The translations under genes were made by a program, and so were the position numbers. Below are positions 1 through 64,000 of a stretch of DNA of 64,000 bases, piece by piece (positions within the stretch are counted from its first letter, which is position 1; each line of letters opens with the position of its first letter). The DNA comes from Streptomyces ardesiacus. Its GTDB lineage: Bacteria; Actinomycetota; Actinomycetes; Streptomycetales; Streptomycetaceae. Under the pieces are notes generated by a model. The model was not told the origin of the DNA. It saw only the letters and a program-made list of their open reading frames with translations, and did not search any database. The stretch lies in contig NZ_BEWC01000001.1 in assembly GCF_003112575.1 (NCBI RefSeq), forward strand, positions 1,504,289 to 1,568,288, given 5' to 3'.

Positions 1-387
1 GGCGCCGCGCATGAACGTGACCGCGAACGGCGCCCGGGCCTGTTCGAACGCACTGCGCAGGCCGGTGGCGAGCCCTTCGTAGCGGCGTGAGTACGGCAGT
101 GGCATCGCGGCCAGCAGGGTTCCGAGACCGGACAGGCGCCACAGGACGGACCGGTCCGCGCGGACCAGGAAAGTGCCCAGGTGCCCGCGGGCGACCGTCT
201 TGATCGCGCCTGCCTCCTCCAGGAGCTGGAAGGCGGCCTGGACGGTGCCGTTGCCCACACCCAGCTCCTCCGCGAAGTCGCGCAGGCGCGGCAGTCGGGT
301 CTCTTCCTCGTGGTCGAGGAGCGACACCGCGAGTTGCCGTGCCGCCAGGCCGTTCCGGCTCAGAAGGGGCTCATCGATGCTGTCCAC
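1..387 (-). CDS. YhfZ-family transcriptional regulator, 3' part beyond the left edge
   Basis: The minus strand reads without a stop from a GTG at 387 to the window edge (129 codons). Residues about 20-75 form a winged helix-turn-helix resembling GntR proteins. They are followed by a segment containing AAMPLPYSRRYEG and, at the edge, FMRGA, which matches E. coli YhfZ (AMPLPYTRLYEG and HMRGA) as I recall it. YhfZ proteins combine an HTH with a periplasmic-binding-like effector domain, which would lie outside the window. The gene is divergent from the SIS-domain gene at 486, so it probably controls that gene. No ATG lies near the start, and GTG is the first in-frame start that keeps the domain. 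Confidence 0.75.
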   Translation of the reverse strand, partial: MDSIDEPLLSRNGLAARQLAVSLLDHEEETRLPRLRDFAEELGVGNGTVQAAFQLLEEAGAIKTVARGHLGTFLVRADRSVLWRLSGLGTLLAAMPLPYSRRYEGLATGLRSAFEQARAPFAVTFMRGA

Positions 388-389
388 AC

Positions 390-480
390 CGCGACAATAA
401 ACAGTATTCTGCTTTTTGGCCAGGGTCTCGCCGGTCACACCCGCGATCCACCCTCCTGCAGACCATCCACCTGGAGGTTT
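390..480. promoter_or_regulatory. Divergent promoter region between yhfZ-like and SIS genes
   Basis: About 100 bases separate the two divergent starts. Bases 392-420 are unusually A/T-rich for this DNA (acaataaacagtattctgct), as expected for overlapping promoters or an operator. GGAGG at 472-476 is the ribosome binding site of the SIS gene. Confidence 0.4.
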
Positions 481-485
481 CCCCC

Positions 486-1577
486 ATGTCCATCCCTTCG
501 GCCACCCCGCCGGCCACCCCTTCGGCCGACGCCGGTTCCGCTCGCCCCGGCCAGATCATGGCGCGCGAGATCGCCGAGCAGCCGGCCGTACTGCAGCGCG
601 TGCTCGACGAGGGGGCGCCGCACATCCTCGGGGTCGCGAGGGCGATCGCGGCCCGCGGTCCGCGGTTCGTCCTGCTCACCGCGCGCGGCACCAGCGACAA
701 CGCCGCGCTGTACGCCAAGTACCTCGTCGAGGTGGTGCTCGGCAGACCGGCCGGGCTGACCTCGATGTCGACGACGACGGTGTACGGTGCCGAGCCGGAC
801 CTGCGCGACTGCCTGGTGATAGCGGTGAGCCAGTCCGGCGGGTCCCCCGACCTGGTGGCCTCGACCCGGTCGGCACGGGAAGCGGGCGCGATCACACTGG
901 CGGTGACGAACAACGCCGGCTCACCGCTGGCAGCGGTCTCGGAGTACCACATCGACGTCCTGGCAGGTCCGGAGAAGGCACTGCCTGCCACCAAGACCTA
1001 CACGGCCGAACTGCTGTCGCTGTACCTGTTGGTGGAAGGGCTGCGCGGTTCCGACGGCGGGGCCGCGAGGGTGGTGCCGGAGCTGGCATCCTCCCTCCTT
1101 GCCCGCCGTGAGGAGGTCCGGGCGCTGGCGGAGCGGTACCGGTTCGCACAGCGGCTGGTGCTCACGTCGCGCGGCTACGGATACCCGACGGCCCGGGAGG
1201 CGGCGCTGAAGCTGATGGAGACCACGTACATCCCGGCTCTCGCGTTCTCCGGGGCGGACCTGCTGCACGGGCCGCTGGCGATGGTGGACAGCGCCTCGCC
1301 GGTGATCGCGGTCGTGCCCGACGGGCGCGGCGGCGACGCCCTGCGGCCGGTGCTGGAGCGGCTCCGGGGGCAGGGGGCGGACCTGGCGGTGATCGGACAG
1401 CGGGACCAGGTGGAAGCGGCACCGGCCGGCTTCGTCCTGCCGGGCGGGGTGGCGGAGGAGGTCCAGCCGATCCTGGAGATCCTTCCGCTGCAACTGCTGG
1501 CCCACGAGGTCACCGTCGCCCGCGGCCAGGATCCCGACGCCCCCCGCGCCCTGGCGAAGGTGACCGAGACCCACTGA
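486..1577 (+). CDS. SIS-domain sugar-phosphate isomerase/deaminase-like protein
   Basis: This 363-residue protein starts at the ATG 10 bases after GGAGG; longer upstream starts have no such site. It has the double SIS layout of the GlmS isomerase half, NagB-II and AgaS. The first SIS domain contains LLTARGTSDNAALY and the loop VIAVSQSGGSPD, which binds the sugar phosphate. The second contains TSRGYGYPTAREAALKLME and SGADLLHGP. Family members isomerise or deaminate aminosugar 6-phosphates or deglycate fructosamine phosphates in the cytoplasm, and the exact substrate cannot be read from the sequence. The divergent YhfZ-type regulator is its likely controller. There is no glutamine amidotransferase domain, so it is not a full GlmS. 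Confidence 0.8.
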   Translation: MSIPSATPPATPSADAGSARPGQIMAREIAEQPAVLQRVLDEGAPHILGVARAIAARGPRFVLLTARGTSDNAALYAKYLVEVVLGRPAGLTSMSTTTVYGAEPDLRDCLVIAVSQSGGSPDLVASTRSAREAGAITLAVTNNAGSPLAAVSEYHIDVLAGPEKALPATKTYTAELLSLYLLVEGLRGSDGGAARVVPELASSLLARREEVRALAERYRFAQRLVLTSRGYGYPTAREAALKLMETTYIPALAFSGADLLHGPLAMVDSASPVIAVVPDGRGGDALRPVLERLRGQGADLAVIGQRDQVEAAPAGFVLPGGVAEEVQPILEILPLQLLAHEVTVARGQDPDAPRALAKVTETH

Positions 1578-1639
1578 CCGGGCTCCGGCACGGGCGCGGG
1601 ACCAGGCAGCCACGCCCCGGGGCCGGCCTGCCCCACCGC

Positions 1640-2395
1640 CGAAGGCCCGCCCCGTGCCGGTCTCTCCCGCCCGTGCCGCCGACCGGTGGGCGGCGAGTGT
1701 TCCTAGCGGGCGTGTATGCCGACCAAGGCGCTGCTGCGCACACGGCGGCGCTGCGCGCCGCCAGGCAACTGCCGGGAGTGCGGGAGGCGGTCTCCGGCGA
1801 CCGCGCCGTCGCGGCCGTGCTCCGCCGTCGTGACGTCTCCGCCTCGGACTGGAAGGACGGCGGGCAGGTGTCCTGGCTCGGCTCGGCCGGGATCACCCTG
1901 TACCGGGCGCACGGACGGAACGGCTCCGACCGGGTCGTCGAGGTCACCGACGAGTCCGGCTGCCGGAGCGCAGCGCCTTCCACGTCGGCGTCGCGAGGTT
2001 GCCGGAATGAAGCGGGAGGCAAGTTGTGCGCCGACGAGGGCAAGGACTCGCACCTGTGCACGCCCTGTGCCGAACCACTCTCGCTTCCGCTGGGCCGAAT
2101 GACGGGAAAGTTCACGCCGGTGAGGTCTTCGGAGACCCGGACGCGGTGGCCCTGCTGCTGACCGCCACCACGCGCGAGCCGGGCACCGGCGGCATCGGGT
2201 CCGGCAGCAGCCCGGTGAGTGCGAAGAGACCGGGGTGGCCGGTGCCGAACTGCGTCTCGGAGCCGCCGGCCGTGTGCACAGCCGGCCGGTGGCCTACCGG
2301 GCCGGGCCCGAGCCGGCCCGCTTCCGCATTCAGCCGAAGGACTCCCCGGAGCCGGCCCCGGCCTCGGCCCCTCCGGGGTGTGCTGCCCCGTCGTT
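1640..2395 (+). pseudogene. Coding relics of unrecognised genes
   Basis: Third-position G/C bias shows former coding on the plus strand in shifting frames. One stretch (about 1740-1965) reads AARQLPGVREAVSGDRAVAA and DWKDGGQVSWLGSAGITLY. A second (about 2120-2205) reads EVFGDPDAVALLLTATTREP, and a third (about 2235-2340) reads VAGAELRLGAAGRVHSRPVA. No start, ribosome site or single frame joins them. I do not recognise the families. They look like remnants of one or two decayed genes. Confidence 0.35.
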
Positions 2396-2448
2396 GACGT
2401 GTGTCGTCCCCCCTCGGTAATGGCTGCACTCGAATCCACCGGCAGACT

Positions 2449-3315
2449 TCAGCCCAGCACCCGCCCGAGGAAGCCGCGCAGGTACCCCGCGACGACGTCG
2501 AGCCGGCTCTCCAGCAGGAAGTGGCCGCCGTCGATCAGGTGCACCTCCGCATCCTTGGCGTCACGGGCGAAGGCCTCTGCGCCGGCCGGGCCGAAGATCT
2601 CGTCGTTGCGTCCCCACACCGCGAGTACCGGCACCTCACTGCTGCGCAGGAACTCGTGCAGCAGCGGGTAGAGCGGGCGGTTGTTCCGGTAGTCGCGGAA
2701 CAGTGCGAGCTGGACCTCGTCGTTTCCCTCGCGGGAGACGAGGGCGAAGTCGTGCTCCCAAGTGTCCGGGCTGACCAGGCTCGGGTCGGACACCCCGTGC
2801 AGGTACTGCCAGCGGATGGCGTCGATGCCGAGTGCGGCACGGACGGCGGGCTCGGTGGCGGGGCCGGGGTCGGCCCCGTAGGCCCACACGTCCTTCCAGA
2901 ACGACTCGACGAAGCCCTCCTCGTAGCCGTTGCCGTTCTGGGTGACGACGGCGGCGATCCGCTCGGGGTGCCGGAGTGCGAGGCGCCATCCGATCGGGGC
3001 ACCGTAGTCCTGGACGTACAGGGCGTAGCGGTCGAGGCCCAGATGGTCGAGCAGCCCGGAGGTGACGTCGGCGAGGGCGTCGAACGTGTAGGTGAACTCG
3101 TCGGTGAGGGGGGCCTCGGAGTGGCCGAAGCCGAGGTGGTCCGGCGCGATGACGTGGTACCTGTCGGCCAGCAGCGGGATGAGGTCGCGGAACATGAACG
3201 AACTGGTCGGGTAACCGTGCAGCAGGATGATCACGGGGGCGTCGGCGGGGCCGGCCTCGCGGTAGAAGACCCTGTGGCCGCCGACGGTGGCGGTCCGGTG
3301 GTGCACCGAACTCAT
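2449..3315 (-). CDS. Alpha/beta-hydrolase, haloalkane dehalogenase/epoxide hydrolase-like
   Basis: A 288-residue hydrolase. It has the oxyanion motif HGYPTSS (residues 33-39), an aspartate nucleophile in VQDYGAPIG (Asp103), an acid in GRNDEIF (Asp238) and the catalytic histidine in GGHF (His265). Asp instead of Ser at the nucleophile elbow is the signature of haloalkane dehalogenases and epoxide hydrolases, so it should not be called an esterase. It is divergent from a CGNR zinc-finger regulator, and its start lies 3 bases from the first of four CTAACC/GGTTAG half-sites, so it is very likely repressed or activated through them. The substrate is unknown. Confidence 0.85.
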   Translation of the reverse strand: MSSVHHRTATVGGHRVFYREAGPADAPVIILLHGYPTSSFMFRDLIPLLADRYHVIAPDHLGFGHSEAPLTDEFTYTFDALADVTSGLLDHLGLDRYALYVQDYGAPIGWRLALRHPERIAAVVTQNGNGYEEGFVESFWKDVWAYGADPGPATEPAVRAALGIDAIRWQYLHGVSDPSLVSPDTWEHDFALVSREGNDEVQLALFRDYRNNRPLYPLLHEFLRSSEVPVLAVWGRNDEIFGPAGAEAFARDAKDAEVHLIDGGHFLLESRLDVVAGYLRGFLGRVLG

Positions 3316-3317
3316 GT

Positions 3318-3403
3318 CTAACCCCTTTGGGTGCTTGATGTGGTTAGGTGTCGCCAGGCAAGCACGGGGCGGACTAACCTGTCAAGCGACGGAATCTGGT
3401 TAG
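3318..3403. promoter_or_regulatory. Paired CTAACC/GGTTAG operators
   Basis: Four exact half-sites lie between the divergent genes: CTAACC at 3318-3323, GGTTAG at 3342-3347, CTAACC at 3374-3379 and GGTTAG at 3398-3403. Each inverted pair has the same 24-base start-to-start spacing, and each pair abuts the start of one of the two genes. This is a clean dual-operator arrangement for the CGNR regulator. The binding protein is inferred from adjacency. Confidence 0.75.
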
Positions 3404-3420
3404 AGAGTGGGTGGTGTGCG

Positions 3421-3900
3421 ATGGACGCCCTGCTGGACCTGCTCAACAGCAGGCCGCTGGTCGACGGAAGGGAGCAGGACGCGCTCGGCGACCCTGCCAC
3501 CGGCACCCGCTGGGCGCGGGAGCACGGCGGCGACGGCAGCCTCGCCGAACTGGCGCTGCTGCGCGCGGCCCGGGACGCCCTGCGGGACGTCGTACGCGGG
3601 GAACGCGCGCCCGACGTGCTGAAGCCGTTGCTCGACGGCGTCCGTCAGACACCGGAGATCACGTCGGACGGTCTGGAATGGACGCTTGAGACTCCTCCGC
3701 ACGCCCGGCTGGCCGTCGAGACGGTGCTCGCCTGGGCGGCCACCGAGAAGCGGCTGCCCGGCCGACTGCGCCCCTGCGCCAACGGCGAATGCCAGATGTT
3801 CCTGCTGGACCGCAGCCGCGCCAACCGCGCCCGCTGGTGCTCAATGGCCGTCTGCGGCAACCGCGAAAAGGCACGCCGCCACTACGAACGCACCCGCTGA
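3421..3900 (+). CDS. CGNR zinc-finger transcriptional regulator (ABATE domain)
   Basis: A 159-residue protein. The N-terminal two thirds form the helical putative ligand-binding ABATE domain. The C-terminus is a zinc finger with Cys119, Cys124, Cys140 and Cys145, the last inside the defining CGNR motif (145-148). Members bind DNA through this finger and usually control a nearby hydrolase or oxidoreductase. The ATG at 3421 follows the last GGTTAG operator closely, which implies autoregulation. It is shorter than typical members (about 180-200), mostly at the N-terminus; an upstream in-frame GTG at 3331 would span the operators and is unlikely. Confidence 0.85.
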   Translation: MDALLDLLNSRPLVDGREQDALGDPATGTRWAREHGGDGSLAELALLRAARDALRDVVRGERAPDVLKPLLDGVRQTPEITSDGLEWTLETPPHARLAVETVLAWAATEKRLPGRLRPCANGECQMFLLDRSRANRARWCSMAVCGNREKARRHYERTR

Positions 3901-4836
3901 CCCGAGCCCGGCGGGCCGGGCGATCACCTGCCGAGGCCCGTCCAGGAGAGGGCCGGCGGCGACACCGCCACGGGCATCGGATGTGTCGGGAAGGACGGGA
4001 CCGGCGAGACCGGCGGGACCGGCGGGACCGAGGGGCCAGCAGCGGCAGGACGAGCCGTCGCCGTCGCGTCGGTGGCAGCCGCGTCACCGCCGTCTCACCG
4101 AGCACCGTGAGACCGGTTCGCCACCCGGGCTCTGGCGTCGGGGGACGGTTCTGTGAGGATTTCGCCGCGGGCGGCCGGGCGCTTCCCTGCGTGTGGCGAG
4201 GGCGAGCGGATCCCCTGTCGCAGAGTTCATGGTGGCGGCGAGCCTGTGGGCCGGGCCTGCGAAGACCGAAGGCGCGCGGGTGCAGCCTGGTGACAAGTAC
4301 TACGGGGATCAGTCCTTCGCGGTGTCCGACGACGTGGCCGAGACCCGTGGCTGAGCCCCTGGCGGGTCCTGCTCGCCCGGGACGGTCCGTACGTCAGCTA
4401 CCGGCACAGTCCGTCCCCGGCGGGGGAGACGTCGAGTTTCTCCCGGGCTGTCTGACCGGGCACCCGAAGATGCGGTTCAGTGCCTATGCGGCATGGGCGG
4501 GCGACAGCGCCGGCCTGGTCCTCACCGCGTGCCAGGACGCCGCGGCGCGCGGGGGGAGCAGCGACGGACGTGCCGGTGTCCGGGCTGCGGGCCGGGGGCC
4601 GGTTTTGCATGTTCGACTGCTTCGACGCGGTCGTCGCTCTGCTGGGGGTGGACGTCGTGCATGGCCGGGTTGCGGCCCCACGGGGTCGCGGACGGCATCC
4701 GGTGCGGTGCGGTGCGTGCGGTGCGGGCCCGTCCGTCGCCGGGGCCGACTCCTCCCTGCCCTTGTCCGAGCAGGCTTGTCGGACGGCGCTGTCAGTGGTG
4801 CGCGGTAGCTTGGGGACTGTTCGAGATCGCGGGGCG
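3901..4836. other. Gap with no supported gene
   Basis: No open frame here has both a start signal and consistent codon bias. Short stretches such as MVAASLWAGPAKTEG (from 4229) and SAYAAWAGDSAGLVLTACQD (from about 4471) look like coding debris. A small tandem repeat lies at 3997-4032. Confidence 0.5.
3997..4032. repeat. Four tandem copies of a 9-base unit
   Basis: GGGACCGGC, GAGACCGGC, GGGACCGGC and GGGACCGAG follow one another without gaps. This is a short slippage-type repeat in non-coding DNA with no evident function. Confidence 0.8.
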
Positions 4837-4850
4837 GGAGGGGTGAATTC

Positions 4851-5519
4851 GTGGGTGTCAGGCATGCGTTGAGTGTGGTCCTGGTCGACGTCAACGACGA
4901 GGTGGTGACGGCCTGGCGGTCCGCTTTCGCGGACACGCCGGAGGTCGGGATCAGGCGGGGGTCTCTTCTGGAGGTGGACGCCGACGCCTGGGTCTCGCCC
5001 ACCAACGAGCGTGGCCGGATGGACGGCGGGGTCGACGCCGTCGTCAAGCGGTACCTCGGTGCGGGTATCCAGGTGCGGGTGCAGCGGGCGATCCGTGACC
5101 GGTTCGGCGGGCGGCTGCCGGTGGGCAGCGCGGTGTGCGTGCCTTCCGGGGCGGAGGTGCCCCGGTACCTGATCTCGACGCCGACCATGCGCCAGTCGTC
5201 ACAGGATGTCAGCGACACGGTGAACGTGGCCCTGGCCTGCGCGGCCGCCTTCCAGGCGGTGCATCTGCAGAACCGGGCGAAGCCGGGCAGCATCCGGTCG
5301 GTTGCCCTCGTCGGGATGGGCGCGCAGACCGGGCAGGTGCCCGCGAAGGTGTGCGCCAACCTGATGTGGACGGGCTACACCCTCTTCCACGACCACGGTT
5401 TCGCGGACTACGACGAGTTGCGGGCCGCTGTCCTGGCGCAGCTCGACGACATCGAGGGAGCGGGGTCCGCGCGGCGGGTCCGGATCAACGTGCCGCAGCG
5501 GCCTTCCTATCGTCCTTGA
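4851..5519 (+). CDS. Macro-domain (ADP-ribose binding/hydrolase) protein
   Basis: A 222-residue single macro domain. The ADP-ribose pocket motifs are visible: SPTNERGRMDGGVD (residues 49-62, with Asn52 and the Gly-rich loop), LPVGSAVCVPSG (89-100) and the phosphate loop GMGAQTGQVP (155-164). Macro domains bind or remove ADP-ribose from proteins, nucleic acids or O-acetyl-ADP-ribose. GTG at 4851 follows GGGAGGGG. The next gene, 85 bases downstream on the same strand, encodes an ADP-ribosyltransferase, so this protein probably reverses or limits that modification, as DarG does for DarT. The single-gene function is inferred. The pairing with an ART strongly favours a hydrolase or antitoxin role. 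Confidence 0.85.
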   Translation: MGVRHALSVVLVDVNDEVVTAWRSAFADTPEVGIRRGSLLEVDADAWVSPTNERGRMDGGVDAVVKRYLGAGIQVRVQRAIRDRFGGRLPVGSAVCVPSGAEVPRYLISTPTMRQSSQDVSDTVNVALACAAAFQAVHLQNRAKPGSIRSVALVGMGAQTGQVPAKVCANLMWTGYTLFHDHGFADYDELRAAVLAQLDDIEGAGSARRVRINVPQRPSYRP

Positions 5520-5604
5520 CCCGAAGGGCCCGCAGGCCCCGGCCGTCCAGGGCGCGGGCACCGGTGCCGGCCCTGCCGCATCTGTTCAGCATGCCGGGGC
5601 GCCC

Positions 5605-7308
5605 GTGGAGGCCTCCGGTGCGAGTACCGGGAGTTCCATCCTCGTGAGTAATGCCGATGTGACGGTCGCGGGCGATGCCGGTTCCCCGGCCCAAGACCCG
5701 CTGGGACTGGCCGGCCTGTTCGCCGGTGGCGGCGAGCCGTGGCTGCCGCTGCTCAGACCGGTGATCGAGGCGCAGCCGGGAGCCGCCGACTTCATCGGCC
5801 CGAAGCGAAGCCCGGAGATCGTTCCGGTACGCGAGCTGACGTTCCAGGCGTTGAAGCCGCATCCGCCGGAGAAGTGGAAGGTGGTCGTCTTCGGACAGAA
5901 CCCCTATCCGCGGGCGGAGAGCGCGACCGGCATCGCGATGTTCGACAACACCTTCAACGACTGGAAGGACAGCCGGTTCGGCAGGGTCGTCAGCATCCGC
6001 TGCCTCATCAAGGCGGCCGCGATGTGGAAGTACGGCATCGTCAGGAAGACTCCGATCGCGGACGTCCGCGCCCTGCTGAAGAAGGAGGACACGGTTCAGC
6101 CGCCCGAGTGGTTTCAGGCGATGCTCACCCAGGGTGTGCTGCTGCTGAACGCGTCCCTCACGGCGAGCGCGGACGGGGCGATGGCGACCGACCGGCACAC
6201 GTCGTTCTGGCGCCCGGTGGTCGAGCAGATCGTCGAGGAGATCCTGCGGGCGAAGCAGGGTGCGGCGGAGGAGGACGACCGGGGGGTGGTGTTCGCCTGG
6301 TGGGGCGCGCACGCCCGCAGCCTGAAGAGGGTTGTTCAGCGGCTGGCGCAGAAGTACCCGGGGGTGCAGGTGCGTCACCTGGACCACGTCAATCCGGCCG
6401 CACAGGGGGACCTGTTCTGCGAGGGCGACCATTTCGCCCAGGTGAACGACGCCCTGGCGGCCGTGGGGGCCGAGCCGGTCGACTGGCTGCCGCGGAAGGG
6501 CTGGGACCAGGGGACGCACGGGGCCGGCGGGCCCGGGGACGGTGGTGTCGCGCAGCGGATGGGCGCGTTCATCGCGTCCACGATGGAGTTGCACCAGCTG
6601 TATCTGGAGCGGCTCGCCGGCGTCAGGGACGAGGGGCTCGTTCTGCCGCCCGTCACCGGGGTGTTCGACACGCCGCTGGTGGACTTCCGAAAGGCCCTCG
6701 AGCCGGTCTCGCGGGTGCTCGCACACCTGGACCGGCACATCGACCTGTCGAGGCGTTTCGGGGAGACGAAGGCCGCGGAGGCGGCGTCCGGGGGCCCGCT
6801 GTCCGGGCAGGCCGCAGCCAGCCTGTCGGCGGACGCGATCTCGGCCCTCTACCTGTACACGTGCGAGTCGGGCTTCTACCGCGAGATCAACGCCGTGCTG
6901 CGCTCGTCGGACCGTGAGCGCGTGGTGCCGTACCTCCCGTACCTGCGGTTGCTGTTCTCGGCGATGGAGGCGTTGCCGGCGCGGACGCGGCCGTTGTGGC
7001 GTGGTGTGGCGCTGGACCTGCGGTCCCAGTACCCGCTGGGGAGGACGGTGACGTGGTGGGGCGTGTCGTCGTGCACGTCCGAGCCGGGTGTGGCCCGCGC
7101 GTTCCTCGGCAGACGCGGCCGGCGGACGCTGTTCGAGGTGACGCCCGCGCGGGCGGTGGGGATCCGGCAGTTCTCCGCGTTCACGGGTGAGGAGGAGTAC
7201 ATCCTCGCGCCGGGCACGCAGCTGAAGGTGACGGACGTGAAGGCCGAACGCGGGGGTCTGTGCACCGTACGGCTGACCGAGCTGGAAGGAGCCGGCCTGG
7301 TGTCATGA
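5605..7308 (+). CDS. Uracil-DNA-glycosylase-like domain fused to an R-S-E ADP-ribosyltransferase
   Basis: A 567-residue protein if read from GTG 5605; GTG 5644 is an alternative start and costs 13 residues. Residues about 70-300 align with family-1 UNG. VVFGQNPYP (94-102) replaces the catalytic GQDPYH, LLLNASLT (179-186) keeps the base-recognition Asn182, HVNPAA (261-266) matches HPSPLS and keeps the histidine, and PVDWLP (291-296) matches the UNG C-terminal PIDWMP. Residues about 405-565 form an arginine-type ART: LYLYTCESGFYREIN, the R in WRGV (466), SSCTS (488-492), the F/TLFEV strand and the ExE turn GEEEY (Glu529, Glu531). All three catalytic ART elements are present, while the glycosylase Asp is Asn. 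It is co-directional with the macro gene and followed by a terminator. Confidence 0.85.
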   Translation: MEASGASTGSSILVSNADVTVAGDAGSPAQDPLGLAGLFAGGGEPWLPLLRPVIEAQPGAADFIGPKRSPEIVPVRELTFQALKPHPPEKWKVVVFGQNPYPRAESATGIAMFDNTFNDWKDSRFGRVVSIRCLIKAAAMWKYGIVRKTPIADVRALLKKEDTVQPPEWFQAMLTQGVLLLNASLTASADGAMATDRHTSFWRPVVEQIVEEILRAKQGAAEEDDRGVVFAWWGAHARSLKRVVQRLAQKYPGVQVRHLDHVNPAAQGDLFCEGDHFAQVNDALAAVGAEPVDWLPRKGWDQGTHGAGGPGDGGVAQRMGAFIASTMELHQLYLERLAGVRDEGLVLPPVTGVFDTPLVDFRKALEPVSRVLAHLDRHIDLSRRFGETKAAEAASGGPLSGQAAASLSADAISALYLYTCESGFYREINAVLRSSDRERVVPYLPYLRLLFSAMEALPARTRPLWRGVALDLRSQYPLGRTVTWWGVSSCTSEPGVARAFLGRRGRRTLFEVTPARAVGIRQFSAFTGEEEYILAPGTQLKVTDVKAERGGLCTVRLTELEGAGLVS

Positions 7309-7311
7309 CCT

Positions 7312-7371
7312 GGAGGCCCCGCTGGGGCTCGGGCACGCACGGCACGCGGTGCGGGCCCCAGCGGGGCCTCC
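7312..7371 (+). terminator. Terminator of the macro/UDG-ART operon
   Basis: Perfect 17-base arms (7312-7328 and 7355-7371) flank a 26-base loop, starting 3 bases after the stop codon. There is no T-run, as is common in Streptomyces. It isolates the two-gene unit from what follows. Confidence 0.8.
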
Positions 7372-7639
7372 CCACCCGACGGCCGTGAACGAGACGGCGA
7401 TCGCGACACCGCGCCCGGAGCCGGACACGACCCTGCTCACCGGGGCCCCGCGGCACGCCCGGGCCGCCGTCGACGGACCGCGGCAGCGGCGCCCTCGCCT
7501 CAGTACCGTACCGGGGTGCCGCTGCCTGCCGTCGGCACGTGAGAAGGACGCGCCCTCCCGCCCTGCACGGCCTGCACGGCCGGTGGGGGAGTGAGGCCGT
7601 GACGCGACACGTCCGTCGCCCGGGCTGGTGCGTGGGGCG

Positions 7640-8412
7640 CAGTGCCCGATCTGGCCGGCGGCGAGGTTGCCGCGGTTGGGGGCCAGGTGGTCGGTGGTCA
7701 GGGTCTGGTCGGTGCGGGCGTCCGGCTTGTGGGGGAGTTCGACAGAGGTGGACCGGAGCGGTTCCAGCGTGACGTTCAGCGGGACAGGGGTGCCCTCGGT
7801 GCCGGGCTTGTCCGCCGTCAGGCCGTGGCCGCGTGCCCGGCGGACGATCCACCAGGTCCGTGCCCTGCTGCCGCGGGCCGCGTCCGACCCTGCCGCCGCC
7901 GGTCCTACTCCAGCCGGTCAACGCCCGTGCAGCAGGACGTAGAGACCGAAAAGAGGGTGCCGTTCCTCGCGGGCCGGGACATCCTCGTGACCGGGCAGGG
8001 ACATTGATCGAGTCGGGCAGACCACTCAGCGCCAGGCCTCATACGAGCCCGTCGCCCCCGACGCGGCTCGTGGGTCTCGGTGATCGGCACGGCGGCCGCG
8101 TCCGCCGCCGCGACAGCCGCGTACCGCCACTGGGCAGCGGCGACTAGTGCTGCCGCAGACGGTGACCCCTCACCTCCGAAACGCCGCGGCCGCCTCCCGA
8201 AGCGGTGAACACCCGCTGCCCCGCCTCGTGCACTGAGCCACGCCGGGCGCGGTGTGGGGCGTCTAGGCGTCGTCCTGCTCGTGTTCCGCGAGCACGGCCG
8301 GGGCGCGGCGAGACGCTTCCTCGGCGAAGTGCTCCGTCCGCCCGGGCACCGGGGCGACGGCCTCCGGGGCCGTGAGGGGAAGCGGTCGTGCGCGGGCAGG
8401 CGGCGGGGCCCG
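7640..8412 (-). pseudogene. Minus-strand coding relics
   Basis: From about 7870 down to 7640 the minus strand reads in one frame with good codon bias (LTADKPGTEGTPVPLNVTLE, then SVELPHKPDARTDQTLTTDH) but lacks start and end. A second piece ending at the stop at 8263 reads PGRTEHFAEEASRRAPAVLA and EHEQDD. I recognise neither. Both appear to be tails of decayed genes. Bases 7372-7640 hold nothing I can support. Confidence 0.3.
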
Positions 8413-9084
8413 TCAGCGGCCGGGTACCGGGGTGCGGGTGGCCGGCGACCGGAGTTGTTCGATCACGTCGTCCAGGTGCGCCGCGGCTGCCCGCGCCGCC
8501 GCGTCGGGGTCGCCGCCGGCGACCGCGTCGATGATCGCCAGGTGCTGCGGCAGGGACTGGGCGGGACGTCCGGGCCGCAGGGCCAGCCGGAACTGGAAGC
8601 GGACCATCGGCCCGTTCAACCGCTCGAGCTGGCGGCGGGCGACTTCCTGTCCGCTGGCCTCGACGACCAGTTCGTGGAGGCGCTGGTTGAGGGCGGAGTA
8701 CGTGTCCCAGGCGCCGTCCGCGACGGCCTGACGCATGCCGGCGCCGATCCGCAGCAGCTCGGCGCGCTGCTCCTCGTTCGCCCGGGTGGCCGCCTTGCGC
8801 GCGCACAGCTGCTCGAGCGCCGACCGGCACTCGGTGATCTGCACGGCCTCCTCGACGGACACCGCGCGGATCCGGGCGCCGCGGCGGGGGACGATCTCGA
8901 CGATGTCCTCGGCCGCGAGGTCCTGCAGCGCCTCGCGGACGGCGCCGCGTGTGGTGCCGTGAGACTCCGCGAGGTCGAGTTCGACGAGCCGCTGTCCGGG
9001 CACCAGGTCCCCGGAGCGCAGAGCCTGCCTGATGGCGTTCGCCACATACGCGCGGCCGGCGGCGCCCGTAAGCTTGTCCGTCAC
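8413..9084 (-). CDS. GntR-family (FadR subfamily) regulator of the aromatic operon
   Basis: A 223-residue protein from GTG 9084, preceded by a GAGG-type site. Residues about 10-75 form the winged helix (TTRGAVREALQDLAAEDIVE). Residues 85-215 form the all-helical FCD effector domain, with the metal/ligand histidines in LNQRLHELVVEAS and QHLAIIDAVAGGDPDAAAR. FadR-type GntR proteins sense organic acids and usually repress adjacent catabolic genes. It is divergent from the tautomerase-led operon, and an overlapping palindrome at 9206-9231 sits between them. The likely inducer is a pathway acid such as PDC or oxalomesaconate (inference). Confidence 0.85.
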   Translation of the reverse strand: MTDKLTGAAGRAYVANAIRQALRSGDLVPGQRLVELDLAESHGTTRGAVREALQDLAAEDIVEIVPRRGARIRAVSVEEAVQITECRSALEQLCARKAATRANEEQRAELLRIGAGMRQAVADGAWDTYSALNQRLHELVVEASGQEVARRQLERLNGPMVRFQFRLALRPGRPAQSLPQHLAIIDAVAGGDPDAAARAAAAHLDDVIEQLRSPATRTPVPGR

Positions 9085-9205
9085 TCGTCGACCTCTTCCT
9101 CGTCTTCCGTCGTCCGTTCCCGGCGGCTCTCGCTGGAAGAACCCTAGTGCGTGGCACGGGGGCGGCAGCACCCGGGATCCCGTCAGGTGAGCATTTTCGT
9201 CGAAC

Positions 9206-9231
9206 ATCTTGTCAACAATCTTGTTGATGAT
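9206..9231. promoter_or_regulatory. GntR operator palindrome
   Basis: CAACAA-TC-TTGTTG (9213-9226) is a perfect inverted repeat that overlaps an upstream TTGTCAACAA. It is A/T-rich against the background and lies between the GntR gene and its divergent operon, as expected for a FadR-type operator. Confidence 0.65.
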
Positions 9232-9373
9232 TTAGCTTCGGTGCACACCGGCCCCCAGCCGTTCATCCACCCGCCCGCCGCTCACCCACCCGCGCGCCCG
9301 CCGGCCGCTCGCCCACCTGTCGGCCGCTCACCCGCCCTCCGCTCACCCACACCGATCCACCGAAGGAGCGACC

Positions 9374-10561
9374 ATGCCCGCCGTCGCAGCCGCCCGGGCC
9401 CCCGAGGTCACCCTCCGCGGCTCCCAGACCGCGATCCCGTGCCTGTTCATGCGAGGCGGCACCTCACGCGGGCCCTTCTTCGACGCGCGGCTGCTGCCCG
9501 CCGACCCCGACCGCCGCGACGCCGTCCTACTGGCGGCGCTGGGCTCGCCCGATCCGCGGCAGATCGACGGCATCGGCGGAGCACACCCCCTGACCAGCAA
9601 GATCGGCATGGTGCGCCCGAGCACCCAGGCCGGGATCGACCTGGAGTGGACCTTCGCACAGGTACAGCCCGACGGTGACACCGTCGACACGTCGGCCAAC
9701 TGCGGCAACATGCTCGCCGCCGTGCTGCCCTTCGCCGTGGAGACCGGCATGGTCGTACCCGCCGGGGACCGTACGACGGCACGGGTGCTGACCCGCAACA
9801 CCGGCATGGTCGCCGAGATCACCGTCGCCACACCGGCCGACCCCTCCGGAATCCCGCACATCACCTACGAAGGCGCCGCCCGCATCGACGGCGTCCCCGG
9901 TACCGCCGCCCCGGTCGAGATCGCCTTCCTGGACACCGCCGGTTCCGTCACGGGCGCCCTGCTGCCCACCGGACGCGCCCGCGACACCGTGGAGGCGCCC
10001 GGGCTGGGCCCCGTGGACGTCACCCTGATCGACAACGGCCAGCCCCTGGTGATCGTCGAGGCCGCCCGCCTGGGCGCCACCGGCTACGAGTCCCCGGACG
10101 GCATCGACGCCGACCAAGCGCTCAAGGCCCGCGTGGAGGCGCTGCGCCTGGTGTGCGGGAAAGCCATGGGCCTCGGAGACGTCAGCGAGCGCAACTACCC
10201 GAAGATGACCCTGGTCGCCCCGCCCCGCGACGGCGGCACCCTCAGCACCCGCAGCCTCATCCCCCGGGTCTGCCACCGGTCCATCGGCGTGCTGGCCGCC
10301 GTCACCGCCGCCACCGCCTGCGTCATCGAGGGCACGGTCGCCCGGGACGTGGCGGCCGGGGTGCCCGGCGCGGAGCCCACCGTCTCCGTCGAGCACCCGT
10401 CCGGCGAGTTCAGCGTCACGCTGGGCCTCGACCCCGCCGACCCGCAGCGGGTGACACGCTCGGCGCTGCTGCGCACCGCCCGGCTGCTCATGGCCGGCGA
10501 CCTGCTCGTCCCCCGATCCGTCTGGGACCCCACTCCCACCCGTCAGGAGAAGCACGCGTGA
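9374..10561 (+). CDS. galD: 4-Oxalomesaconate tautomerase (PrpF family)
   Basis: A 395-residue PrpF-fold protein that converts keto/enol 4-oxalomesaconate. Start-proximal FMRGGTSRGPFF (25-36), GIGGAHPLTSKIG (67-79) with Lys76, and SANCGN (107-112) with Cys110 correspond to the active-site segments of PrpF/GalD proteins. AAGGAG precedes the ATG. Its stop overlaps the start of the hydratase gene by four bases (GTGA), so the two are translationally coupled. Methylaconitate isomerase PrpF is the main alternative. The neighbouring hydratase, aldolase and PDC lactonase make the oxalomesaconate assignment much more likely. Confidence 0.85.
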   Translation: MPAVAAARAPEVTLRGSQTAIPCLFMRGGTSRGPFFDARLLPADPDRRDAVLLAALGSPDPRQIDGIGGAHPLTSKIGMVRPSTQAGIDLEWTFAQVQPDGDTVDTSANCGNMLAAVLPFAVETGMVVPAGDRTTARVLTRNTGMVAEITVATPADPSGIPHITYEGAARIDGVPGTAAPVEIAFLDTAGSVTGALLPTGRARDTVEAPGLGPVDVTLIDNGQPLVIVEAARLGATGYESPDGIDADQALKARVEALRLVCGKAMGLGDVSERNYPKMTLVAPPRDGGTLSTRSLIPRVCHRSIGVLAAVTAATACVIEGTVARDVAAGVPGAEPTVSVEHPSGEFSVTLGLDPADPQRVTRSALLRTARLLMAGDLLVPRSVWDPTPTRQEKHA

Positions 10562-11583
10562 TCATCGACATCCACGGTCACTACACCACGGCCCCCGCCC
10601 CCCTCGGGCAGTGGCGCGACGCGCAGACGGCCGCGCTCACCGACCCGCTGCGGGCGCCGGACCCGGCGGGGCCGGTGATCGGCGACGACGAGATCCGTGA
10701 GTCGATCGAGAGCAACCAGCTGCGCCTGATGGACGAGCGCGGCATCGACGTGACCGTCTTCTCCCCCCGCGCCTCGTTCATGGCCCACCACATCGGCGAC
10801 TTCACCACCTCCGCCGCCTGGGCACGGATCTGCAACGACCTGTGCCACCGCGTGTCCGAGCTGTACCCGGACCGCTTCGTCCCCGGTGCGATGCTGCCGC
10901 AGTCCCCCGGCACGGACCCGGCCACCGTGATACCGGAGATCGAACGGGCGGTGCTGGAGCTCGGCGCGGTCACCGTCAACCTCAACCCGGACCCGAGCGG
11001 AGGCCACTGGACCGCTCCCGCGCTGACCGACCGCTCCTGGTACCCCGTGTGGGAGAAACTCGTCGAGCTGGACGTGCCGGCCATGGTGCACGTCTCCACC
11101 AGCTGCAACCCCGCCTTCCACACCACCGGGGCCCACTACCTCAACGCCGACACCACAGCGTTCATGCAGCTGCTGGCCGGCGACCTGTTCGCCGACTTCC
11201 CGAACCTGCGGCTGGTGATCCCGCACGGCGGCGGCGCGGTCCCGTACCACTGGGGCCGGTTCCGGGGCCTGGCACAGGCGCTCGGCCGCCCCGAGCCGGA
11301 GGAGTCGCTGCTGCACAACGTCTTCTTCGACACCTGCGTGTACCACCAGCCCGGCATCGACCTGCTGCTGGAGGTGATGCCCGTGAAGAACGTCCTGTTC
11401 GCCTCCGAGATGGTGGGCGCCGTGCGCGGCATCGACCCGCGCACCGGCCACCACTTCGACGACACTCGCCGCTACGTCGAGAAGGCGGGCCTCGCCCCCG
11501 AAGACCTCGCGGCGGTGGAGGAGCGCAACGCCCGCCGGATCTATCCCCGCCTCGACGCCCGCCTGACCGCCCAGGGCCGCTGA
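10558..11583 (+). CDS. ligJ: 4-Oxalomesaconate hydratase (amidohydrolase family)
   Basis: A 341-residue protein from GTG 10558, overlapping the tautomerase stop. It hydrates 4-oxalomesaconate to 4-carboxy-4-hydroxy-2-oxoadipate. With this start the zinc ligands known for Sphingobium LigJ fall at identical numbers: His6 and His8 (DIHGH), His178 (MVHVS) and Glu284 (FASEMVG). IPHGGGAVPYHWGR (221-234) is also characteristic. This positional match supports both the start and the function. It is a cytoplasmic enzyme and acts just before the aldolase encoded next. Confidence 0.9.
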   Translation: MIIDIHGHYTTAPAPLGQWRDAQTAALTDPLRAPDPAGPVIGDDEIRESIESNQLRLMDERGIDVTVFSPRASFMAHHIGDFTTSAAWARICNDLCHRVSELYPDRFVPGAMLPQSPGTDPATVIPEIERAVLELGAVTVNLNPDPSGGHWTAPALTDRSWYPVWEKLVELDVPAMVHVSTSCNPAFHTTGAHYLNADTTAFMQLLAGDLFADFPNLRLVIPHGGGAVPYHWGRFRGLAQALGRPEPEESLLHNVFFDTCVYHQPGIDLLLEVMPVKNVLFASEMVGAVRGIDPRTGHHFDDTRRYVEKAGLAPEDLAAVEERNARRIYPRLDARLTAQGR

Positions 11584-11645
11584 CCCACCCGCCCCCTCCG
11601 CCCCCCCCCGGCAGGACCGGAAGCCCCCAAGCAAGGAGCCGCACC

Positions 11646-12329
11646 ATGCACCACCTCGGAGTCGTCCACCGGACCATCGACCGTGCCGACCCGGCCGCCG
11701 TCGAGGCCCTGTCACGGTTCGGGGTCGCCACCGTGCACGAGGCGATGGGCCGCCTCGGCCTGATGCGCCCCTACATACGGCCGGTGTACGAGGGCGCGAC
11801 CCTGTGCGGAACCGCGGTCACCGTGCTGCTCCAGCCCGGCGACAACTGGATGCTCCACGTCGCCGCCGAGCAGGTCCGCGACGGCGACGTGGTGGTCGCC
11901 GGCTGCACCACGCAGAGCGAGGACGGCTTCTTCGGTGAACTGCTCGCCACCTCGCTGCGAGCCCGGGGCGCCCGGGGCCTGGTGATCGACGGCGGCTGCC
12001 GCGACGTGGACGACCTGCGCAGGATGGACTTCCCCGTCTTCTCCCGGGCCGTCAGCGCCAAGGGCACCGTCAAAGCCACCCTCGGCTCGGTCAACGTGCC
12101 CGTCGTCGTCGCCAACGCCCTGGTCAACCCAGGCGACGTGATCGTCGCCGACGCCGACGGAGTGGTGATCGTGCCGGCCGCCCGGGCCGCCGAGGTCGCC
12201 GAGGCGTCCGCGCGTCGCGAGGCGGCCGAAGAGGGCAAGCGCGAGCGGTTCCGCGCCGGCGAGCTGGGACTCGACCTGTACGCCATGCGCGGCCCCCTGT
12301 CCGAACTCGGCCTCACCTACGTCGACTGA
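11646..12329 (+). CDS. ligK: 4-Carboxy-4-hydroxy-2-oxoadipate aldolase (RraA-like)
   Basis: A 227-residue class II aldolase that splits CHA into pyruvate and oxaloacetate and usually also decarboxylates oxaloacetate. The RraA fold is shown by GELLATSLRARGARG (97-111) and VIDGGCRDVDDL (113-124), where Arg119 and Asp120 bind the substrate carboxylate and metal. AAGGAG precedes the ATG. It lies in the same operon as the tautomerase, hydratase and lactonase. RNase E regulator RraA has the same fold but lacks this context. Confidence 0.88.
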   Translation: MHHLGVVHRTIDRADPAAVEALSRFGVATVHEAMGRLGLMRPYIRPVYEGATLCGTAVTVLLQPGDNWMLHVAAEQVRDGDVVVAGCTTQSEDGFFGELLATSLRARGARGLVIDGGCRDVDDLRRMDFPVFSRAVSAKGTVKATLGSVNVPVVVANALVNPGDVIVADADGVVIVPAARAAEVAEASARREAAEEGKRERFRAGELGLDLYAMRGPLSELGLTYVD

Positions 12330-12346
12330 GATCGAGGAGCACCTCC

Positions 12347-13270
12347 ATGACCGACCGGAACCCCACGATCACCCCCGGCTGGCTCGACTGGCACCGCAGC
12401 CCGGCCACACCCACTTTCGTCCTGCCGCCGGGAACGGTCGACGCCCACTGCCACGTCTTCGGCCCCGCCGCCGAGTTCCCCTTCGCCCCCGAGCGGAAGT
12501 ACACACCCGTCGACGCCTCCCGGCACGACCTGTTCGCCCTGCGCGACCACCTGGGCGTCAGCCGCAACGTCATCGTGCAGGCCACCTGCCACGGCGCGGA
12601 CAACAGCGCCCTGGTCGACGCCCTGCGCGCGGCCGGCTCGCGCGCCCGGGGCGTGGCGACGGTCCGCCCCGACGTCACCGACGCCGAACTGCGGCGGCTG
12701 CACGAGGCCGGGGTACGCGCAGTGCGCTTCAACTTCGTCCGGCGCCTGGTGGACGCGGCCCCGCGCCAGGCCCTGGAGACGGTGGCCCGCCGGATCGCGC
12801 CGCTGGGCTGGCACGTCGTCCTCTACTTCGAGGCGGCGGACCTGCCCGACCTGGAACCGTTCTTCGCCTCCCTGCCGGTACCGCTGGTCATCGACCACAT
12901 GGGCCGCCCGGACGTCACCCGCGGCGCGGGCGGACCCGAATTCGCGCGCTTCCTGCGGTTCGTGGAGGCGAACGACGTGTGGGTGAAGGTGTCCTGCCCC
13001 GAGCGGCTGACCGTCTCGGGACCGCCCGCGCTCGACGGGGAGCGGCACGCCTACCGGGACGTGGTGCCGTTCGCACGAAAGGTCGTCGAGGAGTTCACCG
13101 ACCGGACACTGTGGGGGACCGACTGGCCGCATCCGAACCTGAAGGACCACATGCCCGACGACGGCCTGCTCGTCGACCACATCCCGCACCTCGCGACCAC
13201 CGCCGAGCGGCAGCAGGCCCTGCTGGTCGACAACCCCCTGCGTCTGTACTGGCCCGAAGAGACCCGCTGA
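12347..13270 (+). CDS. ligI: 2-Pyrone-4,6-dicarboxylate lactonase (amidohydrolase)
   Basis: A 307-residue LigI-type enzyme that opens 2-pyrone-4,6-dicarboxylate (PDC) to 4-oxalomesaconate without needing a metal. The family signatures are present: VDAHCHVFGP (31-40, His34 and His36), the substrate loop AEFPFAPERKYTPVDAS, IDHMGRPD (182-189) and the catalytic Asp259 in GTDWPHPN. It begins 17 bases after the aldolase gene with GGAG upstream. It feeds the tautomerase/hydratase/aldolase products to pyruvate and oxaloacetate. Confidence 0.9.
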   Translation: MTDRNPTITPGWLDWHRSPATPTFVLPPGTVDAHCHVFGPAAEFPFAPERKYTPVDASRHDLFALRDHLGVSRNVIVQATCHGADNSALVDALRAAGSRARGVATVRPDVTDAELRRLHEAGVRAVRFNFVRRLVDAAPRQALETVARRIAPLGWHVVLYFEAADLPDLEPFFASLPVPLVIDHMGRPDVTRGAGGPEFARFLRFVEANDVWVKVSCPERLTVSGPPALDGERHAYRDVVPFARKVVEEFTDRTLWGTDWPHPNLKDHMPDDGLLVDHIPHLATTAERQQALLVDNPLRLYWPEETR

Positions 13271-13318
13271 CGTCCCCCCGGCCCGGCGAGACGGGTCCTG
13301 CCTTCCCTGGAGCGTGCA

Positions 13319-14701
13319 GTGCAGCACATCCGCACCACCAACGCGGCGAACCGGCTCGACCGGCTGCCGATCACGAAGTTCCATCAGCGGACCATCCTCG
13401 CGGTGGCCTTCGCGTACTTCTTCGAGTTCGCGGACATCAACACCTTCGCCATCACGGCACCGGTGGTGCGCGAACAGTGGGGCGCCGACGTCGACCACGT
13501 CGCCTACGTCACCTCCCTGTCCTTCGTGGGCATGTTCATCGGCGCCGTCGTGGCCGGCGGACTGGCCGACCGGCTGGGCCGCAAACGCACCCTGACCCTG
13601 ACCACCCTCTGGTTCACGGTGTGGTCGTTCGCCTGCGTGTTCGCCTGGAACATCTGGTCCCTCGGACTGTTCCGCGTGCTGACGTCGGCAGGCCTGTCCG
13701 CGATGACCGTCGTCGCCGTCGTCTACATCAGCGAGCTGTTCCCCAGCGCCAAACGCGGCAAATACCAGGCGTACGCCATCGTCATCGGCATCTGCGGCAC
13801 GCCCGTCACCAACCTCATCGCCTCCGCCGTGGTGCCGATGTCCGACTGGTCCTGGCGGCTGGTCTACCTGTGGGGCTCGCTGGGCGCGCTGTTCCTCTTC
13901 CTCGTGCGTCGGCTCGAGGAGTCCCCGCTGTGGCTGGAGGCCCGCGGCCGGCACGAGGAGGCAGAAGCGACACTGGCCCGGATCGAGGCCCACGCGGTGA
14001 CCGAGCGCGGCCCGCTGCCCGAGCCGCAGCAGCCCACACCCAAGGGCCCCGCGGCCAAGCCGGGCCTGGGCATGCTGAAGGACAAGAAGTTCCTCTACCC
14101 CACGATCCTGCTGTCGGTCCTGTGGATCACCCAGACCATCGGCTTCTTCGGCTACTCCAGCTGGGCGCCGACCCTGCTGGCCGCCGAGGGCGTCAGCGTG
14201 GAGAACTCGATCTTCTACATCGCGCTGACGACGGTGGGCGCACCGCTCGGCTCGTTCCTCGCGGCGCTGGTCACCGACCGCTTCGAGCGCAAGTGGTGCC
14301 TGGTGGTGTTCGGACTGGTCATCGCCGCGTCCGGACTGCTCTACGGGCTCACGTTCACCCCGGTGCTCATCGTCGTCTTCGGCTTCCTGGTCAACCTCTT
14401 CGAACGGGGCTACACCGCCCTGGCGTACGCCTACGCCCCCGAGCTGTACAGCACCGAGGGCCGCTCGCTGGGCACCAGCATCGCCTACGGCCTGGGGCGG
14501 TTGTCGAACGCGGCGGGCCCGCTGATGATCGCCGGTGTGTACAACGGCGTCGGCTACCAGGCGGTCTTCATGGTCATCGCGGGCACCTGGACGCTCGGCG
14601 CACTGGTCCTGGCAATCTTCGGACCGGCGACCCGGCGGCGGCGCCTGGCAGAGGAGGCGGCCGCCCAGCCCCGGCCGCGTTCCGTCACCGCCACCCCCTA
14701 A
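13319..14701 (+). CDS. MFS transporter, aromatic acid:H+ symporter type
   Basis: A 460-residue, 12-helix major facilitator. GGLADRLGRKR (about 81-91) is the MFS loop 2-3 signature, and the acid-rich first helix (AYFFEFADINTFAI) resembles acid symporters. A cytoplasmic loop follows helix 6 (SPLWLEARGRHEEAEA), as in sugar/acid porters. GTG 13319 has GGAG upstream. It is the last gene of the PDC operon and probably imports the operon's dicarboxylate substrate. Because no dioxygenase is encoded here, PDC itself is a candidate cargo (inference). Confidence 0.82.
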   Translation: MQHIRTTNAANRLDRLPITKFHQRTILAVAFAYFFEFADINTFAITAPVVREQWGADVDHVAYVTSLSFVGMFIGAVVAGGLADRLGRKRTLTLTTLWFTVWSFACVFAWNIWSLGLFRVLTSAGLSAMTVVAVVYISELFPSAKRGKYQAYAIVIGICGTPVTNLIASAVVPMSDWSWRLVYLWGSLGALFLFLVRRLEESPLWLEARGRHEEAEATLARIEAHAVTERGPLPEPQQPTPKGPAAKPGLGMLKDKKFLYPTILLSVLWITQTIGFFGYSSWAPTLLAAEGVSVENSIFYIALTTVGAPLGSFLAALVTDRFERKWCLVVFGLVIAASGLLYGLTFTPVLIVVFGFLVNLFERGYTALAYAYAPELYSTEGRSLGTSIAYGLGRLSNAAGPLMIAGVYNGVGYQAVFMVIAGTWTLGALVLAIFGPATRRRRLAEEAAAQPRPRSVTATP

Positions 14702-14728
14702 AGGACGAGGACGACCCCACGCACGACG

Positions 14729-14759
14729 GGCGGGCCGGAAAACATTTCCGACCCGCCCA
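14729..14759 (+). terminator. Terminator of the PDC operon
   Basis: 14-base arms (14729-14742 and 14746-14759, one mismatch) with a 3-base loop, 27 bases after the transporter stop. Confidence 0.8.
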
Positions 14760-15149
14760 TCGCGCGCGGAAGCCCCCGGCCGCCAGAGCCGCCCAGCAGG
14801 CGAATTCGACACAGCCGTACGGCAAGGGCGGCCCCGCCCACCCCGCACAGCACGTGCCGGAACGGAGAACACCCGCCGGAGACGAACCCCGGGGGCCGGC
14901 ACCATCGGTCACGGCCCCGGCAGCGACAAACCGGCCGCGCGGGTCGCCCACACCACCCGCACCCGGGACCAGACCACCACGGCCGTGAGGTCGCCTCCGA
15001 GGAACACGCGGTCGGCCCGGAACACCTTGGCCTGCTGCCGGCCCGCGGCAAAAACGCTCACGCTGACGGACCCCACGACCCGTGACGACCTGGACACCCC
15101 CGCGTTCCGCGCCACGCACATGAAGCCGTCGCGGAGCCGACCGAGACGA
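14760..15149. other. Gap with nothing recognised
   Basis: No supported gene between the PDC operon terminator and the IS5 relic. Frames here are open only through base composition. Confidence 0.5.
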
Positions 15150-15510
15150 AGCGGGAACACCCGGGGGAGGGGGAGGAGAGAGATGACGCCGCAGGCGAGC
15201 TGGAGCAGGCCGACGTGGAGGCCGGCGCGTATCCCGTAACGGATCCAGATCCGTCTGCACGGATGGAGCCCAGGCGAAGGCCCACTCGATCACCCGGCGG
15301 GTCTCTCCCTCCAGGCCGGAACCATGAACAGTGCCCTTCCACACGGTCCTTGACGTGACGCCGCAGGCCCGCAGGAGACGCCAGTACATGTCGTAGCCGC
15401 GGCCGTAGCCGCAGTCCGCGAACAGCCGGCGAGGCCGGCGACATGGCCGTCCGCGTACCCCTCGGACAGGGGGGCAGCACCGCATCCAGCACAGGCAGCG
15501 CACTCATCCG
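15150..15510 (-). pseudogene. IS5-family transposase relic
   Basis: The minus strand reads LFADCGYGRGYDMYWRLLRA, GTVHGSGLEGETRRVIEWAF and AWAPS. This matches the C-terminal catalytic region of IS5 transposases, whose usual form is GYD-YRRLL, RRGVAHGSGLG and RWVVERTFAWL. After a frameshift near 15255 it continues IRYGIRAGLHVGLLQLACGV. The N-terminal half and element ends are missing. Confidence 0.75.
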
Positions 15511-15617
15511 TCGACAACCGGCCTGAACCGGCCTGGACACCGCCGACGCCCCGGCGGGCGAGGAGGAAGCAACGGGGCAACGCGTTCCCACACGCCACCT
15601 CGTCCCGAAAGGATCAG

Positions 15618-16310
15618 TCAGGGCTTCGTGGCGTCCACCCAGGGAGCCAGGGCCTTGCGGAACGCCGGCAGACCGGCGGACAGCCACTCGGTCTTCGACT
15701 GAGGCTCCCCGTCAAGGAAGAACTGCTGAGCTGGACATGTATACCGGTCGTCACCCTTCACCTTCGTACTGCCGATCTTGCGGCCCGTCCTGGCCTCGTA
15801 CAGCGTGACGGTGTACTGACCCTGCCGGACATAGCGGACGTAGTGGTCGGCCTGGTGCATGAAACGGCAGGTCGCCACCAGTTTGCCCTTGTGCTCGTTG
15901 GCGACGCAGGCGATGAGCTGGACCGTCGCTGGATCGGGGTGGTACGTGTCGACCGGCGGGGCCGACGCCGTCTCGCCCGGCGACGGGAGCGGCGCCTGCG
16001 TGGCCGGAACACCCGACGGGTCGCTGGTGCCGAGCTGCACGGGATGCGGCCCCTTGCCCCGGTAGGCCGGCTGGCCCGTGAGCAGCGTCTCGGGGCCATG
16101 CGGGTAGCAGTACCCCCCGAGTTCGTTGGAGGTCGTCGCGGTGGGGTGAGGGTCGGCCGAGGCTGCGGTGGCCAGGTTCGTCGGGGACGGAGCGGCCCTT
16201 TCCCCGTCGTCACCGCCGCCCCCGCTGCACGCCGACGCCAGCAGCACGACACCGCCGACCACAACCGACACGATGCCCCGAGCCCTTGTCACTGCTTCCC
16301 CCCCCTGCAT
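15618..16310 (-). CDS. Putative secreted lipoprotein
   Basis: A 230-residue protein from ATG, or 224 from GTG 16292, which has a better GGGGAAG site. It starts with a basic n-region, a hydrophobic stretch and the lipobox LLASAC, so it should be lipid-anchored outside the membrane. A Ser/Thr/Pro-rich linker with SPTNLATAASADPHPTATT follows. The C-terminal 120 residues contain four cysteines (CYPHGPE, LIACVANE, CRFMHQ, YTCPAQQ) and read like a small beta-rich extracellular domain. I do not recognise the family. It stands alone on its strand. Confidence 0.7.
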   Translation of the reverse strand: MQGGEAVTRARGIVSVVVGGVVLLASACSGGGGDDGERAAPSPTNLATAASADPHPTATTSNELGGYCYPHGPETLLTGQPAYRGKGPHPVQLGTSDPSGVPATQAPLPSPGETASAPPVDTYHPDPATVQLIACVANEHKGKLVATCRFMHQADHYVRYVRQGQYTVTLYEARTGRKIGSTKVKGDDRYTCPAQQFFLDGEPQSKTEWLSAGLPAFRKALAPWVDATKP

Positions 16311-16639
16311 CCCCGTAAGCGCCCGCCCGGCGCGTCACCAGTGCCCAATCCTTTCGGATCCGCGCCTCACGATCAACGGCACGTCCAACTCTTCGCCATG
16401 AACGGCACGGTTGAACCCAGACCGGGCCAGCACATCCTCGCTGCGGTGCGGCAGGCTGACGGCCCGGCCGCGGTCCGGCGGATCGTCGAGGTCCTGGGCC
16501 TGGCCAGGGGCGCAGCCGAAAGGGCAGGAGTGGCACGGATGCCGAGAGCGAGTTGCTATGGCCAGTTTGAGGCTGGCTGCTCCCGCCTTAGCGGCATCGC
16601 TGTCCGTTACGGGCCCGCTCCAGGGCCGACCTCTTGCCC

Positions 16640-17030
16640 ATCCACGAGCCTGCGAGCTCTGCGGCCTCCTGGTGACGAGCCTGCACACCGGCAGCCGCCT
16701 TGCCCTCGCGATTACCCCCCTCGCCACTGCCCACCACCACTACCGCGACCGCCACGGCGCCAGCCGCAAGAAGCCCGACCCGGTCGACGCCTTGGTCCTG
16801 GCGAACAACCCGCGCACCCAACTTTGACCCCGACTCCGGCCAAGGCTGCGAAACCCACTCCCGCCCAGTTGCGGACCCCCGGCAGCCACAGCCGCCCTTC
16901 CCCAGCACGCCGACAGCGAGATCCTCCTCAGATTCCCGGACCTGGAGCCGTTGCTCGGCGCCCGCGTGCCCGCCGAGCCGGGCGATGACCGCAGGGACCG
17001 TCCCGATGCCCCATCGTGACGCGCGGGTGT
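16640..17030 (+). pseudogene. IS110-family transposase relic
   Basis: Plus-strand pieces match IS110 transposases in broken frames. GASRKKPDPVDALVLANNPR (about 16758-16818) corresponds to the DEDD-domain motif K-DP-DA-VLAN-LRT. HADSEILLRFPDLEPLLGAR (about 16905-16965) corresponds to the region before the C-terminal serine domain. Large internal deletions and at least one frameshift make it inactive. Confidence 0.65.
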
Positions 17031-17114
17031 ACAACCCCGTGCGGACGCCGGCCGTCTGTAGGACGCCGGAGGGAACAGCCTTCGGCGCCATCGCGTACGG
17101 AGAGTGGGGATCAG

Positions 17115-17882
17115 GTGGGGAAACAGATCTGGAGAGCCGTCGTGGCTGGCGGTGCGGCGGCGGTGTTCACCGCCCTGGCCGCGGTGCCGGCCGAGGCGGC
17201 CGAGGGCGGGGTCTCGTTCACCCGCGTCCGGGTGAACGGCGGCAAGCCGATCGTTATCGGAGTGTCGAACGAGGTCGCGGTGCCCGCATCCTTCCGGATG
17301 GCGACCACACGCCAGTGGAAATGGCCGGCGGTATTCCTGTACCGCGGTGGTGCGGCGGGCGAGCGGCTGTGGCACGCCATCGAGACGAGCGACTGCATCA
17401 AGGCGGGCTCGGGAGTCTGCGACTTCAACGAGACGATGTACTTCGACCCCAGCGAGTGGGCGATGCGCAACAGCGAGGCCGGAGCCTGGAAGGTCGGGGC
17501 CGAGGTGTTCTTCAAGGGCGGTGGCGGTGACACCGACGACGAGGGCCTGACGGTCCACGTCAAGCGCAACTCCCACCTGACCGTCGACGCCTCGCCCGAA
17601 CCGGTGTCCAAGGGACGGACCATCACCGTCACCGGGAAGGTCACGCGCGCCAACTGGGAGACCAGGAAGTACGCCGCCTACGGAGGTCGCCTGATGAGCC
17701 TTCAGTTCAAGCCTGCCGGCACCGCCTCCTACACCACGGTGAAGAAGGTGTACGCGAACGGTTCGGGTGTTCTCCGGACGACCGTGAAGGCCTCCAAGAC
17801 GGGCATGTGGCGCTGGGTGTACTACGGCAATACCACCACCGGGCCTTCGACGTCGCCCGGGGACAACGTCGTGGTGAAGTGA
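17115..17882 (+). CDS. Secreted protein with Ig-like C-terminal domain, function unknown
   Basis: A 255-residue protein from GTG 17115, 10 bases after GGAGAG. Residues 1-28 are a Sec signal peptide ending AVPAEAAEG. Two modules follow. Residues about 30-150 contain a CIKAGSGVCDF cysteine pair. Residues about 155-255 have the alternating pattern of a bacterial Ig-like or cell-surface beta-sandwich repeat (SKGRTITVTGKVTRANWET, LQFKPAGTASYTTVKKVYAN, SPGDNVVVK). Similar small secreted proteins are common in Streptomyces, and their roles are not known to me. A hairpin terminator follows. Confidence 0.75.
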   Translation: MGKQIWRAVVAGGAAAVFTALAAVPAEAAEGGVSFTRVRVNGGKPIVIGVSNEVAVPASFRMATTRQWKWPAVFLYRGGAAGERLWHAIETSDCIKAGSGVCDFNETMYFDPSEWAMRNSEAGAWKVGAEVFFKGGGGDTDDEGLTVHVKRNSHLTVDASPEPVSKGRTITVTGKVTRANWETRKYAAYGGRLMSLQFKPAGTASYTTVKKVYANGSGVLRTTVKASKTGMWRWVYYGNTTTGPSTSPGDNVVVK

Positions 17883-17951
17883 TGTCCGCACTGCTGGTGC
17901 GGTTGCCGGCGGGCTGACGGGGGCAGAACCGGCGGCAACGGCTCCGACGGT

Positions 17952-17995
17952 CAAGGCGTCGCGTCCGCCACCATCCCGGCGGACCCGACGCCTTG
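17952..17995 (+). terminator. Terminator after the secreted protein gene
   Basis: 18-base arms (17952-17969 and 17978-17995) with one central mismatch and an 8-base loop. Confidence 0.75.
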
Positions 17996-18321
17996 CATCC
18001 CGCACGTCGCCCCCATGAAGCAGCGGCAACGCCTGGTCCTGTACGCACCCTGACCGACGTCCTCGCCCACAACCACCCCGAGGCAGCCACGAACAGCACC
18101 CCGGCCCCGCCGCGCACGAGTCGTCCGGGCGCTTCAGCCCATGCCGGAGCAGCCCGGGTCTGCGCTGCGGGTCTCCCAACCTGCGCAAGTGAGGCCCGGG
18201 GAGGCCCATCACGTGACAAGAACCGCCACAGGCAGGTGCGCGACCGGGGGGGGTGCCCCTATGTCATTGGTCAAGGGAAACGGGGGTGCGTCGGGTCGGT
18301 GAGCCGGGGCAGCATGGCGGG
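17996..18321. other. Gap with no supported gene
   Basis: Nothing here beyond a possible promoter for the truncated gene at 18322 (ATTGGTCAAGGGAA near 18263). Confidence 0.45.
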
Positions 18322-18577
18322 GTGGCTGATCTGCTGTGGGATGACGTGAAGTGCTTCTTCGACCCTGACTTGATGGGGTCGCTGCCGGACGTGCGTGTCC
18401 CGGATGCCTCGGTGGAGGACTGGCAGGCGCTCCTCGGTCTGGTCGCGGAGAAGGGCTGGAAGCGCCAGTACTCCGAGGGAGGAACAATGCTTCCGGTGCC
18501 CCGGGCGGAGGCCGTGCTGTCCCGCCCGGCGGATGCCCAGTGTCCGGACCTGCGGGTCTGGCCGGTTGGGGCCTTGA
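18322..18577 (+). pseudogene. 5' fragment of a small gene cut by an IS3 element
   Basis: From GTG 18322 the frame reads VADLLWDDVKCFFDPDLMGS, then VPDASVEDWQALLGLVAEKG, then YSEGGTMLPVPRAEAVLSRP. It then enters the IS3 terminal repeat, and the residues beyond about 84 are element sequence. Codon bias is good, so the gene was probably functional until insertion. The 3' part is not found on the other side of the element. I do not recognise the family, though an 80-110 residue Streptomyces protein of this kind is plausible. Confidence 0.6.
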
Positions 18578-18634
18578 CCCTTGATGTTGGACACACGAGA
18601 CACTGGATCCTGAGGATCTGAGAACGGACATCTC

Positions 18635-18940
18635 GTGGTCATGAAGAACTGTCCGCCGCAGTTCAAGGCGGACGCGGTCGCGTTGTACGAGTCGCGGCCC
18701 GAGGCGACGATCAGGCAGGTCGCCGCCGATCTGGGGATCAACCCGGAGACCCTGCGGTACTGGGTTCGGGCGGCTGGTGTGAGCCGGCCCCGGGGCCGGC
18801 GGGCAGAGACGCCGACCGAGCCGCCGACACCGCTGGAGGCCGAGAACGCCGCTTTGCGCAAGAAGGTCCGCGAGTTGGAGGAGGAACGCGAGATCCTGCG
18901 GAAGGCGGCGAAGTATTTCGCCGGGGAGACGCGCTGGTGA
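18635..18940 (+). CDS. IS3 OrfA (HTH/leucine-zipper transposase subunit)
   Basis: A 101-residue protein with the IS3 OrfA helix-turn-helix (PEATIRQVAADLGINPETLR) and a C-terminal coiled coil (ENAALRKKVRELEEEREILR) for oligomerisation. It overlaps OrfB by four bases (GTGA), the usual arrangement for a programmed -1 frameshift or coupled translation. Confidence 0.9.
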   Translation: MVMKNCPPQFKADAVALYESRPEATIRQVAADLGINPETLRYWVRAAGVSRPRGRRAETPTEPPTPLEAENAALRKKVRELEEEREILRKAAKYFAGETRW

Positions 18941-19839
18941 ACCGCTTCCAGTTCGTCGCCGACCATCAGCGCCGCCACGGCGTGAAGCGGCTGTGCACCA
19001 TCCTCGGAATCGCCCGCTCCAGCTACTACTACTGGCGCCGGACGGCCGCGGACCGGGCCGCCCGGCAGGCGGCCGACGCCCGTCTGGCCGTCCGGATACG
19101 GGCGGTCCACCTCGAGTCGGACGGTACTTACGGAGTCCCGAGGATCACCGCTGAGCTCCGGGAGACCGGCGATGAGGCGGTCAACCACAAGCGTGTCGCT
19201 CGGATCATGCGGGCGTCCGGGCTCGAGGGAGTCCGGTTGCGCCGCCGGCACCGCACCACCGTCCCCGACCCGGCCGCGGCCAAGGCGCCCGGCCTGATCG
19301 GCCGCGACTTCACCGCAGCAGAACCGAGCAAGAAGTACGTCGGCGACATCACCTACCTGCCCCTCGACGGCGGGAAGTTCTGCTACCTCGCCACCGTCAT
19401 CGAGCTCGCCTCACGCCGTCTGGCCGGCTGAGCGATCGCCGACCACATGCGCGCGGACCTCGTCACCGACGCCCTGGCCGCGGCGAGCCGCACCCGTGGC
19501 AGCCTCGCCGGATCGATCATGCACACCGACCACGGAGCCCCGTACACCAGCAGAGCATTCGCCCAAGCCTGCAGGTCAGCAGAGGTTCGGCGAAGCATGA
19601 GCGCGATCGGCAGCTCGGCCGACAACGCACTCGCCGAGTCCTTCAACGCGACCTTCAAACGCGAGACCCTGCAAGGACGGAAGAGCTGGCCAGGCGAGTG
19701 CGAGGCCCGACTCGACGCCTTCCGATGGCTCCACCGCTACAACACCCGCCGCCGACACTCCCGCCTCGGGCAACGATCACCGATCGCCTTCGAGGACGCC
19801 TTCCAACTCGCACCAACTACGCTGGCACAAGCCGCGTAA
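18937..19839 (+). pseudogene. IS3 OrfB transposase with an in-frame stop
   Basis: The DDE integrase core is complete in sequence: YVGDITYLP (first Asp), HTDHGAPYTS (second Asp) and NALAESFNATFKRE (Glu). The usual Trp codon in ASRRLAGW-AIADHMRAD is TGA at 19429-19431, splitting the 300-residue protein into 164 and about 135 residues. Nothing else is damaged, so this is a recent nonsense change. Confidence 0.85.
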
Positions 19840-19870
19840 CCCGTGTCCAGGATTCGGAGTCAAGGCCCCC

Positions 19871-20204
19871 GGAGCCCTCAGCCCGCATCGGTACATCAAG
19901 AAGCGCTCTGGAAACTGCCCCGACGTCGGCCGACACCGTCGCGTCCGGTCCGGCGTCGGGACGCTGCCGTCGGCCGGTGCGGCTGCAATGTCCCTGCCGT
20001 CCGGGCGAGGCTGACGACCCCGTCATGCCCGATCCCCAAGGCTGCGGGTGCCCGAGCCCGGGGAGTGCTGCGTACGGCTCCGCGCGAGCGACGACGGTCC
20101 CGACGCCCCGGCGGCCCAGGACCTCTGACGTCCCGCCCGGGGGCCGCCCGGGGTGGGACTCCTCACGCCGGTGTCGCGCCACCACCGGGACGTGGCCGCC
20201 CTCG
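19871..20204. other. Gap with nothing recognised
   Basis: No supported coding sequence between the IS3 right end and the aminopeptidase terminator. Confidence 0.45.
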
Positions 20205-20236
20205 CCGGCCTGCCCTGCCCGGGCGGGGCAGGCCGG
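20205..20236 (-). terminator. Terminator downstream of the aminopeptidase gene
   Basis: CCGGCCTGCCC (20205-20215) pairs with its complement at 20225-20236, about 70 bases past the aminopeptidase stop on the minus strand. Confidence 0.6.
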
Positions 20237-20307
20237 GGCTCCCGGGTTCGGTCGCCGACCGGGCTCGGTGAGCCTCCCGAGGGGAGCACGGCGCCCCCGG
20301 CGGGGCG

Positions 20308-21756
20308 TCAGCGCATCCAGTTCTCCAGGCCCGTGGCGTCCAGCGGCAAGGCGTCGGAGAGGACGTCGGCGCCCTCGGGGGTGACCAGGACGTCGTCCTC
20401 GATGCGGACGCCGATGCCCCGCAGCTCCGGGGGAACGGCGAGGTCGTGGGAGTGGAAGTAGAGGCCCGGCTCCACGGTGAGCACCATGCCGGGTGCCAGG
20501 GGGGCGCCCTGGTAGGCCTCGTAGCTGGAGCGGGCGCAGTCGTGGACGTCCAGGCCGAGGTGGTGGCCGACCCCGCAGACCAGCCAGCGCCGGTGGTGCT
20601 GGCCCTCGGGGGAGAGCGCCTCGTCGACGGAGACCGGCAGCAGGCCCCAGTCGTGCAGGCCGTGCGCGATCACGTCCATGGCCGCGGTGTGGAAGTCGGC
20701 GAAGTCCCGGCCCGGGCGCACCGCCGCCAGACCCGCCCGGTGCGCCCTCTCCACCAGGTCGTGCACCTGGCGCTGGGCGGGGCTGAACCGGCCGGTGGCC
20801 GGGAAGGTGCGGGTGACGTCGGCGGTGTAGTAACTGTGGGTCTCGACGCCCATGTCGAGCAGCACCGCCTCCTCCTCGCCCACCGGGCCGTCGCAGCGCA
20901 CCCAGTGCAGGGTCGCGGCATGCCGGCCGCTGCCGACGATGCTCGCGTATCCGGGGCCGTTGCCGTACGTACGGGCGTAGCGGTCGAAGGTTCCCTGGAG
21001 CCACCGCTCGCCGCCCCCGGCGACGGCGGTCGGGAACTCGCGAACCACGGCGGCGAAGCCCTCCACCGTGCAGTCCACCGCGGCCCTGAGCTGGGCGATC
21101 TCCCAGTCGTCCTTGATCATCCGCAGCTCGGCCAGTGTCCGGGCCACCTGGGCGTCCCGGTTGCCCTCGGCAAGGGCGGGGTCCAGGTCCTCCAGCGGGC
21201 GGACCTCCAGGCCGTGGCCGAGGGCCCGCGCCCAGTCCCGCGGACCGGGGGCGGCGCCGACCCAGAGTTCGCCGTACTGCGCGTCGGCGAAGAAGCCGGG
21301 GTCGCCGGGCTGGGCGGGCCTGGGGAGGTAGAGCACGCTGCGCGGGTCTTTGGCGGCGCGGGTGTCCATGACGAGGACGGCGTTCTCCACCGGGCATCCG
21401 GTCAGCCAGTAGAAGTCGCTGTCCGGACGGAAGTCGTAGAAGGTGTCGTTGCTGCGCACGCTCGCCCGTCCGGAGGCCACCGCGATGGTCCGCCCGGGCA
21501 GCTCGGCGGCGAGCCGGGCCCGGTGCTCCGCCGCGGCCTTCGCGGCGCCCGGCACCACCTGCGCGGTGCGGTCCGGGGTGCCCCAGCCCTGCCCCATGTA
21601 CGCGACGAACGCGGGCATGGCCGCCAGTCGCGGCATCCGCGGGTCCGGCTCCTCGGCCACCGGCCCGGAAGCGGGCCCGGCGGGTGCGGCGGGCCTCTCC
21701 GCCGAGTCGCCCGGCGTCGGCGTCGGCGTCCGGAGGGTCTGCTCGGTGTCGGTCAT
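20308..21756 (-). CDS. pepP: Xaa-Pro aminopeptidase (aminopeptidase P)
   Basis: A 482-residue M24 metallopeptidase that removes an N-terminal residue before proline. The ATG at 21756 follows AAAGGACGA. After a Pro-rich N-terminus comes the aminopeptidase P N-terminal domain (about 70-200). The pita-bread catalytic domain follows with all five metal ligands: Asp301 (LLDMG), Asp313 (TADVTR), His398 (GVGHHLG), Glu429 (TVEPGLYF) and Glu453 (RIEDDVLVT). The length is normal for Streptomyces PepP. It is a stand-alone gene now flanked by IS3 and IS110 elements, and nothing in it appears broken. Confidence 0.93.
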   Translation of the reverse strand: MTDTEQTLRTPTPTPGDSAERPAAPAGPASGPVAEEPDPRMPRLAAMPAFVAYMGQGWGTPDRTAQVVPGAAKAAAEHRARLAAELPGRTIAVASGRASVRSNDTFYDFRPDSDFYWLTGCPVENAVLVMDTRAAKDPRSVLYLPRPAQPGDPGFFADAQYGELWVGAAPGPRDWARALGHGLEVRPLEDLDPALAEGNRDAQVARTLAELRMIKDDWEIAQLRAAVDCTVEGFAAVVREFPTAVAGGGERWLQGTFDRYARTYGNGPGYASIVGSGRHAATLHWVRCDGPVGEEEAVLLDMGVETHSYYTADVTRTFPATGRFSPAQRQVHDLVERAHRAGLAAVRPGRDFADFHTAAMDVIAHGLHDWGLLPVSVDEALSPEGQHHRRWLVCGVGHHLGLDVHDCARSSYEAYQGAPLAPGMVLTVEPGLYFHSHDLAVPPELRGIGVRIEDDVLVTPEGADVLSDALPLDATGLENWMR

Positions 21757-21829
21757 GAGATCGTCCTTTCCTCGGTCCGCGCGCGTGCCGCGCGCTGTGC
21801 AGGGGCGGGTGGCCGGGCCGGTGCCCGGC

Positions 21830-23360
21830 CGGCGGGGTGCCCTTATGGGTTTGGTCAAGCTGAAGGGGCGGGTTGGGGCTCGTAAAAGGTGCCGTCGCGG
21901 AGCACCGCGAAGAGCACGTCGGCTCGTCGTCTTGCGAGGCAGAGGAGAGCTTGGGTGTGGTGCTTGCCCTGGCTGATCTTCTTGTCGTAGTAGGCCCTGG
22001 AGACCGGGTCGGCCAGGGCCGCGAACGCGGAGAGGAAGAGAGCCCGTTCGAGCTGCTTGTTTCCTTTCCGGGATGGTTGCTCGCCACGGATTGACGAGCC
22101 CGAGCTGCGGGTTGCTGGGGCAAGGCCGGCGTATGCGGCAAGGTGTGCCGCGGACGGAAACCAACGGCCGTCGCCGACATCGATGAGGATCCTGGCTCCG
22201 GTCCTGACGCCGATCCCCGGCATGGACGTCAGGACCTTGCAAAGAGGGTGGTTCTTCTCCAGCAGTTCCTCGATCCGTGCGGCGAGGAGTTTCCGCTGGT
22301 CAAGCACTGCCTGGAGTGAGCTGGCAAGGCTGGGGGCGATCAGTGCTGCCGCGTCCGTGCCCGGAACGACTACGGTCTGCTCGTCCAGCTCGGTGAAGAT
22401 GTCATCGACGAGACGCTCGGCCATCCGCGGTGCCTTCGGACGGGTCGGCGTCACGAGCCGACGCCGCCCGGCCTTGCGTATCTGGGCGGGGGACCCGAAC
22501 TGGTCGAGGAGCTTGAGCACGGCCGGGTGCTGCACTCGCGGCCCAAAGACGCGTTCCAGCGACGGATGGATCTGCGTCAGCAGGCCGCGCAGGCGGTTGC
22601 TGATGCGGGCGGCGTCGCCGGTCAGATCTTCGTCGAAGCGGACGATCATCTCCAGCTCGGCGATGGTTTCGTCCTCAAGATCGACCGATCGGAGCGTGTG
22701 CGGCATGACGCGGGCGGCATCGGCGATGACGAACGCGTCGCGGGCATCGGTCTTGGCCTCGCCCGGATAGAGATCAGCGATCCGCCGCATCGTCAGACCG
22801 GGCAGATGGGCGACCGGGCATCCCATGTCCCGGGCCATCGCCAGAGGCAGGGCTCCGATGGAGGCCGGCTGGTCAACCACGACCAGCACCGTTCCGTGCT
22901 TGGTCTGCAGTTTCCCGAAGACCTCGCGGAGCTTGGGCTCGCTGTTGGGCAGCCGCTTGTCGAAGGACTTCTTCCCGGCCGGGGTGACGGCGGTGGCGTG
23001 GTGTTCGCCCTTGCCGACGTCGAGGCCGAGGAAGGCGCCGGTGCCACTGACGTCGATCACGCTCGTCCTCCGGTCGTCCTCGCCCGGCCGTCCCACGGCA
23101 CCGATCGCCACATCCACATTACGAAGAGCCTCCCGACCCACGAAGAAGCCGGTGGTCATGCCCCTAATCTGCGGTCTGTCGATGCCTCCGGAGCCGGTGA
23201 CACCACTCCCCGAGCCATCAACTCGACAGGGGGAGAAAGTCATGCCAACTCCGAAGGCCGGGCGACCCCGTTGCGGGGCCAACGAGACGGTAATGGGGGG
23301 GCCGACCGTGCCGTCGTTCCAGACAGCACGCCGGGCGGCTTCGTGGTGGTGGCCGTAACC
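21830..23360 (-). mobile_element. IS110-family element (bounds approximate)
   Basis: A complete IS110-type recombinase gene with about 300 bases of non-coding DNA upstream of it. IS110 elements lack terminal inverted repeats, so ends cannot be fixed by eye. The coding strand is minus, so the element's 5' non-coding end is 23061-23360. Confidence 0.6.
21855..23060 (-). CDS. IS110-family DEDD transposase
   Basis: A 401-residue protein. The N-terminal RuvC-like DEDD domain begins FLGLDVGKGEHHATAV and ends with AKTDARDAFVIADAAR. The C-terminal domain has the conserved LTSMPGIGVRTGARILIDVG and YAGLAPATRSSGSSIRGE, including the serine-containing region used in strand exchange. GTG 23060 gives the standard 400-residue length, and an in-frame ATG at 23159 would add an atypical leader. 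It appears intact. Recent work shows IS110 recombinases are guided by an RNA from the element's non-coding end. Confidence 0.9.
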   Translation of the reverse strand: MIDVSGTGAFLGLDVGKGEHHATAVTPAGKKSFDKRLPNSEPKLREVFGKLQTKHGTVLVVVDQPASIGALPLAMARDMGCPVAHLPGLTMRRIADLYPGEAKTDARDAFVIADAARVMPHTLRSVDLEDETIAELEMIVRFDEDLTGDAARISNRLRGLLTQIHPSLERVFGPRVQHPAVLKLLDQFGSPAQIRKAGRRRLVTPTRPKAPRMAERLVDDIFTELDEQTVVVPGTDAAALIAPSLASSLQAVLDQRKLLAARIEELLEKNHPLCKVLTSMPGIGVRTGARILIDVGDGRWFPSAAHLAAYAGLAPATRSSGSSIRGEQPSRKGNKQLERALFLSAFAALADPVSRAYYDKKISQGKHHTQALLCLARRRADVLFAVLRDGTFYEPQPAPSA

Positions 23361-23362
23361 GC
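23061..23362 (-). ncRNA. Candidate guide (bridge) RNA region of the IS110 element
   Basis: No open frame with a start fits here, and in IS110-group elements the bridge RNA is encoded upstream of the recombinase gene. A tight hairpin CCCCG-TTG-CGGGG (23266-23278) lies inside GGCC-flanked sequence, with further short pairings around it. The RNA itself is inferred from family knowledge and is not demonstrated. Confidence 0.35.
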
Positions 23363-24307
23363 TCACGGTTCGGTTCGGCCGGCGGACTGCCCCGGAAGCG
23401 GTGAGCGCACCGAGGCGCGCACGGCTCCCGCGCTGGCGGCCACGACCAGGAGGATCGCCAGCGTCTCCCTCGCGCCGAGATCCTGCCCCAGGACGAGACG
23501 GCCGGCCAGCGCGGCCACCGCGGGGGCCAGGCTCATCAGCACGGCGAACGTACCGGCGGGCAGCCGCCTGAGCGACATCAGCTCCAGGGTGTAGGGCAGG
23601 ACCGACGACAGCAGGGCGACGGCGGCTCCCAGCGCCAGAGCGACCGGGTTCAGCAGGGCGCTGCCGGCTCCGACCGTGCCCGCGGGCAGGCTGAGCAGGG
23701 CTCCCACCGCCATCGCGAGGGCCAGACCGTCGGCCTTCGGGAACCGGCTTCCGGCCCGGGAGGCGAGCAGGATATATGCCGCCCACATCGCCCCCGCGCC
23801 GAGAGCGAAGGCCGCGCCGGCGAGGTCGCCGCCACCGGCGTCGCCCCGGCCCAGCAGGACGACGCCCGCCAGGGCCAGCGCGGCCCACAGCCAACTGCTC
23901 GCGCGACGCGCGGCGACGACCGAGAGGACCAGCGGGCCGAGCACCTCCAGGGTGACCGCCGTGCCCAGCGGGATCCGGGCGAGCGCCTGGTAGAACAGCA
24001 GGTTCATGCCGCCCAGGGCCACGCCGAAGGCGACGACGACGGCCCAGTCCCCCCGCCGGTGTCCGCGCAGCGCCGGCCGGCACAGGGCCAGCAGCACCAT
24101 GGCCGAGACGGTGAGCCTGAGCGTCACCACTCCCGGGGCGCCTACCCGGTCGAACAGCAGGTTCGCCACCGCGGAACCGAACTGCTGGCTGAAGATCCCG
24201 CCCACCACCAGGGCGACCGCGCCCACCTGCCCGCGACCGGGCGAGGAGGCGGCCGCGGGGCGCGGCACGGCGGGAGCCGGGGGATCGGAGAGGCGCACAT
24301 CGGGCAT
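23363..24307 (-). CDS. EamA/RhtA-type drug-metabolite transporter
   Basis: A 314-residue membrane protein with ten hydrophobic helices in two EamA halves. The first half includes GGMNLLFYQALARIPLGTAV and the second SVLPYTLELMSLRRLPAGTF, the usual RhtA signatures. Such proteins export amino acids such as threonine or homoserine, or other small metabolites. The ATG at 24307 is the first good start; upstream frames are non-coding. It is divergent from a LysR gene 70 bases away that very likely controls it. Confidence 0.88.
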   Translation of the reverse strand: MPDVRLSDPPAPAVPRPAAASSPGRGQVGAVALVVGGIFSQQFGSAVANLLFDRVGAPGVVTLRLTVSAMVLLALCRPALRGHRRGDWAVVVAFGVALGGMNLLFYQALARIPLGTAVTLEVLGPLVLSVVAARRASSWLWAALALAGVVLLGRGDAGGGDLAGAAFALGAGAMWAAYILLASRAGSRFPKADGLALAMAVGALLSLPAGTVGAGSALLNPVALALGAAVALLSSVLPYTLELMSLRRLPAGTFAVLMSLAPAVAALAGRLVLGQDLGARETLAILLVVAASAGAVRASVRSPLPGQSAGRTEP

Positions 24308-24338
24308 GACGACGACGCTACGAGCCCGTCCCCGCACC

Positions 24339-24374
24339 TGTGAAATGCCGATTCGCGTGCGGTTATGCTTCACA
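24339..24374. promoter_or_regulatory. LysR-type operator between transporter and regulator
   Basis: TGTGAA (24339-24344) and TTCACA (24369-24374) form an inverted repeat across the 70-base divergent gap, with the second arm 3 bases before the LysR start. Confidence 0.5.
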
Positions 24375-24377
24375 AAC

Positions 24378-25247
24378 ATGACCATGGAGCTGCGGCATCT
24401 GCGGACCTTCCTCGCCATCGCGGAGGAGGGCGGCATCACGCGTGCCGCCGACCGCCTGCACACCAGCCAGCCGGCCGTCTCCCGGACGCTGCGCCGGCTC
24501 GAACAGCACCTGGGCGTCCGGCTGGTGGACCGCTCCACCCATCACCTGCACCTCACCGACGCCGGCCTGGCCTTCCGGCCCCGGGCCGAGGCCGCCGTCG
24601 CAGCCGCCGACACCGCGTTCGACCCCCACCGTATGAGGGCCAGACCGCTGCGCCTCGGGCACGCGTGGTCCGCCCTCGGCGACCACACCGCCCTCCTCCT
24701 GCGCCGCTGGAACGGAGCCCACCCCGACACCCCGCTGCAACTGCTGCGCGTCGACGACCGCGCCGCCGGCCTCACCCACGGCAAGGTCGACGCCGCCGTG
24801 CTGCGCGGCAGGGTCACCGCCCCCCGACTGCGGAGCGTCGTCCTGCTGACCGAGCCCCGCGTGGCCGCCGTACCCGCCGCCGGCCCTCTGGCACGGCACC
24901 CGTACCTGACGCTGGCCGATCTCAGCGACCAGGTCATCGCCGTCAACACCGTCTCGGGCACCACCACCCTGGCACTGTGGCCCGCCGCGGTCCGCCCCGT
25001 CGAGAGCCTGACCGTGGCCAACACCGACGACTGGCTCGCCACGATCGCCGCCGGACGCGCCGTGGGAGTGACCACCACCGCCACCGCCGGCATCCACCCC
25101 TATCCCGGCATCACCTACCGCCCCCTCACCGACGCGGCTGACGTGCCCGTCCTGCTCGCCTGGAACGATCCTCCCGATCACCCCTCCATCCCCGACCTCG
25201 CCGCACTCGCCGGGGAGATCACCCGCGAGGCCCGGCGGGAAGGGTGA
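24378..25247 (+). CDS. LysR-family transcriptional regulator
   Basis: A 289-residue protein. The N-terminal winged HTH is clear (ITRAADRLHTSQPAVSRTLR, residues about 20-40) and is followed by a linker helix and a periplasmic-binding-like effector domain. The ATG at 24378 is chosen; the ATG at 24384 is two codons further in. It is divergent from the EamA exporter gene. LysR proteins typically activate the divergent gene and repress themselves through operators such as the TGTGAA/TTCACA pair. Confidence 0.88.
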   Translation: MTMELRHLRTFLAIAEEGGITRAADRLHTSQPAVSRTLRRLEQHLGVRLVDRSTHHLHLTDAGLAFRPRAEAAVAAADTAFDPHRMRARPLRLGHAWSALGDHTALLLRRWNGAHPDTPLQLLRVDDRAAGLTHGKVDAAVLRGRVTAPRLRSVVLLTEPRVAAVPAAGPLARHPYLTLADLSDQVIAVNTVSGTTTLALWPAAVRPVESLTVANTDDWLATIAAGRAVGVTTTATAGIHPYPGITYRPLTDAADVPVLLAWNDPPDHPSIPDLAALAGEITREARREG

Positions 25248-25305
25248 GCGGCCCTAGGCGCGCTTGACCGGCGCGTCACCGCCGACTACCCCCTGAAGCC
25301 CCGAC

Positions 25306-25920
25306 GGTGAGGAACAGGCGCCGGACGCGGCTGGGCTGATCGCCCGGGCAGGACTGCTGCCCGACCTCGTCCACACCTCCGTCCTGCGCCGGTCCATCCC
25401 CACCGCTGAGACCGTGCTCGACCGCCTGGGGCGCTTCTGGATACCGGTGCAGCGCACCTGGCGACTCAACGAACGCCAGTACGGGGCGCTGACCGGCCGG
25501 AGCAAGCGCCGCACGCGGATCGAGGCCGGCCCGGAGCTGTACGAACAGTGGCGTCGCTCCCTGCACGGCTGCCCGTCGCCGCTGCCCGAGGACCGGCTGG
25601 CCCTGCTGCGCGCGGACCCTCGCTACGCCTCCCTGCCGGGCGAGGGCGTGCCGGCGGTGGAGACGTTCGCCGTCGTGATCGCCCGCGTCCTTCCGTACTG
25701 GAGCGACCTGCTGGCACCGCCCTCACTCGCGGTGCCACCGTGCTGCTAGCCGCACACGGCAACTTTCCTGCGCGCCCTCGTCGCCCTGCTCAGCCACCTC
25801 GACGAACCCGGCATCCACGACCTGAACATCCCCCCGGCCGAACCCCTCATCCACACCGTCACCTCCGATCTGCGGCCACCCCCCGCCGGCGGCAGACACC
25901 TCGCCCGGCCGGGCACGTGC
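25306..25920 (+). pseudogene. gpmA: 2,3-BPG-dependent phosphoglycerate mutase relic
   Basis: The plus strand encodes most of a phosphoglycerate mutase. GLIARAGLLPDLVHTSVLRR, IPVQRTWRLNERQYGAL and VETFAVVIARVLPYW are in one frame. TVLLAAHGNF with the catalytic-His motif follows in a second frame, and ALVALLSHLDEPGIHDLNIP in a third. The N-terminal strand with RHG is missing. There are at least two frameshifts, so it is inactive. Confidence 0.85.
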
Positions 25921-25985
25921 TGCCGCACGGGCGGTCGCGGCCGAGGGCCACCACTGACAACACCGACGGAAAGGACGCGCCGACC

Positions 25986-26507
25986 ATGCTGCGCATCTCC
26001 CGCCTGCACGCCGTCGAGATCCTCGACTCCCGCGCCCGCCCCGCCCTCGCCGTCATCCTGGAGACCACCGCCGGACTGCGTGTCGCGCCGGAGTGTCCTC
26101 CGGAGCCTCCACCGGCACCCGGGGAGCCGTCGAACTGCGCGACGCCGACCCCGACCGGTACGGCGACCGGGACGTCACCCGGGCCGTCGCCCATGTCAAC
26201 GGCGAGATCGCCGACACGCTGAACCGGCCGCTTCTACACCACCTTCGCGAGGTGGACGCCGAACTGATCCGCCTCGACGGCACAGCCACCAAGTCCCGCC
26301 TGGCAGCGAACGCCGTCATCGGCGTCTCACTTGCCGCCGCCCGCGCCCAGGCCGCCTCGGCCGGTCAGGAGCCGTGGCAGTACCTGGCCGAGACCGCCGA
26401 AGTACCGCCGCTGCTCCCCGTTCCGCACTTCAACGTCGTCAACGGCGGCGCGCATGCCGCCAACCCTCTCGACTTCCAGGAGTTCATACTCGCCTCCCAA
26501 GCTCAGA
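25986..26507 (+). pseudogene. eno: Enolase 5' fragment
   Basis: ATG 25986 begins MLRISRLHAVEILDSRARP, the enolase N-terminus. After a frameshift near 26090 it continues SGASTGTRGAVELRDADPDR, then ANAVIGVSLAAARAQAAS and FNVVNGGAHAANPLDFQEFI. Homology stops abruptly at 26507, before the catalytic barrel residues. It directly follows the mutase relic, so an entire lower-glycolysis gene pair decayed here. Confidence 0.88.
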
Positions 26508-26769
26508 TCATCTTGCCGCGCAGGTCGCACGGTACGCGTACCTTGATGACCTCATCCGTCGGCCGTGTGCCGACGTACAGCCAGCCCAGGAGCTGTCCGT
26601 TAATGCCGAGGTACTTGTGGACCTGGGCGCCTGGACAGCGCCGCCGGTTCGAAAGAGCGACGCGAAGCCGTGGCCGTGGAGGAGCGGCGACAAGGTGGTG
26701 ACCATGCCGGTGGTGGCGGCCGATTGCTCCCACTCGGGGACCTTTGGGTGGCTGGGTGCGGGCCGGTGC
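26508..26769. other. Unassigned segment between two relics
   Basis: The sequence loses enolase homology at 26507 and is less G/C-biased. A minus-strand frame ending at 26503 reads HKYLGINGQLLGWLYVGTRP and TDEVIKVRVPCDL, but has no start signal. It may be a third gene fragment or inserted DNA. Confidence 0.3.
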
Positions 26770-27060
26770 ACGATTGTCAGGCACGGGGCCGGTCGCGGCG
26801 CCGCCGAGCTCACCGCCGACCTGCGCGGCAGCCTGGACCGCCTGCTCGACGAGGCCGCAGCGATGCCCGCCGACCGCTGGCCCACCCTGGTTCGAATCCC
26901 ACGTAATCGACCTGGAGCTCGGTTACACAACCGTCGACTGGCCCACCGGCTACGTCACCTGGGCACTCGACGAAACCATTGCCACTCTGGTCGCACGCAA
27001 CTTCCCAGTTGCTCGCTTCGAAGCGACCGACCTCGAGGCTCGCCGGCCGCGGCCCGGAGG
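26770..27060 (+). pseudogene. Mycothiol-dependent maleylpyruvate isomerase-type relic
   Basis: AAELTADLRGSLDRLLDEAA and ADRWPTLV are followed, after a frameshift and deletion near 26890, by WFESHVIDLELGYTTVDWPT and GYVTWALDETIATLVARNFP. E-HVIDL with the preceding helices matches the DinB-like mycothiol-dependent isomerase fold. The N-terminal part is lost. Confidence 0.65.
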
Positions 27061-27177
27061 AAGACCTGCGGTCGGAACCGCACCTGCCGCCACCACCGGC
27101 GTGGCCGCTCCCGCCGGAACCGGGGTGGGGGCGCGCATCCCTGACGAAGGGGACTGACGGCGCGTCGTGGCCGGCGG

Positions 27178-28080
27178 CTATTCCCGAAGGGTTTGTTTGC
27201 CACAGTGGTGCGCGACGGCCTCGGCGAACGCGCGGGCCAGCGGGGAGAGGGCGTCCCAGCGGCGTACCGCCCAGCCCGCGGTGAGGGCGGGGAGCGCGGG
27301 GATGGGGATCAGTCGCAGGTCGGGGTGTCCGGGGCCGCTCCAGGCGGGCAGGGCTGGGACGACGGCGAGGCCCAGTCCCAGTTCGGCCAGCAGGATCGCA
27401 GTGTCCCAGTCGGTGACGCTGGTGTCGAAGACCGGCCGGATCCCTGCTTCCGCGAGCCAGGCGCCCAGTTGCAGGCGGGAGGTGGAGTTCTGCGGAAGCC
27501 CGATGAGCCGCGCGTCCTGCAGGTCGGCCGGTTCGACGCGGGCCTTGGCCGCGAGCGGGTCGGACGCCGAGACGGCGAGCGCCCAGAGGATTTCGACGAC
27601 GGGGCGTTGCTCGATGGCGCGATCTGTGGGCCCCAGGGTGATCCAGGCGAGGTCGGCGCGGCCGGCGGCGAGCGCGTCGAAGCAGCCGCGGCTGGAGGTC
27701 TCGGTCTGGAATTCGAGGCTGGCGCGGGGAAATTGCCGCCGGAAGTCGACGACGGCCGCGGACATGAAGTGCCGGATGGTCGTGGCTCCCGTTGTGACCC
27801 GTACCGATCCGCCTTCCGCGCGCGCGGCCTCGTCGAGTCGGCGAAGTGCGTGGTCGATGCTGCCCAGGCCTTCGGTGACCGCCGCGTTCAGCGTGTGCCC
27901 GGCCGGCGTGGGCACCACGCCTCGCGTGTGCCGTTCCAGCAGACTCAGGCCCAACTCCCGCTCAAGCCGCTTCACGTGCTGGCTGACCGCGGACTGTGTG
28001 CAGGAAAAGTCACGGGCCACCGCGCTCAGAGAGCCAGCCCGGCAGACCGCGGCGAAGACGCGGAGATCGTCGAGAGTCAC
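27178..28080 (-). CDS. LysR-family transcriptional regulator
   Basis: A 300-residue protein from GTG 28080 (VTLDDLRVFAAVCRAGSLSA). The HTH is residues about 15-40 (SLSAVARDFSCTQSAVSQHV) and a full effector domain follows. It is divergent from the ketopantoate-reductase-like gene, with a 258-base gap that presumably holds the shared promoter. The operon it faces (oxidoreductase, DUF6817, VOC protein) is its likely target. Confidence 0.88.
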   Translation of the reverse strand: MTLDDLRVFAAVCRAGSLSAVARDFSCTQSAVSQHVKRLERELGLSLLERHTRGVVPTPAGHTLNAAVTEGLGSIDHALRRLDEAARAEGGSVRVTTGATTIRHFMSAAVVDFRRQFPRASLEFQTETSSRGCFDALAAGRADLAWITLGPTDRAIEQRPVVEILWALAVSASDPLAAKARVEPADLQDARLIGLPQNSTSRLQLGAWLAEAGIRPVFDTSVTDWDTAILLAELGLGLAVVPALPAWSGPGHPDLRLIPIPALPALTAGWAVRRWDALSPLARAFAEAVAHHCGKQTLRE

Positions 28081-28338
28081 GATGACCCAAGGTATCGCTT
28101 GGAGTTGTGCCAGTAAATCCGTTGATTGACTTGGGTCTCGGGGCGCTTGATCATTGCTTTCCAGGGCGGCAACCTGCCCGTCGCTCACCCGTTCCGGACG
28201 CGGTGCGGTGAGCGGCTGGCGGGTGTCGACCCGTTTCGCGCCGAGGGGAGATGCCGTGGTCCACGCGCCGCTCCTCCCGTTGGCTCCCGTCGGCCTCAGC
28301 CCGGCTGAACGGGTCTCCCAAGGACGACAGGAGCTCAG
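28081..28338. promoter_or_regulatory. Divergent promoter region
   Basis: A 258-base non-coding gap between the LysR gene and the oxidoreductase operon. It is A/T-richer near 28090-28160, but no convincing long palindrome was seen. Confidence 0.35.
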
Positions 28339-29232
28339 ATGAACACAATCCCGCTGACGGTGGCCGTTCTCGGACCGGGTGGTGTCGGAGGCCTGATCGG
28401 TGCGCTCCTCGCCCGTGACGGGCACCGCGTCATCTGCCTGGCCAGCGAGCCGACCGCCGCCGCACTGAGCCAGGGCGGCCTGCGCGTCGAAAGCGCCCAG
28501 TACGGGGAGTTCACCGCAGCGGTCGAGGCGGACACACGGTTGCGAGAGGCTGTGGACGTCGTCTTCGTGACGGTCAAGCAGACCTCCCTGGACGAGGCAC
28601 TCGACCGCGTCCCGGCTCCCGCCCTCGGCAACGCGGTTGTGATCCCGTTGCTCAACGGCCTCGACCACGTCGGCCTGTTGCGCGATCGCTACCCCGCGGC
28701 CGAGGTCGTCGCCGGCACGATCAGGGTCGAAGCCACACGCACCGCGCCGGGGCGCATCCACCACACCAGTCCCTTCGCCAGCCTCGAACTTGCTTCTCCC
28801 CTCAGTGAGCTCGCGGACCGACTGCGGCAGGCCGGTCTCGGCGTAAACCTGCGAAGCAACGAGACGGCGATGCTCTGGGACAAGCTCGCCTTCCTCGCCC
28901 CGCTCGCCCTGCTGACCACCCGACACCGAGCGGACGTCGGAACCATCCGCGGCGACCTGCGCCCGGAACTGCTCGCCGTGCTCGACGAGATCACCGCAGT
29001 GGCCCGGGCCGCCGGCGCACCGGTAACGACCGAGACCGTGCTCTCCTTTTTCGATCGCGTCCCGGACAGTATGAAGTCCTCCATGCAGCGCGACGCCGAG
29101 GCCGGACGCCCCCTCGAAGTCGATGCCATCGGCGGAGCAGTCCTGCGCGCCGGCGCCGCCCACCACGTCGAGACCCCGGTCACGGCCCGACTGGTGGCAG
29201 AGGTGGTACGCATGACGACCCAGGAGGCCTGA
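28339..29232 (+). CDS. panE: Ketopantoate reductase-family protein
   Basis: A 297-residue ApbA/PanE-type NADP-dependent 2-dehydropantoate 2-reductase. The Rossmann motif is VLGPGGVGGLIGALLARDGH (residues 10-29). VTVKQTSLDEAL carries the conserved lysine of the family, and IPLLNGLDHVGLL is the conserved PLLNG segment. The C-terminal helical domain has MLWDKLAFLAPLALLT and SSMQRDAEAGRPLEVDAIGG, typical of PanE substrate binding. In this context (LysR, VOC, DUF6817) it may reduce another 2-oxo acid rather than serve pantothenate synthesis. The next gene starts 6 bases on. Confidence 0.8.
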   Translation: MNTIPLTVAVLGPGGVGGLIGALLARDGHRVICLASEPTAAALSQGGLRVESAQYGEFTAAVEADTRLREAVDVVFVTVKQTSLDEALDRVPAPALGNAVVIPLLNGLDHVGLLRDRYPAAEVVAGTIRVEATRTAPGRIHHTSPFASLELASPLSELADRLRQAGLGVNLRSNETAMLWDKLAFLAPLALLTTRHRADVGTIRGDLRPELLAVLDEITAVARAAGAPVTTETVLSFFDRVPDSMKSSMQRDAEAGRPLEVDAIGGAVLRAGAAHHVETPVTARLVAEVVRMTTQEA

Positions 29233-29237
29233 ACCCG

Positions 29238-29870
29238 ATGCGGCGATCCGTGCCATACGACGGCGGCTCACCAGGTAGCGCCCGTGACCCTGCGGCGGCC
29301 TGGCCCGCTGTCCAGGCCCTCCTGCGCGCCCGAGGCGCCGGCGAGACAAAGCATCCTGGCGGTACGCTCCTCGACCACCTGGACCGCGTCGCACGCCTGC
29401 TGGCGGAGTGGGGTGCCGGTCCGGACCTGCAGGCCGCCGGACTGTGTCACGCGATGTACGGAACCGACGGGTTCGACCACGCCCTGATGGGCACCGACGA
29501 GCGCGCGCTTCTCGCCGAGCTGATCGGAGAACGGGCCGAGGCGCTGGTGTTCCTCTACGCCAGCTGCGACCGCGCGGTCGTGTATCCCCGGTTGGCGAGC
29601 GGGCGACCGGTGGTCTTCCGCGACCGCCTCACCGACGGCGAGCACACCCCATCGCCGCCGGACGTGCGCGCCTTCGTCGAGATCACCGCGGCCAACGAAC
29701 TCGACGTGCTGGCGCACGACCCCGACCTCGCCGAGCGCCACGGCCCCACCCTGCACCGGCTGTTCACTCGCTCACAGGACCTGCTCTCAACCCCGGCACG
29801 GGACGCCTGCGAACGGCAGTTGGGCCGGGATTCCCTCGGCCGGGGCCGAGGAACCGGATCACCGGCCTGA
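29238..29870 (+). CDS. DUF6817-type (HD-like) protein
   Basis: A 210-residue protein. HPGGTLLDHLDRVARLLAEW followed by AAGLCHAMYGTDGF is the HD-phosphohydrolase-like metal-site pattern of the family I know as DUF6817. Later ITAANELDVLAHDPDLAERH fits the helical C-terminus. It begins 6 bases after the reductase gene and its end overlaps the VOC coding frame, so the three form one operon. No biochemical role is known to me. Confidence 0.72.
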   Translation: MRRSVPYDGGSPGSARDPAAAWPAVQALLRARGAGETKHPGGTLLDHLDRVARLLAEWGAGPDLQAAGLCHAMYGTDGFDHALMGTDERALLAELIGERAEALVFLYASCDRAVVYPRLASGRPVVFRDRLTDGEHTPSPPDVRAFVEITAANELDVLAHDPDLAERHGPTLHRLFTRSQDLLSTPARDACERQLGRDSLGRGRGTGSPA

Positions 29871-30259
29871 ACCACCTGGTGCTGACCGTCGCCGACATCG
29901 AACGCACCGTCGACTTCTACGTACGCGTGCTGGGCCTGCGCCCGGTCACCTTCGGGGAGGGACGCCACGCAGTGACCTTCTGCCCCAGCAAGACCAACTT
30001 TCATCAGGTCGGCGGCGAACTCCTCCCGCACGCCAAGCATCCCACCCATGGCAGCGCAGACCTGTGCCTGGTCACCGACACCCCGCAGAAAAAGGTCCTG
30101 GCCCATCTGACCGCCTGCGGAGTGCCGGTACTGGAAGGCCCCGTGCCGCGATCCGCCGCCCAAGGACCCACCACCAGTACCTACCTACGTGACCCGGACG
30201 GCAATCTCATCGAGATCAGCACCTACACCCCCTACCCGGCGGCCGAATCGAACTCGTGA
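29858..30259 (+). CDS. VOC-family (glyoxalase/dioxygenase fold) protein without a standard start
   Basis: The frame reads ITGLNHLVLTVADIERTVDF, then FYVRVLGLRPV, then STYLRDPDGNLIEISTYTPY. This is a full vicinal-oxygen-chelate domain of about 133 residues with the His near the N-terminus and the terminal Glu metal ligand. No ATG, GTG or TTG lies in this frame near the domain start; the first codon of the fold (29858) is ATC, after CCGAGGAACC. The upstream gene's stop is at 29868-29870, so the frames overlap. Either a non-standard start is used, the start was lost, or a base error hides a DUF6817-VOC fusion. Confidence 0.65.
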   Translation: MTGLNHLVLTVADIERTVDFYVRVLGLRPVTFGEGRHAVTFCPSKTNFHQVGGELLPHAKHPTHGSADLCLVTDTPQKKVLAHLTACGVPVLEGPVPRSAAQGPTTSTYLRDPDGNLIEISTYTPYPAAESNS

Positions 30260-30274
30260 GCTTCCTGGGGGCGT

Positions 30275-30730
30275 TGACACTGAGCCCGACGACCACGACC
30301 TCGGACGCTCGTGCGGGGACTGACCACCACGCTGCACCTCGCTGTCGAGCAGGGGCGGAAGCCCCTGTCTCGGCTCGACACCGGGGGCCAGAGGCGCGAC
30401 AGCCCGTAGTTCCAGCCTGTGTTGAAGGGTATCGGTGCCCAGCATCGGCCCGGGCCTGCCCCGTACCAAACCCGACCGGGTCCGTGCCGATAAGGCCTAC
30501 GGCACACGCGCGAACCGCGCCTACCTGCGCAAACAAGCGCGTGCACCATCCCGGAGAAGCCCGACCGGGTCCGCAACCGCAAGAAGCTCGGCTCACGAGG
30601 CGGCCGAGCGTCCAAGCTCGACAAGGCCGGCCACAAAGATTGCCACACAGCGGAATTGTGGGATCAACCGGCGCTCGCCGTCCGTTACGAGGCAACCGTG
30701 CTGGTCGCAGCCATCAACGAGTGGCCTTGA
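30275..30730 (+). pseudogene. IS5-family transposase relic
   Basis: Successive frames read EPDDHDLGRSCGD, GLTTTLHLAVEQGRKPLSRL, TKPDRVRADKAYGTRANRAY, RNRKKLGSRGGR and VRYEATVLVAAINEW. This is the familiar C-terminal half of an IS5 transposase, broken by several frameshifts and stops. Confidence 0.8.
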
Positions 30731-30800
30731 CCAGCAGCCGTTCCCAGCGCCCAGGGGGTCTGTCCGGTTGATCCCGGACTCTCATCGAGTCGGGCCCGGC

Positions 30801-31232
30801 TCACGGACTACCCGAGCCGTCGGGCTCGACCACTCGGAAGCGTTCCGCGACGACAAGAGTATGGTCATCAATGACTGGGCTGCGTCCGAGGAACTCGCTC
30901 ACGCCATCGCTCCGGAAGAACTCTTCGTGGGCTGCCCGCCACTCGGCCACGTCAGAGTAGCCGCGTCCCTCTGCTCGCGCGAAGTCGTCGTCGATCTCCT
31001 TCATGGGAACGACGCGCACGTCGACGACCTCGATCGTGGCAGCCGGGCAACCCTCGGAATCAAGCACCGAGAATCGCTGACCGGTCATCGGCACTGCCTC
31101 CCCGGCGTGCTCGTAAATCTCCAGGAGACCAGTGAGCGCGGTCTTCCGACCGCTCAGGATCGCCGCCACACCACGGTCACGTTCCGGACCGGGGAGGGCG
31201 AGTTCAAGGACCGGAAGGTCGTCATGTCTCAT
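30801..31232 (-). CDS. ASCH-domain protein
   Basis: A 143-residue protein. ASCH folds (PUA-like, predicted RNA or nucleic-acid binding) have an early G-K loop, here AAILSGRKTALTGLLEIYE, and a conserved strand VPMTGQRFSVLDSEGCPAAT. VSEWRAAHEEFF-type and VVAERFRVV strands complete the fold. The ATG at 31232 is chosen because upstream frame sequence is non-coding. It stands alone between IS relics. Some ASCH proteins act as nucleases or amidohydrolases, and the activity of this one cannot be read. Confidence 0.8.
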   Translation of the reverse strand: MRHDDLPVLELALPGPERDRGVAAILSGRKTALTGLLEIYEHAGEAVPMTGQRFSVLDSEGCPAATIEVVDVRVVPMKEIDDDFARAEGRGYSDVAEWRAAHEEFFRSDGVSEFLGRSPVIDDHTLVVAERFRVVEPDGSGSP

Positions 31233-31329
31233 CGAGCGAGGGTACGAATCCCGGCAGCGGTGATCAAGGGCCACCGCTCCGCTCGTTCCCACCCATAGCA
31301 AGCACTTTCACAACGCCCTCTTAGCTTGA

Positions 31330-32541
31330 TCTTTAACCTGTGCGGCGGGGCCGTGGGGCGGTCGACTTCTTTGTTCCTCGTTGCGCCGGCTGTGCTTTGC
31401 GGCCCGGTGGCCGTCCGGGGCCGGGCCGGGAGGCTTTCGGCGCCTGGGCCGGGCAGGCGGTTGTTGGGCGGATGTGCCGGAAGTCGCGGCGGACACGGGT
31501 GGGGGGTGAGCCTGTCCGGTGTGCTGGGTTTCTCCCGGGGCCGGCGCCGGTCGGCTGCCAGGGGCCGGGCAAGCCGCAGCTGAGTGTGGGCGGCGATGAC
31601 CAGCCAGGTCCATCGGTCGGCTGTCTCGCGATGGGGAGGGTTCCATCGGCTGCGGCCCAGGAGGAGCGGTGGGTCAGCTTGGGATGCAGCCGGTCCCAGG
31701 AGCGGGCCAGGGCGGTGCCGTAGAGCCGGGTGCCGGTGACAGTCTCGGTGCCCGGGGTGCCCCAGGTGACGGGCTGTCCGAAGACGAACTCGTCTCCGTG
31801 CCGGGGCGGGCGTCCCATCGTGCCCGGAAGGCGGGGCGGGGCGGCCCTGCGCAGGACACGGTCCGAACGCATCCGGGCCAGCACCACCTGCACGGGCAGA
31901 TTTCGCAGGATGAAGGCCAGACGGGGTGCGTCGTAGCCGGCGTCCGCGATGACGAGGGTGTCCGGGTCGCCGGCCTGCCACTGGCCTGCCGTGATCAATC
32001 GACCGACCAGCTCGCGCAGTTGTCGGGCGGTGACGGTGGCGTTGTCGTCTCAGGGTGCCAGACGAAGGGAGTCCAGCGGTGCGGTTCATGAGCTGCGGCC
32101 GGGCTCGAGTGTGCAGATGATCGAGTAGGGGCAGCCGGGGACGGAGATGTGCTGGTCCTTGCCGCGTCCGTAGGTGTGGCACAGGATGCGCTGGGGCGAG
32201 GCGTGGGCGGCCGGCCGCAGCCAGCAGGGGACGTCGACGGCCAGGACCAGCCGACCGTCGACAGCCCGCGGTAGCGGCACCGTGGCCAGAGCCCGCCGCA
32301 GCCGGCCGGTGTCGATGCCTCCGCAGGCCACCGCCGCATAGAACCCTCCGTGGCCCCGGCGGTGTTCGCCCACCAGCGACAGCTCGGCCAGTGACCTGAC
32401 CGGCCCGTCACCACACAGGACAGCGTCGGCCAGCTCGAACAACGCGCCCGAACGAGCGGTGAGACAGGAGGAGAACTCGCCCCGGAAGCGTGACAGTTCG
32501 GCCAACGGCTCTCGCCGGACGGCACCATGCAACAGACTCAT
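31330..32541 (-). pseudogene. Transposase relic (IS701/NF041680-like)
   Basis: From ATG 32541 the minus strand reads MSLLHGAVRREPLAELSRFR, then DGRLVLAVDVPCWLRP and RILCHTYGRGKDQH, and stops at 32086. Neighbouring frames continue GDDNATVTARQLRELVGRLI, ADAGYDAPRLAFILRNLPVQ and MGRPPRHGDEFVFGQP, and end near 31333. This is one Streptomyces transposase of about 400 residues broken by at least three frameshifts. Confidence 0.75.
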
Positions 32542-32786
32542 CCTCACGGCCTTCGTGCTGAACGTGTGTGTTCCTTGGTCGGAGCACATGTTCAGACGAA
32601 GGCCGCTCCGCTGTACGGCGGTTACCGAACCGAGTGATCAAGTTCGACGCACCATTCGACCTCGTGGCGGCTGGTCCGCGGCGAACAATGTCGAGTTCGC
32701 CTACACACCGGCACAGCGCCGATTTTCGCCCGCTCGCCATCGTCGCGCGGGCCAACGTCGCCTGACATCCGACGAAGGCAAAGAAG

Positions 32787-32933
32787 ATGACTACGCAGAC
32801 CCACCCCGTCCACCACGAACTCATCCAGGCCGCAGCCCACGTCGTTCGCACACGCTGCCGGGGCGACAACCACCCCGGGGCAGCCGCAGCCCGCGCCCGG
32901 GACGGCCGGATCGTCGAGTGCCACCATCTGTAA
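32787..32933 (+). pseudogene. Cytidine deaminase 5' fragment
   Basis: ATG 32787 encodes 48 residues: TTQTHPVHHELIQAAAHVVR, RCRGDNHPGAAAARARDGRI, VECHHL and then a stop. This matches the N-terminus of cytidine deaminase-like proteins (RGDNHTVAAA and DGRIVTGVNV) but ends before the zinc motifs HxE and PCxxC. It is probably a truncated gene, although a start and AAAG site remain. Confidence 0.55.
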
Positions 32934-33029
32934 GACCCACCACCGCATGGGTAGGATCACGCCGCACGCCGAGCGGACGGTTCGAGTCACGCCGCGCACG
33001 GCACAGGCGAAACATCGGGGGCGCAGGCG

Positions 33030-34058
33030 ATGAGTACGCACGGCAATGGTCAGTGGGGTCCGACGGGCGGACCCGGATACGGCCCCGGTGGACAGCCGGG
33101 CTCAGGTCCCGGCCCTCAGCCTTACCCCGGAGGCGGACCCCATCCGTACCCCGGCGGTCCCGGCGTGGGGCCCTACCCGCCGCAGCCCGCCCCCGTGCCG
33201 CCGCAGGGGTTTCCGGGACATCCGCAGGGCTGGGGCCCGTACCCGTCACCACCGTACGGCGGTGGCCCGCAGCATCCGTTCCCGCGACCGCCCCGGCCGC
33301 CGCTGACGCGCGGGCAGCGGATCCTCAAGTGCGTCTACAACCCGTTCTACGCCGCTCAGCGGGCCTTCCGCCCCTCGCGCCCGGACGCCGTCGAGGACCT
33401 GACGGTACGCAAGATCCAAATGTGGCGGACCGGGCTCGGTGCCGCCGCCTGGCTCGTGCTGGTCATGTCGTACAAGCCGGTCGACACCGCCCAGGGTGCC
33501 GACGCCGTGGCGAGCGACAAGTTCGACCAGAGCTGGATCAGCACCCTCTTCCTCGTGTGTGCTTTCCCGTTCGTGATCGCCCTGTTCGCGTTCGCCGCGC
33601 AGGGCGCGCTGCGTCGGCTCTATCTGCGACGGTCCTTGAAGCCCTTCGGGGCTGTGGCGGCTCTGATGGGGTCCATGGCAACGTTCCCGCTCGCCGTCGC
33701 GCCCGACCCGGCGACCACCGGCTTCCGTGATGCCATCGGGATTCCCGGCATGGTCGTCCTCATCGTCCTCTGCACATGGTCGCTGGGATTCGCCTTGTAC
33801 GGGATCGCACTCTGCCTCAACCACGTGTTCCGCACCGCCGATATCCACGAGGTGCTGCCGCCGGTTCTCGCCACCGTGCTGGCGTGGGCGATGGCCGCCC
33901 TAGACGTGATCAATAACGCGAACGCCGACGTTCCCGTCCTTGCCCGGATCGTGTTCCTGCTCGGCGCTCCGGTGTCGGTGACGGTGTTGTCGTGCTGGGA
34001 GCTGTACCGGCTGCGGAAGTACCACAACCTGTCCCTGCGACAGGCCCTCGGCCGTTAG
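33030..34058 (+). CDS. Multi-pass membrane protein with Pro/Gly-rich N-terminus
   Basis: A 342-residue protein. Residues 1-95 are a low-complexity Gly/Pro/Tyr-rich cytoplasmic tail (GPGYGPGGQPGSGPG and similar). Residues 105-340 contain about six hydrophobic helices, including AAAWLVLVMSY, STLFLVCAFPFVIALFAFAA, IPGMVVLIVLCTWSLGFALY and VLARIVFLLGAPVSVTVLSC. The pattern is typical of Streptomyces Yip1- or DUF-like membrane proteins, but I recognise no named family. No operon partner is nearby. Confidence 0.75.
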   Translation: MSTHGNGQWGPTGGPGYGPGGQPGSGPGPQPYPGGGPHPYPGGPGVGPYPPQPAPVPPQGFPGHPQGWGPYPSPPYGGGPQHPFPRPPRPPLTRGQRILKCVYNPFYAAQRAFRPSRPDAVEDLTVRKIQMWRTGLGAAAWLVLVMSYKPVDTAQGADAVASDKFDQSWISTLFLVCAFPFVIALFAFAAQGALRRLYLRRSLKPFGAVAALMGSMATFPLAVAPDPATTGFRDAIGIPGMVVLIVLCTWSLGFALYGIALCLNHVFRTADIHEVLPPVLATVLAWAMAALDVINNANADVPVLARIVFLLGAPVSVTVLSCWELYRLRKYHNLSLRQALGR

Positions 34059-34084
34059 GGCCCATCTTCGAAGACCGTTAGATG

Positions 34085-34400
34085 GTGGATCACGGTGGGG
34101 TGGTACGTCGTCATGAACTCACTGACTAGGAGCGGTGGTTACTCGCTCCGCCGGTGTCGCGGGCCAAGACAGAACGACCGCGAGTGGGGGACCGCCGGGT
34201 GATCAACGGCATGGTCTACACGATCCGGACCGGGATCTCCTGGCGTGACCTGCCCGAACGCTACGGGCCGTGGAAGACGGCCTGCACGCGCTTCCGCGGC
34301 TACGCCCTCGACGGCATCCTCGCCCGAGGCCCTGCAGCGTGATGCAGGGCCCAGGCGGATGCGGCCGGAGACATCGACAACCGCCACCTCCTGCGAAGCA
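34085..34400 (+). pseudogene. IS5-family transposase N-terminal relic
   Basis: The frame reads LLAPPVSRAKTERPRVGDRR, VINGMVYTIRTGISWRDLPE and RYGPWKTACTRFRGYALDGI, then meets a TGA and continues QADAAGDIDN. This is the N-terminal DDE region of an IS5 transposase. The first residues (VRRHELTD) are interrupted by TAG, and the C-terminal half is gone. Confidence 0.8.
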
Positions 34401-34421
34401 GCGGGGTCTCTCGCATCGTTC

Positions 34422-35288
34422 CTACTCTGGGCAAGGTCTGTTCGAAGACGGACCCTGGTCAGCAAGGAAACCGAGGATCTCTGCCGTGACACGCTCGGGC
34501 GCGTCCTCCATCACGAAGTGTCCAGCTCCTGGGACAACCGTGAGGTGGGCGCCGGGGATGTCCGCGGCCAGCTGGTGGGCGTAGGCCAAGGGCTGCCACT
34601 GGTCGCGCTCGCCCCAAAGGATGTGGACCGGCATGGTCAGGGAACCAAGCTGGTCGGTGATCTCCTCGGTGTACCGGGAGTTGTAGTGCCGCACCTGGTG
34701 TTCGAAGAAGGAGACGCGGCCCAGCGCCGACCGGTGGGGCGCCAGGTATGCGTCAAGGACGTCATCGGTCATCGTCGCTGCGCCGTCGGACACCGTCATC
34801 TCCAACTGTCGGGTGAGCAGGGTGTCGAATGCTTCCTGCGGCAGTTGGATGTGCTCTTCCAACTGCTCTTCGATGATCTTGCTCCAGGTCTCAGAGGGCC
34901 AGGAGTCGTAACTGACCGTGTCGATGATCATCAGCCGCCGCACTCGCTCGGGGTGGGCGATGGCGAAGCGCTGACCGATGGCGCCGCCGATGTCGTGGGC
35001 GACGATGGCGGTCTGCTCGATGTCCAGAGCGTCGAGCAGACCGGCCAGCAGATCCGTTTGGGCGGCGACAGAGGTGTCGCGGTCCACTGGACGCTCAGAG
35101 CGCCCGTAACCCAGCAGGTCGTAGGTGATCGCTCGGTGGCCGGCGGCCTCGACGTGCGGCACGACGTTCCGCCACTCGTACGAGTAGGAAGGGGTGCCGT
35201 GAACGAACACCACCGGCTTGCCCTCGCCGCAGTCGCGGTAGGAGAGACGGGCCCCGTCAACGATCAGGTCACTGGGCAGGAAGTTCAT
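34422..35288 (-). CDS. Alpha/beta-hydrolase, haloalkane dehalogenase-like
   Basis: A 288-residue protein. HGTPSYSYEWR (30-40) is the HG-P oxyanion region, AHDIGGAIG (97-105) carries the nucleophile Asp99, GERDQW carries Asp229, and GAGHF carries catalytic His257. The HDxGG elbow is typical of haloalkane dehalogenases and related epoxide hydrolases. The ATG at 35288 lies just downstream of a perfect TetR-type palindrome shared with the divergent tetR gene, so it is almost certainly controlled by that repressor. It is distinct in sequence from the hydrolase at 2449. Confidence 0.85.
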   Translation of the reverse strand: MNFLPSDLIVDGARLSYRDCGEGKPVVFVHGTPSYSYEWRNVVPHVEAAGHRAITYDLLGYGRSERPVDRDTSVAAQTDLLAGLLDALDIEQTAIVAHDIGGAIGQRFAIAHPERVRRLMIIDTVSYDSWPSETWSKIIEEQLEEHIQLPQEAFDTLLTRQLEMTVSDGAATMTDDVLDAYLAPHRSALGRVSFFEHQVRHYNSRYTEEITDQLGSLTMPVHILWGERDQWQPLAYAHQLAADIPGAHLTVVPGAGHFVMEDAPERVTAEILGFLADQGPSSNRPCPE

Positions 35289-35327
35289 GCGGTCGGCTCC
35301 TGACTGGGTAGTTCCGCCTTCCAAGTA

Positions 35328-35349
35328 AACTGTACAGGTCTGTACAGTT
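35328..35349. promoter_or_regulatory. TetR-type operator
   Basis: A perfect inverted repeat: AACTGTACAG (35328-35337) and its complement (35340-35349) with a 2-base spacer, centred between the divergent hydrolase and tetR genes. Confidence 0.85.
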
Positions 35350-35405
35350 AGCGGCGTGGCGTCCAGGATGAAGCCTGTCTGTTCGTTGGTGTCGGGGAGT
35401 GTGGG

Positions 35406-36023
35406 ATGAGTGAGATGGGAACGGGATCTGCGACGGCCGGCAGGCGGCGGCCGGCTCGGGAGCGTCTGCTGGTGACTGCAGCACGCCGCTTCTATGCCGA
35501 CGGCGTGACGGCCACGGGGATCGACACGATCGTCGCCGAAGCCGGCGTGGCCAAAACAAGCCTGTACAACAACTTTCACTCAAAGGCTGAGCTGGTCAGG
35601 GCCTATCTCGACGCCCGGCACGAGGAGTGGCTCGCGACGTACCGCACACGACTGGAGGAGACGGTGGGCCCTCGCGAGGCGGTCCTGGCCGTCTTCGACA
35701 CCTACGCCGATCACGCGGAGGCCGCCCAGGCCACCGGCTTCCGCGGCTGCGGCCTGCTCAACGCGGCGGCCGAGCTGCCCGTGGGGGACATAGGGCGTGA
35801 TGTCGTACGCCGCCACAAGGAAACGGTCGAGGAACTGATCGGCTGCCACCTCGGACAGCTGCTGCCCTCCCGTCCTGGAGAGGCCGGTGTTCTGGCGGAG
35901 CACCTGTCCTTCCTGCTGGAGGGCGCGATGGCGAGGGCCGGACTGGAAGGCGATGGCAGCCGGCTGGCCCGTGCCCGCACGCTGGCAGCTGCACTGCTGG
36001 ATGAGGCCATGGCCGGCTCCTGA
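35406..36023 (+). CDS. TetR-family transcriptional regulator
   Basis: A 205-residue protein. The N-terminal HTH (residues about 20-65) reads RERLLVTAARRFYADGV, then IVAEAGVAKTSLYNNFHSKA. The C-terminal helices form the ligand domain with CGLLNAAAELP, typical of regulators with C-terminal domain TetR_C_11-like. It is divergent from the dehalogenase-like hydrolase and shares its palindromic operator, so it represses that gene and itself until a ligand, perhaps the hydrolase substrate, binds. Confidence 0.88.
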   Translation: MSEMGTGSATAGRRRPARERLLVTAARRFYADGVTATGIDTIVAEAGVAKTSLYNNFHSKAELVRAYLDARHEEWLATYRTRLEETVGPREAVLAVFDTYADHAEAAQATGFRGCGLLNAAAELPVGDIGRDVVRRHKETVEELIGCHLGQLLPSRPGEAGVLAEHLSFLLEGAMARAGLEGDGSRLARARTLAAALLDEAMAGS

Positions 36024-36400
36024 ACCCCGCCACTTCATGCCTGCTGCGCCGAACCCCGCTCGCACACGATCACGCCCCACGTGCCCACGAATTCGCTTGT
36101 CTTGTCAGGCATCCTGGCGAGCTTGCTCTCGGCATACTGCTCCCCCCCTGCGGAGTGCAGCGATCGCGCTTCAGGTGCCGCCTCGCCGTCGGGTGCAGCA
36201 CACGGGCATCAAGCGCTGCGCGAGTCCACGCCTGGGCGGGCTGGGAGATGCGACCACCAAGGCCACCGTCAGCTGGTGGCCGGAATGGGTGGCCGTCCTG
36301 CCGTCGCCGGGACGCCGGATTCTCACGCCGTGACGATTGCCCGCGGCAGCAGGCTCCGTGACGAACCTGCTGCTGAACTGCAGCTGGCCGCAAGGAGAAA
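36024..36400. other. Gap with nothing recognised
   Basis: Frames such as TGIKRCASPRLGGLGDATTK (near 36200-36260) suggest coding debris, but no gene is supported. Confidence 0.4.
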
Positions 36401-36424
36401 CGATCCGACTTCAGAGTCGGATCG
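36401..36424 (-). terminator. Hairpin terminator for the ArsR-like relic
   Basis: A perfect 10-base stem (CGATCCGACT and its complement) with a 4-base loop. On the minus strand it is followed by TTTCTCC, and it lies 19 bases past the relic's stop. Confidence 0.75.
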
Positions 36425-36442
36425 CTTCACGGCACCGCCCCG

Positions 36443-36590
36443 TCAGCCGCCGACGGCGCGCAGGTGACGTCCGGCCTGTCCCCGGTCCTCGAACAGGGCC
36501 GGTGCGAGCCGGTAGTGCTTGACGCTGCCCACACTCCCGGTAACCTCCAGCCAACCCGCTTCGAGCAGTTCCTTGGCGTGTATCGAAAGT
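36443..36590 (-). pseudogene. ArsR-type HTH regulator, C-terminal fragment
   Basis: The minus strand reads [20 protein letters not shown], then VGSVKHYRLAPALFEDRG and HLRAVGG-stop. This is the recognition helix and wing of an ArsR-like winged HTH. The N-terminal part is absent. Confidence 0.6.
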
Positions 36591-36660
36591 GCTGGTCACC
36601 GGCGTGGCGCCGCCTAAAATGGCATGCGCTCTTCGTCCGGTCGTGCTGGGATCAATCCCT

Positions 36661-37467
36661 ATGAATGATTGCTTTCTCGATGAAGCCGACTTGACGGACA
36701 GGATGGAGCGGAATCTGGCGGAACACGCCTGCCATCTGCACCGGAGCATGTCCGGTGCGACCGTCACGGAGACCGATGACCTCCTGGTCGCAGACAGCGG
36801 CCTGGACGACGACACGTTCAACATCGTCGCCGCGGCCCGCTTCACCGCCGGCGACGCCGCGGCCCGTATCTCCGAGACTGCTGGGTCGCTGGCCGACACC
36901 GGCCGCGGCTTCTCCTGGTGGGTGGGACCTGCCTCGACACCGACAGACCTCACCACGCGCCTGACCGTGGCCGGTCTGCCGGTGTCCGAGCGTGAGACGG
37001 CGATGTCGGCCGAGCTGGACGACACCCTGCCGGTTCCCTCTGTCCCGGGTCTGGACATCCGAACGGTGACCACGCCCGAGCAGCTCGCCGACTACGCCAC
37101 GGTCCTCGCCGCGAACTGGAATCCACCTGCCGAAACTGTCCGTGACTTCTTCGCCCGGGCTGCTTCCCAGGCGCTGGCCGCGACCTGCCCGGCCCGGTAT
37201 CTGGTGGGCTATGTGGAGGACCGTCCGGTCTGCTCCGCCGAGGTGTTCCACCACGCGGGAGTCGCCGGCATCTACAACATCTCCACCCTGGCCGCCCAGC
37301 GCCGGCGCGGCTACGGCGGAGCCATCACGCTCGCGGCCCTTCACGCTGCCCGCGAGCGAGACCACCACATCGCGGTCCTGCAGGCGTCTGCCGACGGCGA
37401 GCCTGTGTACCGCCGCCTGGGGTTCCGCGCCTGCGGCCAGTTCCTCGAACACGCCATCAACACTTGA
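36661..37467 (+). CDS. GNAT-family N-acetyltransferase
   Basis: A 268-residue protein from ATG 36661. The N-terminal half is a degenerate GNAT-like domain ([20 protein letters not shown]). The C-terminal half is a complete GNAT with the acetyl-CoA loop [20 protein letters not shown] and the terminal [12 protein letters not shown] motif. Such two-domain acetyltransferases are common in actinomycetes, with unknown small-molecule substrates. An upstream in-frame start at 36589 is possible but lacks coding bias. Confidence 0.8.
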
Positions 37468-37512
37468 ACCTCCACGACTCCACGGAGTCCGTCGCCCCTG
37501 ATTGAGCTGGTC

Positions 37513-37581
37513 ACAGCCATTCATTGGCAATAGCGGCTCCAGCACTGCCCACTGCTCGTCCGTGAGATCTTTCCGACCCAT
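37513..37581 (-). pseudogene. IS5-family transposase, first 22 residues
   Basis: The minus strand from ATG 37581 reads MGRKDLTDEQWAVLEPLLP, the conserved N-terminus of IS5 transposases, and then a stop. It is the remaining tip of an element. Confidence 0.75.
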
Positions 37582-37809
37582 GGAACGTGATCATTCACAG
37601 TCCAAGATTCACTTTCGTTACACGGCCTAGCGAGCCGACGGGTCACACAAGAAGCTGCCGAGACCGCCGCACATGCTGCCGCTCTCCTGGTCCACTGGAT
37701 AGCGACGGGCGCGATCCGTAAGAAGTAGCTTCTCCCGAACCGCCCGCGCCGGCTGCCGGTCGAATGCGGCTGCACCCTGTGCGCTGCTGCGGCGCCTCAG
37801 CCCGGCCTG
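37582..37809. other. Gap with a short coding fragment
   Basis: On the plus strand 37630-37731 reads RRVTQEAAETAAHAAALLVH and WIATGAIRKK-stop, a C-terminal scrap of an unknown protein. Confidence 0.35.
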
Positions 37810-38853
37810 TCAGGAGCGTTGAATGCCGCGCAGTGAGTCCAGGAGATCTAGCCCCTCGCGGGCTCTGCGTCCGTAGACGAGAGAAACGAAAGTGATCCCG
37901 ATGGCTCCGATCAGTGAGGTAGTCGCCGTGTCCGGCAGGTCAAGGAACGCTACTGAGATGCCGCAGCCGCCTAGCACTACTGCAAGCGCGACCACCTTGA
38001 AGCGCTGACCCTTGGCGGCTTCGGCTGGAGACAAATGGTCAATCTCTGAACCTGGCAACAATTGCCCAATTTTACCTTCGCTGTAGGCGTTGGCGATGTT
38101 CGTCAACGCCTCCGCTAGATCCGGCAGTGCAGTGCGTGCGTCGATGTCGATCGCAGCCTCGTGCTCCTGTAGGGCAGCGATCACTTTGAGGTGGTGGTCA
38201 CGTAGCTTCCCTCTGCGTCGCGAACGGCGATGCACGGCCTCGTGTACGTCACTGATGCGCAAGATGCTGACATAGATGCGATCTAGCAATTCCGTGAGAT
38301 GGCGCAGTTGGCTTTGCTGCTTCGGGCTCCCGGGTGCGCTCCTGTAGGCCGCCGCAGCCTGGTGGACTGCGCTGGCGGCCCCTGCCGCAAGGTAATGACT
38401 GCTTCCACTTTCGCCCTTCAGGCGATCCGTCTGCCAGCGGAGGATGACGGACAAGAACAGGCCGATCCCGGTGAGGAAAATGCCTGCGCCAACAAGGGCA
38501 ATCAAGGCCAGCGCAATACCCCCGGCGAACATGACTGGGTTGCTGTCGCTTACGGTATCCCACAGCTCGGAGAGCGTAAACTCGTCGGAGTCGAGACCGA
38601 AAGGAGGGTCGTCTGCAAGCCGAAGTGCGGCGTCCACTAACTCAATGTTCAGCCGCAACGCCAGAAGAGGGATGTACAGGAAGATGAAGAGGGAGACTGT
38701 TGCACCCCAAATTCCAGGAGCGGACGCGTAGTATCGTCGGATAAGAACGCGAGTTCTTCCTGACGGAAGAACGGGAGTGCCTAGTATCAGGATAGCTTCG
38801 TTCATTTCCCGGATCGCCTTATCGGCCGCTACCCGCCGCCACGCTCCCGCCAT
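37810..38853 (-). CDS. Membrane protein of lower GC content, function unknown
   Basis: A 347-residue protein from ATG 38853, preceded by AAGGGGGCAGGG. Two N-terminal hydrophobic segments (GATVSLFIFLYIPLLAL and VMFAGGIALALIALVGAGIF) and two C-terminal ones (FKVVALAVVLGGCGISVAF and SLIGAIGITFVSLVYGR) flank a long cytoplasmic helical region (residues about 150-290). Codon usage contains many A/T third positions, unlike its neighbours, and no homologous family comes to mind. Composition and isolation between IS fragments suggest recent transfer. Confidence 0.75.
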   Translation of the reverse strand: MAGAWRRVAADKAIREMNEAILILGTPVLPSGRTRVLIRRYYASAPGIWGATVSLFIFLYIPLLALRLNIELVDAALRLADDPPFGLDSDEFTLSELWDTVSDSNPVMFAGGIALALIALVGAGIFLTGIGLFLSVILRWQTDRLKGESGSSHYLAAGAASAVHQAAAAYRSAPGSPKQQSQLRHLTELLDRIYVSILRISDVHEAVHRRSRRRGKLRDHHLKVIAALQEHEAAIDIDARTALPDLAEALTNIANAYSEGKIGQLLPGSEIDHLSPAEAAKGQRFKVVALAVVLGGCGISVAFLDLPDTATTSLIGAIGITFVSLVYGRRAREGLDLLDSLRGIQRS

Positions 38854-39008
38854 CCCTGCCCCCTTCTTGATGTGGGCTGAGCAATCTAGCAACCCCGACG
38901 ACTCCGGCGGACGTTGGTCTCCCTCGCCGAGCGCTGCCGCCTCCGTACCAGTTGACCAAGAACCCGATGCCCAGGACCGAGTCACCAGCCCGAGAAAGGC
39001 CAGCGCCA
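38854..39008. other. Short intergenic region
   Basis: Holds the upstream region of the lower-GC membrane gene; nothing else is recognised. Confidence 0.4.
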
Positions 39009-39074
39009 TGATCGAACAGCCCTGCCCCTTCAGCGAGATCGCCGCAGGCCGCGCCCCCGCACAGATCGTCCGGT
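39009..39074 (+). pseudogene. HIT-family protein, N-terminal scrap
   Basis: ATG 39009 encodes IEQPCPFSEIAAGRAPAQIV-R and then stops. This matches the start of HIT-family nucleotide hydrolases (CPFCEIAAG-APA-IV). The gene was cut where the IS5-type element begins. Confidence 0.65.
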
Positions 39075-39092
39075 GACCAGGAGCGTGGGTCA

Positions 39093-40177
39093 GTAACGAG
39101 GTTGTGAGCGAATGAGTCGGGGGCGTGCTGGTCTGGCGGTTCGGCTGGTGAGTGATTCAGCGGGTCGTCGGGGTGACGGGCACGAGTGCGGTGCTCGGCT
39201 TGCGGTGGGTGGCACGTTGGGCGGAGCGGTCGGAGACCAGGCCGGCGATGGCGCGGTGGGTGGCCGAGTAGTGCTCGCGACGTCCGAGGAACCGCTGCAA
39301 GGGGCGCCACTGCTTGTGCTCGGCGTTGGCGTGCTCGACGCAGATCCGGCGCGAGGATTGGCGGCGGCGCATCTCACGCCATCCGTACCGCTCGGTCAGC
39401 GGCACGTCCTCCAAGTCCTTCGGCTTCTTCGGCGGTGCCGAGATCTGGTCGGGGAACTCGTTGGCCAGGCCCCGGCAGCCCTCGTCGACCTCGACTCTCA
39501 CGTCCGGATGGAGGCGGAGCTGTTCGGCGATACCCTCGGTGCGCATCGCGGTCTGGTCGTGCATTCTTCCGGGCCGGTCGGCCCCGGACCACAGGGTGCG
39601 ACCCTGAGCGTCGCTGATGGTGGTGGTCTTCATGGTGTTCTGTTTCTTCTTGCCGGAAACGACCACACAGCGGCCGGGTCGGTGGGCCCTGGGGCGGCGG
39701 ACCTGGGTCTCGGTACCGTCGATGCGGAGCGTGATCCCTTCGGCTGCGGCGTAGGCGAAGACATCGGCCAGCGTATACAGCCGAAGCCCCGGCCGGTCGG
39801 GGAAGGCGAAGCCCCGCGCGGCCAGCAGCGGACGGATCTCGCCGATCGCCCTGGTGATGGTGGACCGCTCCAGGCCGTAGATTTCCGCGAGGGCGGCGTG
39901 CGGGGGTTGGTGACGCAGGTGGACCAGGGTGACCAGCACCCGGTCGGTGAAGACGAGATCGTGCTTCGGTCCGGCACCAGGCAGCTGCCTGCGGTTGCCG
40001 CCGCGCCGCTCGTGCAGTGCGGACTCACAGCGCGCGGTCCACGGCCCGGCCAGCTCGTCGATCAAACCGCCGAGATGTGCACGGGAGATGCCGGTGAAGG
40101 CAGGATGGGACAAGGCCGCACGGGCCCATTCCTTCGTCATCACACATGAGGAACCCGCGCGGCTCTCTCCGCGTTAC
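39093..40177 (-). mobile_element. IS5-type insertion sequence, apparently intact
   Basis: A complete transposase gene lies between short inverted ends GTAACGAGGTTGTGAG (39093-39108) and the complement GTAACGCGGAGAGAG (ending 40177). The ends are imperfect and the exact bounds are tentative. Confidence 0.5.
39157..40143 (-). CDS. IS5-family (DDE_4 type) transposase
   Basis: A 328-residue protein. An N-terminal HTH (PHAALAEIYGLERSTITRAI) precedes a DDE_4/HARBI1-like core: Asp in LRIDGTETQVRRPR, Asp in DRPGRMHDQTAM and Glu in VEHANAEHKQWRPL. There is no internal stop, so the element may still be active. Start choice is ATG 40143; a second ATG is the next codon. Confidence 0.88.
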   Translation of the reverse strand: MMTKEWARAALSHPAFTGISRAHLGGLIDELAGPWTARCESALHERRGGNRRQLPGAGPKHDLVFTDRVLVTLVHLRHQPPHAALAEIYGLERSTITRAIGEIRPLLAARGFAFPDRPGLRLYTLADVFAYAAAEGITLRIDGTETQVRRPRAHRPGRCVVVSGKKKQNTMKTTTISDAQGRTLWSGADRPGRMHDQTAMRTEGIAEQLRLHPDVRVEVDEGCRGLANEFPDQISAPPKKPKDLEDVPLTERYGWREMRRRQSSRRICVEHANAEHKQWRPLQRFLGRREHYSATHRAIAGLVSDRSAQRATHRKPSTALVPVTPTTR

Positions 40178-40191
40178 GGGCCGCTTGGGCG

Positions 40192-40971
40192 CTATCGCTG
40201 GTTGTGGTCCGAGAGCGCTGCTGCGGTGGCGCGGGCGAAGCCTTCCGGGTTGTCCAGCATGATGTTGTGCCCGCAGTCCGGGATGGAGACCACGGCCACC
40301 CCGGCTTCGGTGAGCGCATCGGTGCCCGGGAGTGGGCTGTCGGCCTCGGGCAGCAGGTAGGTGCGGGGGATTTTCAGGTCCAGCAGTTGCTCACGCATGG
40401 TGGGGACGGTGCCGCGGGTGAGGTGGACCGCGCTGCGATGCAGGGCCTCCCGGCCTGCCAGGCGCATCGTGGACCACCAGTGGGAACCAGCCCGGTCTCG
40501 GATCTCTTCCCAGCCGCCCGCCAGGAACTCCTCCTCGGAGTACGCGGCGATGCCGCTGCTGCCCGTGGCACCCGGTGCGGGCGGGATCGGGTCAAGGTTG
40601 GCGTCGACCAGGACCAGGCGGGAGACCAGTTGGGGGTGCCGGGCGGCCAGGACGATGGCCACAGAGCCCCCCATGCTGTGCGCGATCAACTCGGCGCCCG
40701 TGACACCCGCGCTGGTCAGGGCCGCGGCAAGGGCTTCGGCGTGGGATTCCAGGGTGTAGTCGAAGTCCGTCGGCCGGTCGCTGATGCCGTGCCCGAGCAA
40801 GTCGATCAGCAGCGATCGACGTCCGGCGAGCAGAGGATGAACCGCAACCTCCGCGAAGTAGGCCGGCGACGTGGCGCCCAGACCATGGACGTAGACACGG
40901 GACGGCTCCTGTCCCGGCAGCTCAACCCAGCGGATCTGGCCGCCCTCGGCCGTCACGGCGGCGTTGCGCAC
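40192..40971 (-). CDS. Alpha/beta-hydrolase (serine esterase-like)
   Basis: A 259-residue protein from GTG 40971. YVHGLGATSPAYF is the oxyanion region, AHSMGGSVAIVLAARHP carries the serine nucleophile, and SIPDCGHNIMLDNPEGF carries the catalytic histidine. Unlike the hydrolases at 2449 and 34422 it has Ser at the elbow, so an esterase, lactonase or thioesterase-type activity is expected. It is flanked by an IS5-type element and a divergent GNAT gene. Confidence 0.83.
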   Translation of the reverse strand: MRNAAVTAEGGQIRWVELPGQEPSRVYVHGLGATSPAYFAEVAVHPLLAGRRSLLIDLLGHGISDRPTDFDYTLESHAEALAAALTSAGVTGAELIAHSMGGSVAIVLAARHPQLVSRLVLVDANLDPIPPAPGATGSSGIAAYSEEEFLAGGWEEIRDRAGSHWWSTMRLAGREALHRSAVHLTRGTVPTMREQLLDLKIPRTYLLPEADSPLPGTDALTEAGVAVVSIPDCGHNIMLDNPEGFARATAAALSDHNQR

Positions 40972-41198
40972 AGTCTGCTGCCCTTCACTCCGGATCGACG
41001 GAGAGACGAGAGTAACGCCCCGGGCTTCGGTGCACCGCCACCGCCCCCAGCACTGGACGTTGCGCGGTCACCAGAGGCCTCGAGCCTCGATCAAGACACC
41101 CCACCTGATTTCGTTCACAACGTCGTAACGGCTTGGCTTCCGCCGAGGCTGGAGTGCCGCGTCTCGGCTGTGTCTTGGGGTGGCCTAGGCTGCGGGTC

Positions 41199-41774
41199 AT
41201 GAATGCGGCCATGACCAGCGGTGTGACCACGGAGCCTGCCGTCCTTGACGCTATGGAGCTGGCTTCCGATCCGGAGCTGGAGGCCGGTTTTGCCGAGTCG
41301 GCCCACCAGATCCTGGCGGGCCTGGTCAGTAAAGGTGCTGCACTGGGCTGGGTCGAACCGCCCTCGCGGGATGAGGTGGCGGAACTTCTCGGCCACGTCG
41401 TCTCCGCGGTGCAGGCCGGGGATGCGGCCTTGCGGGCCGCTTACCTCGAGGGTCGGCTTGTCGGGTTGGGGTACTGGCTCCGCTACGCCCGACCGACCCA
41501 TCGTCCCCACGCCGATCTGGAGAAGATCGCGGTAGATGCTGCTGCCCATGGTCGTGGTGTCGGCCGAGCGCTGGCTGCTGCCTTGATCGCTGACGCCCGG
41601 GAGGTGGGTATCGAGGTCCTTACTCTGGACGCCCGTGGCGACAACGCCAATGCCCTGCACCTCTACCGGTCGCTGGGCTTCACCGAATACGGCCGTCTGC
41701 CCGGCTTCGTCGCCGTCGGCGAACGCCGCTACGACAAGGTCTTCTACATGCTGGACTTCCGCCGGGAAGGCTGA
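41199..41774 (+). CDS. GNAT-family N-acetyltransferase
   Basis: A 191-residue protein from ATG 41199. The acetyl-CoA loop is DLEKIAVDAAAHGRGVGRAL, followed by LTLDARGDNANALHLYRSLG and the terminal FTEYGRLPGF, the full GNAT pattern. The substrate is unknown. The nearest relatives would be single-domain streptothricin- or ribosomal-type acetyltransferases by layout. It stands alone. Confidence 0.85.
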   Translation: MNAAMTSGVTTEPAVLDAMELASDPELEAGFAESAHQILAGLVSKGAALGWVEPPSRDEVAELLGHVVSAVQAGDAALRAAYLEGRLVGLGYWLRYARPTHRPHADLEKIAVDAAAHGRGVGRALAAALIADAREVGIEVLTLDARGDNANALHLYRSLGFTEYGRLPGFVAVGERRYDKVFYMLDFRREG

Positions 41775-41833
41775 CCTGAGCACGCACGGGGCCCGGCGGT
41801 GCCCCGCTGGAGCTTCGCGGTCTTTCATGCGAG

Positions 41834-42901
41834 ATGATCACGATATGCGTGGTGAGGAGCACCTCGCTGCGCCAGGCATCCCCCGGGCAGCTTGTTGTTC
41901 TCTTCACTGATCCCGACCGCATCGTCCGTCGGTTCGCCTACCGGTTGGCCGTCGACGGCCAACTGCTCCGTCCCGCCGAGCTGGCCGGCGCGGCCGCCCG
42001 GGACCAGGACCCTGTGGTCCAGGACCTGTGTGCCACAGCGGCGCTCACGGCTCCGCGGGATGAGGAGGGCTACGAGAGTGTGCTGCCTCCGCTGCTGTCC
42101 GCACGCAGCCCCCGTGTCCGGTCGGCCGGCGTCACCGCGCTGAGACGGGCAGGGCGCTCGAAGCAGGCGGAGCCGTTTCTCAGTGACCGTTCCGCGCTCG
42201 TGCGTGCGTGTGCCCGCAACGTCGTACGACAGCAGGGTGGTGACCCGGCGGCCTGGTACCGGGAGCGTTGCAAGGCACCCAACGAATCCGAGTTGCTGCC
42301 CGGCGCAGTCATCGGGTTGGCCGAGTGCGGGAACCGCGCGGACGCCGGGCTGCTGCGGCCGCTGCTCGCGCACCCGGCGGCCGGGGTGCGGGCGCGAGCC
42401 GTGGCAGGCTTGCGGGCGCTGGACTGCGCGGATGTGAAGCAGATGCGGCCGCTCCTCGACGACCCTGCCGCCGAGGTCGTCCGCGAGACCGCCACCGTCC
42501 TGCTGCCCTCGGCCAAGGAACTGCCCGCCGACCGGCTACTGGAGCGCACCAGCTCCCAGCGGCCGCGGCACGTTTGCGTCGGCGCGTTCCGGCTGCTCGA
42601 CGCGCACGGCGGCATCGTGGCGCAGCGGGCGGCGGTCGGTCTGCTCGCAGACCGCGATATGAAGCTGCGCACCTGGGCCGCGCAATCAGTGCAGCGCTGG
42701 CGACCGTCCCCGGACGGCCGGCGCGGCGATGCGGAGGTGGGTGAACTGCTCGACCGCAGCCGACATCTCTTCAGCGATTTCGTACTGCGCCGGCGCAAGT
42801 GGGAACCCGGGTGGCTGGCTGAGACTGCACCCCGGTCCAGAACTCCGCTCAACACTCGCCGCCCGGTGGCTCTGGTGACAGCACACCAGCCTGCTATGTG
42901 A
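41834..42901 (+). CDS. HEAT-repeat protein
   Basis: A 355-residue protein built of helical HEAT repeats. Repeating pairs such as LLPPLLSARSPRVRSAGVTAL, LLRPLLAHPAAGVRARAVAG and MRPLLDDPAAEVVRETATVL show the L-PLL-DP-VR-A pattern; about eight repeats are visible. HEAT scaffolds bind other macromolecules. Neither partner nor enzyme domain is visible. The ATG at 41834 has a weak ribosome site, so the true start is uncertain. Confidence 0.75.
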   Translation: MITICVVRSTSLRQASPGQLVVLFTDPDRIVRRFAYRLAVDGQLLRPAELAGAAARDQDPVVQDLCATAALTAPRDEEGYESVLPPLLSARSPRVRSAGVTALRRAGRSKQAEPFLSDRSALVRACARNVVRQQGGDPAAWYRERCKAPNESELLPGAVIGLAECGNRADAGLLRPLLAHPAAGVRARAVAGLRALDCADVKQMRPLLDDPAAEVVRETATVLLPSAKELPADRLLERTSSQRPRHVCVGAFRLLDAHGGIVAQRAAVGLLADRDMKLRTWAAQSVQRWRPSPDGRRGDAEVGELLDRSRHLFSDFVLRRRKWEPGWLAETAPRSRTPLNTRRPVALVTAHQPAM

Positions 42902-42959
42902 CAGCTATCGTGCTTTGGCTCGACGCCCTTCCTGCTTCCGGCTCCAGCGCTCTGACTGC

Positions 42960-43526
42960 CTACAGCTCGAACTGCAGGTCGACGATGTCCTTGAGTTCGA
43001 CTTCGAGGCCGTGGGCGCGGCGCCCGTTGTCGCGGAAGTAGACCTCTCCCAGGGCCTCGGCCGCGAGATCGCGGAGGTCGTCTTCGTCGACGCCGGCCTC
43101 CTGGGCCTGGAGGAGGCTGGCGGCGTGGTGGGGCGGCAGGGCGAGGGTGAGGTGACGTACGCGGGCCTGGTCGGTGCTGCCGGCGGCGGCGGTGTAGCCG
43201 AATCTCGCCTGTACATCGATCATGATGCCGCTCGTGGTGGCCGCGGCTTGTTTCGCCTTGGCCCTGATCTGCGGCTGCCAGCGCGTACGGACCTCACGTT
43301 CCAGTCGGTGGGCGAGCTGTGGCCGGGGCCTTTTGAACTGGTTGTTCACATACCGCTCCACCGTGCGCTGGCTGATGCCGAGCAGCTCGGCCACGCGCCG
43401 GGTGCTGTGCTGGTGCTGCCGGACCAGATAACGCATCTGTGCCCCCGCCGACTTGGGGACCGGACGCGTGAACGCGCCCTGCACGGCCTTGTCGAGTTCT
43501 TCTCCCACCGTGACCATCGCCTGCAA
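42960..43526 (-). CDS. tpg: Terminal protein Tpg, telomere-capping protein of linear replicons
   Basis: A 188-residue protein. FTRPVPKSAGAQMRYLVRQH, the HTH RRVAELLGISQRTVERYVNN (43-62), the basic KAKQAAATTSGIMID region, RFGYTAAAGSTDQARVRHLT and the C-terminal tail GLEVELKDIVDLQFEL are all hallmarks of Streptomyces Tpg. Tpg is covalently attached to 5' telomere ends and primes end patching. The Streptomyces coelicolor priming residue Thr114 probably corresponds to Thr112 here (inference from context). It starts 6 bases after the tap stop, forming the classic tap-tpg operon. Confidence 0.95.
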   Translation of the reverse strand: MQAMVTVGEELDKAVQGAFTRPVPKSAGAQMRYLVRQHQHSTRRVAELLGISQRTVERYVNNQFKRPRPQLAHRLEREVRTRWQPQIRAKAKQAAATTSGIMIDVQARFGYTAAAGSTDQARVRHLTLALPPHHAASLLQAQEAGVDEDDLRDLAAEALGEVYFRDNGRRAHGLEVELKDIVDLQFEL

Positions 43527-43532
43527 CGCTCC

Positions 43533-45761
43533 CTATTCTCCGGTGTCCTTGGCGGTGACCTCGCCGGTTTTGATGTAGCGGGCGAGGTTGGCGACGTGGC
43601 CGTCGGCGCCGAGCTGCTCGAGCACGTCCGCGCCCCACAGCACGCTCTGGGTGCCCTCGTGCTTGACCATCCCGGGCGAGATGCCGAGCCGGAAGCTGCC
43701 CGGCACGGTCTTGCCGTCGGCGCCGTAGGGCAGCACGTCCAGGGGGCTGGGGCCGTCGGCCGCGTACACGGCGCAGTCGGAGAGGACCGCGACGGGGTAA
43801 CGGCCGGTGGCCGCCGCCAGGTTCAGCATCTTGCGGTGCATGTTGATGCGGGCCCGGGAGATGACGGTGGCGCGGATGTCCGGGCGCCAGGTCGGGCGGG
43901 CCAGGGCGGGCCAGGCCTGCCCCGGCTTCCAGCCGCCCCCGCGGGCCTTCTCCTGCAGTTTGCCGATCCCGCCCTTGACGGTCATCTTGACCGCGTCCAC
44001 CACGATCCCCAGCTCCGGATCGCGGGCCTTGTAGCCGTCCATCGCCTGAAGGAACTGGTGTGGGGGCAGCTTCTCCGTGACGCCGAGGTCCGCCATGGTG
44101 GCGACGTAGGCATCGCGCAGCCGCTTGTACCAGCCGTCCAGGAACCGGCCGCTCTCCCGGCGCACCCACGCCTCGAGGGGTGCGACGTCGTAGCCGAGCT
44201 CGACGGCGTAGGCCACGGTGGGCGTGGCGTACCAGGCCGGGCCCTCGGGGCGCTTGCCGGTCGGCGTGAACGGGCTGGGCAGCAGGTGGCCCTCCAGTCG
44301 GCGCCACTGCTTGGCGACCTTCACCCGGGACAGGTCGACGTGGGAGAGGTCGACCAGCCAGGAACCGGGCACCGCTGGGTCGAAGACCGGTTCGGTGACG
44401 TGCACGGGCGGCGATGCCAGGCCGACGACGGCCCCGTTGGCGGCGGCCCCGAAGGCGAGGTTCACATCCAGGCCGACCAAGTGCCCCTGCATGCACTCGG
44501 CGTCGGTGAGGTCCCGTGCCCAGTCGTAGGCCTCCTCGAACAGCCTTTCGTCGGGGCCGCGCACGTGGAAGCGGGGCAGGTGGGCCAGGACGGGGTGTCC
44601 GTCGGTCGCCTCGCACGGCGCGGGGTCCATCGGCTGCGTGCCCAGGGACCCGGGCCGGTGCTCGCGGTGCCGCTTGCCGTTCTGGTCCGGCTCGCTCGCG
44701 CGGGTCGGGGGGTTGAGCGCGGTCATCAGCTGCAGTCCCGTCACGGCGGTGGAGCCGACCGGCGTCATCACCCGGGCCGCGTACACGCCCAGCACGCGAG
44801 CCAGCTCCGCCGGCTCCAGCCGGGCGGCATGGCCCCAGGCGCGGTCGTCGAGGGCGCGCCAGGAGGGGATGCACAGCTGTACGCACTGGCGGCGGCTGCC
44901 GTGGGCGGGCCGGTAGATCCGCGCCCACGGCCCCAGCCCGCGCTTGGTGAGCTGCCAGTCGGCGCGCTCAAGCTGCTTGATGACCTTGTGTCCTTCCGGC
45001 AGCCGCCCGGCAAGCTGCTCGGCCTCGGACAAGACGGCGGGCAGACCGTAGCGCGCGCACGCTGCCGCGGTGAGCACCAGCAGCGGGTCGCCGTCCTTGC
45101 CCGAGCCGTGCAGCTTCTCCGACCCCAGCCGGGCTTCGGTCAGTGTCCATTCCACCAGCGCGGGCAGGGACTTGGCGGGCACGTCCAGGATCAGACCGCC
45201 GACGCCGTAGCCGGTCACCTGCCGCTCGGTGTCGGCGTCGAGGACGAGCAGCGGACCGTGCGCGTACACGCCGCCGGGCGCGGGGGTGTCCGCCGGAGCG
45301 TCCTTCCTTGCAGTGGGGCGCCGCGAGCTCTGCGGCGCCCGCTCGGCACGCGGCACCGGCCGCCGTGTCGCTGCCGCGTGCGGAACGGGCGCTGGGGGAG
45401 CAGCCGACGGCTCCTCGGCCTCAGCCGTGGCAGCAGCTTCAGCCGCCCCGCCCGTGAGCCGCGCCTGCGCTGCGGGCGCTGCGGGGCCCGTGTCCTCCTG
45501 CGGGGCGCCGGTGCTCTGAGGGGCGGGGTAGAGCGTGGCGAGCTGCTTCAGCAGGCGCGCGTACGCCTCCCGCTCCGGGGGCCGGGGCTCGGCCTTGCCC
45601 GACTCCCAGCCGCCGATGGTCGCCCGCCGCACGCCCAGAGCGGCGGCCACCTCCTCCAGGGTGAGAGCGTGCGCCTGGCGCAGCCGCCTGCGCTCAGCCG
45701 GCGGCGGCAGCGGGGAGCGGGACGCGACCAGCGCGTCGACCGCGTCGAACAACTCGGACAT
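43533..45761 (-). CDS. tap: Telomere-associated protein Tap
   Basis: A 742-residue protein of standard Tap length. Residues about 24-62 form an HTH (TLEEVAAALGVRRATIGGWE). A Pro/Ala-rich linker (about 85-180) follows. The large C-terminal region holds Tap-typical segments such as DAECMQGHLVGLDVNLAFGA and PVFDPAVPGSWLVDLSHVDL, then ARINMHRKMLNLAAATGRYP. Tap binds telomere 3' overhangs and recruits Tpg. The operon shows that the host carries a linear replicon. No frame damage is seen. Confidence 0.95.
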   Translation of the reverse strand: MSELFDAVDALVASRSPLPPPAERRRLRQAHALTLEEVAAALGVRRATIGGWESGKAEPRPPEREAYARLLKQLATLYPAPQSTGAPQEDTGPAAPAAQARLTGGAAEAAATAEAEEPSAAPPAPVPHAAATRRPVPRAERAPQSSRRPTARKDAPADTPAPGGVYAHGPLLVLDADTERQVTGYGVGGLILDVPAKSLPALVEWTLTEARLGSEKLHGSGKDGDPLLVLTAAACARYGLPAVLSEAEQLAGRLPEGHKVIKQLERADWQLTKRGLGPWARIYRPAHGSRRQCVQLCIPSWRALDDRAWGHAARLEPAELARVLGVYAARVMTPVGSTAVTGLQLMTALNPPTRASEPDQNGKRHREHRPGSLGTQPMDPAPCEATDGHPVLAHLPRFHVRGPDERLFEEAYDWARDLTDAECMQGHLVGLDVNLAFGAAANGAVVGLASPPVHVTEPVFDPAVPGSWLVDLSHVDLSRVKVAKQWRRLEGHLLPSPFTPTGKRPEGPAWYATPTVAYAVELGYDVAPLEAWVRRESGRFLDGWYKRLRDAYVATMADLGVTEKLPPHQFLQAMDGYKARDPELGIVVDAVKMTVKGGIGKLQEKARGGGWKPGQAWPALARPTWRPDIRATVISRARINMHRKMLNLAAATGRYPVAVLSDCAVYAADGPSPLDVLPYGADGKTVPGSFRLGISPGMVKHEGTQSVLWGADVLEQLGADGHVANLARYIKTGEVTAKDTGE

Positions 45762-45789
45762 GGGACACCTCCGTCCCTGACCCTACCCC

Positions 45790-45860
45790 TGAAACGCACC
45801 TATCACGTACTAACTACGTATGGATCGCGTACATTGAGCGTACGAACGGTGTTCGGGGTG
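45790..45860 (-). promoter_or_regulatory. Promoter/operator region of tap-tpg
   Basis: The short gap upstream of tap contains four CGTAC/GTACG-type motifs within 45 bases (CACGTAC, CTACGTA, GCGTACA, GCGTACG between 45803 and 45846). This could be an autoregulatory site for the Tap or Tpg HTH, or promoter elements. Confidence 0.4.
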
Positions 45861-45945
45861 ATAACGTCCGGTCAATGGACCTGGTGAGAGCCAGCGGCCC
45901 GTAGCGCACGTGTACTAGAGGGCTGGGTCGAAGTGGCACGAGCGC

Positions 45946-46941
45946 ATGCGACGTGTGCGAGGGGGAGCGGTGGCGGCAGCAAGTGACGGCTGGGCGGGCA
46001 TGGGCTGGGACTGGACGGATGCCGACGACATCCGCCGACGCCTGGACCAAGGCGCCGATCCGGAGAGCTGGAACCGGAGGATGAGGCCCCTGCATCGGGC
46101 AGCGGTGTACGGCTCCCCGGAGGCTGTTACGGAACTGGCCCGCCGGGTTGCTGACGTGGACGCGCTGGAGAACGGGGTGACGGCACTGTGGGAAGCCGTC
46201 CTGTCCAGGAAGCCGGCCAATGCACGGGCACTCGCCGCCGCCGGGGCCGACCCCTGGCGGCCGTCACTCGGCGGCTGGTCACCGGGGCGGCTGAGCCTGG
46301 CCGGACCGACGCCCCAGCTGTTCCCGGTACCGGAAGGGGTGTCCCTGAGCGACACCGAGCGTGCTGCAGCGCAGGAGGCCCATCGCCTCACCACAGCATT
46401 GGGCGAGTTCTACTACGACGGCACCGGCCTGGCCTGCGTGGCGGGCATCGACGCGGCCGAGGCGGTGCGCCGTCTGCAGGCGACGCCGGTGGTGGACGGC
46501 GAACTCCTCGACGTGCTGAAAGAGATGCTGGAGGAGCCCCACGCGTACGACATGGACGAGAGCCAGCACATCGTCGGCGTGACGTCCGTGCCGGGCGGCT
46601 GCGTCGTCACCCAGCCCTGGGGATACGCGCCGCAGATGCCGGGCGTGCTGGCCCAGTTGTCCGCCGGCACCCTCTGCTACGGCCTTTACGCCAATCCCAA
46701 GAGCGGCAACCAGGGCAGTATCGCCCGGCATGGAACGATCGAGGGCTGGGACCTGCACCCCGGCGGAGGACCGGGCGAGAACGACACCTCCGAGCAGGTG
46801 CTGGCCTCCTACCTGTACCACCTCAACGCCGTCGCCTATGCCTGCGCCTTCGCAGGACTGCGCCTGATCGACAGGCGCGCCGTGACCGGACCGCCCGATG
46901 TGTGGGTCGAACTGCCCCGCCGCGACTACTGGAGTCTCTGA
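45946..46941 (+). CDS. Ankyrin-repeat protein
   Basis: A 331-residue protein. RRRLDQGADPESWNRRMRPL, HRAAVYGSPEAVTELARRVA and LENGVTALWEAVLSRKPANA give two to three ankyrin repeats at residues about 25-110. The rest (DESQHIVGVTSVPGGCVVTQ and the C-terminal VWVELPRRDYWSL) is a conserved Streptomyces extension of unknown role. The start may be one of several codons near 45946-45970. It precedes the helicase by 18 bases on the same strand. Confidence 0.72.
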   Translation: MRRVRGGAVAAASDGWAGMGWDWTDADDIRRRLDQGADPESWNRRMRPLHRAAVYGSPEAVTELARRVADVDALENGVTALWEAVLSRKPANARALAAAGADPWRPSLGGWSPGRLSLAGPTPQLFPVPEGVSLSDTERAAAQEAHRLTTALGEFYYDGTGLACVAGIDAAEAVRRLQATPVVDGELLDVLKEMLEEPHAYDMDESQHIVGVTSVPGGCVVTQPWGYAPQMPGVLAQLSAGTLCYGLYANPKSGNQGSIARHGTIEGWDLHPGGGPGENDTSEQVLASYLYHLNAVAYACAFAGLRLIDRRAVTGPPDVWVELPRRDYWSL

Positions 46942-46959
46942 AATCAGAGAGGAGCTGTC

Positions 46960-49179
46960 ATGACGGTGGTGGAACGGCTGCGCCCCGGCCGCCCTGAGCG
47001 CGCGCGGCTCTTTCCTGACCAGGCCGAGGCGGTCAAGCGGCTGGCCGGGCACCTGCGGCGTGCCGGGACGCGGGCGCTGTTCGTGTCGGCGACTGGCACC
47101 GGCAAAACATTGGTGTCGATCCGGGTGACGGACGAACTCGACGCGCGGCTGGTGCTGTTCGTGGTCCCTACCCTGGACCTGGCCGCGCAGACGGCGCTGG
47201 CCTGGCGCCGCGATCACCACCTGGAGCACATGGTGATCGTTTCTCCCTGGACACCAGCGGCCGCGACGACCTGGTCGCCGCCCGCGTCATGTCGACCACG
47301 AACCCGCACGCGCTGGGCGGACTGATGTCGGTCGTGGGGGAGGGGGACCAGATCCGTGCGCTCACGGTGATCTGCACCTACGACTCCCTGGACAAGATCG
47401 AGCAGGCCCAGCGCACCGGGTACGCGGTGCCGCCGTTCGACCTCGCCGTCATGGACGAAGCCCACCGGATCGCCGGCCGCGCCGACAAGAAATGGGCCAT
47501 CGTCAACGACGCCCAGCGGATCCGCCGCGGACCGCCGCCTCTACATGACCGCCACCCCGCGGATCTTCGCCGCACCCGAGCTGGCCGAGTCCGCCGACCT
47601 GACCCGCCCGCGCCGCCGCATCGCCGCTGCCGGGCCGGACGCGGGCGCGTTCGTCAACCCCATAGACAACCAGGCCGTCTACGGCAAAAAGGTCTTCGAA
47701 TACACGCTCACGCAGGCCGTGTCCGACGGCCGCGCAGCCGACTACCGCGTCGTGGTGCCCACCCTCACCGACACCGACCTGCGCCGCCGCCTCAACTTCC
47801 CCGCCCTCGCAGGCCCGCCCAGCACCGCCCCCACGGGGGAGGGGGAGGCGGAGAACGACGGTGCGCTGCGCACCACTGCCCTGCACCTCGGCGTCCTGCG
47901 CGCCATGACCGAACACGGCCTGAGCAAGGTGCTGGTCTACTTCAACCTCGTCTCCGACGCCCGCCGCTTCACCCGCGAACTCCCGCACACCCTGCGCCTG
48001 CTGGCCCGCACCGATCCCGCCCTCGTCCCGGACATCACCCCCGCAGCTGTTCTTCGCCCACGGCGAGCACACCCCCGCCCAGCGCGCCGACACCTTCACC
48101 GCGTTCGCCGCCGCCGACTGCGCGATCCTCGCGAACTCCCGCCTGATCGCCGAAGGCGTCGACATCCCCTCCGTCGACGCGATCGTCTTCGCCGACCCCA
48201 CCCGCAGCGTCCTCCGCTGCGTCCAGCCCTCGGCCGCGCCCTGCGCCAGGACGTGTCCGGCAAGACGGCCTCTCTGATCGTCCCCGGACATCTTGGGCAC
48301 CGCCTACGAGCCGGTGTGGGCGATCGTCTGCGCGCTGGCCGGCCACGACCACCGCATCCTCGAGCGCCTCCCGGACAAGGCCAGCCGCTTGCCGAAGGAG
48401 ACCAGCGACGTCATCGCGCGTCGCTGGCACTTCGACTTCACCGTCCACCCCGAACGCATCGCCCGCGCGATGGACCTGGCCTCCTTCGACCCCCGCGACC
48501 CGGCCGTCTCCCGCTCCCGCCGCCTCGGCCTGGCCGCCGCCCAGTCCTACCGCAACCAGTACGGTCACCTCGACGTCCCCGCCGACTACACCGACCCCAC
48601 CGGCTACCGGCTCGGCACCTTCATCACCACCATGCGCGACGCCCGCACCGCCGGCCGCCTCGAAGCCGACTGGACCGCCGAACTCGACGCCCTCGGCATG
48701 ATCTGGGACAAGCGCGAAGCCGCCTGGCGCGCCCGCCTCGCCACCGCCGCCGACTACCTGCACACCCACGGCCACCTCGCCGCCCCCGCCACCCCGTCGG
48801 CGCCTGGCTCGCCGAACAACGCCACCTCGCCACCAAGAACACCCTCGATGCCGCCCGCGTCGACGCCCTCACCGCCCTTGCCCCCGACTGGCGCCTCCCG
48901 CACGGCCCGGACTGGCACCGCAAGTACCACCTGCTGCGCACCCACCTCGCCACCGGCGCCGACCTGGCCGCCCTCACCCGCGACACACTCCTGGCCGGGG
49001 TGAAGATCGGCTCCTGGCTCCACCGCCAACTCACCACCTGGTCCGCCCTCCGCCCCGGCCAGCAGCACCTCATGACCGCTCTCGGTCTTACCCCCGACAC
49101 CAACCCCCTCGCCCCGGCCCGCCACAAGGTAACGAGCACGTTTGTGGCGAACAGGTTCGCTCAGGCGGCTGCGTGGTGA
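46960..49179 (+). pseudogene. DEAD/DEAH helicase with helicase-associated repeats, multiply frameshifted
   Basis: ATG 46960 starts an SF2 helicase of the kind found near Streptomyces telomeres (TtrA-like architecture). Walker A is SATGTGKT and the Walker B box is VMDEAHRI; YMTATPRIF (motif III), IAEGVDIPSVDAIVFADPTR and helicase-associated (HA) repeats such as NQYGHLDVPADYTDPTGYRL are all recognisable. Reading requires about six frame changes, near 47243, 47525, 48040, 48223, 48283 and 48795. Codon bias is otherwise intact, so the gene decayed recently or the sequence is error-prone here. Confidence 0.85.
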
Positions 49180-49242
49180 GCGGAGCGGCGGCCTGGACTG
49201 TCTTTGGTCCGGGCCGCAGCGGAGGTGCTGTGGGAGATCTCC

Positions 49243-49889
49243 TCACGTGGCTGCCTGCCGCGCGGGACGGGCAGCGCGCCGCCACGGCCCCGGCTCGAGG
49301 GGCCCGGCGGCGGTCGGGCAGTCGGCGTTGGGGGTGCGGGTGGCGGCGAGGGCGGTGCTCCAGGTGACGAGTTGTCCCAGGAGTGCGTCGAGGGCTGCCG
49401 TCTGGTGCTCGCCGGGGGTGAAGGCGGGGCCGAAGTCGCGGAAGTCGGTGCGCAGGTTCAGTGTGACGTCCGCGCCGGCGTCGGCGAGCTGGAGGGCGCC
49501 GAAGACGGGACGAAGGGCCTGGGCCGCGCGGACGCCGCCGTCGACTCCGTAGGAGACGATCGCCGCTGCCTTGTTGTTCCACTCCGCGTACACCCGGTCC
49601 AGGGTGTTCTTCAGGACGCCGGGGGAGGAGCGGTTGTACTCGGGGTGACGAAGGCGAATCCGTCGTAGGCGGCGACGGGTTCGGCCCAGGCGCGCGCGTA
49701 GGGCTGGGTGTAGCGGCCGGACGCGGGCGGGATGGGCTCGTCGATCTGCGGGAGGCCGACCTCGGCGAGGTCGAGGAGGGCGTACTTGGCGTCGCCCCGC
49801 TCGATGGCCTGCTGGTGGACCCAGTCGGCCACAGCGGCGCCGACGCGGCCGGTTCGGGTGCTGCCCAGGATGATCGCTGTCTTCGTCAT
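49243..49889 (-). pseudogene. NADPH-dependent FMN reductase, single frameshift
   Basis: From ATG 49889: MTKTAIILGSTRTGRVGAAV and YDGFAFVTPS in one frame, then VYAEWNNKAAAIVSYGVDGG and onward in another. Removing one base loss near 49639 restores the standard FVTPEYNRSSPGVLKNTLD of flavodoxin-like FMN reductases of about 215 residues. It lies next to a hydrolase and a FAD monooxygenase and probably formed an operon with them. Confidence 0.82.
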
Positions 49890-49966
49890 CTTGTGCTCTT
49901 CGGATGTGTAGGGCGCCCGTCCCCGCACCGGGGCACCGGAGGAAGGGGCGGGCGTTCGGGTGCGGG

Positions 49967-50692
49967 TCAGGACAGGAAGGTGTCGAGGGCCGCGAAGACG
50001 GCCGGGGCCTGTTCCCGGATGGGCAGGTGGCCTCCGCCGGGGATGAGGACGAACTCGGCGTGCGGCAGGGCGGCGGCGTAGGCGCGGCCGAAGCCGGGGA
50101 TGATGACCGTGTCCTCGCTGCCCCACAGCACCAGGGCGGGGCACTGGACGCCGGGCAGGCGGGTCAGCAGGCCGGGGTCGTTCATGGCGGGGCCGGTGTA
50201 GGCGTGCAGGGTGGTGAACAGGTGCGCGGGCGGGTCGGACCTGCCCTCGGCACCGGCGGGGCCGGGAGTTCCCGGTGGGGGGCTGGGCAGGGTGACGCTG
50301 TGGCCGGGGATTTCGGGGCCGATGGCGTTCATGAGGACGAGCTTGGAGATGCGCTTCTCCTGGTCGGCGAGGACCAGCTCGACGGCCGCCCAGCCGCCGA
50401 AGGAGGTGCCTATGACCGTCACATCCCGCAGCCCGAACTGCGCGAGCAGTTCGTGGTAGACGCGGGCGAGGGCGGCCACGGAGTCGAGGTCCTCGGGGCG
50501 GGTGGTGAAGTCCCAGCCCGGATGAGTCGGGGACAGGACGCGGTGGCCGGTGGAGATGAGGTGGTGCGCCAGCGGCGTGACACTCGCGGGGCCGGGCGCG
50601 CCATGAAGGAGGAGGACGGCCGGGCCCTGTCCGGCGTCCCGCACCCGCAGCTCCAAGCCGGGCCGTATCCCCACGGTGTGCATCGTGGTCAT
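49967..50692 (-). CDS. Alpha/beta-hydrolase
   Basis: A 241-residue protein from ATG 50692. LLHGAPGPASVTPLAHHLIS is the oxyanion region, VTVIGTSFGGWAAVELVLAD carries the Ser nucleophile elbow GTSFGG, LVLWGSEDTVI carries the acid, and LIPGGGHLPIREQ carries the histidine. It lies between the FAD monooxygenase and the FMN reductase on the same strand, so it may act on a product of the monooxygenase. The substrate is unknown. Confidence 0.82.
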   Translation of the reverse strand: MTTMHTVGIRPGLELRVRDAGQGPAVLLLHGAPGPASVTPLAHHLISTGHRVLSPTHPGWDFTTRPEDLDSVAALARVYHELLAQFGLRDVTVIGTSFGGWAAVELVLADQEKRISKLVLMNAIGPEIPGHSVTLPSPPPGTPGPAGAEGRSDPPAHLFTTLHAYTGPAMNDPGLLTRLPGVQCPALVLWGSEDTVIIPGFGRAYAAALPHAEFVLIPGGGHLPIREQAPAVFAALDTFLS

Positions 50693-50727
50693 GCTGCTTG
50701 CTCCCTGGTGGGCGTAGGGGCGGGTGG

Positions 50728-51873
50728 TCACTGCCCGTCGGGGCCGTGGGTGAAGAAGGCGACCATCTGCTCCAGGCCGTCGTCACTGAAGAGGGTGGTC
50801 AGGCTGGTGGCGGACTCGGCGGCGGAGGCTTCGCTGCGGGGGAAGAGGACGGCTTCGTAGGCGCCGAGGGCGGCCTCGGTGTCGCCGGGGTGGGCGGCGA
50901 TGGCCAGGCCCAGCTCGGCTCCGTCCAACAGGGCGAGGTTGGCGCCCTCGCCCGCGAAGGGGGACATGACGTGAGCGGCGTCGCCCAGCAGGGTCACGCC
51001 TGGGGTGCGCTCCCAGCGGTGGCCGACGGGCAGGGCGTGAATCTTACGGGGCACCAGGGCGCCGTCGGCGTCGCCGACCAGTGCGCGCAGGTCCTTGTGC
51101 CAGCCCTCGAAGTGGGCGAGCACGGCGGCCTTGGCCGCGTCGGTGTCGGTGAAGTCGATGGTGTCGAGGTAGCCCTCGTCGCTCTTCAGGGCCGTGTAGA
51201 CGTGGAGGCTGCCGTCGGTCTCGCGGTGCGCGAGGAAGCCGCGCTGCTCGCCGAGGCAGATGAAGAACCCGCCACCGATCATGGCTGCCGGGCCGGGGTG
51301 GCGGACGTCCGGCTCGTGCAGGTCGGTCTCGACGAACGAGATGCCGGTGTAGGCGGGCTTGGCGTCGGAGACCAGGGTGCGCACCCGCGACCAGGCGCCG
51401 TCGGCGCCGATGAGCAGGTCGGTGGTGATCGCCGTGCCGTCCGCGAAGGTGACCTCGTGGCGGCCCTCGCCCAGCGCACGCACGGCCGTCACCTTGCGGC
51501 CCCAGCGGATCGTGCCCTCGGGCAGCGAGTCCAGCAGCAGGTCCCGCAGGTCGCCGCGGTCGACCTCGGGACGGCCGCCGGTGTTGTCGTCCTCCTCGGC
51601 GATGCGCACCACGCCGTCGGGCCCCACCAGGCGCATCTCCTGGCCGCCCTCGTGGATGATCTTTTCGAAGCCGTCGAACAGGCCGGCCGCGCGCAGGCCC
51701 TTCTGTCCGTTCTCCTCATGGATGTCGAGCATGCCGCCCTGGGTGCGGACCTCCCGCGACGCCTCCAGCTCGAAGATCGCCGCCTCGATGCCGTTGACGT
51801 GCAGGACCCGGGCCGCAGCCAGCCCGCCCAGGCCGGCGCCGATGATCGCGACGGGGAAGTGCTCAGTGCTCAT
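50728..51873 (-). CDS. FAD-dependent monooxygenase (TetX/PHBH type)
   Basis: A 381-residue group A flavoprotein monooxygenase. Start-proximal VAIIGAGLGGLAAARVLHVN is the dinucleotide fold (GAGLGG 12-17) with Glu35. LLIGADGAWSRVRTLVSDA is the DG motif, and LLGDAAHVMSPFAGEGANLA is the GD motif that contacts FAD. TetX-like members hydroxylate aromatics, polyketides or tetracyclines. The substrate cannot be read here. Three CGAACnnGTTCG boxes around it and the divergent tetR gene argue for ligand-inducible control. Confidence 0.88.
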   Translation of the reverse strand: MSTEHFPVAIIGAGLGGLAAARVLHVNGIEAAIFELEASREVRTQGGMLDIHEENGQKGLRAAGLFDGFEKIIHEGGQEMRLVGPDGVVRIAEEDDNTGGRPEVDRGDLRDLLLDSLPEGTIRWGRKVTAVRALGEGRHEVTFADGTAITTDLLIGADGAWSRVRTLVSDAKPAYTGISFVETDLHEPDVRHPGPAAMIGGGFFICLGEQRGFLAHRETDGSLHVYTALKSDEGYLDTIDFTDTDAAKAAVLAHFEGWHKDLRALVGDADGALVPRKIHALPVGHRWERTPGVTLLGDAAHVMSPFAGEGANLALLDGAELGLAIAAHPGDTEAALGAYEAVLFPRSEASAAESATSLTTLFSDDGLEQMVAFFTHGPDGQ

Positions 51874-51995
51874 GATGTGCCTCCGCAGACGGTGCTGGTA
51901 CGGCCGCCGCCGGGAAGCTCCCGCAGTGGCCGGCCGGCCGGCGCACCCCGCGCGCTGCTGCGGCACGGGAGCATCGACGGCCACCATCCAACGTA

Positions 51996-52024
51996 GCGAA
52001 CATGTTCGGTACGAACAAGTTCGC
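51996..52024. promoter_or_regulatory. Two CGAACnnGTTCG operators upstream of the monooxygenase
   Basis: CGAACATGTTCG (51997-52008) and CGAACAAGTTCG (52012-52023) are adjacent copies of one palindrome. A third copy lies at 52782. Together they form an almost perfect 13-base-arm inverted repeat. Confidence 0.8.
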
Positions 52025-52065
52025 CACACTGTGGTGGTCGCACCGTCCCCGGCGCCGGGCTGGAC

Positions 52066-52767
52066 TCAGCTCTTCCGCGGGGTGGGCAGGGGGGTATGGA
52101 CGATGCCGTTGACCAGGACGTCGAAGCTCCAGCGCATCCGCTCCTCGGCCGTGCCGCCGACCAGGTCGGGCATGTGCGCGGTGATCGCCGGGTGCGTGGA
52201 GTCCTTGACGGAGTGCAGCGCGCGCAGTGTGGCGTTCCACTCGTCGGCCGAGGTCGGGTCATGCTCCCGCGTCGACTGCTCGGCGGCGGTGGCGGTCGCG
52301 TCCTGGAGTAGCTTGTCCACGCCCCAGGCCACCTGCTCGCGGGCCGCGCCGCTGCGGGCCAGGAGGGCGAGGACGTGCTCGACCAGGCGGAGGTAGTTCT
52401 CCCCGCTGGGCCGGGTCACCAGCGCGGACCGGGCGAGCTGCGGGTGCTGGAACAGGACCAGGGTGTACGAGGTCATCACGGCGCACAGTTCCTCGCGCCA
52501 GTCACCGCCCGCACTGCGGCTGCCGGTAAGGTCGACCTCGCCGAGCAGCGCGTCCAGCACGGCCGCGTGCAGTTCGGCGGTGTTGGCGACATAGACGTAT
52601 AGCGATGCCGGCCCGGTATCCAGCTCCTGCGCCAAGCGTCGCATCGTCACCTTCTCCAGCCCTTCCGCGCGCATGATCCGCACGGCGGTCTCCACGATCC
52701 AGCGGCGGGACAGGGCGGGCTTGGCCGGGCGCTCACGGCGACTGACCGGCTCTCGTCTTCCACTCAT
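52066..52767 (-). CDS. TetR-family transcriptional regulator
   Basis: A 233-residue protein from ATG 52767. The HTH is RIMRAEGLEKVTMRRLAQEL, followed by TGPASLYVYVANTAELHAAV (residues about 30-75). The C-terminal domain is of the TetR_C_1 kind that often binds planar drug-like ligands. It faces the same direction as the monooxygenase cluster, and the same palindrome occurs upstream of both it and the monooxygenase, so it likely represses both. Confidence 0.87.
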   Translation of the reverse strand: MSGRREPVSRRERPAKPALSRRWIVETAVRIMRAEGLEKVTMRRLAQELDTGPASLYVYVANTAELHAAVLDALLGEVDLTGSRSAGGDWREELCAVMTSYTLVLFQHPQLARSALVTRPSGENYLRLVEHVLALLARSGAAREQVAWGVDKLLQDATATAAEQSTREHDPTSADEWNATLRALHSVKDSTHPAITAHMPDLVGGTAEERMRWSFDVLVNGIVHTPLPTPRKS

Positions 52768-52781
52768 GGCGCCGATCGTAA

Positions 52782-52793
52782 CGAACGCGTTCG
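52782..52793. promoter_or_regulatory. CGAACGCGTTCG operator upstream of tetR
   Basis: A perfect 12-base palindrome 15 bases upstream of the tetR start, the third copy of the shared motif. Confidence 0.78.
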
Positions 52794-52845
52794 CGCACTG
52801 TGTGGCCGACAGGAGAGGCAGGCGCTCCATCCGTCCCCGCGCCGC

Positions 52846-52873
52846 CTGTCGGTAAACGATCGTTTACCGACAG
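52846..52873. repeat. 28-base perfect palindrome
   Basis: Bases 52846-52859 are exactly complementary to 52860-52873, with GGTAAAC centred on CGATCG. With one bulge the symmetry extends through flanking GCCGC/GCGGC. It is not attached to a recognisable gene and may be an operator left behind by a deleted gene. Confidence 0.85.
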
Positions 52874-53064
52874 CGGCGACCCGCACGGTCGCGTCTCCGC
52901 GGGCCCTTCCGGCGCTGGGGCGGCGGCGTACGAATTCCAGCTTTGGATCAGGCTGGTCGATCGGAGGCATAGCGGGCGAGCGTGGTCTCTACCGCTTACT
53001 CGAGGGCGTAGCGGATGTCGGAGGCTGCGCACAAGCTGCTGGGCTCGGCTCGGAGGGAAACGCC
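52874..53064. other. Gap with nothing recognised
   Basis: No supported coding or repeat signal between the palindrome and the small gene at 53065. Confidence 0.45.
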
Positions 53065-53361
53065 CTAGCGAGAAGGCGGTTTGTTGCTGGCCATCCAGCC
53101 CGGGCCGGTGGCGGGGAGCGGTGCCTCTGTCTCCCAGTCGTGCAGGTGGAGGGCGGTGTCCGTCGTGGCGTCGGCGTTTGCTGTGGCTGTGAGGTCGGTT
53201 CCGGTCAGCTGGGCCCGGGTCATGCCGGTGGCGGGCATGAGGTCGAAGGTGGGCACGGCCACGAGTATCTGTCCGGCGGCGTATGACGGGACGGAGACGT
53301 GTGCGGTGTCCGGACCCACACGCATGATGCGGACCCGGATCCGCTGGTACTTGGCGGTCAC
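53065..53361 (-). CDS. Small conserved-looking hypothetical protein
   Basis: A 98-residue protein from GTG 53361, overlapping the preceding gene's stop by four bases. It reads TAKYQRIRVRIMRVGPDTAH, then TATANADATTDTALHLHDWE, and contains no domain I recognise. Its overlap with the inversion-broken gene upstream implies the two belonged together. Confidence 0.55.
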   Translation of the reverse strand: MTAKYQRIRVRIMRVGPDTAHVSVPSYAAGQILVAVPTFDLMPATGMTRAQLTGTDLTATANADATTDTALHLHDWETEAPLPATGPGWMASNKPPSR

Positions 53362-53763
53362 GCAGCTGTTTCTACGTCACACCGGCCGAGAGGGACAGCG
53401 CCTTCGGCGTACCTGAGTGCCTGGCGCGCGGCGACCATGGCCTCGCCCTTGATGCCCTCGGCCGCGCAGCGCTCCCACCACGGGTGACACTGCACCCGTG
53501 CCGTGGCCGTGCGCGGCTCGTCGAAGAGCCGGTCGAACTCGTTGGCCTCGGCCGCACCCACCAGGCCACCCTCCCCTGGTCCCGCGAGCCCCACGACGGC
53601 TGGCCCGAGGAATCGGAGCGAGGCAGGGAACACCCCGGCCGGCCCGCCTCCCTCGGCTGGACGGGCGCAGGGCGGCGTACAGCTCGGCGGCCTGGCGCTG
53701 GGTGGCGATCAGGTCGGCGGGGAAGGCATGCGGATCGAACGTGTCGGGGACGGGGGTGCTCAT
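53358..53763 (-). pseudogene. Small helical protein gene broken by a 110-base internal inversion
   Basis: The minus strand from ATG 53763 reads TFDPHAFPADLIATQRQAAE and LYAALR. The end of the gene reads EANEFDRLFDEPRTATARVQ, then CHPWWERCAAEGIKGEAMVA and VPLGRCDVETAA-stop. Between them (about 53555-53664) the minus frame is nonsense, but the plus strand reads THQATLPWSREPHDGWPEES and ERGREHPGRPASLGWTG, exactly the missing middle of this Streptomyces protein family as I know it. A short segment has flipped in place. Confidence 0.75.
53555..53664 (+). other. Inverted segment inside the broken gene
   Basis: About 110 bases encode family-typical residues on the opposite strand from the flanking gene. 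Short imperfect GC-rich inverted repeats may flank it, but none is convincing. Confidence 0.65.
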
Positions 53764-53809
53764 GCCGGTGAGCCTAATCCGAGCGCCGGACAGTGCCCGG
53801 CTGCGATGG

Positions 53810-54560
53810 TCACGGGTCGAAGGGCGTGATGTCGGCGGGGGTGAGGTCGGGGCGAGTGCGGTGCAGGCGAGCAGGGTGCCGCCATCGGGCGGCGGCGTCG
53901 ACCTCCACCTCCCCCTCCACGACGAGGTCGGGCCGGACGAGATGAACGGAGACCACCGCACGGGTCCCCCATCCCGCTGAGAACGTCCGGCCTGTCCATG
54001 AGTGTCCCGCGTCAGTGGTGGTGAGCAGCTCAGCGAGTGCGGGCCCGGTGGTGCGGGGCAGGGTAGTGGTGCGGCCGGTGTATCGGAGTCGGCGGGCGGC
54101 GTCGTAGCGGCCGAGCAGCAGAGTGCGCGGTGCGACGACAGGGCCGGTGAGGGCACCCACGATGGCGTCCTGCGTGGTGCGGATCTTGTATTTGCCCAGG
54201 CTCTGGCGCCCGCCCGGTAGGGGGCCCTGAGCGGTTTGGAGGCGAGGCCTTCCAGTCCGGCCGACGCCCAGGCCAGCCATTCGCGGGCGGTGTCCGGGTC
54301 GGTGGTCGACGGACACAGCGTGAGCGGTGCGGTCAGCCCGTTCTCGGAGAACAGTTCCTCGAGCGCGGTCCTGCGTCGGCTGTAGGGCCAGGGGGTGAGG
54401 TCTGTGCTGCCCTGGCGCATCAGGTCGAAGACAATCAGGTGAGCGGGCCAGGCGCGCGGCCTCCTGGGAGCTGGCACCGCGGCGGCGGGCGAGGCGTTGC
54501 TGGAGCCGCTCGAAAGCCAGGCGGCCGGATTCCCACACGACCAGATCACCGTCCCGCAGG
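53810..54560 (-). pseudogene. ATP-dependent DNA ligase, truncated and frameshifted
   Basis: Pieces in three minus-strand frames read WESGRLAFERLQQRLARRRG, then HLIVFDLMRQGSTDLTPWPY, then KYKIRTTQDAIVGALTGPV and RPDLVVEGEVEVDAAARWRH. This is the adenylation-domain end and OB domain of an actinobacterial ATP-dependent ligase. The N-terminal catalytic lysine region is gone, cut where an IS481 element begins at about 54560. Confidence 0.82.
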
Positions 54561-54564
54561 GTTG

Positions 54565-55572
54565 TTCACGCGGCTAATGGATGGCTGACCATCGAGTGCG
54601 GTGTGGCACCGGTGGTAGTTGTAAGTGCGGAGGAAGTCTGCCAAGGCTTCGGTGCGCTCGGCGTTGCTGGAGTACGGGCGCACGTACGCCCACTCGTCGA
54701 GCAGGGCGCGATTCAAGCGCTCCACCTTGCCGTTTGTCTGGGGGCGATAGGGGCGCGTGCGTTTGTGGACGATGCCAGCAGCGCTAAGGATCTGGCCGAA
54801 CAGCAGGGACCGGTAACAGGAGCCGTTGTTTGTGAGGCCGCGTTCGACAGTGATGCCGTGGTCGACGAAGAAGGCGTCCGCGCGGTGCCAGAAGGCGGCG
54901 GCGGTCTCCTTACGCTCGTCTGTCAGAACCTCGCTAGGCGAGCCGGGAGTGATCGTCGATCGCGGTGTGGACGAAGCTGTAGCCGATCACAGGACTGCCG
55001 TCCTTACGGATTGCGGTGGTGTTCTGCCGATTGTTGGTGGCCTGCTGGCGGGGCATGATCCGATGTCCGCCGCCGTCGGGGATGCTGCCGAGTTTCTTGA
55101 TGTCGACGTGGACGAGTTCGCCGGCGCGCTGGCGTTCGTAGCGGCGGATGACCTGGCCGGTAGGTCGGTCCACCCAGCGCAGGCGGTTCAGGCAGTGCCG
55201 AGTCAGGACGCGGTGGACCGTCGAGCCTGGAATGGCCAGGATCGGTCCGATGTGTGCGGGTTCAAGGTTGCGCTCGCGCCGCAGCTCGCAGATGCGGTTC
55301 TCGACGTCTGCGGGCGTGCGGTGCGGTGTGGTCCGGGGCTGGCTGGAGCGGTCATACAGCCCCGCGTCGCCTTCGGCGCGCCAGCGCCGAACCCACTTGT
55401 GAGCGGTGGTGCGGGAGATACCCATTTCATCGGCCACGTGGGCGACGGGTCTGCCGGACCGAACCCGGTCGACCAGCAGCCTGCGGCCGTGGATGGTCAG
55501 CCGGGCATTGGGGTGAGACACGACGACCTTTGCGGTGGTGGGAAGATGCGTGGAGGTGAGGAACGGCCGCAT
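54565..55572 (-). pseudogene. IS481-family transposase with one frameshift
   Basis: The first 212 residues are intact: HTH NARLTIHGRRLLVDRVRSGR and the start of the DDE core LVHVDIKKLGSIPDGGGHRI. Near 54940 a base change ends the frame at HSRLA-stop. The next frame continues SEVLTDERKETAAAFWHRAD, GLTNNGSCYRSLLFGQIL and ALADFLRTYNYHRCHTALDG. The element inserted into the DNA ligase gene. Confidence 0.85.
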
Positions 55573-55648
55573 CTCCTCGCCCCTGAGTGGGGATTACGGT
55601 CCTCGCCGCGCGCGACGGCGCCGGGGCCGGTCGTGAGCGCGTCCTGGG

Positions 55649-56374
55649 CTACACGTTCTGGGGCTGTGGGTAGAGCTGCTCGATCCGGTCTCGTTTGGTG
55701 TACATGTCCCAGTACTGCTCGGCGAGGTCGTCGGGGTCGACGAGCGGGAACTCTGTAGTCGATCCAGTGGAGGTTCCGGCTTTGGCGATGAGGGCGCTCA
55801 ACTCGCTGCGGTCGATCGTCGCACCGACGGAGAGGGTGCCGGCATAGATTCCCGCCTCAGCGAGCTCACCGTGGAGGGAGTGCAGGTAGTTACGGGCGGC
55901 GGCGCCTACGGGGGCCAGTCCGCTGAGCCGGGGCATGGGGCAGACGGCCGTGACGCCGGTGGTCAGGAGGAAGGCTCCATCGCCCCGTTCTGTCCACTCC
56001 GGCAGAACCGCACGTACCACTTCCACCGGCGTCAGCAAGAACATCGGAATGGCCTCTTCCAGGGCGGCAGCATCCATCTCGGCGGCTGGAATCAGACTCT
56101 GCTCGGTGCTGAACGGCCCGTACTCGACCACGTCGACGCGGCCAAAGCGGCCGCGGATCCTCGCCACCAAGGCCGGCACTTCAGCGGGCCTGGACAGATC
56201 GGCGGTGAACCCGGCCGCCTCGATGCCGGCCACCGCTAGCTGCTCGACGAGGGCATCGAGGCGCCGCTCGCGGCGTGCCACCAGGGCGACACGGAAACCT
56301 TCGCGGCCGAAGCGGCGGGCGACGGAGGCGCCGAGACCGGTGCCAGCCCCGAAGACGGCGATCACTTTGGACAT
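55649..56374 (-). CDS. Short-chain dehydrogenase-like protein lacking the catalytic YxxxK
   Basis: A 241-residue SDR fold. IAVFGAGTGLGASVARRFG (residues 5-23) is the cofactor loop, and ADLSRPAEVPALVARIRGRF and VDVVEYGPFS follow. Where classical SDRs have Y-x3-K, this protein has GLAPVGAAARNYLHSLHGEL. It therefore lacks the normal catalytic pair and may be a non-catalytic or unusual reductase. ATG 56374 faces a tetR gene across a TTGACC operator cluster. Confidence 0.78.
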   Translation of the reverse strand: MSKVIAVFGAGTGLGASVARRFGREGFRVALVARRERRLDALVEQLAVAGIEAAGFTADLSRPAEVPALVARIRGRFGRVDVVEYGPFSTEQSLIPAAEMDAAALEEAIPMFLLTPVEVVRAVLPEWTERGDGAFLLTTGVTAVCPMPRLSGLAPVGAAARNYLHSLHGELAEAGIYAGTLSVGATIDRSELSALIAKAGTSTGSTTEFPLVDPDDLAEQYWDMYTKRDRIEQLYPQPQNV

Positions 56375-56400
56375 GCGGTGGACTCCTCGCTCCAGTCATC

Positions 56401-56448
56401 TTGACCCGCTGGTCAACTTACGGCTCGACGGTAGCATGCAAGTTGACC
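56401..56448. promoter_or_regulatory. TTGACC operator cluster
   Basis: TTGACC (56401-56406), GGTCAA (56411-56416) and a second TTGACC (56443-56448) give two overlapping inverted pairs. GGTCAACTT and AAGTTGACC extend the outer pair to 9 bases. They lie between the divergent SDR and tetR genes. Confidence 0.7.
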
Positions 56449-56522
56449 CGAGGATCACGTTCTGCCGACCGGCAGCACGCGGCGAGGGATACGCCAGGCC
56501 AGGGGACCAGGAGGAACACCAC

Positions 56523-57155
56523 ATGCGGGCCGACGCGCAACGGAACGCGGAGAAGCTGCGAGCAGCCGCCGCCGAGCTCTTCCAGGAACGCGGTCTGCAG
56601 GTGCCGCTCAAGGAGATCGCCCGGCGGGCGGGCGTGAGCCACGGCACCCTCTACAACCTCTTCGGCACGCGTGAGGCCCTCATCGACGAGGTGGTGACCG
56701 ACCGCGCGGCACACCTCCTGGACCAGGTCGGCCAGCAGGCCCTGTCCTTGGAGGATGCCTGGGAGGGATTCACGTACTACGTAGAGAAGCTCTGCGAACT
56801 TCAGGCCACCGATCCAGCCGTCGCCGACGTGGTCAGCGGGCGTTACCCGAACGCGAAACGCCTCATGACCGCCTGCGCCCGGAGCATGGGCGCCGCACGG
56901 CAGATCGTTGAGCGGGCCCACGAAGCCGGCGCACTCCGTCCCGATTTCACCAACGCGGATCTGGTATTCGCCTTTGCCGCCAATGCCCTGCTGGCCCGAG
57001 CCACCGGCGAGGCCGCACCAAGCGGGTGGCGCCGCCAGGCCGCCTTCCTCCTAGACGGCCTGCGCACCGAGTCCTCCCGCCACCCCCTGTCCGCGAGCCA
57101 GCCGACCCCACAACAAGTCCACGACGCTATGGCAAGCCTCGGCGACAAGGCATAG
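56523..57155 (+). CDS. TetR-family transcriptional regulator
   Basis: A 210-residue protein from ATG 56523, with AGGAGGAACACC upstream. The HTH reads LKEIARRAGVSHGTLYNLFG (about residues 28-47). The C-terminal helical domain is ordinary. It is divergent from the SDR gene and shares its TTGACC cluster, so it probably represses the SDR and itself. Confidence 0.88.
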   Translation: MRADAQRNAEKLRAAAAELFQERGLQVPLKEIARRAGVSHGTLYNLFGTREALIDEVVTDRAAHLLDQVGQQALSLEDAWEGFTYYVEKLCELQATDPAVADVVSGRYPNAKRLMTACARSMGAARQIVERAHEAGALRPDFTNADLVFAFAANALLARATGEAAPSGWRRQAAFLLDGLRTESSRHPLSASQPTPQQVHDAMASLGDKA

Positions 57156-57170
57156 AACGATCGAGGGTGG

Positions 57171-57371
57171 GCCTTCGCCTCCATCACCGCCTCGCCCGGC
57201 GCCAAAGCCCACTATCGGCGTCGCCGCGACGACCACGGAGACTGGCACCCAGCCTCTCAACGGAACCTCTTCAACCGCATGCTCGGCCAGCTCTACCACT
57301 GTCTTCAGCACGGACAACACTTCGATGAGACCGTCGTCTTCCCTATGCCAAGCGAGGCCCTCGCTGCGTGA
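57171..57371 (+). pseudogene. IS110-family transposase C-terminal relic
   Basis: The frame reads AFASITASPGAKAHYRRRRD, then LFNRMLGQLYHCLQHGQHFD and ETVVFP. This matches the C-terminal end of IS110 transposases (AFASL-ASPGA-AYY and ANRL-G-LHGCL). Only the tail remains. Confidence 0.65.
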
Positions 57372-57377
57372 TACCTG

Positions 57378-57836
57378 TCAGCCACCAATAGCGCGCGACC
57401 AACGCTCTTGGATGACTGCCTGCTTCCGCTCCAGTTCTGCATCCCACGTCCGGTTGGTGAAGGTCCCCGGAACTGTGAGCGGACGCCTATTCACTCTTAC
57501 GACCCGCAGATCCCACCAGATCCCGCTCCGCAACACTCGCGACCGCCTCTCAATGTCGGCGACTTCGCTCCACGGAATGGATCGCTTCTTGAGGAAGGTG
57601 TGGAACTCCAGCCCCGTCGGGGTGATGAGTACCCGGCCATAGATGGAGCTGATCGCGCCGAAGACCACAGCCACGCAGAAGACCCCGAAGACCCCGACCA
57701 GCCACCATCCGACAGACCCCTGCGCGCTCAGGCTCATCGCCACCATCACGCCAGCAAGAGCAAACGTCACGATGCCGTTCCGCCACCAGTACCGCCGGCG
57801 GTCCTCAGGGCTGAAGCCGATCCACACATCAGGCAT
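57378..57836 (-). CDS. Membrane protein with bacterial PH domain
   Basis: A 152-residue protein from ATG 57836. It has two N-terminal transmembrane helices (NGIVTFALAGVMVAMSL and GWWLVGVFGVFCVAVVFG). They are followed by a bacterial PH-like beta module: RVLITPTGLEFHTFLKKRSI, PWSEVADIERRSR and RVVRVNRRPLTVP. Such proteins are small membrane-attached modules of unknown role in actinomycetes. Nothing nearby indicates a partner. Confidence 0.75.
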   Translation of the reverse strand: MPDVWIGFSPEDRRRYWWRNGIVTFALAGVMVAMSLSAQGSVGWWLVGVFGVFCVAVVFGAISSIYGRVLITPTGLEFHTFLKKRSIPWSEVADIERRSRVLRSGIWWDLRVVRVNRRPLTVPGTFTNRTWDAELERKQAVIQERWSRAIGG

Positions 57837-57902
57837 GCGCACGATGTTAGCGAGATGCAATCGAACAACGACCAGCTCGTCTTGACGCGCTACATGCCTG
57901 AG

Positions 57903-58008
57903 GTGTCTATCCTGCCGCACTCGACCTCCCGCATGCCCTGGTCGAGTGGGTAACCATGCTCATCGTCACCCGTGAGGGTGACCGCCGCTGCAAGCTCCCG
58001 AGCAATAG
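57903..58008 (+). pseudogene. Transposase N-terminal relic
   Basis: The plus strand reads VYPAALDLPHALVEWVTMLI, then VTREGDRRCKLP. This matches the start of a DDE-type IS5-group transposase common in Streptomyces and ends where the IS256-derived inverted repeat begins. Confidence 0.55.
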
Positions 58009-58032
58009 TCAAGAGTTGTGGATCAGATCAGC

Positions 58033-58452
58033 TCACCTGTTGGGGTGTGGGTTGATCGCGACGAGCTCGACCTCGAAGCCGTCGGCGTTCTCCAGGTAGG
58101 CCGCGTAGTGCTGCGGTCCGCCGGCGTGCGGGTGGCGTTCTGGGAACATCAGGCTCCAGCCATGCTGGGCCGCGTCGACGGCGAGTTTCTCGACGGTGGG
58201 GCCGTCTTCGACGTGGAAGGCCAGATGGTTCAGCCCGGGACGACGGCGGTCATACCGGTCGGCGGTGAGAGCCGGGGACTGTTCGAGGACGAGGTAGGTC
58301 GGCCCGAGCAGCCAGCTGCGGCCGGTGTCCCAGCTCTGCGAGACGGCGTAACCCAGCGCCTGAAGCAGCCAGCCGAGTGAGGCGAGGGCGCGATCGAGGT
58401 CGGGAACCCAGATCTCGACGTGGTGCAGTGCTCCGTGCGTCGGCCGGTTCAC
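58033..58452 (-). CDS. VOC-family protein
   Basis: A 139-residue protein from GTG 58452, which overlaps the IS256 relic's stop. HHVEIWVPDLDRALASLGWL gives the first VOC strand and metal ligand, LNHLAFHVEDGPTVEKLAVD the second His, and YAAYLENADGFEVELVAIN the terminal Glu. The fold includes glyoxalases, dioxygenases and antibiotic-binding proteins. Its placement between IS256 ends suggests it was carried or trapped by the element. No frame damage is seen. Confidence 0.75.
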   Translation of the reverse strand: MNRPTHGALHHVEIWVPDLDRALASLGWLLQALGYAVSQSWDTGRSWLLGPTYLVLEQSPALTADRYDRRRPGLNHLAFHVEDGPTVEKLAVDAAQHGWSLMFPERHPHAGGPQHYAAYLENADGFEVELVAINPHPNR

Positions 58453-58835
58453 GCGGCCACCGCCTCCTCGCGCTCGACCAGGACGCCGTTCTCGAACGTG
58501 GCGCCGGAGCGGACCAGAGCGACGAGGTGGGCGCCGGTGATCGCGCGCCAGCGGTCCTGGGCGGACTCGACGAGCTTGAACACCATCGCGAGGGCGGCGG
58601 CCGGGCTGCCGGCCCCGCGGGTGACCTTGGTGCGGAGCTTGACCCTGGAGAACGTGGACTCGATGGGGTTCGTGGTCCGCAGGTGGATCCAGTGCTCGGC
58701 CGGGAAGTCGTAGAACGCCAGCAGCTCCTCGGCGTCGCCGGTGATCTTCGCGACGGCCTTGGGCCACTTCGCGCCGTAGGTCTTCGCGAACGCCTCGATC
58801 GCCTTCTCCGCGTGAGAGCGGTCCTCGGCGTAGGA
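58449..58835 (-). pseudogene. IS256-family transposase, C-terminal third
   Basis: The minus strand reads SYAEDRSHAEKAIEAFAKTY, then WPKAVAKITGDAEELLAFYD, HLRTTNPIESTFSRVKLRTK and SGATFENGVLVEREEAVAA-stop without interruption. This is the IS256 C-terminus, including the catalytic Glu in NPIEST. The first two thirds are missing. Confidence 0.85.
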
Positions 58836-58891
58836 TCATTCGGGAAGGTACGCCCTCCGCGTCCCTCCCGGGGCTGATCCACAAGTCCTGA

Positions 58892-59085
58892 GCATTGCTC
58901 GCTTCGGCCCTCGGCAGATCCGACAGCCGCTGAACATCCGGTTCGTCCACGAGCAGAACCGAGTAGCCCGGCAGGAACTGAACATCCCCGATCACCGCGA
59001 ACCCCGACGTCAACGGCCGCAGCACGGTCGGGTTCTCGCCCCTCAGCGCAGCCCCGATCCGGACCATCCGCCAGTCACCAGTCAT
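58892..59085 (-). pseudogene. HIT-family/diadenosine-tetraphosphate hydrolase-like N-terminal fragment
   Basis: From ATG 59085: MTGDWRMVRIGAALRGENPT, then FAVIGDVQFLPGYSVLLVDE and QRLSDLP. This matches the N-terminus of a HIT-like nucleotide hydrolase family as I know it. The rest was removed by the IS256-derived element. Confidence 0.6.
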
Positions 59086-59238
59086 GGCCAAAACCTACAT
59101 TCCGGTGATCAAAGACCGCTCTCCGATCCCCACCCTCCTCACAGGTTCAAAGACCCAGCAAGTGGGGCGAGGAGCGGCCCCGGCCGTTTTCAAGGCTGTG
59201 GCGGATATTTCGTGAAGGCCGCTGTCGCACGATGCTGG

Positions 59239-59721
59239 TTAGCGGGGCGGGAAGAACGCCAGAGCAAGATCCCACTGCTCAGCGGCGTGAAGCAGTGCAT
59301 CCGTATCCGCCCGTACCTCCACGGCGTACTGGTAAATGCCCGTGCTCTCAGCACCCTGCTGCCATGGAGGTGCAGCCTCCAAGGACAGGTGAACGCGAAT
59401 CACCGCCACGCCCTCGCTCCGATCGGCGAGGCTGAAGCCCAGGATCGGCTCGACGAACCAGGTGTCCGGAGACAACTCGCCTTCGGCATCCCGACCAGTC
59501 GCGGGTACTGTCCCAGCGGCCACCGCGCGCAGCCATGCGGTCACCTCACGGGCCTCGTCGGTCAGCAGACATGGATCTGCGAACGACCAAGTGCCCTCGG
59601 GAGTCGTCACCTTTCCACCGATGACCAGCCAGTTGTCGTCGTACGAGTCTCCCGGAGCGGCGGAGAACTGGTAGCGCAGGGGCCAGAGCTCGACGCTACT
59701 CGCATGATCACTCAAAAACAC
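59239..59721 (-). CDS. WapI-family immunity-like protein
   Basis: A 160-residue protein from GTG 59721. [20 protein letters not shown], then [20 protein letters not shown] and [16 protein letters not shown] match the Streptomyces family I know as WapI-type immunity proteins (partners of WapA-like contact-dependent toxins). No toxin gene is adjacent, so it is an orphan. It could protect against a neighbour's toxin or simply be a relic locus. Cytoplasmic; no signal peptide. Confidence 0.6.
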
Positions 59722-59776
59722 GACCGCAGGATGTCACATCCAGCCCGGTAACCCCAGGTCAGGAGGCTGCCCCGGG

Positions 59777-61125
59777 TCATGGAGGCTGGGCAAGGACGAG
59801 GATCCGCAGGAGCGCGAAGGAGGCCCGGCCGTATGACCGGCGCTTGATCAGCTTGATGCGAGTGACCTGGCCTTCGACCGCGCCGGAGCTCCAGGGCAGG
59901 GTGAGGCCGTTGACGACGGCGTCCCAGTCGTTCTGGAGGAAGGCGGCGAAGCCCTGGACCGGCTGTGGTCCTTGGTCGAGGGCTCTGGTCATCCAGCTCG
60001 TAAGGTCCTGACCTCGGCGTTCTCGGGCGATGGCGCTGAACTCGTGGGCGAGGTCGCGCGCGGTGGCCAGGTCGGGGCAGGCATCCAGGATGCTGTCGAG
60101 CTGGTGGCGCTGGCTGTGGGTCAGGGTGTCGGAGTGGCGCATGATCCAGGTGGTGATCCGTCGTGGGCTGGGGATCGGCCGTGCGGGTTCGGGGGCGGCG
60201 GTGCCAGCGCGGAGGGTCGAAATGTACTTGGTGACCACGACGCGACTGCCGCGGTAGCCGCGTTCCCGGATCTCACGGAAGAGGGCGGCGGCGTTGGTGG
60301 CGCCGCCGCGGAAGCGTTGCTGCAGGTAGGGCTTGAAGCGGTTGATGTGGCCGTTGGGGCGGCATTCGCGAGCCGAGGCGAGGATTTGGTCGAGGTCAGT
60401 GGTCAGATAGTGGCGGACGGTCTTGCGGTCCCGGCCCAGGCGGTCGGCGATTCGGCTGATCGTCCAGCCGCGTTCGCGCAGCTGGTGGATGTCGGTGTGC
60501 CACTGACGGACGCGAGCCAGGAGCTGGCCGTCCGGTGGGTCGCTCGGATCGAGTGGTCCGATCAGCGCGGCCAGGGACGCCGGGTCTGAAGGCTCCTGCG
60601 GCTGGTCCGTCTCGGTGTCTTTGCGCAGGCAGACGCGGTGCTGGTGAGCGGTCCGTTCGACGGCGCGGGCCAGCGAGTGGAGCAAGTGCCACCTGTCTGC
60701 AACCTGGATCGCGTCGGGTGCCGCGCGGGCGGCGGCCTGGCTGAAGGTGCTGCACCGGTCCCGGCGGATGACCTCGATCTCTGGGTGGTCGGCGAGCCAG
60801 GAGGCCACGGTGTCCGCGGTGCGGTCGGGCAGGAGGCCGATGGGGCGGCGTGTTTCGACGTCGATGAGGACGGTGCCGTAGGTGGCGCCCTTGCGGAACG
60901 CGAACTCGTCGATCCCCAGCACCCTGACCTGGGCAGACGCTGGGTCCGGAAGTCGCTGGAGTTCCCCGAGGATTACGTCCCGGCTCGTCCGCACCGGCAG
61001 GTAGCCGGCGAGCGGGGCACCGGCCCGGCCGCCGACGGCCAGCCTCCGGGCCAGGGCCGTGGTCCGGCGCTGGTACCGCGCCGTCAGGCCTGGTACCTGT
61101 TCCGCCATCGTCCGGCGGGAGGCGA
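59777..61125 (-). pseudogene. ISL3-family transposase lacking its N-terminal zinc-finger part
   Basis: The minus strand reads about 445 residues of ISL3 transposase. LDEFAFRKGATYGTVLIDVE-type DDE core starts near residue 60, AADRWHLLHSLA-type segments follow, and the end is VEGQVTRIKLIKRRSYGRAS and FALLRILVLAQPP. Homology begins at FASRRTMAEQVPGLTARYQR, so the first about 80 residues are missing. An ATG at 61108 could still start a truncated protein. Confidence 0.82.
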
Positions 61126-61505
61126 AGCCCACGACGCCCGCCAGCAAGCCGAGTACGCCGCCCGCCAACGAGAGCACCAGAAGGAGCTGCGCCGTATCGC
61201 CGCACGGCACAAGGCCGAGCGGGAGGCCAGCCGTCCGGTGTGCGCCGGCTGCGGCACCCGGTTCACCGACGAACGGTGGAAGGCCATCGAGCCCGCCGGG
61301 TGGGGAAGGCACCCCACGCGACACCCACCCGCACCTGTGCGACGACTGCAAGCAGCGCGCCATCACCGCCGAGCGTCAAGCCGCGCAGGCCGTGCCCGAG
61401 CATCACAAACATGACCAGGCCGTGCCTGAGCAGAAGGCCGGCGGCACCTGGTTCTCCCGCTTCCTGACCGCTGAGTACGGGGCGACACGCAGGGGGCGCT
61501 CGTAG
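61110..61505 (+). pseudogene. 3' part of a zinc-ribbon protein gene
   Basis: The plus strand reads ARQQAEYAARQREHQKELRR, then CAGCGTRFTDERWKAIEP. After a frameshift near 61310 it continues HLCDDCKQRAITAERQAAQA and GGTWFSRFLTAEYGATRRG-stop. A coiled coil precedes a CxxC...CxxC zinc ribbon. The gene is cut at its 5' side by the ISL3 remnant. The family is not recognised; it resembles accessory proteins of integrative elements. Confidence 0.5.
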
Positions 61506-61559
61506 GGTCCGTCACCGGCGCATGGTGCGGAGATCGTGCCTCCTCAAAGGGGGCATGGC

Positions 61560-61757
61560 TCATGTCATCCCGGCCAGCAAGTGTCTGTACGCGCTGGGGT
61601 TTTCTGCGAAGTCCGTCGCGGCCGCGAGAGCGTCCCGGTCGGCGTCCTGCCCGCGAAGCAGGTCGACCGAGGCCTGTGCGAAACGCTCGCGCAGGCCGTT
61701 CCGCTCCGCGTCGTCGAGCAGCAGGCAGAGTTCGGCAACGGCCTGTGAGAGGTCTTT
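61560..61757 (-). pseudogene. C-terminal fragment of an unknown protein
   Basis: The minus strand reads DLSQAVAELCLLLDDAERNG, then LRERFAQASVDLLRGQDADR and ENPSAYRHLLAGMT-stop. Codon bias is good, but the gene begins exactly at the IS5 element end, so its start was lost. It is not recognised. Confidence 0.5.
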
Positions 61758-62865
61758 TTAACCTGGATTACCCGTGTATCCGGCGGTTTTCAGGCCCCCG
61801 GGTGTGGTGCTCGTGCTGCTGGAGATGTGGAGTGATTTTTGCTGGTCAGGTGGGGTGACAGGTGAGGCGGGAAGTGACTTGTGCCTGTCTCATCCCAGGA
61901 CGCCCGGCCTTCGCGGACGCGTGCTTCCGTTGGTGTCGCTGTGCGCCTGGGCGCACTCGGTCCGCGGCGGTACGCCGGAAGCATGCCGACGCGACGCCCG
62001 TATCCGAGTGATCTGTCCGATGCCCGCTGGGAGTTGATCGAGTGGCCTGGCGCTTCGAGCGCCGCGGCAGGGCCCTGGACTTCGGCCGGCCGCCGGAACG
62101 CGACCTGCGCGACATCATGGACGCGATCTTGTACGTGGACCGCACCGGGGTCCAGTGGCGCTACCTCCCGCACGACTTCCCGCACTGGAACACCGTCTAC
62201 GGTTACTTCGCCAAGTGGGCGGACGAGGGTGTGTTCGCCCAGCTCAACGGCCTGCTCCGGCAGCTCCTACGGGAGAAGGAAGGGCGGGACGCCGAGCCGT
62301 CGGCCTGCGTGATCGACGCCCAGAGCGTCAAGACCTCCACCAGTGTGCCCGCCGCCGGCCAGGGCATCGACGCTGGGAAGAAGATCGTGGGCAGGAAGCG
62401 GAACATCGTCACCGACACCCTCGGACTTTTACTTGCCGTGCTGGTCACCGCGGCAAGCGTGCAGGACTCCGCCGCCGGCGCCCGGCTCCTGGACCAGGTC
62501 GCCGCCGACCATCCCGGCATCCGCAGGGTCTGGGGCGACGGCGGCTACCGCCAGCACCTCGTCGAACATGCCGCCACCCTCGGCATCGACATGGAGATCA
62601 CCGCTCGAAAGTCTGGGACCAGGGGTTTCACTCCGGTCCCGAAGCGGTGGGCGGTCGAGCGCACCTACGGCTGGCTCATGCTGCACCGCCGCCTGGCCCG
62701 CGACTACGAAACCCTGCCCACCCGCTCCGAAGCCGTGATCCACATTGCCATGACCGACCTCATGGCCCGCCGCTTCACCGGCGAAAACACCATCTCCTGG
62801 CGCGACCCGACAGCACAGACCAAATGGCCGATTCCGGGATGAAATATCGGGCGAAAACGACCTCT
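61748..62865 (+). mobile_element. IS5-family insertion sequence
   Basis: About 1.1 kb bounded by AGAGGTCTTTTT (from 61748) and the complement AGAGGTCGTTTT (ending 62865). It holds one transposase gene. The bounds are good to a few bases. Confidence 0.65.
61983..62842 (+). pseudogene. IS5-family transposase with an N-terminal frameshift
   Basis: ATG 61983 starts MPTRRPYPSDLSDARWELIE. Near 62040 the frame changes (short deletion) and continues AWRFERRGRALDFGRPPERD to the end at 62842. The core includes VIDAQSVKTSTSVPAAGQG, WGDGGYRQHLVEHAATLGID and WAVERTYGWLMLHRRLARDY. All catalytic parts are present, so only the junction prevents activity. Confidence 0.85.
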
Positions 62866-63211
62866 AAAGGACCACCAGCGGGAACGTGTCGAGGCCGCCC
62901 GCACCGCCTGCCACGAGATGACCGCTCTGGCCGACCTCATCCACCACTTCGCCGTGCTGCTGGATCCCGCCGACGGCAATGCCACCCTGCTGAGCACCTG
63001 GATCACCTCGGCCCAGGCCGAGGACCTGCCCCACCTGCATGCCTTCACCCGGGGCCTCGAGAAGGACCGCGCCGCAGTCGGCGCCGCCCTCCCCCTGCCG
63101 CACCACAACGGCGGTACCGAAGGCGTCAACAACAAAACCAAGCTGATCAAGCGCCAGATGTACGGCCGCGCGAGCTTCCCTCTCCTCCGCCACCGGATCC
63201 TCCTGGGCTGA
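62866..63211 (+). pseudogene. ISL3-family transposase C-terminal relic
   Basis: The plus strand reads LIHHFAVLLDPADGNATLLS, then EDLPHLHAFTRGLEKDRAAV and EGVNNKTKLIKRQMYGRASF. This is an ISL3 C-terminus in the orientation opposite to the copy at 59777. It is cut at its 5' side by the IS5 element. Confidence 0.8.
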
Positions 63212-63254
63212 CGACACCCTCCGTCACCACCGACTACGGAACAGACCCGCTCGT

Positions 63255-63551
63255 TTGACAGACCCCGGCGCCTCTACATGGTCGGCGCAGCGCCGGGAGG
63301 CATACGCTAACGACCTCGGCGCGGCCGCGAGCCTGGTCGCGGTCACGGCCCGCTCCAACCGGTCCAAGTCCGACCGGGATCCGGCCGAGTGGCTGCGGCC
63401 GGCAGCTGGGGTGCACTGCCGGTACGTCGCTGAGTGGGCGGGCATGAAGCTGCGCTGGGCTTTGCGGGCCGACCAGGCTGAGGTGGCGGTGCTGCGTGAG
63501 GTGGCGGACGGTTGTCCGGAGCAGACCGTGACGTACGAGCCAACCGCATGA
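63255..63551 (+). pseudogene. HNH-endonuclease-family (DUF1524) C-terminal fragment
   Basis: The frame reads ASTWSAQRREAYANDLGAAA, then SLVAVTARSNRSKSDRDPAE and WLRPAAGVHCRYVAEWAGMK, the C-terminal signature of secreted or GmrSD-like HNH family proteins (N-KSD-DPAEW and YA-W---K). The HNH histidines lie upstream and are missing. Confidence 0.7.
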
Positions 63552-63876
63552 CCACGGGATAGCGGCATAAGGACCTTCACCCATGGCGCAGGGCGAGATG
63601 CTGAGACGCGAGGTGGCCTTGGAACCATGGCAAAGCGCCCATGGCGAGTCGGCCGTTGCCGATCAGCGGCCGTCGAGGCCCTTGTGGAGAGTGAGGCCTT
63701 CCCTACGGCCGCTGGGCGTTGAGGGCCTCACGCGGTGGGTGGGGCTGGAGGACGCTGACGTGGAAGTGGCAGAGCGGCTTTGCGGGTGCTGCGGTGTCCA
63801 GCTCCAGCAGACCTGCGCTGCGATCTCCGCATCGATGCACCGCTCAGCGGCAAGCCTCGCGCATGCGGGCCAGCCT
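63552..63876. other. Gap with nothing recognised
   Basis: No supported gene; frames are open mainly through base composition. Confidence 0.45.
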
Positions 63877-63927
63877 CCTGACAGCACTTCGCCCCGCCGT
63901 TATACGGCGGGGCGAAGTGCTGTCAGG
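63877..63927. terminator. Very strong hairpin
   Basis: 24-base perfectly complementary arms (63877-63900 and 63904-63927) with a 3-base loop. It is probably a bidirectional terminator for genes beyond or before the window edge. Confidence 0.85.
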
Positions 63928-64000
63928 GCCGGGGCTGAGGCAACAGCATCGGATGCTTGTGTCCGGCCCCGCTCTTGGTGCGTGGTCAGCAGGGGACGGG

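What the first reader, a model, noticed from the sequence alone, without database searches (positions are those of the whole stretch)
4851..7371. Macro-domain protein plus UDG-ART fusion: a candidate new ADP-ribosylation system
Two co-directional genes 85 bases apart, closed by a strong hairpin, encode a macro domain and a protein that joins a family-1 uracil-DNA-glycosylase-like domain to a complete R-S-E ADP-ribosyltransferase. I know of no described system with this fusion. Macro/ART pairs such as DarTG attach and remove ADP-ribose from DNA and act as toxin-antitoxin or anti-phage modules. A glycosylase-fold domain could steer the ART to uracil-containing or base-modified phage DNA, or to abasic sites. 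Seen: both folds and their motifs. Established: DarTG logic. Inferred: a defence or toxin role.
Basis: partly seen in the sequence, partly recalled or inferred. Interest (0 to 1): 0.93.

Follow-up and report, generated by a model that had tools for sequence, protein, structure and literature searches.

The report
DNA-damage-linked uracil-reader ADP-ribosylation module
Streptomyces and related soil bacteria carry two neighbouring genes, sometimes fused into one, that join a uracil-DNA-glycosylase fold (likely a reader that no longer cuts) to an enzyme predicted to attach ADP-ribose and a partner predicted to remove it, behind a likely DNA-damage promoter, so the pair would be a bacterial counterpart of the PARP damage-signalling of our own cells.

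The parts
4789..4811 (+). RecA-NDp-type promoter motif CTGTCAGTGG-N7-TAGCTT, 39 bases before the macro start
   Evidence: 13 of 17 consensus positions; sites at the same place in 59 of 65 loci (this one included) and 74 of 79 named loci. Consensus letters recalled
4851..5519 (+). Macro-domain gene, 222 aa; predicted ADP-ribose eraser; MacroD-type catalytic-loop signature N52-x6-G59-G60-V61
5605..7308 (+). UNG-fold plus ART fusion gene, 567 aa
5689..6507 (+). UNG-fold domain, residues 29-301
5893..5910 (+). Motif A GQNPYP; Asn99 stands where family-1 UNG has its catalytic Asp
   Evidence: N in 121 of 121 close relatives, the query included; N49 S7 T1 A1, D0 of 58 rows showing the site
6148..6150 (+). 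Asn182, equivalent of the uracil-contact Asn of UNG (role recalled)
   Evidence: N in 81 of 82 rows with a letter there
6376..6402 (+). Motif B region HLDHVNPAA (residues 258-266); His261 at the likely place of the UNG catalytic His
   Evidence: His261 in 69 of 78, His258 in 76 of 78
6625..7305 (+). ART fold, residues 341-567
7000..7002 (+). ART R466 (R of R-S-E)
   Evidence: 71 of 71
7066..7080 (+). ART S-motif SSCTS, residues 488-492
   Evidence: S489 in 69 of 70
7189..7197 (+). ART ExE, residues 529-531
   Evidence: E529 67 of 67, E531 67 of 67
7312..7371 (+). Strong hairpin, likely transcription terminator
   Evidence: -59.2 kcal/mol, z -7.5

Best explanation
The two genes encode a macro domain and a UNG-fold/ART fusion that are found side by side in nearly every locus read, and they likely form a DNA-damage-induced, reversible ADP-ribosylation module in which the UNG fold is predicted to bind uracil or abasic DNA without cutting it and so bring the ART to damaged DNA, where it would mark a nearby protein or the DNA itself, and the macro protein would remove the mark. 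Shown here: the domains and folds (by homology and prediction); the adjacency in three gene arrangements; loss of the family-1 catalytic Asp with the uracil-contact Asn and the ART catalytic residues kept; purifying selection on both domains; the damage-promoter motif. Inferred: promoter activity and its regulator (PafBC), uracil or abasic binding, loss of excision, the ART target, hydrolysis by the macro protein, and the cellular role. In logic it would resemble PARP1 plus a macrodomain hydrolase, built from different folds.
For: Partnership: macro adjacent in 65 of 67 loci, the two others being ART-only remnants; 80 of 80 named loci, 35 tandem, 26 divergent, 19 fused, 8 arrangement changes needed on the tree, of which well-supported branches force at least 2 for tandem and 2 for fused; in 200 family genomes all 51 with a full (50) or frame-broken (1) UDG-ART also have the macro. 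Damage promoter: best match >=13 of 17 within 150 bp before the macro in 59 of 65 loci versus 29 of 11,394 background windows, and within 200 bp before the divergent UDG-ART in 17 of 45; named loci 74 of 79 before the macro, and 6 of 26 before the divergent UDG-ART. A degenerate pattern, chosen after seeing the family's sites, has 9 matches in the own genome against 0 for its reversed control; by eye from translations the genes behind them include RecA, a canonical UNG, an ExoIII-type and a RarA-type protein. Precedent: SCO6735, another Streptomyces macrodomain, has a RecA-NDp promoter and is UV-induced (PMC5087735, passages); in mycobacteria PafBC acts through RecA-NDp (PMC6789036, passages). 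Reader, not cutter: Asp absent in 58 of 58 rows while N182 is kept in 81 of 82; ART R 71 of 71, both E 67 of 67. Median pN/pS over 16 relatives: UNG domain 0.24, ART 0.28, linker 0.52, N-tail 0.79. A WWE domain, an ADP-ribose reader (recalled), sits on one relative, P0300 (E 1.6e-8).
Against: No activity, binding or expression was measured. Loss of the Asp does not prove loss of excision: no site is conserved in all UDG enzymes (PMC10776899, passages), and Asn at this place is catalytic in families 2 and 3 (recalled). His261 is kept in 120 of 121 close relatives. One Streptomyces study says an initial search suggested the M. smegmatis PafBC motif is not conserved in S. venezuelae (PMC9380542, passages). 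In the window alone the motif is weak evidence: 19 of 100 shuffles hold at least one match at up to two mismatches. Six of 65 and five of 79 loci score under 13. The SCO6735 mutant showed no UV or MMS sensitivity. In G084/L035 the macro match is split over two frames beside an intact UDG-ART, and in L139 likewise, which a strictly required eraser would not predict unless these are sequencing errors. MacroD-type macrodomains are not known to remove arginine-linked ADP-ribose, while ExE ARTs often modify arginine (both recalled), so writer and eraser do not obviously match.
Confidence: 0.5

Rival explanations
1. A toxin-antitoxin or abortive-infection module like DarTG: the UDG-ART is likely a toxin that is triggered by uracil-rich or damaged phage DNA, and the macro protein its antitoxin.
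For: Two-gene unit in variable neighbourhoods; patchy, 50 of 200 family genomes with an unbroken copy; full copies in four records of the plasmid collection, one of them a 335 kb linear Streptomyces plasmid (the others are 1.5, 5.7 and 11.9 Mb, so partly chromosome-sized); toxin and effector ARTs among the best fold matches; a frame-broken UDG-ART beside an intact macro in G183 and ART remnants in G149 and G018; damage signals can also report infection.
Against: No recurring defence family in 134 neighbour proteins of 13 loci: the commonest PADLOC model is in 3 of 134 and is an 'oxidoreductase'; no PADLOC match to the pair; no relative in viral contigs and only 24%-identity UNG-type pieces in phages; the fused single-polypeptide form in 19 of 80 loci is odd for a toxin and antitoxin; a damage-promoter motif shared with recA and ung.
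Confidence: 0.25
2. The UNG-fold domain is still an active glycosylase of altered chemistry (Asn in place of Asp, as in TDG/MUG or SMUG), and the ART would then cap or tag the abasic site or the repair complex.
For: Asn at motif A occurs in active UDG families (recalled); His261 and N182 kept in most members; no site is conserved in all UDG enzymes.
Against: Ser, Thr, Ala or Cys at the same place in relatives; His261 replaced by W, N, D, Y or S in 9 of 78; the genome already has a canonical ung behind the same promoter motif; the place of the intercalating Leu (recalled) is Ala265 in 77 of 79.
Confidence: 0.17
3. A housekeeping or developmental regulator: the ART would modify a metabolic or transcription protein and the UNG fold would bind a nucleotide or RNA, not damaged DNA.
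For: Lalic 2016 tied loss of a macrodomain to antibiotic production; PARP10, TARG1 and SCO6735 work shows that uracil bases in RNA can be ADP-ribosylated and de-modified (PMC13036486, passages).
Against: Accessory distribution and the damage-promoter motif.
Confidence: 0.08

Closest known systems
DarTG (DarT ADP-ribosyltransferase and DarG macrodomain)
   Different: The ART here matches PF01129 with R-S-E, and no DarT model was hit in Pfam, NCBIfam or PADLOC; it carries a UNG-fold domain; the macro has the MacroD-type N-x6-GG[VLI] loop; gene order varies and the two can be fused
PARP1 with PARG/MacroD hydrolases (eukaryotic DNA-damage ADP-ribosylation)
   Same: A damage-linked ART with a proposed DNA-reading domain and a macrodomain eraser (analogy; PARP facts recalled)
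SCO6735, Streptomyces coelicolor macrodomain hydrolase
   Same: Streptomyces macrodomain with a RecA-NDp promoter, UV-induced (PMC5087735, passages); removes thymidine-linked (PMC9411070, title and one passage) and uracil-linked ADP-ribose (PMC13036486, passages)
   Different: 161-aa stand-alone protein of the ALC1-like group with no transferase partner named in the passages read; the window's macro is 222 aa with a MacroD-type loop, and no SCO6735 structure was recognised among its sequence matches
Unconventional family-1 UNG of Nitratifractor salsuginis (5x3g/5x3h)
   Same: Best sequence and fold match to the UNG domain; shares the PYPR.ESA.G stretch
   Different: Keeps Asp (GQDPYP) and no ART is in the solved chain
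ART toxins and effectors: 6drh/6dre toxin/immunity pair (Tre1, name recalled), Vis, HopU1, XopAI
   Same: ART fold
   Different: Those are secreted or injected (recalled); this ART sits behind a UNG fold and beside a macrodomain

Membership tests
Family-1 uracil-DNA glycosylase (UNG) | UNG fold | tested here: met
Family-1 uracil-DNA glycosylase (UNG) | Catalytic Asp in motif A (GQDPY) | tested here: not met
   N in 121 of 121; never D in the 58 or 63 sequences showing the site
Family-1 uracil-DNA glycosylase (UNG) | Score over curated UNG equivalog cut-offs | tested here: not met
   71.9 bits against 162 for the best model
Family-1 uracil-DNA glycosylase (UNG) | Uracil excision activity | not testable with these tools
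   Needs an assay
Arginine-type ADP-ribosyltransferase (PF01129, R-S-E) | PF01129 over cut-off and ART fold | tested here: met
Arginine-type ADP-ribosyltransferase (PF01129, R-S-E) | R, S and ExE catalytic residues | tested here: met
   R466 71/71, S489 69/70, E529 and E531 67/67
Arginine-type ADP-ribosyltransferase (PF01129, R-S-E) | Transfer of ADP-ribose to arginine | not testable with these tools
   Target unknown
MacroD-type macrodomain hydrolase | Nx(6)GG[V/L/I] catalytic-loop signature (PMC10951314) | tested here: met
   NERGRMDGGV in the window protein; N52, G59, G60 in 64 of 64, position 61 V or L in 59 and T or A in 5 of 64
MacroD-type macrodomain hydrolase | G[V/I/A][Y/F]G diphosphate-loop signature | tested here: not met
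   Absent from the window protein; the likely loop reads G-M/L-G-A-x-T-G
DarTG | DarT transferase domain | tested here: not met
   No DarT family among Pfam, NCBIfam or PADLOC matches at E <= 1
DarTG | ART next to a macrodomain | tested here: met
   65 of 67 and 80 of 80 loci
RecA-NDp (PafBC-type) regulon | Promoter motif before the gene, above background | tested here: met
   59 of 65 loci versus 29 of 11,394 windows; 9 versus 0 genome-wide; motif letters recalled
RecA-NDp (PafBC-type) regulon | Induction by DNA damage | not testable with these tools
   Needs expression data

The most novel reading that the evidence does not exclude
A bacterial PARP-like system: a dead uracil-DNA glycosylase turned into a lesion reader, a transferase that marks the damaged site and a macro eraser, in the extreme all in one polypeptide, switched on with recA and ung; and, as relatives labelled Gracilaria and Prymnesium, a dinoflagellate-type record and one WWE fusion suggest, an old ADP-ribosylation family shared between bacteria and algae. 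It could supply the ADP-ribosyltransferase that Streptomyces workers say is yet to be discovered (PMC5087735, passages).
Probability: 0.4. Interest if true: 0.92.

Novelty: new variant of a known kind. Interest (0 to 1): 0.82.

Why it matters
To my knowledge it would be the first bacterial ADP-ribosylation system with a built-in reader of damaged DNA, so reversible ADP-ribosylation as a damage signal would not be a eukaryotic monopoly. It gives a concrete candidate for the transferase that the Streptomyces field describes as yet to be discovered, and it makes the question directly testable: the fused form puts reader, writer and eraser in one purifiable protein. The uracil link also meets recent work on uracil ADP-ribosylation and its reversal.

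Tried and rejected
Rejected: a chance or annotation artefact (codon pattern; 1,132 homologues at E <= 0.001 among the 7,989 candidates scored). Rejected: a Streptomyces-only curiosity; the UDG-domain search found relatives labelled Planctomycetota, Acidobacteria, Sandaracinaceae, Micromonospora, Gracilaria, Prymnesium and others (labels are the sources' own, and contamination of algal assemblies is not excluded). Not counted as orphans: macro genes in G034 and G036; the matches begin 236 and 100 bases from a contig start. Rejected: a third conserved gene; apart from the module no protein cluster occurs in more than 10 of 67 loci (ORFs picked by codon bias). Rejected: the MavL-type arginine macrodomain class, whose motif is absent from the window protein.

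Led nowhere: the phylum scan gave only same-genus members (3 of 396) and the class scan with the ART alone gave 10 of 296, of which three were weak matches in another genus, so neighbourhoods outside Actinomycetota could not be read; viral contigs gave no relative; phages gave three records with 24%-identity pieces; the plasmid search with the Sandaracinaceae relative returned the same four records. VIA-align lists for both models show 50 entries each; families not listed are not excluded. No background set of proteins was scanned with PADLOC, so the neighbour result is descriptive, and only the first 25 of 47 matched models were shown. My slips: in alignment A2 the row L036 was given on the wrong strand; A4 has it right and the macro counts come from A4. 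The three 'downstream' cases were rechecked and are fusions. The first promoter background was a simple base shuffle; one search replaces it.

Literature: ten searches; five bear directly on the fusion. No paper held all terms; the one paper (PMC8946771) was seen only in the listing; of the eight passages of two were read and those do not mention the fusion, the rest were seen only in the listing. Subscription papers and preprints are not covered. PMC11833690 was seen in outline and passages.

Full report

THE MODULE. A search for the UDG-ART gave 1,132 homologues; of the 120 listed, 64 are 700 aa or longer, the size of a single macro-UDG-ART protein. In 80 named loci (the 80 best of 201 relatives in the GTDB-species collection) all 80 have it: 35 tandem, 26 divergent, 19 fused; the tree, on which 35 of 77 inner branches are open, needs 8 arrangement changes. 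The two sets overlap in part and are not to be summed. In 200 family genomes, 50 have an unbroken full-length UDG-ART, one (G183) a frame-broken one, two only remnants; the macro subfamily is found in 53, namely those 51 and two whose match starts near a contig start. Nothing else around the pair is conserved: the next commonest neighbour cluster is in 10 of 67 loci. That the pair kept together through divergent, tandem and fused states is strong evidence for a shared function (inference). Against strict dependence, two macro matches are split over two frames beside an intact UDG-ART (L035, L139).

WHAT THE UNG DOMAIN HAS BECOME. Motif A reads GQNPYP in 121 of 121 close relatives. In a wide alignment (83 rows counted, four stand-alone outgroup rows left out) the catalytic-Asp place holds N 49, S 7, T 1, A 1 and never D among the 58 rows that show it; the motif-B His place is H in 69 of 78; the uracil-contact Asn is kept in 81 of 82. 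In the same rows the ART arginine is kept in 71 of 71, S489 in 69 of 70, and both glutamates in 67 of 67. A separate tally over the UDG-domain search, P0243-P0355, gave N 45, S 14, T 2, C 1, A 1 of the 63 that show the site. The UNG domain is nevertheless under purifying selection like that of the ART (median pN/pS over 16 relatives 0.24 and 0.28; linker 0.52; N-tail 0.79). The simplest inference is a binding domain that no longer needs to cut. The caveat is that UDG families differ in these residues and that Asn here is catalytic in other families (recalled).

THE DAMAGE PROMOTER. The window has CTGTCAGTGGTGCGCGGTAGCTT 39 bases before the macro start. It resembles RecA-NDp, the promoter type of the RecA-independent DNA-damage response of actinobacteria, which PafBC uses in mycobacteria; the consensus letters are recalled. 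In the window alone this is weak: one match with up to two mismatches where 0.20 are expected, and 19 of 100 shuffles have at least one. Across 65 loci the best match within 150 bases before the macro is at least 13 of 17 positions in 59, against 29 of 11,394 background windows from the same loci; within 200 bases before the divergent UDG-ART it is 17 of 45. The named set gives 74 of 79 before the macro, one further locus being truncated, and 6 of 26 before the divergent UDG-ART. In the own genome a degenerate form of the motif, chosen after seeing the family's sites, occurs nine times and its reversed control never. By eye from translations, the genes behind the sites include RecA, a canonical GQDPYH UNG, an exonuclease-III-type, a RarA-type and a YjbR-type protein, a methyltransferase and the macro gene; two more were not identified. 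Lalic et al. (PMC5087735, passages read) found the same promoter type before SCO6735 and 5-fold UV induction, but no UV or MMS sensitivity of the mutant. PMC9380542 (passages read) reports that an initial search suggested the mycobacterial PafBC motif is not conserved in S. venezuelae.

DISTRIBUTION. In the genome samples the full protein was found in Streptomycetaceae and, in the order sample, one genome of another family (28 of 147; 3 of 396 phylum genomes, all of the same genus). The named set adds Kitasatospora, Yinghuangia, Nonomuraea, Microtetraspora and a Streptosporangium-labelled record. Four of 72,556 plasmid-collection records carry a full copy, among them a 335 kb linear Streptomyces plasmid with one 2,406-base gene that matches both macro and UDG-ART. 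Outside, the UDG-domain search returned relatives labelled Planctomycetota (69% identity), Acidobacteria (60%), Sandaracinaceae, Prymnesium, Gracilaria domingensis and a record named symbB, which I take for a symbiotic dinoflagellate (recalled). Of those scanned, the Gracilaria-labelled (E 1.1e-17) and Sandaracinaceae-labelled (E 1.8e-10) proteins have an ART over cut-off, the Prymnesium one only below it, and the partial planctomycete and the symbB records show none; one unlabelled relative carries a WWE domain (E 1.6e-8). Whether these have a macro partner could not be read.

FUNCTION. The evidence fits a DNA-damage-induced writer and eraser with a lesion reader better than a defence module: the promoter motif is shared with recA and ung, and 134 neighbour proteins of 13 loci (ORFs of 100-900 aa picked by codon bias) show no recurring defence family. 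A toxin-antitoxin role stays open because the pair stands alone, is patchy and at times plasmid-borne, and because broken UDG-ART copies exist. The writer's target and the eraser's chemistry are unknown; if the writer modifies arginine, a MacroD-like eraser would be unexpected (recalled), so a nucleic-acid or acidic-residue target deserves testing first.

NOVELTY. Five literature searches aimed at the fusion gave no description of a UNG-ART fusion or of this module in the listings and passages seen. Public records are already named 'ADP-ribosyltransferase domain-containing protein' or 'uracil-DNA glycosylase', so the genes are deposited but, as far as these searches show, undescribed. I place it as a new variant of the known writer/eraser ADP-ribosylation kind, with a reader that I found in no described member.

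Noticed in passing
L202-L210 (own genome): Nine RecA-NDp-type sites in the genome; by eye, besides RecA and UNG they precede an ExoIII-type, a RarA-type, a YjbR-type and a methyltransferase gene, plus two unidentified genes: a small candidate damage regulon for Streptomyces.
   Followed up: partly
P0356-P0362: Stand-alone UNG-like proteins, one named Duganella callida, with GEGPYPRAESATG in place of GQDPYH: another UNG-like group without the catalytic Asp.
   Followed up: no
P0300, 392 aa: WWE domain (PF02825) fused to the same UNG-type domain in an unlabelled record, with Cys at the catalytic-Asp place.
   Followed up: partly
P0314, P0317, P0343, P0346: Relatives of likely algal origin share an N-terminal stretch with TWGRVVDG before the UNG-type domain; no Pfam match for P0317 or P0346.
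   Followed up: no
L044 (G183), L045 (G149), L046 (G018): Decaying copies: frame-broken UDG-ART beside a macro gene, and two ART-only remnants without macro.
   Followed up: partly
L035 (G084) 7140-7800 region; L139: Macro match split over two frames beside an intact UDG-ART: real eraser loss or sequencing error.
   Followed up: no
neighbour set A5 (13 loci): Single PADLOC matches to mad3, mad6 and PD-T4-6 models among 134 neighbour proteins; not recurrent.
   Followed up: no
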